From Candidatus Poribacteria bacterium (lineage in GTDB: Bacteria; Poribacteria; WGA-4E; WGA-3G), in the NCBI GenBank assembly GCA_022824265.1, contig JAJEAG010000088.1, forward strand, positions 1 through 33,812: 33,812 bases of DNA, read 5' to 3'. Positions 1-33,812 of the stretch are shown here, one piece after another; within the stretch, counting starts at the first letter, position 1; each line of letters begins with the position of its first letter. A program made the position numbers and the translations under genes. The notes below the pieces were generated by a model that ran no database searches, had not been told where the DNA came from, and was given only the letters and a program-made list of their open reading frames with translations.

Positions 1-567
1 ATATTTAACGTCACGGAAATCGTGGTTTAGATTTAGGGCATGTCCCAATTCATGTGCAATCAAATTCACAACGTCATCTTCTCTTACACAATTACCTGTC
101 GAGGGAATGAAAACCGGACCGCCTCCGTATCGTGCTTTACCACAATAACCGCCGATCAAACCGTTGCTAACGTCAATAGAAATGATATAGATATTGTCAT
201 CCACATCATGGAACTTTTGTCTTATCTCTGCTTCTACTTTCTTAATAGTGTTGTTGTGGTAATATGCATCGTCAAATTTACCCATAACTTGATGGATAAC
301 AGGGTTATTATTGGCATCTTCTTCGTATTCAAAAGTCATTCTGCCGTAACCGTGAAATTCCATTTGATCTGCGTAGAATTCTTGAGTTTGTTTTATCTGA
401 TCTGATAATTCTAAGGATATGTGTTTTTGGACTGGTCGGTTTTTAGGGACGAAGTATACTGTTTTTGTTATATGCTTTTGTGCTGCATTGACGTTTGTGA
501 TTAAAAATGTAGTGCTAAAAAATACGATTATCGAAATTATACTCGTTAAGATAACGTTTTTGAACAT
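1..567 (-). CDS. Secreted metzincin-like zinc metalloprotease, 3'-truncated by the window edge
   Basis: Reading the minus strand from ATG at 567 gives an open frame of 189 codons that runs off the left end without a stop. It is preceded by a good Shine-Dalgarno (GAGGAG, about 570-578). The first ~32 residues form a signal peptide (basic MFKN, then a hydrophobic stretch ending in NVNA-A). Near the truncated end is HELGHALNLNH, which fits HExxHxxxxxH, the three-histidine zinc site of metzincins (matrixin/astacin type). The usual Gly at position 8 of the motif is Asn here. It is presumably an exported protease acting outside the cytoplasm; substrate unknown. The Met-turn and C-terminal domains lie outside the window. 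The protease call is strong for the motif but the subfamily is unassigned. Two plus-strand ORFs over the same DNA (40-405, 419-676) are antisense shadows. Confidence 0.8.
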   Translation of the reverse strand, partial: MFKNVILTSIISIIVFFSTTFLITNVNAAQKHITKTVYFVPKNRPVQKHISLELSDQIKQTQEFYADQMEFHGYGRMTFEYEEDANNNPVIHQVMGKFDDAYYHNNTIKKVEAEIRQKFHDVDDNIYIISIDVSNGLIGGYCGKARYGGGPVFIPSTGNCVREDDVVNLIAHELGHALNLNHDFRDVKY

Positions 568-594
568 TACTCTCCTCGTAAACTTTTTAACTGT

Positions 595-670
595 AAACGC
601 GTTTGTAGTCGCGCAATTCATTGCCAAATCAACGCCAAATGCTATATGGCATTTGGCACCTCTTACATTA
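595..670 (+). repeat. Dispersed repeat family A, copy 1, interrupted by a hairpin
   Basis: The sequence TTTGTAGTCGCGCAATTC followed by ATTGC and then CCTCTTACATT recurs at 2187-2224 and 13041-13083. In this copy the middle is interrupted by about 30 bp containing a 9-bp perfect stem (GCCAAATGC 634-642, GCATTTGGC 649-657). The other two copies run directly from ATTGC into GCCTCTTACATT. No open frame or transposase is associated. Confidence 0.75.
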
Positions 671-920
671 TCGTAGGTCGGAGCGAGTATAGCGACCTAC
701 TACATGTTTGTCTGAATCTCGTATTACGCAAATTGCGCGGATTACTGAGTTTGAGGTATCGGATCCCGTTTCACATGCTGATAACATTGACATAAGTACC
801 GGATGTGGAATAACAGACTTAAAAATCTGCGTAATCTGTGATTCAGACTTACAAGATTATCTGTTTATATTAATTCTTCTATCACATCTTGTCAAGATAC
901 AATTTTATGATAAAAAGAAA

Positions 921-949
921 TTGACAAACTATACAACATTCAGTAAAAT
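921..949 (+). promoter_or_regulatory. Sigma70-type promoter of the M20 peptidase gene
   Basis: TTGACA at 921-926 is followed by a 17-nt spacer and TAAAAT at 944-949. The predicted transcription start (about 956-958) coincides with the ATG at 958, and no Shine-Dalgarno is visible, so the transcript is probably leaderless. Confidence 0.65.
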
Positions 950-957
950 AGAAAACT

Positions 958-2082
958 ATGAATGCTATAGAATTGACAAAAACACTTATCGGTTACGACA
1001 CCGTAAGCCCCAATACCAATGTTGAAGTCATGGACTTCCTTACCGACATATTAGAATCTGTCGGTTGCGAAGTAGAACGTGTGGAGTATAACGACCCAGC
1101 GGGTGTGTTGAAAATAAATCTGATAGGACGTAAAGGACGTAATACAAGCAAACGTGGACTCGCATTACTCGGACACATAGACACTGTCCCTGCTGTTGGC
1201 TGGTCAGAAAACCCTTTTGAGGCGCGAATTGTAGACGATAAGATGTACGGACGTGGCAGCTGCGATATGAAAGGCAGCGTTGCCTGTATGATTGAGGTGG
1301 CGTCTCGTTATTCGTTGTCTCAGTTAGATGCCCCGCTTTATGTCGTCATTACTGCTGACGAAGAAGTCGGTTATTTTGGGGCAAGTGCTGTTGAAGAAAA
1401 ATCCGAGATGTTCAAACAACACGGTTTTCCGCAATACGGGGTAGTCGGTGAACCGACTGAGTTGAAAGCCGTTTATGCCCACAAAGGAGCCGTGCGTTTT
1501 TCCGTCACCGCATACGGACGCGCAGCACATAGCAGTACCGGTGAAGGAGACAATGCAACCCTAAAACTCATTCCGTTTCTTTCAGAAATGCGAGAGATAC
1601 ATCAAGAATTGACAACCGATCCACAATACTTCAATTCTGAGTTCGCCCCACCCTATACAGATTGGAATATCACCATTAGTGATGGAGAGTGTACCGCTAA
1701 CATCACCTCACCGAAGAGTGTCTGTAATATCAACTACCGTCCGATGCCGGGGGATGAACCTCAAGTATGGATTGATCGGGGACGTGTAGCTGCAGAAAAT
1801 TATGGATTGGAATTTGACCTGTTCATCAATGCCGGACCCGTCCGCACACCGCCTGATGCTGAAATCATCCAAGCAGCACTTGAAATCACAGGCGACACGA
1901 AACCGCATACAGTCGCATATAGCACCGATGCAGCGGTCTTTTCTAAGCACATGGAAACTGTCATTATAGGACCGGGAAGTATTCTACAGGCGCATACCGT
2001 AGATGAATGGATGGCATTAGATCAATTTGAGAAGGGAAGCAACATCTTTAGCCAGTTTGTCGATCGGTTTTGCGTTTCCTAA
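958..2082 (+). CDS. M20 family metallopeptidase (ArgE/DapE-type deacylase)
   Basis: A 374-residue cytoplasmic enzyme of the acetylornithine deacetylase / succinyl-diaminopimelate desuccinylase superfamily, which hydrolyses N-acyl amino acids with a two-zinc centre. Visible landmarks: GHIDTVP (H73, D75), GRGSCDMKG with the bridging Asp103, the catalytic pair in ADEEVG (E135/E136), the GEPTEL segment (E165), the dimerisation-domain histidine in GRAAHSS (H191), and a C-terminal metal histidine in QAHTVDEW. The length is normal for ArgE. The layout (GEPT, AHKG) favours ArgE, but substrate cannot be fixed without context; no other arginine or lysine gene is nearby. A strong promoter ends just 8 nt before the ATG, with no leader. 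Monocistronic: followed by repeats. Confidence 0.88.
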   Translation: MNAIELTKTLIGYDTVSPNTNVEVMDFLTDILESVGCEVERVEYNDPAGVLKINLIGRKGRNTSKRGLALLGHIDTVPAVGWSENPFEARIVDDKMYGRGSCDMKGSVACMIEVASRYSLSQLDAPLYVVITADEEVGYFGASAVEEKSEMFKQHGFPQYGVVGEPTELKAVYAHKGAVRFSVTAYGRAAHSSTGEGDNATLKLIPFLSEMREIHQELTTDPQYFNSEFAPPYTDWNITISDGECTANITSPKSVCNINYRPMPGDEPQVWIDRGRVAAENYGLEFDLFINAGPVRTPPDAEIIQAALEITGDTKPHTVAYSTDAAVFSKHMETVIIGPGSILQAHTVDEWMALDQFEKGSNIFSQFVDRFCVS

Positions 2083-2375
2083 TAACAATAATCACTCGTA
2101 AAGGCGGGGTCTCCCTACCCGATTAGAAGTCCCTTTTCTGAGGTTGATGTAGCCCTATCCCTTAAACGTTAATTTAAGGAGAAGATATGTTTGTAGTCGC
2201 GCAATTCATTGCGCCTCTTACATTCCAGGTAGGCGAGGTTTCCTAACCTCGCTGGTGCAGTATTTCTAATTAATACAAAAAATCTACTATAGTCAGGAAA
2301 AATGGAAGTCAGGAAAAATGGATCAAGCCTTCTTCCACCGTATACTGATAGCCGAAATCCGATTGCCAACTACAA
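2083..2375. repeat. Intergenic repeats, including a repeat abutting an orphan start codon
   Basis: A family B-like palindrome lies at about 2101-2125 (GGCGGGGTCTCCCTACCCG). At 2176-2189 there is a textbook ribosome site and start (AAGGAGAAGATATG). Straight after the ATG begins family A repeat copy 2 (2187-2224), followed by a GTAGGCGAGG...CCTCGC palindrome (about 2227-2252). The resulting reading frame stops after about 20 codons. This looks like the 5' remnant of a gene whose body was replaced by repeats, or a chance match. Confidence 0.55.
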
Positions 2376-2819
2376 CTACGTCCGTTCAGGTAGTTCCTCA
2401 AAAAAGACAGCATCCGGTTTAACCCATTCCGCATCACCGTCTGCCCACACCTCGCGTTTCCATATAGGCACAATCTGTTTCAGCCGATTCATAGCATACT
2501 GACATGCTTCAAACCCGTCTTTACGATGTGGAGAAGCCACTGCTACAGCCACACTTACTTCACCGATCTCTAACTTACCGACACGGTGAATCATAGCAAC
2601 GCGATGAATACCCCACTTATCCGAGATTTCATCTGCAATCTCTGCCATCTTTTTTTCAGCCATCGGAGGATATGCCTCATACTCAAGGTATTTCGTTGGT
2701 CTACCGGCAGTATTGTTCCGAACAGTACCAAAAAACAGAACCACTGCGCCAGCATCCTGTGCCACCACCGCTTCTCGAACCTCTGCACCTGTAATGACAT
2801 CAGTAGTAATCTTAAACAT
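2376..2819 (-). CDS. moaE: Molybdopterin synthase catalytic (large) subunit MoaE
   Basis: A 147-residue protein with all MoaE hallmarks: GAVVLFFGTVRN, the YLEYEAY strand, MAEKKM, HRVGKLEIGE, the SPHRKDGFEAC segment and LKQIVPIWKRE with the catalytic-site lysines. MoaE joins with thiocarboxylated MoaD to insert the dithiolene sulfurs into cyclic pyranopterin monophosphate, making molybdopterin in the cytoplasm. Its start overlaps the end of moaD by about 8 nt (11 nt if the preceding ATG at 2822 is used), so the two are translationally coupled. The obvious client in this window is the molybdenum hydroxylase operon at 13762-17588. The other moa/moe genes are not present. Confidence 0.95.
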   Translation of the reverse strand: MFKITTDVITGAEVREAVVAQDAGAVVLFFGTVRNNTAGRPTKYLEYEAYPPMAEKKMAEIADEISDKWGIHRVAMIHRVGKLEIGEVSVAVAVASPHRKDGFEACQYAMNRLKQIVPIWKREVWADGDAEWVKPDAVFFEELPERT

Positions 2820-3066
2820 CACTTCCCCCTGTCACAGGAGGAATTAACGCCACTTCATCGCCTTCGGTCAGTTCAGTTTTCTCTGTAGCATATTCCCAAT
2901 TAACAGACATCTGCATCACTTCGTAAAACTCCGCAATTTCGGGCCATTCTTCCTCAAGTCGTTTTAAAATCGTTTGGACGGTAGCACCTTCCGGCAGCTG
3001 CATCTCTTCTTCCGATCTATCCAACATCTCGTGGCACACGGCAAAGTATTTAACAGTAACCTTCAT
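2812..3066 (-). CDS. moaD: Molybdopterin synthase sulfur-carrier subunit MoaD
   Basis: An 84-residue ubiquitin-fold (ThiS/MoaD) protein. The frame is open to 3120, but ATG 3066 has an excellent Shine-Dalgarno (AAAGGAG, 7 nt upstream) and begins MKVTVKYFAV as in the family. MoaD's C-terminal Gly-Gly is adenylylated by MoeB and thiocarboxylated to donate sulfur to MoaE. Here the diglycine (G80-G81 in IPPVTGG) is followed by three more residues, Ser-Asp-Val, before the stop. Either the tail is clipped, or the stop has shifted: a TGA in the -1 frame lies one codon downstream, overlapping the moaE ATG as TGATG. Transcribed from a clear promoter at 3111-3139 with moaE. Confidence 0.92.
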   Translation of the reverse strand: MKVTVKYFAVCHEMLDRSEEEMQLPEGATVQTILKRLEEEWPEIAEFYEVMQMSVNWEYATEKTELTEGDEVALIPPVTGGSDV

Positions 3067-3110
3067 TAGGGCTCCTTTGCTGATTAATTTCTTATGAATC
3101 TTGTTGCTAA

Positions 3111-3139
3111 AGTATATCACAACAGATGATGCGAGTCAA
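3111..3139 (-). promoter_or_regulatory. Sigma70-type promoter of moaDE
   Basis: On the minus strand, TTGACT (3139-3134), a 17-nt spacer and TATACT (3116-3111) lie about 45 nt upstream of the moaD ATG at 3066. Confidence 0.65.
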
Positions 3140-3154
3140 ATTTTGGATCAGATA

Positions 3155-3350
3155 TCCCATCCTAGGAGCGAGGTCTCCTCGCCTGTCTTGTAGGAGCGAT
3201 CTCCGAATTGCGACCTCATCACCAGCGGTGCGAAAGGTGTATACTTCCACCAAAACCCTCTTCTCTTATCCTGCAAATCCTGTAAATCCTGCAAATCCTG
3301 GTTCAGACAAAATTCTGACAACCTTGTAGGTGCGAGGTCTCCTCGCCGCA
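3155..3350. repeat. Cluster of dispersed repeats (families B, C, D)
   Basis: In order: GGAGCGAGGTCTCCTCGCC palindrome (about 3163-3182); family B TGTAGGAGCGATCTCCGAAT...CGACC (3188-3215; nearly identical at 13089-13116 and, reversed, at 28733-28759); family D ACCAGCGGTGCG...GGTGTATA (3220-3243); family C, short tandem TCCTGCAAA/TCCTGTAAA units ending GGTTCAGACAAA (3260-3320; related at 12863-12910 and 28704-28725); and another GTAGGTGCGAGGTCTCCTCG palindrome (about 3328-3350). No gene is seen from here to 3591. Confidence 0.75.
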
Positions 3351-3591
3351 TTCACACATCCCATCGTATGGACAGTGTTTCCCTGTTCGTCTTCACGGTA
3401 ATCTCAAACCCCGTCCTTACGATAGGAATGTGTTGTGAGATCAAACCCCTTCCGCGTCTTCTACAATTCAGACAGAAAAATCGGCAATTGAATGTCTATG
3501 CAGTCCACATAAAGGTCATTGACTTTTCTGATGAATTATGTCATACTTATATAGTAGTGAGTAACAGACAAGTGAGAATTGGTGAGAATGT

Positions 3592-3885
3592 GTGGCGTTG
3601 AAATTTCAGTGGAATAGTAGTAAAGCTAAAGAAAATCTGAGAAAGCATGATGTTTCCTTTGAAGAAGCAAGTACCGTATTTTCAGATTTTCTCTCATTAA
3701 CTATTCCAGATCCTCTTCACTCCGAAACAGAAGAAAGATTGGTAATTATTGGATACTCTCAAAAACAAAGACTTTTAGTCGTTGTTCATACTGAGATAGG
3801 TGATGTCATTCGTATCATTTCTGCTCGAAAAGCAACATCTTATGAAAGAAAAACCTATGAAACTAACAACATCAAATCAACATGA
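3592..3885 (+). CDS. brnT: BrnT family toxin (RelE-like ribonuclease)
   Basis: A 97-residue protein matching the BrnT/DUF497 pattern along its length: FQWNSSKAKENLRKHDVSF near the start, EEASTVFSD, DPLHSETEERLVIIGYS, LLVVVHTE and IRIISARKATSYERKTYE. BrnT is a RelE-fold mRNA endonuclease that blocks translation until neutralised by its antitoxin. The start is taken as GTG 3592 behind GGTGAG; TTG 3598 is an alternative, and an ATG at 3588 is out of frame. The antitoxin gene begins inside its 3' end, the usual toxin-first BrnTA order. Repeats lie immediately upstream. Confidence 0.85.
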   Translation: MALKFQWNSSKAKENLRKHDVSFEEASTVFSDFLSLTIPDPLHSETEERLVIIGYSQKQRLLVVVHTEIGDVIRIISARKATSYERKTYETNNIKST

Positions 3886-4078
3886 TCCGGATATGCTTGA
3901 TGAATATGATTTCAGCGAAGGAATTCGGGGCAAATATGCTGAGAGATACTTCGTAGACCATAATCTGATTCAACTTGATGATGATGTGGCTAAGATGTTT
4001 CCCGATGCAAAATCTGTCAACGATGCCTTACGCGCATTAGGAAAACTCATCGCAGAGCACCAGAAAAAAGCATTATAA
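3857..4078 (+). CDS. BrnA-like antitoxin (YDFS..RGKY family)
   Basis: A 73-residue acidic protein beginning MKLTTSNQHDPD. It carries EYDFSEGIRGKYAERY followed by a short strand (LIQLDDDVAKMF) and SVNDALRALGKLI, resembling the DNA-binding strand and helices of CopG/BrnA-type antitoxins. The frame is open further upstream, but ATG 3857 (or 3842) fits the family length. It overlaps the toxin gene by 29 nt (44 nt from 3842), ensuring coupled expression. Such antitoxins bind and neutralise the toxin and usually repress their own promoter; no operator was identified here. The partner call depends on the adjacent BrnT more than on the sequence alone. Confidence 0.72.
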   Translation: MKLTTSNQHDPDMLDEYDFSEGIRGKYAERYFVDHNLIQLDDDVAKMFPDAKSVNDALRALGKLIAEHQKKAL

Positions 4079-4111
4079 ATGCTTATGTTGGATTGAACAT
4101 TGTCGCCGAAC

Positions 4112-4471
4112 ATGGACAAAATCATCATAAAGAGCATAAAATTTCATGGCAACCACGGTGTACCTGAAGCAGAACGGGAAGTCGGTGGACATTACGAAGT
4201 AGATGCCACATTAGGATGTTCGCTTGTATACGCTAGCAAAACTGACACACTTGACGACACGATTGATTACGCAGCAGTCGTTGATCTCATTGTTGATATA
4301 GGCACACAAAAGTCATTTCAACTGATTGAAGCACTTGCAGAGACAATTTGCTCGGAAATATTAAAACGATTTCCTGTAGAGAATGTCCATCTTACTGTCA
4401 AGAAACTCCATCCCCCAATTAATCAACCGATCACCTACTTTGCAGTAGAGATATGTCGTGAAAAGGAGTGA
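4112..4471 (+). CDS. folB: Dihydroneopterin aldolase FolB
   Basis: A 119-residue tunnelling-fold enzyme of folate synthesis that cleaves 7,8-dihydroneopterin to 6-hydroxymethyl-dihydropterin and glycolaldehyde. The N-terminal FHGNHGVPEAEREVGG carries the pterin-contacting Glu (about E21). DDTIDYAAVVDLI and FQLIEALAETIC match the family core, and VKKLHPPI holds the catalytic Lys (K97/K98). ATG 4112 gives the family-like MDKI start; TTG 4100 is an in-frame alternative. It ends in TGA overlapping the Shine-Dalgarno of the next gene, so the two are probably cotranscribed although functionally unrelated. No other fol gene is visible. Confidence 0.9.
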   Translation: MDKIIIKSIKFHGNHGVPEAEREVGGHYEVDATLGCSLVYASKTDTLDDTIDYAAVVDLIVDIGTQKSFQLIEALAETICSEILKRFPVENVHLTVKKLHPPINQPITYFAVEICREKE

Positions 4472-4473
4472 TC

Positions 4474-5676
4474 ATGCGTATTGGACAGCGATTGTGCATT
4501 CTTATCTTTATCGTATTCCTTATTTGCCCTTTTACCCAAGCAGCTGGAAAGAAGGTCCAACTTTTTCCCGACATGTCCCCGGGACTCAAAATCTACCAAT
4601 ATGAATGGGATGTTGAAACTTGCGTTCTCTATGTCGCTGAGATGTCGCGACAAGAACCTACACTACATTTTGAAGTTGCACTCGCAAATTCCCAAGTGCT
4701 TGGAAAAGAGACTGTCCGTTCTATAGCGAAACGTCGGACACAACGAGACGACCGTAAAGTTGTCGTAGCAGTTAACGGTGGTTTCGGTGTACTCGGTGAT
4801 ATGCGAGGCTACGGCGGCGTTTTGGAAAGTCTACATATCCAAGATGGAGAACTCATCACGCAACCGACGGATACAGATGCATGCTTCGGCGTAACCGAGA
4901 CGGGAGAATTCTTAAGTACCCCTGTGCAAATGAAAGCAAGTATCCAAATTGGGAACGACTCATTAGTAATCGGATGTATCAATCAACGTAGACTTGACGG
5001 ATGCAAGGTGATACTCTTTACACCGCGTCTTGGTGAAACAACACGTACCAACCGACGTAGAGGTAAAGAAATATCCCTTAGCGGACTCCAACTACCATTG
5101 ACACCAAACTATATCCATCCTTATCAGGTAAAGTCAGTTTCAAGTGATGGAAATAGTGCAATACCGCAAGATGGTGCAATCCTTTGGATAAGTACCCAAG
5201 AAAAAGACCCAAGTGTCAACCAACTTGTTTCTGGAGCAAATGGTAAACTCACCGTTACGCTTTCACCACCGGAATGGAATCAAGTCCAACATGCCATCGG
5301 TGGTAGGTTGAGACTACTCAGAAATGGCAAAATAAACCAAATTCTTGTGGATAAACACAACAAAGAAAAGAAACATGTTCCCGGTAAACGCAGCCAAGAA
5401 CTAAACCTAAGCCATGAACCACGTACTGCCCTCGGTTACAATGAAGAAAAACTCTTTTTAGTTGTTGCAGACGGACGACAACCTAAGTATAGCACTGGCT
5501 TAACACTCTATGAACTCTCCAGCATTCTTATTGAACTCGGTGCAACTGAAGCGATCAATCTTGATGGCGGTTCCTCAAGCACTTTTGTGGTGAATAATGA
5601 AGTGATCAATAAACCCTCTGGCAACCGAGAACGTGAAGTGCTTAATGCAGTGTTTATTACGATGGATAAGGATTAA
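4474..5676 (+). CDS. Exported phosphodiester glycosidase (NAGPA) domain protein
   Basis: A 400-residue protein with a cleavable signal peptide (MRIGQRLCIL, hydrophobic core, ...FTQA-A). Its body follows the NAGPA/DUF2233 pattern: AVNGGFGVLGD, GGVLESLHIQDGEL, FGVTETGEF in the first half, and HEPRTALGY, FLVVADGRQP, YELSSILIELGATEAINLDGGSSSTFVV towards the C-terminus. In mammals this fold removes GlcNAc from phosphodiesters; bacterial members cleave cell-wall or polysaccharide phosphodiester glycosides, or are uncharacterised. ATG 4474 is chosen over GTG 4468 because AAAAGGAG (4461-4468) is then ideally spaced. It follows folB with no gap and is followed after 21 nt by a second exported protein. 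Confidence 0.82.
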   Translation: MRIGQRLCILIFIVFLICPFTQAAGKKVQLFPDMSPGLKIYQYEWDVETCVLYVAEMSRQEPTLHFEVALANSQVLGKETVRSIAKRRTQRDDRKVVVAVNGGFGVLGDMRGYGGVLESLHIQDGELITQPTDTDACFGVTETGEFLSTPVQMKASIQIGNDSLVIGCINQRRLDGCKVILFTPRLGETTRTNRRRGKEISLSGLQLPLTPNYIHPYQVKSVSSDGNSAIPQDGAILWISTQEKDPSVNQLVSGANGKLTVTLSPPEWNQVQHAIGGRLRLLRNGKINQILVDKHNKEKKHVPGKRSQELNLSHEPRTALGYNEEKLFLVVADGRQPKYSTGLTLYELSSILIELGATEAINLDGGSSSTFVVNNEVINKPSGNREREVLNAVFITMDKD

Positions 5677-5697
5677 TATCTGTAAGGGAGAATCAAT

Positions 5698-6741
5698 ATG
5701 AAAACGTTATTATCATTTACCTGCATTCTGTTTCTTATGTTCTCGGTATCTGACAGTCAACAAGCAGAGAACACACCGAAACTGCTAAGGGCGGTACCAC
5801 TTTCGCAGACTGCACTTCAACTACAATTTGATGGAGAGTTGCAAGCAGAAACCGCAGAAAACTTATCATTCTATAAGATTACACCAGAAGTCAAAATTGA
5901 ATTTGCACTGCTTGATGAACGTCTTGACCGCGTGCTGGTCCTCACATCTCCGTTAGAGATAGGAAAATCCTACCGTCTTTCACTACAAAATACAAAAACA
6001 GAGATTGATTTTACACTGCCTACCGAAAACGAAATAACCTTCGGGACGGGAAATGCGGTTACATTTTCTGGCAGCGCACAGGATACCAGTTTGATTGTCA
6101 ACAAAGACCGAAAAACCCGTAACAACAATGCCGGTGCTGAATCAACCCTCCAATGCAATCTGACCGGTACTGTCTTCTTTGCCGCTTTTGACCTCTATGA
6201 TGCATTTGAAGACATGGCTATCCGAGATCCGAAACAGGTCTTAGATGTGACAATCAGTCTACATGCACAGCAAGTTGAAACAGATGCTGCTCAGACCTTG
6301 ATACTTCGACGTGTTTTGCTGCCGTGGAAGGAAGGTAGAGGCAAATCGGATCGCGCACAAGAGGACGAACTCACATACAACAGCGCATTGCATCGCAACC
6401 TACCATGGAACAAACCACCTGCCCAATCAATGTTAGCGGGAATAGATGGCGATAACCAAAGCGATTACAACGGTTCAGATGATGTCGCACATAGAATTGA
6501 CGGTGCTTTTGAAATTCGAGAGTCAAACAAACGTTATACCTTCAAAAGTGATTTAATCACCGATGCTGTCCGTTTTTGGGTCGAGAATCCTGATTATAAC
6601 TACGGCTATCTTTTTGCATTGCGGGATGGTACCGCACCCATTACGTTCTCATCAAAAGAGACACCCGACGAAAACCTGCGTCCAATCTTAACAATCCGCT
6701 ACCAGACAAAATCTGACACAGGAGCTATTCCACCAAGGTAA
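5698..6741 (+). CDS. Secreted DNRLRE-domain protein with N-terminal Ig-like (Big_5/SbsA-like) domain
   Basis: A 347-residue exported protein. The signal peptide (~20 residues, ending SDSQQA) is followed by an ~85-residue Ig-like segment of the SbsA type (PKLLRAVPLSQTALQLQFD ... LEIGKSYRLSL). Residues ~120-345 look like a DNRLRE domain: paired strands, a conserved LPWKEG region, and the family's closing signature FSSKETPDENLRPILTIRY. DNRLRE domains are beta-sandwich modules on extracellular proteins, often tied to polysaccharide binding or degradation. The gene sits 21 nt after the phosphodiester glycosidase with GGGAGAATCAAT before ATG, so the pair may act on the same extracellular glycan; that is an inference. 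Confidence 0.75.
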   Translation: MKTLLSFTCILFLMFSVSDSQQAENTPKLLRAVPLSQTALQLQFDGELQAETAENLSFYKITPEVKIEFALLDERLDRVLVLTSPLEIGKSYRLSLQNTKTEIDFTLPTENEITFGTGNAVTFSGSAQDTSLIVNKDRKTRNNNAGAESTLQCNLTGTVFFAAFDLYDAFEDMAIRDPKQVLDVTISLHAQQVETDAAQTLILRRVLLPWKEGRGKSDRAQEDELTYNSALHRNLPWNKPPAQSMLAGIDGDNQSDYNGSDDVAHRIDGAFEIRESNKRYTFKSDLITDAVRFWVENPDYNYGYLFALRDGTAPITFSSKETPDENLRPILTIRYQTKSDTGAIPPR

Positions 6742-6789
6742 TTCCTATTGTCGGATTATTGCTGTGTCAATTCAAATTTTGTAGATAAA

Positions 6790-6858
6790 TGTTACAATTC
6801 GCAGATCGTTCCTACAGCTTATTGTGTGTTGTAGGAGGGACTCCGATTCTCGACTACT
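6790..6858. repeat. Inverted pair of family B repeats
   Basis: A degenerate family B unit in reverse orientation (about 6790-6816, complement of TGTAGGAACGATCTGCGAA) is followed by one in forward orientation (6829-6858, TTGTAGGAGGGACTCCGATT). The pair could fold as a large hairpin between the DNRLRE gene and the next promoter. Confidence 0.6.
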
Positions 6859-6910
6859 GACACAAATACAATTAAAAAATGTGTAACCGCCAATCTTATT
6901 TTGTGACAAT

Positions 6911-6940
6911 TTGACCTTCGTTGTACATATATGATATAAT
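6911..6940 (+). promoter_or_regulatory. Sigma70-type promoter of the Rpn-family gene
   Basis: TTGACC (6911-6916), an 18-nt spacer and a perfect TATAAT (6935-6940) lie 22 nt before the ATG at 6963, which has AAAGGA at 6953-6958. Confidence 0.7.
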
Positions 6941-6962
6941 ATGCATACGAGCAAAGGAATAA

Positions 6963-7886
6963 ATGGCAATATTTGATACTGTTACAAAGACACAAGTACA
7001 GACTCACCCCATGGATTTCGTCAACTACTGTTTGGGATCTGAGCGGAACGATGTGGTATTTATTGAACATATTACACCTGAGCAACCTACTATAGAAATG
7101 CATCAGGTAGATAGTCTTATAAAGGTGCGGCTTAACGGTCAAGAGGTACTGGTACATTTTGAGTTTCAAACGAACGATAGTTACGATCCTGAAATGGATT
7201 TAAGGATGGCAGGTTATATAATCCGTCTGATTGAAACTTACAGGATACCAGTATATTCAAATGTCATCTATCTTCGTCCCAATGCAGGAAAAAGAGATCA
7301 CGGGTACTATGAACAAAACGTAAAAGGACATCGCATTTTCGTTGAATATCAGGTTTTTCGACTCGTTGAAATGGATGGACAACAGATTCTTGATGCGAAA
7401 CACGCTGGATTAATACCTTTTGCTCCGCTAATGAAACGCCCTGCAGATGTTGATGCTGAACAGTGGTTACGACGTTGTATTCAAGTTGCGGATACCATTG
7501 AGGTACCGGACAAGCCGGCGTATTTCGCTGGAATGGCTGTTTTAGGAAATTTAGTTTACGAATATCAAACGATTTTAGATATTATTTCGGAGGAAACCAT
7601 GCACGAATCTCCACTCGTTCAATACTTAACAGAAAAAGCAACGGCAGAAGCCCTCCAACAAGGAATACAACAAGGAATACAACAAGGGGTAAGGAAACGT
7701 GCTCTTGAAGACATAATGGAGGTGTTGGAACTACGTTTACACACCGAAGCAGCAAATTCCTTCAAACCTACACTTGATGCAATTGATGACTTACAACGTC
7801 TCAAGCATTTGCTTCGAGCTGCAATTCTTGCAAACACCCCAGAAGATTTTCAACAGGCTTTGCAATCAACAGAAACTGAACAATAG
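6963..7886 (+). CDS. Rpn family PD-(D/E)XK nuclease / transposase-related protein
   Basis: A 307-residue protein of the Rpn (recombination-promoting nuclease; formerly transposase_31/YhgA-like) superfamily. The catalytic core is visible as VDSLIKVRL (D50) followed by VLVHFEFQT (E67-x-Q69), the D...E-x-Q variant of the PD-(D/E)XK site. Downstream, RIPVYSNVIYL and GHRIFVEYQVF are the usual core strands. The C-terminal half has the helical QQGIQQGIQQG repeat followed by a charged helix, typical of the family. E. coli Rpn proteins cut DNA and raise RecA-independent recombination; some members have been linked to phage defence. No inverted repeats or transposase flank it. It has its own promoter and Shine-Dalgarno and converges on waaA. 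Confidence 0.82.
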   Translation: MAIFDTVTKTQVQTHPMDFVNYCLGSERNDVVFIEHITPEQPTIEMHQVDSLIKVRLNGQEVLVHFEFQTNDSYDPEMDLRMAGYIIRLIETYRIPVYSNVIYLRPNAGKRDHGYYEQNVKGHRIFVEYQVFRLVEMDGQQILDAKHAGLIPFAPLMKRPADVDAEQWLRRCIQVADTIEVPDKPAYFAGMAVLGNLVYEYQTILDIISEETMHESPLVQYLTEKATAEALQQGIQQGIQQGVRKRALEDIMEVLELRLHTEAANSFKPTLDAIDDLQRLKHLLRAAILANTPEDFQQALQSTETEQ

Positions 7887-7913
7887 GAAGCACTTCTATC
7901 GCAGCGTGCTTTC

Positions 7914-9200
7914 TTACACATATTTTCGCAAATGTGCCAACGTCCGTTCCACTGCACCAAGATTATCTTCAACCAACTGCTTTCCAATGTTGCCAGCGGT
8001 TATTCTTGCCTCCTCGTCGTCCAACCATTCTGTGATAACCTTAGCCATCTGTTGTGGCGAATCCACAAGTTTTGCCGCACCCTTTTCCAGTAGAAGAGTC
8101 GCTTCATAAGCATTCTGTATTATCGGTCCAAAAAGAATCGGTTTCGCCATCGCAGCAGGTTCCATCACATTGTGCACATTACTGTGAAAACTCCCTCCAA
8201 CAAATGCAATATCCGCTAATTGGTATAGCTTAGCCAAAATCCCTACCGTGTCAACGATGAGGATATCTGTACTCTCCAAATTCACATCACCACTGAGTTC
8301 AGAATAACAGATGTGTGCTATTTTTCGCTTATTCAATTCTGCTTGAATCTCGTTTATCCTGACAGGTGTCGGTTCATGGGGTACAACAATTAAGTGAAGT
8401 CTAACATCAGGCACATCTTCCCGAAGAAGTTGATACGACTCGAAAATGACCTTCTCATCATCTGAGTATGTGCTGCCAGCAACCAGAATAGGCTGCTTTA
8501 AAGTATCTTGTCCAGGGAAAAATACTGCATCAGGGTCAACCGAAAGGGCACGTCGGTAAACCTGTTCATAACGGGTATCACCCGTTACAACAACCTGCTC
8601 TTTTGAAGCACAGAGATGTTGAAACCGAGTTGCGTCATCTTCAGAAATAGCACAATGCAACGTTATATGCCGATGCACGTTCCGAAAAAATGATCTACCT
8701 ATCAGGGATAGACGTTTAGAACCAGAATGAACTGTCCCGGCAATAATGATAGTAGGAATATCGTATTTGGATGCTTTCCAAACAAGGTTAGCCCATATAT
8801 CGTATCTGGAAAAGATTAGACACGTAGGTTGAATAAGATCAATCAAACGTTTTGCATTGCGAGGGGTATCAAAGGGAAGATAAGCAGCCGCATCAACATA
8901 AGGATAAGATTCTACATTTGGTGCAACGGAGGGTGAGAAAAAAGTTAAAACAATGCGGGTTTCTGCATATATCGCTTCAATTAATGGCTTCGTCTGTTCA
9001 AATTCTCCGACAGAAGTAAAATGAAACCATGCAGTTTTCTCTAAATTACGTGCATCCTCGAGTTGACGCGTCAATTTCTCAAAGACATCTCGTCGTCCAA
9101 CGATACCCTCACGAATTTTGTGATTAAAGCACGCTGCCACATGAAAACCGATAAACATAACAGGAAGGGCAAGCGCGTTATAGACAAATCGCCAAAACAT
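7914..9200 (-). CDS. waaA: 3-deoxy-D-manno-octulosonic acid (Kdo) transferase
   Basis: A 428-residue GT30 glycosyltransferase that moves Kdo from CMP-Kdo onto lipid A at the inner face of the cytoplasmic membrane. Evidence: an N-terminal hydrophobic anchor (FVYNALALPVMFIGFHVAA), the acceptor-domain motif WFHFTSVGE with the expected catalytic Glu, TFFSPSV, a DTPRNAKRLIDLIQP linker, and the nucleotide-sugar domain with GDTRYEQV, LVAGSTYSDDE, LIVVPHEPTP, ADIAFVGGSF and NVMEPAAMAKPILFGP. Length is normal for WaaA. It implies an LPS-bearing outer membrane. The gene lies downstream of trxA on the same strand, separated by ~120 nt that include a strong hairpin. No clear Shine-Dalgarno is visible before ATG 9200. 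Confidence 0.93.
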   Translation of the reverse strand: MFWRFVYNALALPVMFIGFHVAACFNHKIREGIVGRRDVFEKLTRQLEDARNLEKTAWFHFTSVGEFEQTKPLIEAIYAETRIVLTFFSPSVAPNVESYPYVDAAAYLPFDTPRNAKRLIDLIQPTCLIFSRYDIWANLVWKASKYDIPTIIIAGTVHSGSKRLSLIGRSFFRNVHRHITLHCAISEDDATRFQHLCASKEQVVVTGDTRYEQVYRRALSVDPDAVFFPGQDTLKQPILVAGSTYSDDEKVIFESYQLLREDVPDVRLHLIVVPHEPTPVRINEIQAELNKRKIAHICYSELSGDVNLESTDILIVDTVGILAKLYQLADIAFVGGSFHSNVHNVMEPAAMAKPILFGPIIQNAYEATLLLEKGAAKLVDSPQQMAKVITEWLDDEEARITAGNIGKQLVEDNLGAVERTLAHLRKYV

Positions 9201-9251
9201 GAGGTGTTGTTACGAGGAGGAAGTGGTAGGACGAAATCCTCGAAGAAGCCT

Positions 9252-9273
9252 GCCGAAGCGGTCATGCTTCGGC
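9252..9273. other. Perfect 8-bp stem-loop between trxA and waaA
   Basis: GCCGAAGC (9252-9259) and GCTTCGGC (9266-9273) pair across a 6-nt loop. On the minus strand it follows trxA, but no T-run follows, so it is not a classical intrinsic terminator. It may attenuate or stabilise the trxA-waaA transcript. Confidence 0.6.
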
Positions 9274-9319
9274 TCTGCTGCTTCCACATTGAGGAGGATA
9301 GAACGAATGTCGTGTTAGG

Positions 9320-9652
9320 TTACTTCTCAATAACATCCAATATTTTTTTCTTAAGCGCATCTTTAGGCATCGCGCCAACTATCTGATCCGCGACTTCGCC
9401 ATCTTTGAATACGAGAAGGGTCGGAATACTCCGTACACTGTATTTCATCGCTGTTTGACGATTGTCATCCACGTTGACTTTTCCAACTTTGAATGTGTCT
9501 GCATTTTCAGCTGCAAGGTCATCCAAAATAGGTGCAATCATTTTGCACGGACCGCACCATTCTGCCCAAAAGTCAACAACGACAGGGGTATCTGATTGAA
9601 TCACCATCCCTTCAAACGTGTCGTCGGTGATTTCAAAGGTATGTTCAGCCAT
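9320..9652 (-). CDS. trxA: Thioredoxin
   Basis: A 110-residue thioredoxin with the canonical active site WAEWCGPCKMIAPIL (C33, C36), the GKVNVDDNRQTA strand and the cis-proline loop RSIPTLLVF. It reduces cytoplasmic protein disulfides using electrons from thioredoxin reductase. ATG 9652 is preferred to 9655 because AAGGAG is then 5 nt upstream instead of 2. No signal peptide, so cytoplasmic. It leads the minus-strand pair with waaA. Confidence 0.96.
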   Translation of the reverse strand: MAEHTFEITDDTFEGMVIQSDTPVVVDFWAEWCGPCKMIAPILDDLAAENADTFKVGKVNVDDNRQTAMKYSVRSIPTLLVFKDGEVADQIVGAMPKDALKKKILDVIEK

Positions 9653-9655
9653 CAT

Positions 9656-10074
9656 AACTCCTTATACTTAGAGAGTGTGATAATTGTTTAGATATGTTCA
9701 TCACTAAGGTTTCTATGCTTATAGTTATTTCAGAATTTTATTGAAACATTCACCATTTTTGATAAGTTGCATCAATTGATAAAACCCTTTTTCAGACGAA
9801 TCAATATGCAAATATTTTACCCTATTCTGCGATAAATTACCAATATAATTAACCACTTTGTAAATTTAAGTATTTGATTCACATCCATAAGTGAAAACTT
9901 TCAGCTATATTCTTTCTGCTATACCCGTTGATTCAGATGCAGATGTTCTCCTCTCAATATGATTGATAAACGGGTATACACCATTACGACTTCATTTCCG
10001 TTGAAATTGCTAATTTAGATGGTAATATCTGAAACAAGGACTTGCACGATTCAGACTATTATACAAATATGAAA
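9656..10074. other. AT-rich intergenic region with a long inverted repeat
   Basis: There is no gene here. It contains a 10-bp perfect inverted repeat, TATACCCGTT (9920-9929) and AACGGGTATA (9969-9978), separated by 39 nt. The remainder is AT-rich and carries none of the dispersed repeat families found in most other long gaps of this window, which fits a recently acquired island boundary. Confidence 0.5.
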
Positions 10075-10103
10075 TTGACAAATGATCTTATACATGATAT
10101 GAT
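10075..10103 (+). promoter_or_regulatory. Sigma70-type promoter of the TIR/FRG operon
   Basis: A perfect TTGACA (10075-10080), a 17-nt spacer and TATGAT (10098-10103). The expected leader is about 95 nt before the TIR gene start. Confidence 0.72.
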
Positions 10104-10205
10104 TTAACATATAGGAGAGACGCATAGTAGAAATAAGAAAAATAAAGCGTCTGAATTGAGGACTGTGTTGAAACTAAGTGCGCAAGGAGTTAAGAGGTGC
10201 TAAGA

Positions 10206-11414
10206 ATGAAAAAATATGATGTAGTGTTATCATTTGCTGGAGAAGATAGAGAGTATGCCAAAGAGTTAGCAGATCTTCTTAATACAAACAACTATTCGTG
10301 CTTTTATGATGAGAATGAGTTAGCCAGTCTTTGGGGTAAAAACCTTTATGATTACTTGTCATCGGTTTATAAAGACCGTGCGCGCTACTGTGTAATGTTC
10401 CTGTCTAAACACTACAAACAAAAGTTATGGACAAACCATGAACGTCAAAATGCCCAAGCAAGAGCATTTAAGGAAAACCGCGAATATATACTTCCTGTCC
10501 GGCTTGACGATACAGAGATTCCAGGAATATTACCGACGATTGGATATCTTGATCTACGTTCAATGACTACTAAAGATATTTATGAAGTTTTAGTTAAAAA
10601 GTTGTCGAGTACAACGCCAAAAACTGATGAAACGTATCAAATACCTCCCAGAGTTGTGAAAGACCTAACTGAATATGTTTTGCTAATGTCTGAAGATGGA
10701 AAAATGTATTTTATTCCATTTCAAAATGCACGTTGGGATTCATCGGAAATATCGATTGAACTGCTTCCAGAATCGCCTGAAGAGACTGCTTTTCTCCGGA
10801 CCTTGAGAAGGCATGTAAATGACGCGTTTGCAAGAGATGTTAGCATCGCATTTGCGATTAGAGAAGATGCCGCGTGGGTAAGTCCTGAGGAAATTGTAGA
10901 AACTACATCTGGATCTCAAATTGTTTGGAAAGTGGTTTTCACAGAAGAAAGACAGAAGCAAAATATGGATCCTCTTGGCGAGGTGACATTTGGATCCTTT
11001 ACACCAGAAAAGCTTGCGGAAGAGCGGGCCAAACGGATTTTGCTTAATAAGAAATTGGGAGAACTCCCAGAAGATTTTCGGAACCGAACGGGACAAGTAG
11101 GGGTACTCAACGAAGTTACGTTGGAAATGTATGTGCGTGGTACTACAAACGGATTTCAAATTTCAGAGTCACCTATTCCACCCTTATATCGCATTTTCGG
11201 TCAGAAACAAGCTCAATTTGAGAAGTTTGCCCGTTTAGTTTCTATTCTTTATTTGAAACTTTCAAACACAGTTGAGGAGATACTTCAATTTGATTTGAAA
11301 CTTTTGAATTCTAATGAGGTAGAGATAAAATTTAAAGGACATCGACACAGACGGTTTACGAATGTTAAACCCTATGAATTTGAAGTTAATGGTACCTGCC
11401 AACTTTCTGAATGA
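10206..11414 (+). CDS. TIR-domain protein with an unassigned C-terminal domain (candidate defence effector)
   Basis: About 402 residues. Residues 1-135 form a bacterial TIR domain: YDVVLSFAGEDREYAKELADLL (strand A/helix A), SCFYDENELASLWGKNL (BB-loop region), YCVMFLSKHYKQKLW followed by TNHER, and EYILPVRLDDTEIPG. The W-x-x-x-E segment (W75, E79 from this start) is where NADase TIRs of this type carry their catalytic Glu. Known bacterial TIRs cleave NAD+ or make cyclic ADP-ribose signals in Thoeris, CBASS and short-Argonaute defence. Residues ~150-402 are mixed alpha/beta and not recognised; no nucleotide-binding motif is evident. ATG 10206 (AAGAGG 8 nt upstream) is preferred to GTG 10197, though AAGGAG 10184-10189 is also well placed for the latter. 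The FRG/TPR gene follows after 58 nt. Confidence 0.85.
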   Translation: MKKYDVVLSFAGEDREYAKELADLLNTNNYSCFYDENELASLWGKNLYDYLSSVYKDRARYCVMFLSKHYKQKLWTNHERQNAQARAFKENREYILPVRLDDTEIPGILPTIGYLDLRSMTTKDIYEVLVKKLSSTTPKTDETYQIPPRVVKDLTEYVLLMSEDGKMYFIPFQNARWDSSEISIELLPESPEETAFLRTLRRHVNDAFARDVSIAFAIREDAAWVSPEEIVETTSGSQIVWKVVFTEERQKQNMDPLGEVTFGSFTPEKLAEERAKRILLNKKLGELPEDFRNRTGQVGVLNEVTLEMYVRGTTNGFQISESPIPPLYRIFGQKQAQFEKFARLVSILYLKLSNTVEEILQFDLKLLNSNEVEIKFKGHRHRRFTNVKPYEFEVNGTCQLSE

Positions 11415-11472
11415 CTGAATGACTTCATACTTTCATACAAAGGTAATATATGCATAGGAACAATTAATCGTT

Positions 11473-12732
11473 TTGGATAATAAAGAAAACAATATTGCTA
11501 CAACATTAAACGAGTTTATAGAATGGGCAGCGCGATTTAAGGATGGTCAATATCTTTTTCGTGGTGTTACGAAAGAAACATACGGGATTGAAGCGTCAGC
11601 TTGTCGTCGCTTACCTGTTGCGGACCAAAATAATCCGATCAAGTTACTCGAAATAAACCAAGAATTGATAGATAAAGCACGAGGGTTGGGACATGATCAA
11701 AGAGATGGAAGGCAGCTAACTGATCTGGAGTTACTTGCGGAACTTCAGCACTTCGGTGCAGCTACCTGTCTGATAGATTTCTCGCGTAATGCACTGGTTG
11801 CGCTTTGGTTTGCATGCCAGATAAGCTCAGATAGGAAAGCAAATGGGAAAGTATTTGTTGTTAAGCGTGATGATACGGTTCGCTTGAAAACAGTTAATCC
11901 TAAGTTGATGAAAAAAGATATTGATTATTTTCTTCAACCGGATGGAAACGGTAGATATTTACAATATCAATGGTCACCTAAACTTCAAAATAACCGTATT
12001 ATCGCACAACAGTCTGTCTTTGTATTTAGCGGTGTCCAAATTGAAGCAGAAGCTGAAATTGTTATTGATGAAGATAGTAAACAAGAAATTCTAATATCCT
12101 TGGAACAAATATCTGGTATCACTGAAAGTAGTATTTTCCCTGATTTTGATGGATTCGCACGTTTACATGCACACAATAAAAAACATAGTGAACCTGATGT
12201 GCGTTACTATTTACAACGCGGCACTGAAGCACATCAAAGTGGAAATTGGGACGTTGCTATTGAATACTATACTGAATTCATACGATTGGAACCGGCAGAC
12301 ATTTCCGCAGTTTCTGTAGCCTATTTCAATCGCGGTGTTGTTTACGGTGAAAAAGGTGAGGTGGATCGCGCTATAGAAGATTATACCCTTGCTTTAAAGT
12401 TTAATGATAATTTTGCTGATGCTTATCACAATCGCGGTTATGTATACTATCAAAAAGGTAGATACGATCATGCCACCGAGGACTATAATCGAGCTATTCA
12501 ACTCAAAAAAGATAATGTTTTGTACTATAAGAATCGCAGCATGGCACTTTTACATTTGAAGGAGTGGGAAAAAGCTAAAGAAGACATGGCGATTGCCAGA
12601 AATATGGGGGAGAATATCACTAAATTGTTTCAAGATTCCTATTCAGGCATAGAAGACTTCGAACAAAAACACAATATCAAAATACCCGAAGACATCACAG
12701 CAATGCTAACACCCTCTCAAGCAAAGCAGTAA
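11473..12732 (+). CDS. FRG-domain protein with C-terminal TPR repeats
   Basis: A 419-residue protein. The N-terminal ~200 residues match the FRG domain: YLFRGVTKETYGIEASACRR (the eponymous F-R-G at 29-31), LLAELQHFGAATCLIDFS, ALVALWFACQ, and the closing NNRIIAQQSVFVFSG. FRG domains are of unknown biochemical role but recur in bacterial conflict loci. Residues ~240-375 hold about four TPR units (YYLQRGTEAHQSGNWDVAIE, YFNRGVVYGEKGEVDRAIED, YHNRGYVYYQKGRYDHATED, YYKNRSMALLHLKEWEKAKE), a protein-interaction scaffold. The start is uncertain: no ATG is usable, and TTG 11473 is the best candidate with AGGA 13 nt upstream. It is co-oriented with the TIR gene with no terminator between them, which suggests one operon. 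Confidence 0.82.
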   Translation: MDNKENNIATTLNEFIEWAARFKDGQYLFRGVTKETYGIEASACRRLPVADQNNPIKLLEINQELIDKARGLGHDQRDGRQLTDLELLAELQHFGAATCLIDFSRNALVALWFACQISSDRKANGKVFVVKRDDTVRLKTVNPKLMKKDIDYFLQPDGNGRYLQYQWSPKLQNNRIIAQQSVFVFSGVQIEAEAEIVIDEDSKQEILISLEQISGITESSIFPDFDGFARLHAHNKKHSEPDVRYYLQRGTEAHQSGNWDVAIEYYTEFIRLEPADISAVSVAYFNRGVVYGEKGEVDRAIEDYTLALKFNDNFADAYHNRGYVYYQKGRYDHATEDYNRAIQLKKDNVLYYKNRSMALLHLKEWEKAKEDMAIARNMGENITKLFQDSYSGIEDFEQKHNIKIPEDITAMLTPSQAKQ

Positions 12733-13238
12733 TATAAAAACTACACTTACCGAATTACCTAATATACCAGATTCTCATTCCGCGTAATCTACGTAATCCA
12801 GGGAATCATGCAGAATGCCATAAGCGCATTCTGCCGAGGCATTCATACCGTTGATTTGAAAATCTTGGTTCAGACTCTTCTCTTATCCTGTCCATCCTGG
12901 TTGAGACAAACTGAAATTCTGAAAATTACATAAAACATATTGGATATCTATTGTTCCACCTCCTTGATAACCTACCCACCACATACCACCATCTGTTAAA
13001 CTATAACATCATTTCGAAATGACAACTATTTATTAACTCAAAAACGCGTTTGTAGTCGCGCAATTCATTGCGCCTCTTACATTACATTCTGTAGGAGCGA
13101 TCTCCGAATCGCGACCCTACTACAAGGACACCAAGCCCCAGCGTGGCGGCAGGTGTATAGCAAACGCGGAAAATTTAATATCCTTTGTTTCCATTGTAAT
13201 CCGAATATTAACGACTAAATATGAAAAAATACCGAAAA
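12733..13238. repeat. Repeat-dense noncoding region after the TIR/FRG operon
   Basis: Contents in order: a CGCGTAATCTACGTAATCC repeat (about 12778-12803); a hairpin GCAGAATGC (12810-12818) / GCATTCTGC (12826-12834); family C TCTTATCCTG...GGTTGAGACAAA (12863-12910); family A copy 3 (13041-13083, TTTGTAGTCGCGCAATTC...); family B GTAGGAGCGATCTCCGAATC (13089-13116); and family D CCCCAGCGTGGCGGCAGGTG (13131-13160). No convincing coding frame was found. Five different families in 400 bp suggests a preferred landing or recombination zone. Confidence 0.7.
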
Positions 13239-13369
13239 GGAAAAACGCACTAAAATGAAAATTTCAAAAATTTCGTACTACCCCATAAACCCAGTATCAG
13301 ACTGGCATAAACCCGAAAACCAAAACGCACTAATGTGCGAAAAACACCCTTTTTTAGTGCGTTTTTTCC
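13239..13369 (+). repeat. Structured ~130-bp intergenic element, copy 1
   Basis: It begins GGAAAAACGCACTAAAA (13239-13255) and ends with the inverted sequence TTTTAGTGCGTTTTTTCC (13352-13369). A third arm, AAAACGCACTAA, sits at 13322-13333 and can pair with the right end to form a hairpin followed by T6. The centre holds CCCAGTATCAGACTGG (imperfect palindrome). Copy 2 at 28219-28346 (opposite strand) aligns end to end, but its three arms read ACGTACACA where this copy has ACGCACTAA. A 55-codon frame (ATG at about 13255) runs through it but is not conserved in copy 2, although a short tail (PFLVRFF here, PFLCTFL there) looks alike. Confidence 0.7.
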
Positions 13370-13594
13370 AAAGCATTTTATTTCATATTCGGTCAAGTCT
13401 CAATATATTCATAATTGCCTGAATTACAATAGACACAGAAAACGGTAGTATTCCTATATCATACAGAAACGCAAATCCTATGAATACCACATTGAAATAT
13501 CAGAAACCCCTTCAGTGTTTTCAGCGTCTTCAGTGTCTTCAGCGATTCAGACAAATTCCGCGTTTACCGCAAAATTCTCAATAGATAATTCCGC
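13370..13594. repeat. Tandem TCTTCAGCG-type repeat in intergenic DNA
   Basis: At about 13509-13562, CTTCAGTGTTTTCAGCG is followed by further TCTTCAGTG/TCTTCAGCG units and GATTCAGACAAATTCCGCG. The reverse-complement counterpart occurs at about 28590-28668 (CTGAATCGCTGAACGCACTG, GAAGACGCTG units). The rest up to the promoter shows nothing recognisable. Confidence 0.6.
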
Positions 13595-13623
13595 TTGATA
13601 AAAAATGTCAAAAGTGGTATATT
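13595..13623 (+). promoter_or_regulatory. Sigma70-type promoter of the molybdenum hydroxylase operon
   Basis: TTGATA (13595-13600), a 17-nt spacer and TATATT (13618-13623) lie about 140 nt upstream of the first gene. Confidence 0.55.
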
Positions 13624-13761
13624 TTACGAAGAACTGAGATACACATATACCAACGACTGAAGGTGTGTTATCAAGGCACATAAAACTTATAGAATTAACG
13701 ATTATCGGCATTTTATTTGTTTATATCGGATACATACACACACATGAAAGGGAGGGAAAGC

Positions 13762-14406
13762 ATGTCAGATAAAGAGAAAGAAGAAAAGAAGGGCACGAAT
13801 ATTTCCCGTCGGAGTTTTTTAAAAGGGGTAGGCACAGGAACCGTCGCCGCAACCGTCGCACCAGCAACCATATTAGTCGGTGACCCAGAAACAGCAGAAG
13901 CACAAGTGGACGAAGCCATCTCCAAAGCGGAAATCCAGTTGAATATCAATGACCAAGTAGTTCAGATTGAAGTTGAAGCACGCACCACATTGCTATCAGT
14001 TTTGCGAGATGGAATTGATACGCAAGGAGACTATGTTGATTTGACAGGTGCTAAACTTATCTGCGACAAAGGTGAATGCGGTGGCTGCACTGTTTTAGTT
14101 GATGGCAAACCTGTCTATGCCTGCATGATGCTGGCAATGGACGTACAAGGGAAACAGATAACAACCGTAGAAGGCATCGCAAATGGAGATGAACTGCATC
14201 CAGTACAAGACGCATTTATCCAGCACGATGCATTGATGTGCGGATTCTGCACACCCGGATTCATTGTCTCATCCGTGGCACTCTTGAACGAAAACAAAAA
14301 GCCGACGCTTGAAGAGATTAAGGAAGGCTTATCGGGCAACACTTGTCGTTGCGGCACTTACCCGTTTATATTTGACGCTGTCGAAACCGCTTCACAGAAG
14401 ATGTAG
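13762..14406 (+). CDS. Tat-exported 2x[2Fe-2S] subunit of a molybdenum hydroxylase (PaoA/YagT-like)
   Basis: A 214-residue iron-sulfur subunit of the xanthine oxidase family. The N-terminus has a twin-arginine signal (SRRSFLKG, R16-R17, then a hydrophobic Ala/Val stretch), so the assembled enzyme should be periplasmic. The plant-ferredoxin-type cluster is bound by C101, C106, C109 and C121 (CDKGECGGC...C); the second, all-helical cluster by C160, C163, C195 and C197 (CGFC...CRC). It passes electrons from the Mo centre to FAD. ATG 13762 is set by GGGAGG 6 nt upstream; an earlier ATG at 13744 lacks one. First gene of a four-gene run in the order FeS, Mo, FAD, small Cys protein. The closest characterised arrangement is E. 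coli PaoABC (periplasmic aldehyde oxidase). Confidence 0.9.
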   Translation: MSDKEKEEKKGTNISRRSFLKGVGTGTVAATVAPATILVGDPETAEAQVDEAISKAEIQLNINDQVVQIEVEARTTLLSVLRDGIDTQGDYVDLTGAKLICDKGECGGCTVLVDGKPVYACMMLAMDVQGKQITTVEGIANGDELHPVQDAFIQHDALMCGFCTPGFIVSSVALLNENKKPTLEEIKEGLSGNTCRCGTYPFIFDAVETASQKM

Positions 14407-14475
14407 TTTCAATATGTACCTCACTTTTGAGGACAGTCAATATGAACGTGTTATGTATTGAGAAGGAGAAAACTT

Positions 14476-16593
14476 ATGGCATCATGGGGAGAAGCAAGTC
14501 AGTCTCGACTTATTGGCAAGCGGATTTCCCGTTTGTCCGGTAAGGATAAAGTTACAGGAAAAGCAAAGTATACGTATGACATCAATCGTCCGGGAATGTT
14601 ATATGCACGGATACTACGATCTGATGTCGCACACGCAGCCGTCATGAATATTGACCTTAGTCAAGCCGAAGCATTGCCCGGGGTAAAAGCGGTTATCCCT
14701 TTAACAGAAGCAGGTAGAAATCTACGTTACCAAGGGCAAGAGATCGCAGCGGTTGCAGCGGAAACAGACGACATCGCTAAAGACGCACTACGGTTGATTT
14801 TTATTGAATTAGAAGAATTACCCTTTGTCGTTACAGAAGCGGATGCAATGGCAGAAGATGCACCGCAGATACGCGATTGGGAGGGTAATCAGAGTAATCC
14901 TGGCGTTAACGAACAGGGAGACATAGAAGCAGGATTTAAAGAGGCAGCAGTTACGGTAGAAGCAACCTATCATACCCCTGTCCAAACACATGTCTGCTTG
15001 GAAACTCACGGAAACGTCACCGAATGGACAGACGAACAGAACTTAACCGTTTGGGCATCTACCCAAGCAGTTTTTGGAGTCCGAAACGATTTCGCACGCC
15101 GCTTTGAAATACCCGCAAACCAAGTTAGAGTTATCACAGAACACATGGGAGGCGGTTTTGGAAGCAAATTCGGTCCTGGTGTTGAAGGACATACCGCAGC
15201 ACAATTATCCCGTATCACCGGACAACCGGTAAAATTGATGCTGACACGCAGGGCGGAACACCTTGTTGCTGGAAACAGACCTTCAATGACCCAACATGTG
15301 AAGGCAGGGGCTTCAAGCGACGGTCGTCTTGTCGCTTACGATATGCGCGGATACGGCACAGGTGGTATCTCCAGTGGTGCAGGTTTCCAAGCACCTTATG
15401 TCTATCACGTCGAAAATCGGAAAACAGAACGGTTTAACGTTGCTACAAATGCTGGAAACCAACGTGCTATGCGGGCACCAGGACATCCACAAGGGGCATT
15501 CGCAATGGACTCACTGATGGATGAACTTGCAGAAAAACTCGGAATGAATCCACTTGAGTTTAGACGCATTAATGACTCAAGCGAGGTGCGTCAGGCACAA
15601 TACACCCTCGGTGCACAGGAAATCGGATGGCACAGACGGAATACCGTCCCCGGTTCCGGCACAGGTGTAAAAAAACGTGGTATGGGTGTTGGTAGTGGTC
15701 AATGGGGTGGCGGCGGTGGCAGAGGCACGCAAGCACGTGTTACCATCAATGCTGACGGCACCGTTGAAGCAGTCACCGGTACACAAGACATTGGTACCGG
15801 TATTCGCACAGCAATTGCTATCATCGTAGCAGAAGAATTTGGACTTGCACCCACTGATATTTCTGTAAAAGTAGGAGATAGCGGTCCTGGATTACCCTCT
15901 GGTGGTAGTGGTGGAAGTCAAACAACAGCATCCGTTGCACCTGTTATCAAAACAGCAGCAATAGCAGCGAAACAGAAATTGTTTGAACACGTTGCGCCAT
16001 TACTCAAGGCACCGGTGGATGACCTACGTGTCGGAACAAGCACTATTTACGTCGCATCTGACAGAACGAATACAGTCACTTGGAATCAGGCGACAGGTCT
16101 ACTCGGTCAGGAGAGCATTAGCGAAGGAGGAAACTGGGATCAGGAACTTCGTCAAGGGGGTGTCGCAGGCACGCAGTTTGCTGAAGTTGAGGTTGATACA
16201 CAAACAGGTAACGTCCAAGTCATCAAGATTGTCGCTGTCCAAGATTGCGGATTGGCAATTAACCGATTAACAACCGAAAGCCAAATCAATGGCGGGGTTA
16301 TTATGGGATTAGGACAAACCTTACTTGAAGAACGGATCATGGATCCTCAAACAGGAAGAATGTTAAACGCTAACCTTGAGGATTACAAAGTGCCCGGAAC
16401 TTATGAGATACCCGAAATCAAGTCAATCGTTTTTGATACGCACCGTAAAGTTACAGGTGTCGGTGAACCACCATGTATTCCCACACTTGGTGCAATCGCA
16501 AATGCCGTCTATAACGCAATCGGTGTCCGTATACGAGAACTACCCATTACACCAGATAAAGTCCTAACCGCACTTGCTGAGAAGAAGGCATAA
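14476..16593 (+). CDS. Molybdopterin-binding catalytic subunit of xanthine/aldehyde oxidase family (PaoC/YagR-like)
   Basis: A 705-residue Mo subunit. Landmarks: IGKRISRLSGKDKVTGKAKY at the start of the hammerhead domain; HVCLETHGNVTEW; the molybdopterin loop EHMGGGFGSKFG; MRAPGHPQGAFAMDS; GTQDIGTGIRTA; GGSGGSQTTASVAP; and near the C-terminus VTGVGEPPCIPTLGAIANAV, whose Glu is the active-site base that activates the Mo-bound water. The enzyme hydroxylates aldehydes or N-heterocycles; the substrate is not predictable with confidence. It has no signal peptide of its own and is presumably exported piggyback on the Tat-bearing FeS subunit. ATG 14476 has AAGGAG 7 nt upstream. The length (~730 typical) fits YagR rather than single-chain XDH. 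Confidence 0.9.
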   Translation: MASWGEASQSRLIGKRISRLSGKDKVTGKAKYTYDINRPGMLYARILRSDVAHAAVMNIDLSQAEALPGVKAVIPLTEAGRNLRYQGQEIAAVAAETDDIAKDALRLIFIELEELPFVVTEADAMAEDAPQIRDWEGNQSNPGVNEQGDIEAGFKEAAVTVEATYHTPVQTHVCLETHGNVTEWTDEQNLTVWASTQAVFGVRNDFARRFEIPANQVRVITEHMGGGFGSKFGPGVEGHTAAQLSRITGQPVKLMLTRRAEHLVAGNRPSMTQHVKAGASSDGRLVAYDMRGYGTGGISSGAGFQAPYVYHVENRKTERFNVATNAGNQRAMRAPGHPQGAFAMDSLMDELAEKLGMNPLEFRRINDSSEVRQAQYTLGAQEIGWHRRNTVPGSGTGVKKRGMGVGSGQWGGGGGRGTQARVTINADGTVEAVTGTQDIGTGIRTAIAIIVAEEFGLAPTDISVKVGDSGPGLPSGGSGGSQTTASVAPVIKTAAIAAKQKLFEHVAPLLKAPVDDLRVGTSTIYVASDRTNTVTWNQATGLLGQESISEGGNWDQELRQGGVAGTQFAEVEVDTQTGNVQVIKIVAVQDCGLAINRLTTESQINGGVIMGLGQTLLEERIMDPQTGRMLNANLEDYKVPGTYEIPEIKSIVFDTHRKVTGVGEPPCIPTLGAIANAVYNAIGVRIRELPITPDKVLTALAEKKA

Positions 16594-16604
16594 GGAGGTA
16601 AACA

Positions 16605-17588
16605 ATGGAAAAATTTAGTTATGTCAACGCGACCAGTCTGAAACAAGTTACCTCACTACTGAGTGATAGCGGATGGGGCGAAGTCATGATGATCGCAGGG
16701 GGAACAGACCTACTCGCTGAACTCAAGGAGTACATTGAGACCCCTAAAACACTGATCAATCTCAAGACCTTACCCGGTATGGATAGCATATCTGCGGATG
16801 CGTCAGGATTGAAAATCGGTGCGTTAACCACCGTCGCCGAAATCGCAATGCACCCGACTATCCAGCATCACTACACTGTTCTTGCACAAGCAGCAGCTTC
16901 TGTCGCTACACCACAGATTCGCAATGTCGGCACACTCGGTGGCAATCTCTGCCAACGACCCCGATGCTGGTATTACAGAGATGAGACCGTCAGTTGTCTT
17001 AAAAAAGGTGGAGACTTATGTTATGCTGTAGAAGGTTTGAGCAAATATCACGCAATCTTCGGAGGAGATCCTGTTTATATTGTGCATCCGTCCGATATTG
17101 CCCCAGCGTTAATCGCACTCAACGCTTCAATAAAGATTGTTGGTCCTGAAGGCGAAAAGACTATTAAAGTTGAGGACTTCTTTACATTGCCAGCGGCAAA
17201 TCCGTTTCGCGAAAACGTGCTTGAACCAAATGAAATCGTTGTTGAAGTTCACGTGCCAAAGCCTAATCCCAATACAAAGAGCCTTTACCTAAAAGCAAGA
17301 GAAAAAGGTGCGCCTGACTTTGCCTTGGCAAGTGTCGCGGGGGTTTTTGAGGTGATGGGACGCACATGTCAAACTGCCAGTATCGTACTCGGAGGCGTTG
17401 CACCCGCACCATGGCGTTCAACGGATGCTGAAACCGCCCTAACAGGAAAGATGATAAACGACTCAGTCAGTGCGAAAGCAGGCAAGGAGGCAGTTAAGAA
17501 CGCACAACCCTTGAACGATAACGAATACAAAGTAACACTGACCCAAAATCTTATCAGTCGTGCTGCGATGATGGCAGTTAGCAAATAG
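16605..17588 (+). CDS. FAD-binding subunit of molybdenum hydroxylase with an additional [4Fe-4S]-type Cys set (PaoB/YagS-like)
   Basis: A 327-residue FAD_binding_5/CO_deh_flav_C protein. FAD contacts are IAGGTDLLAELKE (31-36) and VGTLGGNLCQRPRCWYYRD (110-115 region). Within and after that loop lie C116, C121, C131 and C139, matching the extra [4Fe-4S] cluster insertion known from E. coli PaoB and 4-hydroxybenzoyl-CoA reductase relatives and absent from ordinary XdhB/CoxM. HPSDIAPALIAL and the C-terminal REKGAPDFALASVAG follow the family. AGGAGG lies 7 nt before ATG 16605. The gene is 11 nt downstream of the Mo subunit, so they are co-translated. Confidence 0.9.
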   Translation: MEKFSYVNATSLKQVTSLLSDSGWGEVMMIAGGTDLLAELKEYIETPKTLINLKTLPGMDSISADASGLKIGALTTVAEIAMHPTIQHHYTVLAQAAASVATPQIRNVGTLGGNLCQRPRCWYYRDETVSCLKKGGDLCYAVEGLSKYHAIFGGDPVYIVHPSDIAPALIALNASIKIVGPEGEKTIKVEDFFTLPAANPFRENVLEPNEIVVEVHVPKPNPNTKSLYLKAREKGAPDFALASVAGVFEVMGRTCQTASIVLGGVAPAPWRSTDAETALTGKMINDSVSAKAGKEAVKNAQPLNDNEYKVTLTQNLISRAAMMAVSK

Positions 17589-17602
17589 GAGGATGAACGA
17601 AC

Positions 17603-17842
17603 ATGTTAGAGGGAAAATCACTTCCAATTTTTAACCGTCCTATATGCCAGGACCTACGGACAAAGGCAATATACATACCCGGCGGAAACCTGCAAAACCT
17701 TGTTGAGGAAAATCCTGCAACACACTATTGGTGCAATTGCACGATGCAGGTAGTCGGACCAGACGACCAGTTTGTATCGCCAAACGCATGCAAACAATCG
17801 CGTCCATGTTTCAGTCCGATTGGTGGAAAACCGGTGGTGTAA
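17603..17842 (+). CDS. Small five-cysteine protein of the molybdenum hydroxylase operon, unknown function
   Basis: A 79-residue protein starting 14 nt after the FAD subunit with AGGAGG ahead of its ATG, so it is very likely a real, co-expressed gene. It has no signal peptide or membrane segment and no family I recognise. Five cysteines are spread as C15, C44-x-C46, C63 and C69, with two histidine/tryptophan-flanked positions (THYWCNCTMQVVGPDD, SPNACKQSRPCFSPIGGKP). That spacing could bind a metal or Fe-S cluster, or take part in cofactor delivery to the operon's enzyme. It is far too small for the XdhC/PaoD chaperone that usually accompanies such operons and that is missing here. Function is therefore inference only. 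Confidence 0.7.
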   Translation: MLEGKSLPIFNRPICQDLRTKAIYIPGGNLQNLVEENPATHYWCNCTMQVVGPDDQFVSPNACKQSRPCFSPIGGKPVV

Positions 17843-17854
17843 TACGCATATATT

Positions 17855-17914
17855 GTTATCGGTTCATGCGGAATGCCAAACGTGCATTCCATCATCTTTC
17901 TGATAACCGATAAC
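17855..17914. repeat. Nested inverted repeat after the molybdenum hydroxylase operon
   Basis: The outer arms GTTATCGGTT (17855-17864) and AACCGATAAC (17905-17914) are perfect 10-mers. Inside lies a second stem, GGAATGC (17870-17876) / GCATTCC (17884-17890). The inner hairpin resembles the one at 12810-12834 (both CATGC-n-GAATGCCA...GCATTC). No T-run follows. Confidence 0.65.
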
Positions 17915-17940
17915 TTTCTGTTCACTTTAGAATCTTGATA

Positions 17941-18399
17941 ATGTTGCTAAAACCTTTGATACAATGGGTGCACGTCGGTTCTGTTGTCTTGATGATAGGC
18001 GGTTTCTTCTTCTTCCGCGTTGTTCTTATTCCAATTGCCAACCGTCTACCCGACACAAAAACGCTGATTGCATCTGCACTCAAACGTTTCAGCGCAGTCG
18101 TATGGATGGCACTACTGACGGTACTTGTATCGGGAGTGTATAACTTTCTCAGTTTCTTTAGAACGGCACGGAGGACCGCCGCAGAAACCGGTGAAGCAGA
18201 TTATTCACTTTACATCTTTGTCTTAGCTATCAAATTCTTTATCGTATTTCTGGTATACACGCTTGCGGTTGTCTTAACGTTCCCATATTCAGTGTTTGAA
18301 GGGTTTCAGAAAAAGCCTGCACCGTGGTTGAATATTATCATTATATTGGGACTTATTATCATCTTTTTATCAGCGTTCTTACGCCGCTTATCATATTAA
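17941..18399 (+). CDS. Four-helix integral membrane protein, CopD-like
   Basis: About 152 residues with four hydrophobic segments: WVHVGSVVLMIGGFFFFRVVL, VVWMALLTVLVSGVYNFLSF, SLYIFVLAIKFFIVFLVYTLA and LNIIIILGLIIIFLSAFL. The first helix with its WVH...GG pattern resembles the conserved heme/copper-associated helix of CopD-type proteins, but the family assignment is tentative. ATG 17941 is taken as start; TTG 17935 is in frame, and neither has a good Shine-Dalgarno. It lies between the molybdenum hydroxylase operon and a PhyH gene, same strand, and could be an inner-membrane electron carrier for the periplasmic oxidase, which is speculation. Confidence 0.65.
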   Translation: MLLKPLIQWVHVGSVVLMIGGFFFFRVVLIPIANRLPDTKTLIASALKRFSAVVWMALLTVLVSGVYNFLSFFRTARRTAAETGEADYSLYIFVLAIKFFIVFLVYTLAVVLTFPYSVFEGFQKKPAPWLNIIIILGLIIIFLSAFLRRLSY

Positions 18400-18439
18400 C
18401 ACTGTCTATCTGATAATAATTTCATAAAGGAACAAACAA

Positions 18440-19255
18440 ATGCCAGTTTTAAGCAAAGAAGATATAGCATTTTGGAAAGAAAAAGGTTATGTCATTATTC
18501 CTAATGCTGCACCACCTGAGTTAATCAAGAACGCAGAGAAGGCAGTTTGGGATTTCCTTGAGATGGATGCAGATTCTCCAGAGAGTTGGTATACAGATCC
18601 ACCACGCGGTATTATGGTGGAGATCTATCAACATCCTGCTTTGTGGGCTACTCGACAATACCCACGTGTACATCAAGCTTTTGCAGAGATATGGGATACG
18701 GAGAAACTATGGGTCAGTTTCGACCGTGCAAGCATGAGTCCGCCAAATCTTCCTGGTAAATATGAACGAACAAGTGTTGGATTGCACTGGGACATGTCCA
18801 TAGACCTTCCTGTCCGTTTCCACGTGCAAGGTGTACTCTACCTAACAGATACCGCTGCAAACCAAGGTGCGTTTGTATGTGTGCCAGGTTTCCACAACAA
18901 AATAGAGGAGTGGATAAAGAGTCTTCCTGAGGATGCAGATCCTCGTCAGCAGAATTTAGAAGCATTAGGCATGATTCCTGTTCCAGCGAATGCGGGTGAC
19001 CTGATTATATGGCATAGTGCCTTACCTCACAGTGCAGGTATCAATACAGCAGATGCTCCACGCGTTGCGCAATACATCACGATGACACCTACAGGTGAAG
19101 CAAATCAGGAAGCACGAGACCGTCGTATCAATGGATGGAAAAATAGAATGGCAGGTTTTGGTGGGGAGCGTGCAGAAAAGGAACATGAGACTGGTGAAAC
19201 TGCAGAATTAACAGAACTTGGAAAAAAGTTGTTAGGTCTTGAGTTGTGGGGATAA
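18440..19255 (+). CDS. Phytanoyl-CoA dioxygenase (PhyH) family Fe(II)/2-oxoglutarate oxygenase
   Basis: A 271-residue double-stranded beta-helix oxygenase. The iron triad is H116-x-D118 (GLHWDMS) and H197 (LPHSAG), and the 2-oxoglutarate-binding Arg is about R208 (APRVAQY). Intervening segments GVLYLTDTAANQGAFVCVPGF and AGDLIIWHSALPHS are typical of the family. PhyH proteins hydroxylate lipids, betaines or small secondary metabolites; substrate unknown. AAAGGA precedes ATG 18440. It is one of two PhyH genes in this window, the other at 32538-33419; the two are only distantly similar. Confidence 0.9.
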   Translation: MPVLSKEDIAFWKEKGYVIIPNAAPPELIKNAEKAVWDFLEMDADSPESWYTDPPRGIMVEIYQHPALWATRQYPRVHQAFAEIWDTEKLWVSFDRASMSPPNLPGKYERTSVGLHWDMSIDLPVRFHVQGVLYLTDTAANQGAFVCVPGFHNKIEEWIKSLPEDADPRQQNLEALGMIPVPANAGDLIIWHSALPHSAGINTADAPRVAQYITMTPTGEANQEARDRRINGWKNRMAGFGGERAEKEHETGETAELTELGKKLLGLELWG

Positions 19256-19307
19256 ACAAATCACATCTCTGCCCAGTATATGGGTGTAATGATATACGGT
19301 TGCTGAA

Positions 19308-19376
19308 ACCTCGGAGAGGTGACAGGTGTATAGAACGTCTTATCTAACCCCAGTGCCAGCGGGGCGACAGGAATAT
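19308..19376. repeat. Two family D repeat units
   Basis: ACCTCGGAGAGGTGACAGG followed by TGTATAG (19308-19333) and ACCCCAGTGCCAGCGGGGCG followed by ACAGG (19347-19376) lie between two convergent genes. Related units are at 3220-3243 and 13131-13160. Each has a short G/C palindrome followed by a GACAGGTGTATAG-like tail. Confidence 0.6.
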
Positions 19377-19452
19377 CGTTAGAGACGGTGTGTTATATGA
19401 AAAATTGACGACTAAGGTTTTCCGCGCTCTTTCAACCATCCGAAACTATACA

Positions 19453-20460
19453 CTAATCTTGAGGACTTCTCCCAAGCACAGGATACGCGGGGTCATTATA
19501 CCCTTTACCAGTATGTTCTCCAGGCGGCACTAATGCATCAATTGCCATTTCATCTGTTTCGGTGATAGTGCAATCTAAACATCCCAAGTTATCCTCTAAC
19601 TGTTCCATTGTCCGAGGACCGATGATAACAGAGGTTATAGTAGGATTTGCCAACACCCATGCCAATGCAAATTGCGTCAATGTTTTACCGTGTGCATCTG
19701 TCAAAGGTTTCAATCCTTGTGCCACATCGAAACTCTCATCCCGTAGTTCCGTTTGTAACATCCGCCTATCCTGACGCGCTGCCCGTGAACCCTTCGGTGG
19801 TTTCTCCCCACGCAAATATTTACCTGACAACACACCGCGCGCTAACGGACTATAAGGCACAACACCCACTTCATACTTTTCACAAAACGGCAGCAGCTCT
19901 ACTTCAGCATCGCGATTCACAATATTATAGAGCGGTTGAACACAAACGAACTCTTCTAATCCCAATTTTTCACTTGTCCAGAGTGCTTCACACACACGCC
20001 ACGCCTCAAAGTTGGAACAGGCGATGTAGCGAACCTTCCCCTGACGAACACAATCGTCCAGTGCCCGTAAAGATTCCGCAATTCTTGTGGAAGCATCCCA
20101 ACGGTGTAGGTAATAGACATCAATATGGTCAGTCCCAAGACGTTTTAGACTCGCTTCAACTGCGGACATGATATGAAATCGGTGAGAACCGCTCTCATTG
20201 ACATCATCCCCCATTGTTCCGTGAACTTTTGTAGCAATGACCCATTTCTCTCGGTTCTCACTTATTGCTTTCCCGATGACTCGTTCTGATTCCCCACCGT
20301 TATAGACATTAGCCGTATCAAGAAAGTTAATACCCGCATCCAATGCGTGGTGTATGATACGGATGGAGTCCTTTTCATTTGTCGGTCCGCCAAACATCAT
20401 CGTTCCGAGGCATAAGGATGATACCTTCACTCCTGCACGTCCAAGTGTTCTATATTCCAT
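19453..20460 (-). CDS. Aldo/keto reductase
   Basis: A ~335-residue NADPH-dependent (alpha/beta)8 oxidoreductase. The start MEYRTLGRAGVKVSSLCLG follows the family; GGAAGGA lies 6 nt before ATG 20460, while upstream in-frame TTG 20475 and ATG 20466 are too close to it. The catalytic tetrad is visible as INFLDTANVYNGG (Asp, Tyr), VIATKVHG (Lys) and VYYLHRWD (His). Cofactor residues lie in ACSNFEAW, CVQPLYNIVNRD, PYSPLARGVLSGKYL and VIIGPRTMEQLEDNL. It resembles the YajO/Kv-beta-like subfamily acting on sugars and aldehydes. The gene is 20 nt downstream of an SDR gene with the same orientation, so the pair probably forms one oxidoreductase operon. Confidence 0.9.
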   Translation of the reverse strand: MEYRTLGRAGVKVSSLCLGTMMFGGPTNEKDSIRIIHHALDAGINFLDTANVYNGGESERVIGKAISENREKWVIATKVHGTMGDDVNESGSHRFHIMSAVEASLKRLGTDHIDVYYLHRWDASTRIAESLRALDDCVRQGKVRYIACSNFEAWRVCEALWTSEKLGLEEFVCVQPLYNIVNRDAEVELLPFCEKYEVGVVPYSPLARGVLSGKYLRGEKPPKGSRAARQDRRMLQTELRDESFDVAQGLKPLTDAHGKTLTQFALAWVLANPTITSVIIGPRTMEQLEDNLGCLDCTITETDEMAIDALVPPGEHTGKGYNDPAYPVLGRSPQD

Positions 20461-20480
20461 GTCCATTCCTTCCAAATATG

Positions 20481-21212
20481 TTATGCCATCCGAATACCGC
20501 CATTGACATCAAGTGTTGCCCCCGTGATGTACTGCCCCTCTTCTGTAGCAAGGAACAGGATTACATTTGCTACCTCAGAAGGGTCAGCAACACGCCCAAG
20601 CGGAATCTGATCAGTCATGTCAGGATGATTTTTCGCCATCTCCGTTGCCGCGATCCCAGGTGCGATAGAATTGACTGTAACTCCATACTCACCTAAAACC
20701 CTTGCCAACGATTTCGTCAGGCACATGACACCAGCTTTTGATGCAGAATAAGGTGCTGATGCAACTAAACCGCCTACCTGTCCCGCTAACGAACCGAGAT
20801 TGATGATCCGTCCGAACTTTTGTGTTTTCATCGTTTCCATCACCGCCTGCGAACAGAGAAACGGACCTTTAAGGTTAACTGCCATCATCCTATCCCATTC
20901 TTCTTCGGTGCATGCGTCTATACGGGTGTAACTGAAAATCCCTGCGTTATTGACTAAAATGTCAATCCGTCCAAATTCTTCAAGTGTCATGTTAACCATT
21001 GCACGAACGGATTCACCATCTGCAACATCCGTTTCAATCACATTGCATCGTCTTCCGAGAGCAGTTACCTCTTCTGATACTGACACTACATTCTTCATAT
21101 TTACTTCTGGGATGACAATATCTGCCCCTTCTTGAGCGAATGCCAAGCATGTCGCCTTTCCAATTCCGCCACCACCACCCGTTACAATCGCAACGCGCCC
21201 TTCCAATCGCAT
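20481..21212 (-). CDS. Short-chain dehydrogenase/reductase (FabG-like)
   Basis: A 243-residue classical SDR. TGGGGGIG is the NAD(P)-binding glycine motif, DILVNNAG the structural NNAG, and the catalytic Ser (INLGSLAG) and Tyr-x-x-x-Lys (YSASK) are present. It ends GATLDVNGGIRMA, as in FabG/sugar dehydrogenases. An acidic residue after beta-2 (VIPEVNMKN) suggests a preference for NAD+. AAAGGAG is 7 nt before ATG 21212. First gene of the SDR-AKR operon behind the promoter at 21318-21346. The true substrate is not predictable. Confidence 0.9.
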   Translation of the reverse strand: MRLEGRVAIVTGGGGGIGKATCLAFAQEGADIVIPEVNMKNVVSVSEEVTALGRRCNVIETDVADGESVRAMVNMTLEEFGRIDILVNNAGIFSYTRIDACTEEEWDRMMAVNLKGPFLCSQAVMETMKTQKFGRIINLGSLAGQVGGLVASAPYSASKAGVMCLTKSLARVLGEYGVTVNSIAPGIAATEMAKNHPDMTDQIPLGRVADPSEVANVILFLATEEGQYITGATLDVNGGIRMA

Positions 21213-21317
21213 CAATGTTCTCCTTTGCTTATTTACTATAGCAAGTGCAGTTTGATTCTCTTTCGCCTACATTTTTTCTTCTTGAAAACGTTCTGTGTTT
21301 TGTAGTAACATATAGGT

Positions 21318-21346
21318 ATTATCACACGAGTTCTTGAAAAAGTCAA
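21318..21346 (-). promoter_or_regulatory. Sigma70-type promoter of the SDR-AKR operon
   Basis: On the minus strand, TTGACT (21346-21341), a 17-nt spacer and GATAAT (21323-21318), about 100 nt upstream of the SDR ATG. The overlapping plus-strand gene begins at 21379. Confidence 0.6.
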
Positions 21347-21378
21347 GATGCATTGCAAAAGGTATAAGGATTTAAACT

Positions 21379-22386
21379 ATGAAAACTACGCTGTTTTGGA
21401 ATCTTATGAAGTTGCTTTTGGTATTAGGTATTATATGTAATTTTGCTTACACTGCGATTGCACAGAATTATTATCCGGCAAATGTCGGTAATGAATGGGT
21501 GCTGGAAAGAACCGATGGAAACCAACACCTCACCTATTCGCTTGAGGAACCTGAAGATCCTGCCGATAAAGATTTAATCCTCCTCAAAATTGAAACTAAG
21601 AATCCAAACAGAAACAAAATTATTGACACGGACAAATACTTTTTATCTACTGACGAAGAAGGAATTAAACTCCATAAAACCATACTACAGGTCCTAGGTG
21701 TAGTAAATGTCACAGCCGACTTCCCAGCACCTGTAATATTCTTTCCAAAAGTCTTAACTTTAGGGGATAGATGGGATGTTGTCGGAGATACAACAATAGA
21801 CCTTGGTGGACCGGATATTCCTGTAACAAGCACTACTGATTTTGAGATTGTCGCCTTTGAAGACATAACTACACCTGCGGGTACATTTCAGAACTGTGCA
21901 AAAATTGAGTTAAAATTCACAATTACGAGTGAACGGTTAAACATAGATACAACAACTTCCTATCAATGGTTAGCTCCTGATGTAGGTCCTATCAAATATG
22001 AGGCTAATGATGGTCATGTTTTTGAGATGGTTAGTTTAAAGTTGGTCGGTCCACCACCTATTAATGCCCAGAATCCTCCAGTATGGCAACTTCCATCACT
22101 CAATTATCAAGTTACTGGTTCGCGTTTGGGTGAAATACTCAATGCCAAGATTCTTGAAAATGTAGAAGATTATGTAACGGAAGTGGGGAATTTAGGAATA
22201 GTATCCGTTACAGGAGATATTGTGCCACCAGGTGACGGAACAGGGTTCGCTACAAACTTTGAAAGAAAACGAGATCTATGGGTTGCAGGACGTTTTTCCA
22301 ATGCACCTATCAGAGGTAGAATAACCCTTTTCGCAGAAAATAATAGAGGAAGAACGACTGTTACTATTGATGTGACTATTAATTGA
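21379..22386 (+). CDS. Secreted paralog 1: YYP..GN.WV domain plus C-terminal Ig-like module
   Basis: A 335-residue exported protein. After a ~28-residue signal peptide (…YTAIA-Q) comes a ~205-residue domain shared with the two following genes: NYYPANVGNEWVLE, DTDKYFLSTDEEGIKLHKT, ITTPAGTFQNCAKIEL and SYQWLAPDVGPIKYE. The pattern (YYP, 'PAGTF..C', 'aPdvGpikye') recalls DUF3108/TapB-like secreted families, but I do not assign it firmly. Residues ~230-335 (NPPVWQLPSLNYQVTGSRLG ... NNRGRTTVTIDVTIN) look like a beta-sandwich, cadherin/Ig-like module and occur only in this paralog. Function unknown; probably cell-surface. Confidence 0.75.
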   Translation: MKTTLFWNLMKLLLVLGIICNFAYTAIAQNYYPANVGNEWVLERTDGNQHLTYSLEEPEDPADKDLILLKIETKNPNRNKIIDTDKYFLSTDEEGIKLHKTILQVLGVVNVTADFPAPVIFFPKVLTLGDRWDVVGDTTIDLGGPDIPVTSTTDFEIVAFEDITTPAGTFQNCAKIELKFTITSERLNIDTTTSYQWLAPDVGPIKYEANDGHVFEMVSLKLVGPPPINAQNPPVWQLPSLNYQVTGSRLGEILNAKILENVEDYVTEVGNLGIVSVTGDIVPPGDGTGFATNFERKRDLWVAGRFSNAPIRGRITLFAENNRGRTTVTIDVTIN

Positions 22387-22617
22387 GGATGTCCTTTTGT
22401 AATATTACTATAACGTGAGTTCGCGGTAAGAAAAATGTGTTACTTATACCAAAATATCGCACCTACCGTAATGGATACTTACTTTAGACCTAAACTTGTA
22501 GTAAAGTTTCAAAATTAAGACTGCTTTAAACTAAATATCAATGGTATTTAATCTTGAAATGTTAATTTTAAACTGGTAATATATTACTACTATCACGAAT
22601 CGTGTGGAAAAGCCGAT
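22387..22617. other. Intergenic, no recognisable feature
   Basis: AT-rich DNA between paralog 1 and a small ORF. I see no promoter of good quality, no repeat family member and no hairpin terminator. Confidence 0.4.
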
Positions 22618-22806
22618 ATGGTGACTTGGAAAGTGGTATTAGTTGTTATAGTTATTGCAATTCTACTTATGGCAATCGGGATGTGGTTGGGATACCGTTA
22701 TATATCTGAACAGGATGATATTGATTACCAAGCACGAAATGAACTACCTTACATAGAATACTTCCTTATGGACACGAATACATATCCAACGATATTGCTA
22801 CTTTGA
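22618..22806 (+). CDS. Possible small single-pass membrane protein
   Basis: A 62-residue frame with one strong hydrophobic helix (VVLVVIVIAILLMAIGMWLG) followed by an acidic, tyrosine-rich tail. The ATG lacks a convincing Shine-Dalgarno. It lies between two secreted paralogs on the same strand. The membrane segment with a charged boundary makes it plausible, but its composition in AT-rich DNA could be chance. Confidence 0.35.
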   Translation: MVTWKVVLVVIVIAILLMAIGMWLGYRYISEQDDIDYQARNELPYIEYFLMDTNTYPTILLL

Positions 22807-22861
22807 TAATGTTCCGGACTTATCAACATCGCGCATTTTTATATGTAAAAGGAGACAATTT

Positions 22862-24649
22862 ATGAAAATAACCAGATTTATATCTTGGCTGAAACCGATT
22901 TTGGTGTTAAGCCTTGTATGCTGTTTAGCACTTACAGCAACAGCACAAGATTATTACCCGACGGCTATCGGCAATACATGGGTTTTCCTAAATGCCGACG
23001 GTACTGAACGACGCACATATTCCATTGAAGAACCAGATACCGATGAAGCTGAAGGTATTATTATCCTGCGAATATATACTGAGACCCTCGGCACAGATAC
23101 GGTAGATGACGACGTTTATTATATCTCTGATGATGAAGGGGATTTGAAACTTCATAGAACAAGGTTAGAAGAAGGCACATTTGGTATTGCAGCAGCAATG
23201 CTTGATCCTCCCGGGCTTTTCTTTCCAGCAGACCTGCCACTCGGACGGACGTGGGATGTCATGACAACAACGGAATTGAACCTTGTTGGTACAGCAAACA
23301 CTACAAGCACAATAACAGTTGATGCTATTGAAGACGTAGAAACTCCTATAGGAACATTTAAGAACTGTGTCAAACTTAGTATTAATAGAAAAGTCGTAAC
23401 AGCACTCGTAACACTTCGTTCAATTTCATATCAGTGGTTGGGACCTGATCTGGGTCCTGTCAAGTACGAGGATGATCAAGGGATTGTATATGAATTACAA
23501 AGTTATAACTTGGTTGATGATTCAGTAACGGAACCCGAGACCCCAGCTGAACCTGAAACTCCGACAGAACCTGAAACGCCAACGGAACCCGAGACCCCAG
23601 CTGAACCTGAAACTCCGACAGAACCTGAGACACCAACAGAACCTGAGACACCAACAGAGCCTGAAACGCCGACGGAACCCGAGACACCGACGGAACCCGA
23701 AACTCCAACAGAACCTGAAACTCCGACAGAACCCGAATCCAGATTTAATATGAACCTTGTGTCGGGTCTAAACCTTATCTCCATTCCACTAATGCCAGCA
23801 GAACCTTACACAGCAAAATCGCTTGCGACGATGTTGGGCTCTACGGTTGTTATCAAGTTAGATGTGGATAAACAGAGTTTCGTTGGTTACTCTGCTGCAG
23901 AAGAAGGGGATGGATTTGATATAGATGGTATGAGCGGTTACATTATCAACACTCCTGATGGTGGGAAAGTGACGTTCACTGGTACTGCATGGCAAAAACC
24001 TGCTGATGATGTGGCTGCTGCCCCAAAAATCACCACAAATAGAAGCGCGTGGGCATTTGTCATCACAAGTAATTTGCAAGCTGAAGCAAAAGGGAAAACC
24101 TACACGTTAGTTGCTAAAAACCTACGTACCGGTATTGTTGCTACACAGAAAGTTGTCAATGATAACGGATATGTTTCAACTGTATGGGCAGATCTAAATC
24201 GTAAGAGCGTCATCAGTGTTGATGATAAGATTGAGGTTGCGCTCGTTGATGAAAATGGAACAATCGTGTCCGGTCCGTTTCAACGCACTGTTACTGCTAC
24301 AGATATTGACAATGCATATCTAAGTGTACAGATGCGTGTCGGCGATGTCCGACCAAAAGAGACAATTCTGGCACAGAACTTCCCGAATCCTTTCAATCCT
24401 GAGACTTGGATACCTTATCAACTGAGTCGTGACACGAACGTAACGATTCAGATATTTGATCTCTCTGGACATTCGATTCGGACGCTTAATCTCGGTCATA
24501 AGTCAATTGGTGCATACTTGACGAGATCCAGTGCAGCATATTGGGATGGTAAGAATGAGGCGGGGGAACCTGTTTCGAGTGGTATCTATTTCTATTCACT
24601 TAAAACAGAGAATTTTTCTGCCATCCGCAGAATGGTTATCCTTAAGTAA
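22862..24649 (+). CDS. Secreted paralog 2: shared N-domain, (EPETPT)n linker, and FlgD/T9SS-like C-terminal domain
   Basis: A 595-residue exported protein, AAAGGAG before ATG. The signal peptide ends ...TATA-Q. Residues ~29-218 are the same domain as in the neighbours (DYYPTAIGNTWVFL, VYYISDDEGDLKLHRT, VETPIGTFKNCVKLSI, SYQWLGPDLGPVKYE). Residues 224-292 are about 11 hexapeptides EPETPT/EPETPA, a rigid spacer. Next is a ~200-residue region (NLVSGLNLISIPLMPAEPYT...) of the kind that precedes C-terminal sorting modules, then QNFPNPFNPETWIPYQL, FDLSGHSIRTL and SSGIYFYSLKTENFSAIRRM, a FlgD-Ig/T9SS type A-like tail. It is likely displayed or released at the cell surface. Function unknown. Confidence 0.82.
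   Translation: MKITRFISWLKPILVLSLVCCLALTATAQDYYPTAIGNTWVFLNADGTERRTYSIEEPDTDEAEGIIILRIYTETLGTDTVDDDVYYISDDEGDLKLHRTRLEEGTFGIAAAMLDPPGLFFPADLPLGRTWDVMTTTELNLVGTANTTSTITVDAIEDVETPIGTFKNCVKLSINRKVVTALVTLRSISYQWLGPDLGPVKYEDDQGIVYELQSYNLVDDSVTEPETPAEPETPTEPETPTEPETPAEPETPTEPETPTEPETPTEPETPTEPETPTEPETPTEPETPTEPESRFNMNLVSGLNLISIPLMPAEPYTAKSLATMLGSTVVIKLDVDKQSFVGYSAAEEGDGFDIDGMSGYIINTPDGGKVTFTGTAWQKPADDVAAAPKITTNRSAWAFVITSNLQAEAKGKTYTLVAKNLRTGIVATQKVVNDNGYVSTVWADLNRKSVISVDDKIEVALVDENGTIVSGPFQRTVTATDIDNAYLSVQMRVGDVRPKETILAQNFPNPFNPETWIPYQLSRDTNVTIQIFDLSGHSIRTLNLGHKSIGAYLTRSSAAYWDGKNEAGEPVSSGIYFYSLKTENFSAIRRMVILK
23531..23737 (+). repeat. In-frame 18-bp tandem repeat encoding EPETPT
   Basis: About 11.5 units of 18 bp code for Glu-Pro-Glu-Thr-Pro-Thr/Ala. 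Synonymous codons vary from unit to unit, except that the first three units are duplicated almost exactly as a 54-bp block, showing recent slippage or recombination. The minus-strand frames full of Gly-Ser-Val repeats over it are artefacts. Confidence 0.9.
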
Positions 24650-24673
24650 GTATTGCTGCGATGATTGTACGAC

Positions 24674-24744
24674 AAAACGCCTTGATATTACAAGCAATCC
24701 GATAGCATAACAGATTGCTTGAAATTGCTGAATCAAGGCGTTTT
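24674..24744 (+). terminator. Nested long hairpin between paralogs 2 and 3
   Basis: The outer stem AAAACGCCTTGAT (24674-24686) / ATCAAGGCGTTTT (24732-24744) is a perfect 13-mer. An inner perfect 9-bp stem is CAAGCAATC (24691-24699) / GATTGCTTG (24713-24721). The T-run followed by CATTTTATT fits a terminator, but the size and two-tier design are unusual. Confidence 0.65.
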
Positions 24745-24796
24745 CATTTTATTCAAACTTGGGTAATCTCATATATATTCAAGTAAGGAGAGTTGG

Positions 24797-25615
24797 ATGT
24801 ATAGAAACAACGTATGCATAGTATTATTTGCATTATTACTAACTCTATGTTTTGTTGCTAAGGAAGCAGCATCACAGAATTATTATCCGACAGATCTCGG
24901 CAATGTATGGGTGTTAGAAACCGAGGATAAAACTGAACGAATCACTTATAGCATTGAAGCATCAGAAGAATCAATAAACGGTATAGAACTGGCGTTACTA
25001 AAAATTACGTCTGAAACTGTAGGTACAGATTCTATTCTGACCGAAAGGTATTTTGTAGATTTTGACGAAGAAGGGATACAATTATATAAATATGTAGTGG
25101 AACTCGGTTCAGTATTCGGCGAAGCTACTGGCTTATTCTACCCACCTATTCTCTTTTATCCATTATCACCGCAACTCAACGAACCGTGGGAATACACGAC
25201 TGAAACAGAGGTTGACTTTGTCGGTCTCGTCACATTCACCAGTGTTAGCGAAGTTGTAGCGGTGGAAGATGTTATGACTCCAGCAGGAATATTTGAAGAT
25301 TGCATAAAAGTCAAGATACGCACAAGAAGCCAAGCTGCGACAATATCGCGCTCAACATCGTACCAATGGCTTGCTCCTGATTTCGGTCCCGTTAAATTTG
25401 AGAACAGTCAAGACCTCGTTTTTACATTGGTTAGTTCTAACCTACTTTCGGATACCTCAATCTATGATGTGACAGGTGATGGTGTTATCAATATTTTAGA
25501 TCTTGTATTTGTAGCTTCTCGATTCGGTGAGGAGAGTGAGGAGGCGGATGTTAATGACGATGGGAAAGTAAATATTCTGGATTTGACACTTATTGCGCAG
25601 AATTTTGATGCGTAA
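24797..25615 (+). CDS. Secreted paralog 3: shared N-domain plus C-terminal dockerin
   Basis: A 272-residue exported protein with AAGGAG ahead of ATG 24797. The signal peptide ends ...KEAAS-Q. The shared domain spans to ~residue 215 (NYYPTDLGNVWVLE, RYFVDFDEEGIQLYKY, VMTPAGIFEDCIKVKI, SYQWLAPDFGPVKFE). The last ~50 residues are a dockerin type I-like pair of Ca-binding repeats: DVTGDGVINILDLVFVASRF and DVNDDGKVNILDLTLIAQNF. Dockerins bind cohesins and tether proteins to scaffolds or surfaces; no cohesin is seen in this window. It converges on the minus-strand operon at 25700. Confidence 0.85.
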   Translation: MYRNNVCIVLFALLLTLCFVAKEAASQNYYPTDLGNVWVLETEDKTERITYSIEASEESINGIELALLKITSETVGTDSILTERYFVDFDEEGIQLYKYVVELGSVFGEATGLFYPPILFYPLSPQLNEPWEYTTETEVDFVGLVTFTSVSEVVAVEDVMTPAGIFEDCIKVKIRTRSQAATISRSTSYQWLAPDFGPVKFENSQDLVFTLVSSNLLSDTSIYDVTGDGVINILDLVFVASRFGEESEEADVNDDGKVNILDLTLIAQNFDA

Positions 25616-25699
25616 TTAATCAATGAAGTGTTCGTAGATTTGGTTATGAGAGTAGGCATGCTCTATGCGCTGTGTGAATTTCACTGTTCTCAACGCAAC

Positions 25700-27292
25700 C
25701 TAAAAAATCCGCTTTTGTATTTCGCTTGCCTCAAGTGTTTCCTCATTCCATGAAGTCTCTTTAGCTGACTGCAGTACGTCATCGTGTGTGTGAAACTGCC
25801 ACGAAAAAGTGAAAGGAGAATCGCCGCTATTATAGAAAATCACTTCAACATTATAATCTTTTCCGATAAGAGGTCGTACCAAAGAGAGAAGGTTTGATGG
25901 GATCTGATTTTTACCATCGGCATTTTTGATGGTGATCAGCGGAGAAACTTTACCTAATACCTCGCGAGTTCCAAGAAGCAGCGGACCGTAACAAGCGGTT
26001 ACTGCACCTTGCCCCCAATTCCGTCCGTGTCCTGCAGCAACAGAGCAAACTGCCCCACCCATATCCGCGTGTTCGCGTCCACCTCGTAGCACGCGTCGTG
26101 CCATATTCAGACGAGTAGCAGCACTTTGCAAAGCCCGTAATGCATAAGTAACATCTCCAGTTACCTGATAGGCAAGGGTTAGAGTAGCCGTTGAAGGTTC
26201 TCTAATCGGTTTTACAGAACCGTCATCTGACCATTCTCCCCAATATGCCATATCCGCGCGTTTTCCGACACCGGGTTCTCTGCGGCGGTTTTGTTGCGGG
26301 AAAACAAGTGCAAGTAATTCGGGTGGCGTAGAAGGTAATTTTTCTAAACCCTCTCTGATCGTCTCATCAAAACAGGTATCGTTAAATGTCCATCGATAAT
26401 AACTCAAGGCTGCGGATGCTGGATCGTTATACGGATTGTCAAGTGATGTGACCAGAGGTTCAACGATGCGTTTTGCTGCGGTTTGGAAAATCTCCTCTTC
26501 TGACAAGAGATAGAGGTCTCCCATGGCATAGATGGCTCCGGAAGCCAACAGGTTTTCAATACCAGCCAAAGGATCACCCGGAATGTGGTGTGAACTTGCT
26601 ACCAATCGGTGAAGGTTCTTTTCATTTACATCTTCTTCGCTTAACCCGTTCCCGTTCAAATCCCAGAGTAACGGCATTGGATCTGGTGCAGCGATGATTC
26701 GTTCAGCCCGTTTGCGTCCATACTGCAATGCCCATTCAACATACCGCTTTTCACCTGTAACACGATACGCAGCAAGTGCTATGTGAATAAAACGGAAGTG
26801 TTCTGCAAGTTCATACGCATCCTTTTCTGTGTTTTCCACAAATTTCGTTCCGATATTGTATCCGATAAAAGTATCTTTTATATAATCGTACCAAGGTGGT
26901 ATTTCCTGCACCCAATTCCCGATGTGTTCTGCGGCATCTGATAGTAGGGAAATCGCTTCGGTATCATCTGGTTTTAATGCTATATAGCGAGGTAGGAATA
27001 GTAGAAAAGGTTCTGTGCCGTGGTGTGCTTCAGCCTTCGGTTCGTAACCATGGACACAATCCCGTTTTACCCAACCGACAAGTTCAGACTTAAGTGTCTC
27101 AAAGTGTTGCAGGACGGTCTTATCACCGGTAATTAAATAGTGCGGAAACCACGCAAGTGCATAATTTGCCTCATCTTCGCCTCCTTTATTCGGACCGGGA
27201 GGATCAAGCAGCATGCTCTGTTTAAGCCAACGTCCCATATCTGATCTGAGTGCGCTATATGCGTTATAGGATTCTTGTATTTCTGATTTCAT
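25700..27292 (-). CDS. Unrecognised 530-residue protein, probably an alpha/alpha-barrel sugar-active enzyme
   Basis: No signal peptide; cytoplasmic. The sequence is mostly amphipathic helices with repeated spacing (YALAWFPHYLITGDKTVLQH; FIHIALAAYRVTGEKRYVEW; LTLAYQVTGDVTYALRAL): the 'x-A-x-x-x-TG-D/E-x-x-Y' pattern typical of (alpha/alpha)6 glycosidase, epimerase or lyase folds. The C-terminal ~80 residues look beta-rich (DYNVEVIFYNSGDSPFTFSW). No catalytic motif was identified. Its ATG overlaps the stop of the upstream isomerase gene (ATGA), with no Shine-Dalgarno of its own, so it is translationally coupled to that gene and likely works in the same sugar pathway. Confidence 0.65.
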   Translation of the reverse strand: MKSEIQESYNAYSALRSDMGRWLKQSMLLDPPGPNKGGEDEANYALAWFPHYLITGDKTVLQHFETLKSELVGWVKRDCVHGYEPKAEAHHGTEPFLLFLPRYIALKPDDTEAISLLSDAAEHIGNWVQEIPPWYDYIKDTFIGYNIGTKFVENTEKDAYELAEHFRFIHIALAAYRVTGEKRYVEWALQYGRKRAERIIAAPDPMPLLWDLNGNGLSEEDVNEKNLHRLVASSHHIPGDPLAGIENLLASGAIYAMGDLYLLSEEEIFQTAAKRIVEPLVTSLDNPYNDPASAALSYYRWTFNDTCFDETIREGLEKLPSTPPELLALVFPQQNRRREPGVGKRADMAYWGEWSDDGSVKPIREPSTATLTLAYQVTGDVTYALRALQSAATRLNMARRVLRGGREHADMGGAVCSVAAGHGRNWGQGAVTACYGPLLLGTREVLGKVSPLITIKNADGKNQIPSNLLSLVRPLIGKDYNVEVIFYNSGDSPFTFSWQFHTHDDVLQSAKETSWNEETLEASEIQKRIF

Positions 27293-28098
27293 AGTAGTGA
27301 GTTCAAAAAATCAATACTTTTTTTAGCGATAGTTTTCGGATCTGGTTTGAAATCGAATACCTCTGTTGAGACATAACCTTTATAATCAATTTCCTTCAAT
27401 GCTTCAATGATTGGCGGGTAGTCTACATTTCCGGAACCGGGTAGGTATCCGTTGTCGTCGTTGGAATGGAAGTGTGCTACATGTTTAGCGCAGTTACGAA
27501 TCTGTGTTGGCATGTCCAACCCCTCTTTTGCAGTGCTACAGACATCCAAAATCATCTGAAAGTTTGGATGGTTCACTGCTTCAACCATTTCGACGGCTTT
27601 GTCGGGGTGTGATATAAAGTTTGTCTGATCACTTGACAGTGGTTCCATGCACAATACGACTCCTCTTTCTCCAGCAAGTTCTGCACCTTCTGTGAATGTG
27701 TCTTTTGTGTAGTTCCATGCTTGTTCAAAGGTCAGTGGTTCCATGACATTCCGTTGTTGCGGGGAGCCAAAAACCAGTATTTGCCCATCTAAATCCGCAC
27801 AGAGTTCAATAAGGGCAAGTAGGTAATCCCTCGTTTCGTTCCTAATTTCTTCCTCTGGATGGTTGACATAAAGTCCCGGTGGTGAAACCAGCAGCCAGTG
27901 TAATCCTGCGATTTCTATTTTTGCATCTTTAGCAGCTTTCCGTATTCGTGTTCTTTCAGTTTCACTGATATCCAATACAGAATCCGCCAATGTAAATGGT
28001 GCTATTTCAACTGCTTCATAGCCGAGTTCTGCGGCATAAGTGAACACATCATCAATTTTCCAATTTTCAAACATTTCGTTGCATATCGCGAGTTTCAT
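27289..28098 (-). CDS. Sugar phosphate isomerase/epimerase (AP-endonuclease 2-type TIM barrel)
   Basis: A 269-residue TIM barrel. Family signatures: KLAICNEMFENWKIDDVFTY at the start; the strand VEIAPFTL; IAGLHWLL; the metal Glu in VVLCMEPLS; MILDVCSTAKEG with metal Asp; VAHFHSNDDNG with metal His; and the last metal Glu in VSTEVFDF. Such enzymes interconvert keto- and aldo-sugars or epimerise them (hydroxypyruvate isomerase, inosose or tagatose-type epimerases). GGAG precedes ATG 28098 and a consensus promoter lies at 28127-28155. It leads a two-gene operon with the alpha/alpha-barrel protein, overlapping it by 4 nt. Confidence 0.87.
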   Translation of the reverse strand: MKLAICNEMFENWKIDDVFTYAAELGYEAVEIAPFTLADSVLDISETERTRIRKAAKDAKIEIAGLHWLLVSPPGLYVNHPEEEIRNETRDYLLALIELCADLDGQILVFGSPQQRNVMEPLTFEQAWNYTKDTFTEGAELAGERGVVLCMEPLSSDQTNFISHPDKAVEMVEAVNHPNFQMILDVCSTAKEGLDMPTQIRNCAKHVAHFHSNDDNGYLPGSGNVDYPPIIEALKEIDYKGYVSTEVFDFKPDPKTIAKKSIDFLNSLL

Positions 28099-28126
28099 TT
28101 TCGTCTCCAGTCCGAATTTTTTGTGA

Positions 28127-28155
28127 ATTCTAAGTGATTATTGGGTATTTGTCAA
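28127..28155 (-). promoter_or_regulatory. Sigma70-type promoter of the isomerase operon
   Basis: On the minus strand, a perfect TTGACA (28155-28150), a 17-nt spacer and TAGAAT (28132-28127), about 30 nt before the ATG at 28098. Confidence 0.72.
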
Positions 28156-28218
28156 GTAATTTAAGATTTTATATCAACCTTGTTTTGTCTTCAAATTCTC
28201 TGGATTTTGCTTCCTTCT

Positions 28219-28346
28219 AAAAACGTACACAAAAAGGGCGTTTTTCGTTTCTGTGTACGTTTTGACTTTTGGGGTTATACCAGTCTGAGACTGGGTTTAT
28301 CAGTGTGTACGAAACTTTTTGAAATTTTCATTTGTGTACGTTTTTT
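28219..28346 (-). repeat. Structured ~130-bp intergenic element, copy 2
   Basis: The reverse complement aligns over its full length to 13239-13369. Ends are AAAAACGTACACAAAAA (28219-28235) and TTTGTGTACGTTTTTT (28331-28346); the inner arm is TGTGTACGTTTT (28252-28263). The centre CCAGTCTGAGACTGG (28280-28294) is a palindrome with 7-bp arms. Compared with copy 1 all three arms changed from ACGCACTAA to ACGTACACA, preserving complementarity. The first-stop context differs, so no protein is conserved. Confidence 0.7.
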
Positions 28347-28539
28347 ATTTGCTTGTTTATGGTCGGTTCTTAGGTGGATATTTTTTGGGTGACGGGTAGT
28401 AGTTTCTGTTGAGAATGTGAGATGTAGTCGGTTTCTGTTTTTCATAGTGGTAGTATTATAACAGGTGTTAAGAAGGGATGGAAGGGTTTATGGGGATTGG
28501 AACAATATGTTTCATGTATGTTTGAGGTAGTTTTCAGAT

Positions 28540-28759
28540 TCTTGGCTATTGGCTATCGGCTGTCAGCTGTCAGAATCTCGGAGAGCGCGGGGTATTGTTG
28601 TCTGAATCGCTGAACGCACTGAAGACGCTGAAGACGCTGAATGATGAGGTGTTTTCAGTGTTTCAGAGAGAAGGACGAGTGGGGTGACTTCTCCGCTACG
28701 GTGTTGTCTGAACCAGGACTTTGAGGATAATAGGTCGCGATTCGGAGAGTGCTTCTACA
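28540..28759. repeat. Composite of dispersed repeats ending at a broken methyltransferase gene
   Basis: TTGGCTATTGGCTATCGG followed by CTGTCAGCTGTCAG (about 28543-28574); a GAAGACGCTG tandem repeat (about 28590-28668, counterpart of 13509-13562); family C TTGTCTGAACCAGGACTTTG (28704-28725); and reversed family B GGTCGCGATTCGGAGAG...CTTCTACA (28733-28759). The coding remnant of the methyltransferase starts directly after the last unit. The ~190 bp before these repeats (28347-28539) shows nothing recognisable. Confidence 0.65.
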
Positions 28760-28762
28760 AAA

Positions 28763-29543
28763 GAAGGCTTAATATTAAAAATAATGTTGAATGGACAGAA
28801 GGATGGTTAAAAGACTGTCTGCACCTGTTGACAGATGATGGTTTGCTTTACTTGTATGGGTTCCAGAAATAATTGCGAGAATTTCTGTCTGCTTTCCTAT
28901 CCGTGAACAACGTTGGTTGGTGTGGCATTATACTAACAAAACGGTTCCATCATTGAAATTTTGGCAAAGATCACACGAGACGATATTATGTCTCTGGAAA
29001 CCGAATATGCCCTGAACCAATTTGGAGATAGACCAAATTAGAGAGCCTTATACCAAAAGCTTCCTAAAGAACGCTGCAGGTAAAATACGAAAAGATACAC
29101 CTTCTCGGTATGGTTCACGAGGTAAAACGACCATCTATAACGCTCATAAAAATGGTGCTTTGCCGAGAGATGTTATCAAAATTCTTGCATTAGCAGGTGG
29201 GGCAGGTCGTTCTGAAAGGTGGTTCCTTTGTAAAACGTGTGGGTCCCAGATTTATCCTCCTGCAGAACTATCTGAACATCGCGAACACAACATATTAAAA
29301 CATCCCACGCAAAAACCGATGGAATTGACAAGACGACTTATCTTGTCTCGCATCAACGGAAAAGAAGGTAAGGTGTTAATTCCATTTGCAGGATCTGGAT
29401 CAGAGTGTGTCGTAGCAGAGACGTTAGGGGTCGAATTTCTTGGCATAGAGATAAATCCTGAATTTGCTGACTTTGCCGAAAAATGGATTGAATATGAACG
29501 TGAACAATCAATAAAGACGTTTCTATTTAAACACACAGAATAG
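28763..29543 (+). pseudogene. Broken beta-class DNA methyltransferase (N4-cytosine/N6-adenine type)
   Basis: Three blocks of one methyltransferase remain. Block 1 (about 28763-28872): NVEWTEGWLKDCLHLLTDDG ending LLYLYGFQK, the helix and strand that normally follow the DPPY motif. Block 2, shifted by one base (about 28862-29012): REQRWLVWHYTNKTVPSLKF then WQRSHETILCLWKPNMP, ended by TGA at 29013-29015. Block 3, the same frame after that TGA (29022-29543): LEIDQIREPYTKSF..., KTCGSQIYPPAE, LKHPTQKPMELTRRLI, and motif I IPFAGSGSECVVAETLGVEF. The catalytic DPPY region is absent; its place is taken by repeats ending at 28759. One frameshift, one nonsense codon and a 5' truncation make it inactive. 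No cognate restriction gene is seen. Confidence 0.85.
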
Positions 29544-29557
29544 CGACAAATTTTGGA

Positions 29558-30415
29558 CTAATCCATCAATGAACCGCCTGCCACAGTAATAGACAGTCCT
29601 GTCAGATAAGCAGCTTCGTCCGAGGCGAGGAATGCTGCCATATTAGCCACATCTGCACCTTCGGCGAGTCGTCCTAACGGTACGACTGCCTCTGATTGTC
29701 GTGTGAATTCGGCACGTTGTTCGTCGGAAGAAAGGTTTTCAGGCATTAGTGCCGATGCTAAATGTCCCACACGTTCTGTATCTACAAGACTTGGACAGAG
29801 CGCGTTGACGTTAATATTATGAGGCGCGAGTTCATGTGCGAGGGATTGTGTTAAACCGATGACAGCGAACTTTGAAGCACTATATGCTGCATAAGATGCT
29901 GCACCTTGTTTGCCTCGGACAGAGGATATGTTGATGATTTTTCCGCCAGTTTTCTGTGCAATAAGGTGGCGAGTTACTGCTTGGCAGCAGAGAAATACGC
30001 CTTTCACGTTGACACGCTGCACACGATCCCAATCTTCTTCTGTCAGGTCAACGACAGGTACGCGATCCTTCCCCGCCTTTGTTCCAGCATTGTTAACGAG
30101 GATGTCTATTTTTCCGAAATGAGAAACGGTTTTGTTTACCATTTCGGCAACCTGTTTTGCATCTGAAACGTCTGCAACAACACTTATGGCACGTTGGTTC
30201 ATTGCTTTGATTTCGCTAACGACATCTGGTAATCCATTCCATGCCGTGTTGTCTGCTGCATAAGGGTGCTCGGTGATGTCGTTGACAGCAACATCTGCAC
30301 CCTCCTTTGCTAAGCGGATGGCAATAGCACGTCCAATACCGTTCTTACCACCTGCACCTGTCACTAACGCGACTTTACCATTTAGATTATACACTGTGAG
30401 GGTTTCCTTTGTCAC
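29558..30415 (-). CDS. Short-chain dehydrogenase/reductase
   Basis: A 285-residue SDR. TGAGGKNGIGRAIA is a Gly motif with a 2-3 residue insertion relative to the classic TGxxxGIG. DILVNNAG, the catalytic Ser (INISSVRG), YAAYSASK (Tyr/Lys) and LCPSLVDTERV follow the family. It ends LTGLSITVAGGSLMD. Two starts are possible: GTG 30415 (used here) without a Shine-Dalgarno, or GTG 30394 (MYNLNGKVALVTG) with AAAGGA 10 nt upstream, which would match family N-termini better. Similarity to the SDR at 20481-21212 is only family-level. Substrate not predictable. It lies immediately downstream of the CBM9-like gene. Confidence 0.88.
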   Translation of the reverse strand: MTKETLTVYNLNGKVALVTGAGGKNGIGRAIAIRLAKEGADVAVNDITEHPYAADNTAWNGLPDVVSEIKAMNQRAISVVADVSDAKQVAEMVNKTVSHFGKIDILVNNAGTKAGKDRVPVVDLTEEDWDRVQRVNVKGVFLCCQAVTRHLIAQKTGGKIINISSVRGKQGAASYAAYSASKFAVIGLTQSLAHELAPHNINVNALCPSLVDTERVGHLASALMPENLSSDEQRAEFTRQSEAVVPLGRLAEGADVANMAAFLASDEAAYLTGLSITVAGGSLMD

Positions 30416-30468
30416 TCACATTTTGATTGGAGAGATTATGTTTATGACAAATGAATCAGGACAAGCAA

Positions 30469-31257
30469 TTACTGTTTAATAGCACCCCATGTTAATGCGA
30501 GTTTTCCTGAAGGTTCCACATCCAGAAATTCTCTATCAAAAGTGAGATCACCGAATGCAAGCGGATCCCATGCGTTACCAGGTATCCATCCGATCTGATG
30601 TTCACGACTACCGTTTTCGCAATCGTTCATGTGAAAACTGAAACCAATAGTTAGTCCATCTTTGGCTTTAAAATCCATTCCTTTATTCGCGTTCCCTGGG
30701 TTTGGACCGCGTGGTTCTGTTGGGTCAAGTGCCACTTCGTAGATGTAATCATTTCCGTCCACAACAAGTTTCCATTCGGTGTTGTCCTTTGATGCTGCGG
30801 CAGAAAGGTCTTCTCCATTTGCTCCAAGTGTCCATTGAACGAGTGAATCTCTTATGACATCGTTGTCAAAATCAAACATAAATTCAACGCTGTCATCTTC
30901 CCACCATTTGCTGTTCGCAGGATTGATGTCTTGTAGTTTGTCATCGGTAATTTCAACAAGAAAGTAGATGCGTGTGGGGTCTGCTGAACTCCATGCTACG
31001 CGCCCTTGACCGCTAAAATCCTTTGCTGGAGGAAGTTGTGCTCCTGCATCTTTAAGTTGGTCAAAATCGACTATTTCGGCGCGTTCCCATTCGCTTATAT
31101 CACCGTCAATTTTAATGTTAGAAATCTGTTTTGCGATATACTCCTTATCACGTTTGGCTGCGAATGTTATGTCTATCATACAGAGCAGTAACATAAACAC
31201 TATGAAGACAGCTGCGAAGACTTTAATATTGATTGAATGTTTGATATAGTTATTCAT
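30469..31257 (-). CDS. Secreted CBM9/DOMON-like carbohydrate-binding protein with a conserved C-terminal tail
   Basis: A 262-residue exported protein. The signal peptide (VFAAVFIVFMLLLCMIDITF-AA) is followed by a type 9 carbohydrate-binding (CBM9-like/DOMON) domain: NIKIDGDISEWERAEIVDF, TRIYFLVEITDDKLQ, WWEDDSVEFMFDFDND, NDYIYEVALDPTEP and DGLTIGFSFHMNDCEN. No catalytic domain. The protein ends DVEPSGKLALTWGAIKQ, almost the same tail as the LamG protein upstream (AVDPKDKIAVTWGGLKK), although the rest is unrelated. AAAGGA precedes ATG 31257. Likely cell-surface or periplasmic glycan binding. Confidence 0.85.
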   Translation of the reverse strand: MNNYIKHSINIKVFAAVFIVFMLLLCMIDITFAAKRDKEYIAKQISNIKIDGDISEWERAEIVDFDQLKDAGAQLPPAKDFSGQGRVAWSSADPTRIYFLVEITDDKLQDINPANSKWWEDDSVEFMFDFDNDVIRDSLVQWTLGANGEDLSAAASKDNTEWKLVVDGNDYIYEVALDPTEPRGPNPGNANKGMDFKAKDGLTIGFSFHMNDCENGSREHQIGWIPGNAWDPLAFGDLTFDREFLDVEPSGKLALTWGAIKQ

Positions 31258-31311
31258 GATAGTAATCCTTTTTATAAGTGGGTTGAGTATTTGTGCTACC
31301 TTACCAATAAT

Positions 31312-31479
31312 CTATCCTTTTAATATTTTTCTGAGAATTAGGAATGCTCCCCCAACGATAATGATAATAATTGATATGTAAATTGCAAATCCAAAAATAG
31401 CCTCCATAATTTCAACTATAATTGAAAGACAGATTACAACGATTATTATTCCTATAATAGTATAAATTACTTTTTTCAT
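31312..31479 (-). CDS. Possible 55-residue two-helix membrane protein
   Basis: Between the CBM9-like and LamG genes, the minus strand has an ATG-TAG frame of 55 codons: MKKVIYTIIGIIIVVICLSI, then IVEIMEAIFG, then FAIYISIIIIIVGGAFLILR and KILKG. Two hydrophobic helices with basic residues at both ends are typical of small membrane proteins. The Shine-Dalgarno is weak. The rest of the gap (31258-31311 and 31480-31616) shows nothing else. Confidence 0.45.
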   Translation of the reverse strand: MKKVIYTIIGIIIVVICLSIIVEIMEAIFGFAIYISIIIIIVGGAFLILRKILKG

Positions 31480-31616
31480 AATTTGTTAGTAGAAAGGTAG
31501 AATGAAGAGGATGTAAACGACAATATGATGATATTTCAACAAAGTTAAGGGTGAGAGGAAATACACCCTTAACTTGAGATCGGGATGAATGTATGGGTTT
31601 AGGTTATTCTGATACG

Positions 31617-32369
31617 CTATTTTTTTAGACCACCCCAAGTGACAGCAATTTTGTCTTTGGGATCAACAGCGAGTCCGCTTTCCAATCCATCATTCATGAG
31701 AGAATTTATATCTCCTTCGCTTAACACGGTATTGAAGATGGCGAATTCGTCAATAAGACCTTGCCACTGACGACTACCGCCCCAGTCCCCAATTCTACCG
31801 GGGTCAAGGACACCAGGGTTTCCGCCCCAATCGTTTTCAGCATTAAGTTCGCCGTTAATATAAAAGCGAATCTTCTTTTCTTTTGCACTGTAGGCGGTTG
31901 CGATATGAATCCACTTGTTCATTTGATCACCAGTTATTGCAAACTTGGCGAATGTATCATTTCCACCAGGGTTGGTGTGAATGGAGAACTCCACTCTTTT
32001 GTCAGGATGTAGTTGATAATGGATATCACCAGCTTTCCAACCGTTGACATTAAAGAAAACGCGCCACTGCCCATCTCTACCAGTAGATTTTACCCAGTGT
32101 GTGAACGTGATTTCTTCAAACGAACCCATCTTCTTGGTAATGTTAACCCATTCGTTTGTTCCGTTTAGTTCAATCGCTTGTCCGATCATCCCATCAACAT
32201 ACTTTCCACCTTGAGGTTCACCATCAAAACCATTTACGGAGATGTCTTTAGCATCACCATCAAATAACCACGCTGCAACAATCGTATCTTCTGAAATTTC
32301 TGCGAAACCGGATATGCTGATACTCAATATCAGCAGTATACTCAAAGCAAATATTATAATTCTAAACAA
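31617..32369 (-). CDS. Secreted LamG (concanavalin A-like) domain protein with a conserved C-terminal tail
   Basis: A 250-residue exported protein. The start is TTG 32369, supported by a perfect AGGAGG 6 nt upstream. The signal peptide (IIIFALSILLILSISISGFA-E) is followed by one LamG domain: VAAWLFDGDAKDISVNGFDG, GMIGQAIELNGTNEWVNI, ITFTHWVKSTG, WIHIATAYSAKEKKIRFYIN and QGLIDEFAIFNTVLSEGDI. These domains bind glycans or proteins extracellularly. The last 17 residues, AVDPKDKIAVTWGGLKK, match the tail of the CBM9-like protein downstream. A 10-bp inverted repeat in the leader (32395-32419) may regulate it. Confidence 0.87.
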   Translation of the reverse strand: MFRIIIFALSILLILSISISGFAEISEDTIVAAWLFDGDAKDISVNGFDGEPQGGKYVDGMIGQAIELNGTNEWVNITKKMGSFEEITFTHWVKSTGRDGQWRVFFNVNGWKAGDIHYQLHPDKRVEFSIHTNPGGNDTFAKFAITGDQMNKWIHIATAYSAKEKKIRFYINGELNAENDWGGNPGVLDPGRIGDWGGSRQWQGLIDEFAIFNTVLSEGDINSLMNDGLESGLAVDPKDKIAVTWGGLKK

Positions 32370-32394
32370 AATCTACCTCCTGTGAATTACCTGT

Positions 32395-32419
32395 AAATTA
32401 ACTGAACAGCAGTTAATTT
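32395..32419. promoter_or_regulatory. Perfect 10-bp inverted repeat in the LamG gene leader
   Basis: AAATTAACTG (32395-32404) and CAGTTAATTT (32410-32419) surround a 5-nt centre, 25-50 nt upstream of the TTG start. It could be an operator for a dimeric repressor or an RNA hairpin near the ribosome site. On the minus strand TTGACC lies further upstream (about 32440), but the matching -10 is poor. Confidence 0.5.
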
Positions 32420-32537
32420 TCATGTTCACTTATTACTTGGGTCAACATTTCTTAAATCAATATAGGTGTTAATTTATCACGTTAATAGATTAAAAGGCAA
32501 CAAAATTGTGGCACAGTACATAAAGTCTGGAATAAGT

Positions 32538-33419
32538 TTATATGGATCGATGTTTTGCGACACCGCGCGGATTCGCAAATGCGTCTATCCACAGGTTACA
32601 CCATTCATCGTGGTCATTCAGAACATTTTCAGGATTTTTACGGCTGCGCACGACAAAATCTGGATGTGCTGTTCTGCCTGTATGATGTCCTGTCGTTTGG
32701 AAACGCAGGTCTAATGACCAACGACACCTGTCGGATTTATTCGGTTGCGAACGGTGCGGCGTAAAACGGCTTAGTAGGATGACATCCCCACGATGACATT
32801 CGAGCATCATCGGTTCAAAATCTGGCATCAGATCTGGTACAATCATGGTCCCACCCTCTTTCTGATGTGTGAGGTATCCGATGTCTTCAGTAACGCCCGG
32901 TAATGCTTCAAGACATCCCATTTCGATTGTGCTATCACCTAACGGTAGCCAGCACGTGACGACATTCGAACCTTCAGCCTCTTCCATCATAACGCCAGCG
33001 TCTTGGTGCCACGGCACACCACCTGCCCAACTCGCGTTTCCGTCAACTACTGGTGGTTTTGCGCGCACATGTTGGATGGGGTTGCAGGTTATTTCAGGAC
33101 CGACAATTCCCTCAATGACATCTAACAGATTGTCGTTTTTCATGAACTCAAATATGGCTTTGCCGCGATAGTGCATTATATCCATTCCACTACCGATTTC
33201 ACCAGACTGTGCAAGAAGTTTTCCGAAACGCTTATCAAAAGGTTCATCTTCATGCAGGTTTTCTATCTTTCCTTGTTCGAGGAGATCATCTGCCCGTTCT
33301 GAAATCCAATCCTCAATTTCGTCAATAACCGGTTGGGTGTCTTCGTCAGTCAATGCGTTTTCAACGATTAAGACCCCTTGTGTTCGATAGGTATCTTTCT
33401 GTTCTTGTGTTAGTTTCAT
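32538..33419 (-). CDS. Phytanoyl-CoA dioxygenase (PhyH) family oxygenase
   Basis: A 293-residue Fe(II)/2-oxoglutarate enzyme. The start at ATG 33419 is preferred to 33425 because AGGAG is then properly spaced. The iron ligands are H138-x-D140 (VPWHQDAG) and H222 (TPHRSQPN), with Arg231/233 for 2-oxoglutarate. VTCWLPLGDSTIEMGCLEAL and HRGDVILLSRFTPH are family core segments. The C-terminal FVVRSRKNPENVLNDHDEW is seen in PhyH proteins annotated from many environmental bacteria. Substrate unknown. It has its own promoter (33453-33481). Confidence 0.9.
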   Translation of the reverse strand: MKLTQEQKDTYRTQGVLIVENALTDEDTQPVIDEIEDWISERADDLLEQGKIENLHEDEPFDKRFGKLLAQSGEIGSGMDIMHYRGKAIFEFMKNDNLLDVIEGIVGPEITCNPIQHVRAKPPVVDGNASWAGGVPWHQDAGVMMEEAEGSNVVTCWLPLGDSTIEMGCLEALPGVTEDIGYLTHQKEGGTMIVPDLMPDFEPMMLECHRGDVILLSRFTPHRSQPNKSDRCRWSLDLRFQTTGHHTGRTAHPDFVVRSRKNPENVLNDHDEWCNLWIDAFANPRGVAKHRSI

Positions 33420-33452
33420 AAACATTCTCCTAAATGATGCTTCTTAGCGTTT

Positions 33453-33481
33453 ATAATAACATTAACACAAGTGATAGACAA
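33453..33481 (-). promoter_or_regulatory. Sigma70-type promoter of the second PhyH gene
   Basis: On the minus strand, TTGTCT (33481-33476), a 17-nt spacer and TATTAT (33458-33453), about 35 nt before the ATG. Confidence 0.6.
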
Positions 33482-33812
33482 GATAAATCAAGATTGCTTA
33501 GTTTTAAAATTGGCAAATAAACTGAAGTATGATAGGCTTTAACAGAATTAAGAGAACGAATGCTTAAGAGGAAGTTTGTATGCTAAGCCGGACTGTCCTT
33601 ATTTTCATTTATCAAACGTTCCGTGTCAAAACCCAATGCTTTAGTTTTGGGATGTAGACACGGCTAAGTTTCTTGTTCTATCAAAACTCTTGAGTTTTTC
33701 GTGTATTTGTAGTATGCTATCGGTTACGATACTAAAGGCTATTACAATGCTAAAGGCTGTTACAATGCTTACCTACAAATACAAGTTAGCCTCATCAGTT
33801 GAGTTAGACGAT
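33482..33812. repeat. Noncoding right end with tandem and inverted repeats
   Basis: No gene is visible. An 18-bp unit CTAAAGGCTATTACAATG is repeated with one change (33732-33749, 33750-33767), with a partial unit before it. The pair is enclosed by a perfect 10-bp inverted repeat GTATTTGTAG (33703-33712) / CTACAAATAC (33773-33782). A short stem AAAACT/AGTTTT lies at about 33684-33698. This may be the leader or edge of a feature beyond the window. Confidence 0.55.

Follow-up and report, generated by a model that had tools for sequence, protein, structure and literature searches.

Lambdoid immunity repressors are autoregulated helix-turn-helix proteins with several operators of their own near their own start, and these sites change with the recognition helix. 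In the REP/REPIN and RAYT systems, dispersed short palindromes are related to the flanks of a partner gene (PMC3686654; PMC3116915). Repeats beside orthologous partner genes can switch class together, after which the new class is multiplied, an event termed 'orthoswitch' (PMC3686654), and orphan repeats persist after the partner has been lost (PMC3686654; PMC3116915). DUF2280 (PF10045) is an uncharacterised domain of phage proteins, and in an A. baumannii prophage a DUF2280 gene is listed immediately ahead of the one for the terminase large subunit (PMC7760358).

The repeated element described here was found in a window of 33,812 nucleotides, the whole stretch of DNA that was analysed, from the Candidatus Poribacteria genome G000. 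Like the REPIN/RAYT system, it comprises a leader before intact genes and dispersed orphan copies, about 49 and about 70 in two genomes. Unlike that system, its partner is a DUF2280-like protein of helix-turn-helix type rather than an HUH tyrosine transposase, the repeat is a promoter/operator-like leader found on one side of the gene only, the arms lack a GTAG-type tetranucleotide, and spreading driven by the partner is only hypothetical. The 'orthoswitch' (PMC3686654) is the closest published idea, with a different kind of partner protein.

The likeness to lambdoid-type repressors lies in the several half-sites near the gene's own start and in classes that change together with the predicted recognition helix. 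The differences are a leader of about 230 nt in which a direct half-site is combined with a dyad close to the start, the many orphan leaders, and genes that are not phage-borne as far as seen, since tblastn of the intact protein against phages gave no match. The N-terminal residues, approximately 40, are homologous to the phage proteins of DUF2280 and phrog_546 (at most 27.7 bits), whereas the C-terminal three quarters are unrelated to them and were found here only in Poribacteria. No terminase or prophage genes were noticed among the neighbours of the Poribacterial loci.

Two copies of the element in the window

A preliminary description of the window had reported two copies of about 130 bp with a conserved core, which was seen again on direct reading and realignment (109 nt at 76% identity in one alignment). 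Copy 1 (13239..13369, + strand) has flanks of type B and arms of the CGCACTAA class. Its half-site ACGCACTAA occurs on the left at 13245..13253, where the homologous site of intact genes lies about 140-165 nt before the ATG, and was read directly as the inner half-site at 13325-13333 and, inverted, as the right half-site at 13354-13362 (all + strand). An extra partial site, TTTCGTACTA (13271..13280, +), has T at its third position whereas the arms have C. The conserved core ATAAACCCAGTATCAGACTGG (13285..13305, +) can form a hairpin and is the homologue of TATAAACCC(T/A)TAC..ACTGGGTTTA in the leaders of intact genes. The inner and inverted right half-sites make up a dyad (13322..13365, +) that forms a strong RNA hairpin and is followed by T6 at 13362-13367. 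In the aligned type-B copies, the left flank (TCCGAATATTAACGACTAAATATGAAAAAATACCG; 13200..13238, +) forms a short terminal inverted repeat with TATTCGGTC near 13390.

Copy 2 (28219..28346, − strand) has flanks of type A and arms of the CGTACACA class. All of its features are on the − strand. The half-site ACGTACACA was read directly on the left (28333..28341), as the inner half-site (28252-28260) and, inverted, on the right (28223-28231); an extra site, TTTCGTACACA, is at 28304..28314 and the conserved core, ATAAACCCAGTCTCAGACTGG, at 28280..28300. The dyad (28220..28263) is followed by T5 and yields an RNA hairpin of -18 kcal/mol. An extended -10-like box, TGTTATAAT, with a start ..ACTATG (28444..28463) is common to the type-A copies and the intact gene L066, and its match to the consensus makes it the likely promoter of the leader. 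On the 3' side of the T-run is a Shine-Dalgarno-like AGAAGGA (28201..28218). Elsewhere an ATG and a relic, MYLQEKHKQFAVKSYAKF.., follow this site; the relic is gone in copy 2.

The three arms are thus alike within each copy, with ACGCACTAA three times in copy 1 and ACGTACACA three times in copy 2, so that three positions have changed identically in three places. The fourth site (TTTCGTACTA versus TTTCGTACACA) has two of the three changes, as originally claimed.

Copies across two genomes and the concert of their arms

The dyad pattern AAAACGNAC-(22..40)-GTNCGTTTT has 49 matches in G000 (4.45 Mb), nearly all exactly 44 bases long, and the reversed control pattern has none in that genome. The sister genome G009 contains about 70 copies. 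In the 46 core-bearing copies of G000 that were fully scored, the third base of CGnAC was identical across the three arms in 43 (T in 24, C in 17 and A in 2), the mixed copies being L012, L011b and L052. When the 110 scorable copies of both genomes were examined, the third base agreed over all three arms in 92%, with 16% expected if the arms were independent. Agreement was 50% at arm position 6 (16% expected) and 69% at position 7 (36% expected), while position 8 was nearly invariant. The concerted change first proposed from two copies therefore extends to the genome-wide collection at position 3 and is weaker at positions 6 and 7. The concert of the arms is strong, yet not perfect, and mixed combinations (ATT, AAT, TCC and TAA) occur. 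On a tree of the element built without the arms, the T class requires nine changes, at least five of them on strongly supported branches, indicating that the arms changed more than once.

The element as a putative orphan leader

Most copies are of type A. They open with the promoter-like extended -10 box TGTTATAAT and ACTATGAAAAAC, run for about 200 nt and end with the dyad, the T-run, AGAAGGAG and then ATG TAT TTA CAA ..., the first codons of a gene. The order of parts is a promoter-like box, the left half-site, the core hairpin, the inner/right dyad, the T-run, a Shine-Dalgarno sequence, the ATG and a few codons of a truncated gene. These codons correspond to the N-terminus of DUF2280 (E 3e-4) and to that of full-length genes carried by relatives within the genus and the family, and the promoter-like start of the type-A copies also precedes the intact gene L066. 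Since the promoter-like start and the gene-start codons are shared with intact genes, the element in the window is, to judge from this homology, the leader of the DUF2280-like gene family with the gene lost.

Matches to the gene were found in 42 of 59 genomes of the family, confined to two of its four genera, and the relatives that carry an intact gene are all named Candidatus Poribacteria. In G000 itself, two genes are essentially full-length: one at C97 (L128, 68044-68718) and one at C95, which shows a single TAG when aligned over the longer stretch. All remaining matches in G000 are relics no longer than about 45 aa. In two more diverged leaders of G000, L054 and L128, the inner half-sites stand in tandem (CCGTCCCA and CCGTACCA). 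No gene match accompanies L054, whose end resembles the sequence 3' of copy 2 (AAAATCCAGAGAATTTGAAGA); a core match of the same kind is present in G009 (L235).

A protein-coding frame through the element, which the preliminary description had named as a possible explanation of the pattern, is highly improbable. A frame of about 75 aa (MKN..INPVPDW..VRF*) is indeed open in 15 of 39 copies, but it is broken in most, variation is not in excess at the third codon position (0.45, 0.51 and 0.50 bits), and a sequence this poor in T stays open by chance.

The left and right arms could also be the terminal inverted repeats of a MITE mobilized in trans, with arm classes that reflect different transposases. 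This would agree with the 50-70 dispersed copies per genome, with the short outer inverted repeats of the type-B copies (GTCCGAATA) and with the gene copies in G010 that sit within a separate element with the ends GGGTGTGTAAAG..CTTTACACACCC. However, in most copies conserved sequence passes both arms, from about -240 to between +93 and +140 around the core, so the arms are not the ends; in type-A copies the left end moves little, unlike the right end, which varies over this range. The intact relatives, moreover, are leaders of a gene whose product has no transposase-type domain, HUH/Y1 tyrosine transposases included, by Pfam, NCBIfam and PHROGs. The transposase partner suggested earlier is thus not supported, and we regard a MITE as quite improbable.

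The short GGGTGTGTAAAG..CTTTACACACCC element flanks or contains gene copies at L096, L097, L106, L107 and L120 in the single-contig genome G010 and recurs elsewhere in the loci. The motif CAATTGAATGYCTCTG was considered as a conserved right end and rejected: it lies 3' of roughly half the copies in G000 and of one truncated copy in G010, is absent after intact genes and also stands alone at position 3485 of the window. The recurrent motif CAGAAAAATCRACAATTGAATGYCTCTG likewise follows roughly half the copies in G000 and is found, without a copy, at position 3485.

Leaders of intact genes

In the leaders of intact genes the left half-site comes first, some 140-165 nt ahead of the ATG, followed by the core, the dyad within the last 65 nt or so, the Shine-Dalgarno sequence and the ATG. 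The core TATAAACCC(T/A)TAC..ACTGGGTTTA is at about -87 to -115; when its hairpin was scored as a 13-mer in place of a loose regular expression, 21 of 44 leaders reached p<=0.05. Among the 20 full-length genes, 17 have a dyad that exceeds dinucleotide shuffles. Compared with permuted leaders, the left direct site is a better match to the dyad of its own gene (p 2e-5 over 29 leaders; p 0.002 when restricted to the 20 full-length genes), and it is imperfect or absent in several leaders (L062, L064 and L103).

Arms vary between intact genes (GTTACAC, GTTACC, GATACC, CTTACC, CATACC, TGTACCA, CCGTACCA, TGTACG, GATACAG and others). Despite these differences, the arms within one leader mostly agree, and in the group of L064, L069, L157 and L161 the left site and two successive dyads shift together. 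The arms of most orphan copies are not exactly those of either intact G000 protein, and L128 shares CGTACCA with one class only.

Association of the arms with residue 21 of the protein

The intact gene encodes a product of about 240 aa with a DUF2280-like N-terminal helix pair and a helical C-terminus. AlphaFold models, with 22 relatives, predict helices at residues 5-16 and 21-31 followed by a long coiled coil (pLDDT 85). Against the Pfam gathering score of 24 bits, L085 gave the best DUF2280 score (27.7 bits), followed by L071 (22.5), L080 (20.1), L067 (19.2) and L066 (15). Most members fall below the threshold, L062 and L064 give no match to the profile, and the match over the helix-turn-helix part spans only profile positions ~3-42 of 103. 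A fold search of the PDB with the predicted structure had no match, and a profile search of PDB sequences returned chance coiled-coil matches only. A search for a common neighbour gene of the intact copies found that only orthologous neighbourhoods recur.

Residue 21 is the first of predicted helix 2. An arginine at this residue was found with ACC/GGT in the dyad in 17 distinct genes and without it in two (L164 and L165), while the 16 genes with another residue all lack ACC (Fisher 4e-8). With arms found by script, residue 21 had the highest mutual information among 34 N-terminal columns. Local contrasts include L141 (R21/GATACCG) versus L066 (N21/GATACAG) and L069 (R21/CTTACCG) versus L161 (H21/TGTACGA), and L065 is a further example without arginine (T21/TCTTACAG). 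The rule was fixed in advance for seven newly seen leader-bearing genes, mostly relatives of those already known, and all seven agree with it (two Arg with ACC, five non-Arg without). On a tree built from the sequence beyond residue 42 there are four to five independent contrasts between residue 21 and arm, all in the same direction and too few for a sign-test p<0.05, so that phylogeny alone could still explain the association at this level.

The half-sites near the gene change together and follow helix 2 at residue 21. Most probably, the arms are operator half-sites for the protein that the gene itself encodes, and on the natural reading Arg21 would contact the G opposite the second C of ACC. 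Of the two kinds of selection first envisaged, a recognition motif that co-evolves with a binding protein is thus the one borne out, since the leaders precede intact DUF2280-like genes and the arms track residue 21.

One orthologous group of the DUF2280-like gene (L071, L086, L089, L090 and L166) adjoins a Cas3-like helicase (Pfam Cas3-like_C_2 1.8e-29). The same loci also hold a large protein and look like a CRISPR-Cas locus. In genus g2 relatives (L244-L246, L249-L255 and L139), a related protein (MLKRKDLKFRLANRHKEFAIIQFAQFMKPTDVV..) is encoded with no convincing arm leader; it may be an outgroup of the family.

Folding of the element as RNA

The arms could instead be alternative pairing partners in a regulatory leader or small RNA with an intrinsic terminator, covarying to keep the pairing. 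The two copies fold strongly as RNA (z -7.8 and -4.9), and so do their inner/right hairpins (z -4.3 and -6.8; -13.6 and -18.0 kcal/mol). Complementarity between inner and right arms is held in 98% at position 3, and the dyad has a T-run on its 3' side and a promoter-like box upstream. However, among 42 non-Watson-Crick inner/right combinations, 19 are C.A and only seven G.U. The left arm repeats the inner arm in direct orientation, so that either pairing would hide the same right arm, leaving no switch. The T-run is weak before some intact genes such as L128, an Rfam 15 scan of the whole window had no matches above the gathering threshold, and pairing leaves the tie to residue 21 unexplained. 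We consider a structured RNA unlikely, and selection on RNA pairing, as first suggested, is not supported by these data. As for the resemblance of the dyad to a terminator, in the two window copies a stable hairpin precedes T6 or T5 and could terminate transcription, but its loop is longer than a simple terminator scan allows and the T-run is not uniformly strong. A protein might bind the folded RNA.

Exchange of blocks between copies

Of 25 syntenic sites whose flanks are orthologous between G009 and G000, seven have switched arm class throughout, as in L213/L034 (AACCAA three times versus TACACA three times) and L188/L029 (AACCAA three times versus CACAAA three times). At several of these switched sites the core is nearer to non-orthologous copies (rank 23-41); elsewhere it stays near its ortholog. 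Among 109 copies, the nearest copy shares the arm class in 65% when chosen by the core, 44% by the upstream part and 47% by the downstream part, compared with 32% at random, and the top five upstream and core neighbours agree in only 17. The copies are mosaics in which the arms travel with the core. Within a genome, the arms mostly switch as a block through exchange between copies and not by three compensating mutations, and the difference between copies 1 and 2 need not mean three such mutations either. The selection inferred from these two copies was therefore too strong a conclusion, as arms and core are largely exchanged together.

The same linkage of arm class to core block and the replacement of blocks at syntenic sites could suggest that selection played no part, with different arms having become fixed by descent in two subfamilies and the concert resulting only from shared ancestry and gene conversion. 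This would account for the movement of arms, but not for the initial agreement of three separated sites, which holds across intact genes with many unrelated arms and tracks the protein. Such neutral descent seems to us as improbable as the MITE.

Proposed mechanism

Taken as a whole, the proposal that we favour, and hold to be somewhat more probable than its alternatives together, combines an orphan leader of a DUF2280-like gene, arms as half-sites of its protein, autorepression, and scatter with swapping of blocks. It builds on what was observed: the layout and number of the copies, the concert of their arms, the homology of leader and gene start to intact genes, the association of the arms with residue 21, and block exchange. 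The element would be an orphan 5' leader with a control function, belonging to a gene family of Poribacteria that encodes a protein of about 240 aa with a two-helix N-terminal domain of helix-turn-helix type. A direct half-site would lie about 145 nt 5' of the start codon, with a dyad immediately ahead of the ribosome-binding site. The encoded protein would bind these half-sites on DNA and repress its own leader, presumably by roadblock or occlusion. A change in helix 2 would lead to all half-sites of that leader being re-specified together, giving rise to arm families. Copies of the leader and gene start would scatter, by a route of spreading that is conjectural, and then lose the gene. The orphans would swap the arm-and-core block of about 130 bp, and arms would consequently differ in concert between copies such as copies 1 and 2.

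A bolder version, which we think rather doubtful, is a REPIN/RAYT-like system whose central protein is of helix-turn-helix type and non-catalytic, with specificity classes like those of phage immunity. The 50-70 orphan leaders per genome would then serve as distributed operators, terminators or decoys under the trans control of the remaining intact proteins, and arm classes would spread by gene conversion.

For DUF2280, the association provides a testable hypothesis of DNA recognition in which one residue sets the predicted rule (Arg21 with ACC/GGT), and a single bacterial family supplies about ten specificity classes as a natural series. When the arms of dispersed repeats change in concert, the cause can be block exchange rather than compensatory mutation, which cautions against taking covariation as RNA structure.

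Other features of the window

An 18-bp tandem repeat array at 23500-23769 encodes a Pro-Glu-Thr-rich linker, (TEPETP)n, in a protein of 595 aa that likely has a secretion signal. Other dispersed intergenic repeats (GTAGTCGCGCAATTCATTGCGCCTC, TAGGAGCGAGGTCTCCTCGCC and TTCAGCGTCTTCAG) are present at 13048-13116, 3163-3347, 13511-13554 and 28598-28641, and they recur in G000 and its relatives.
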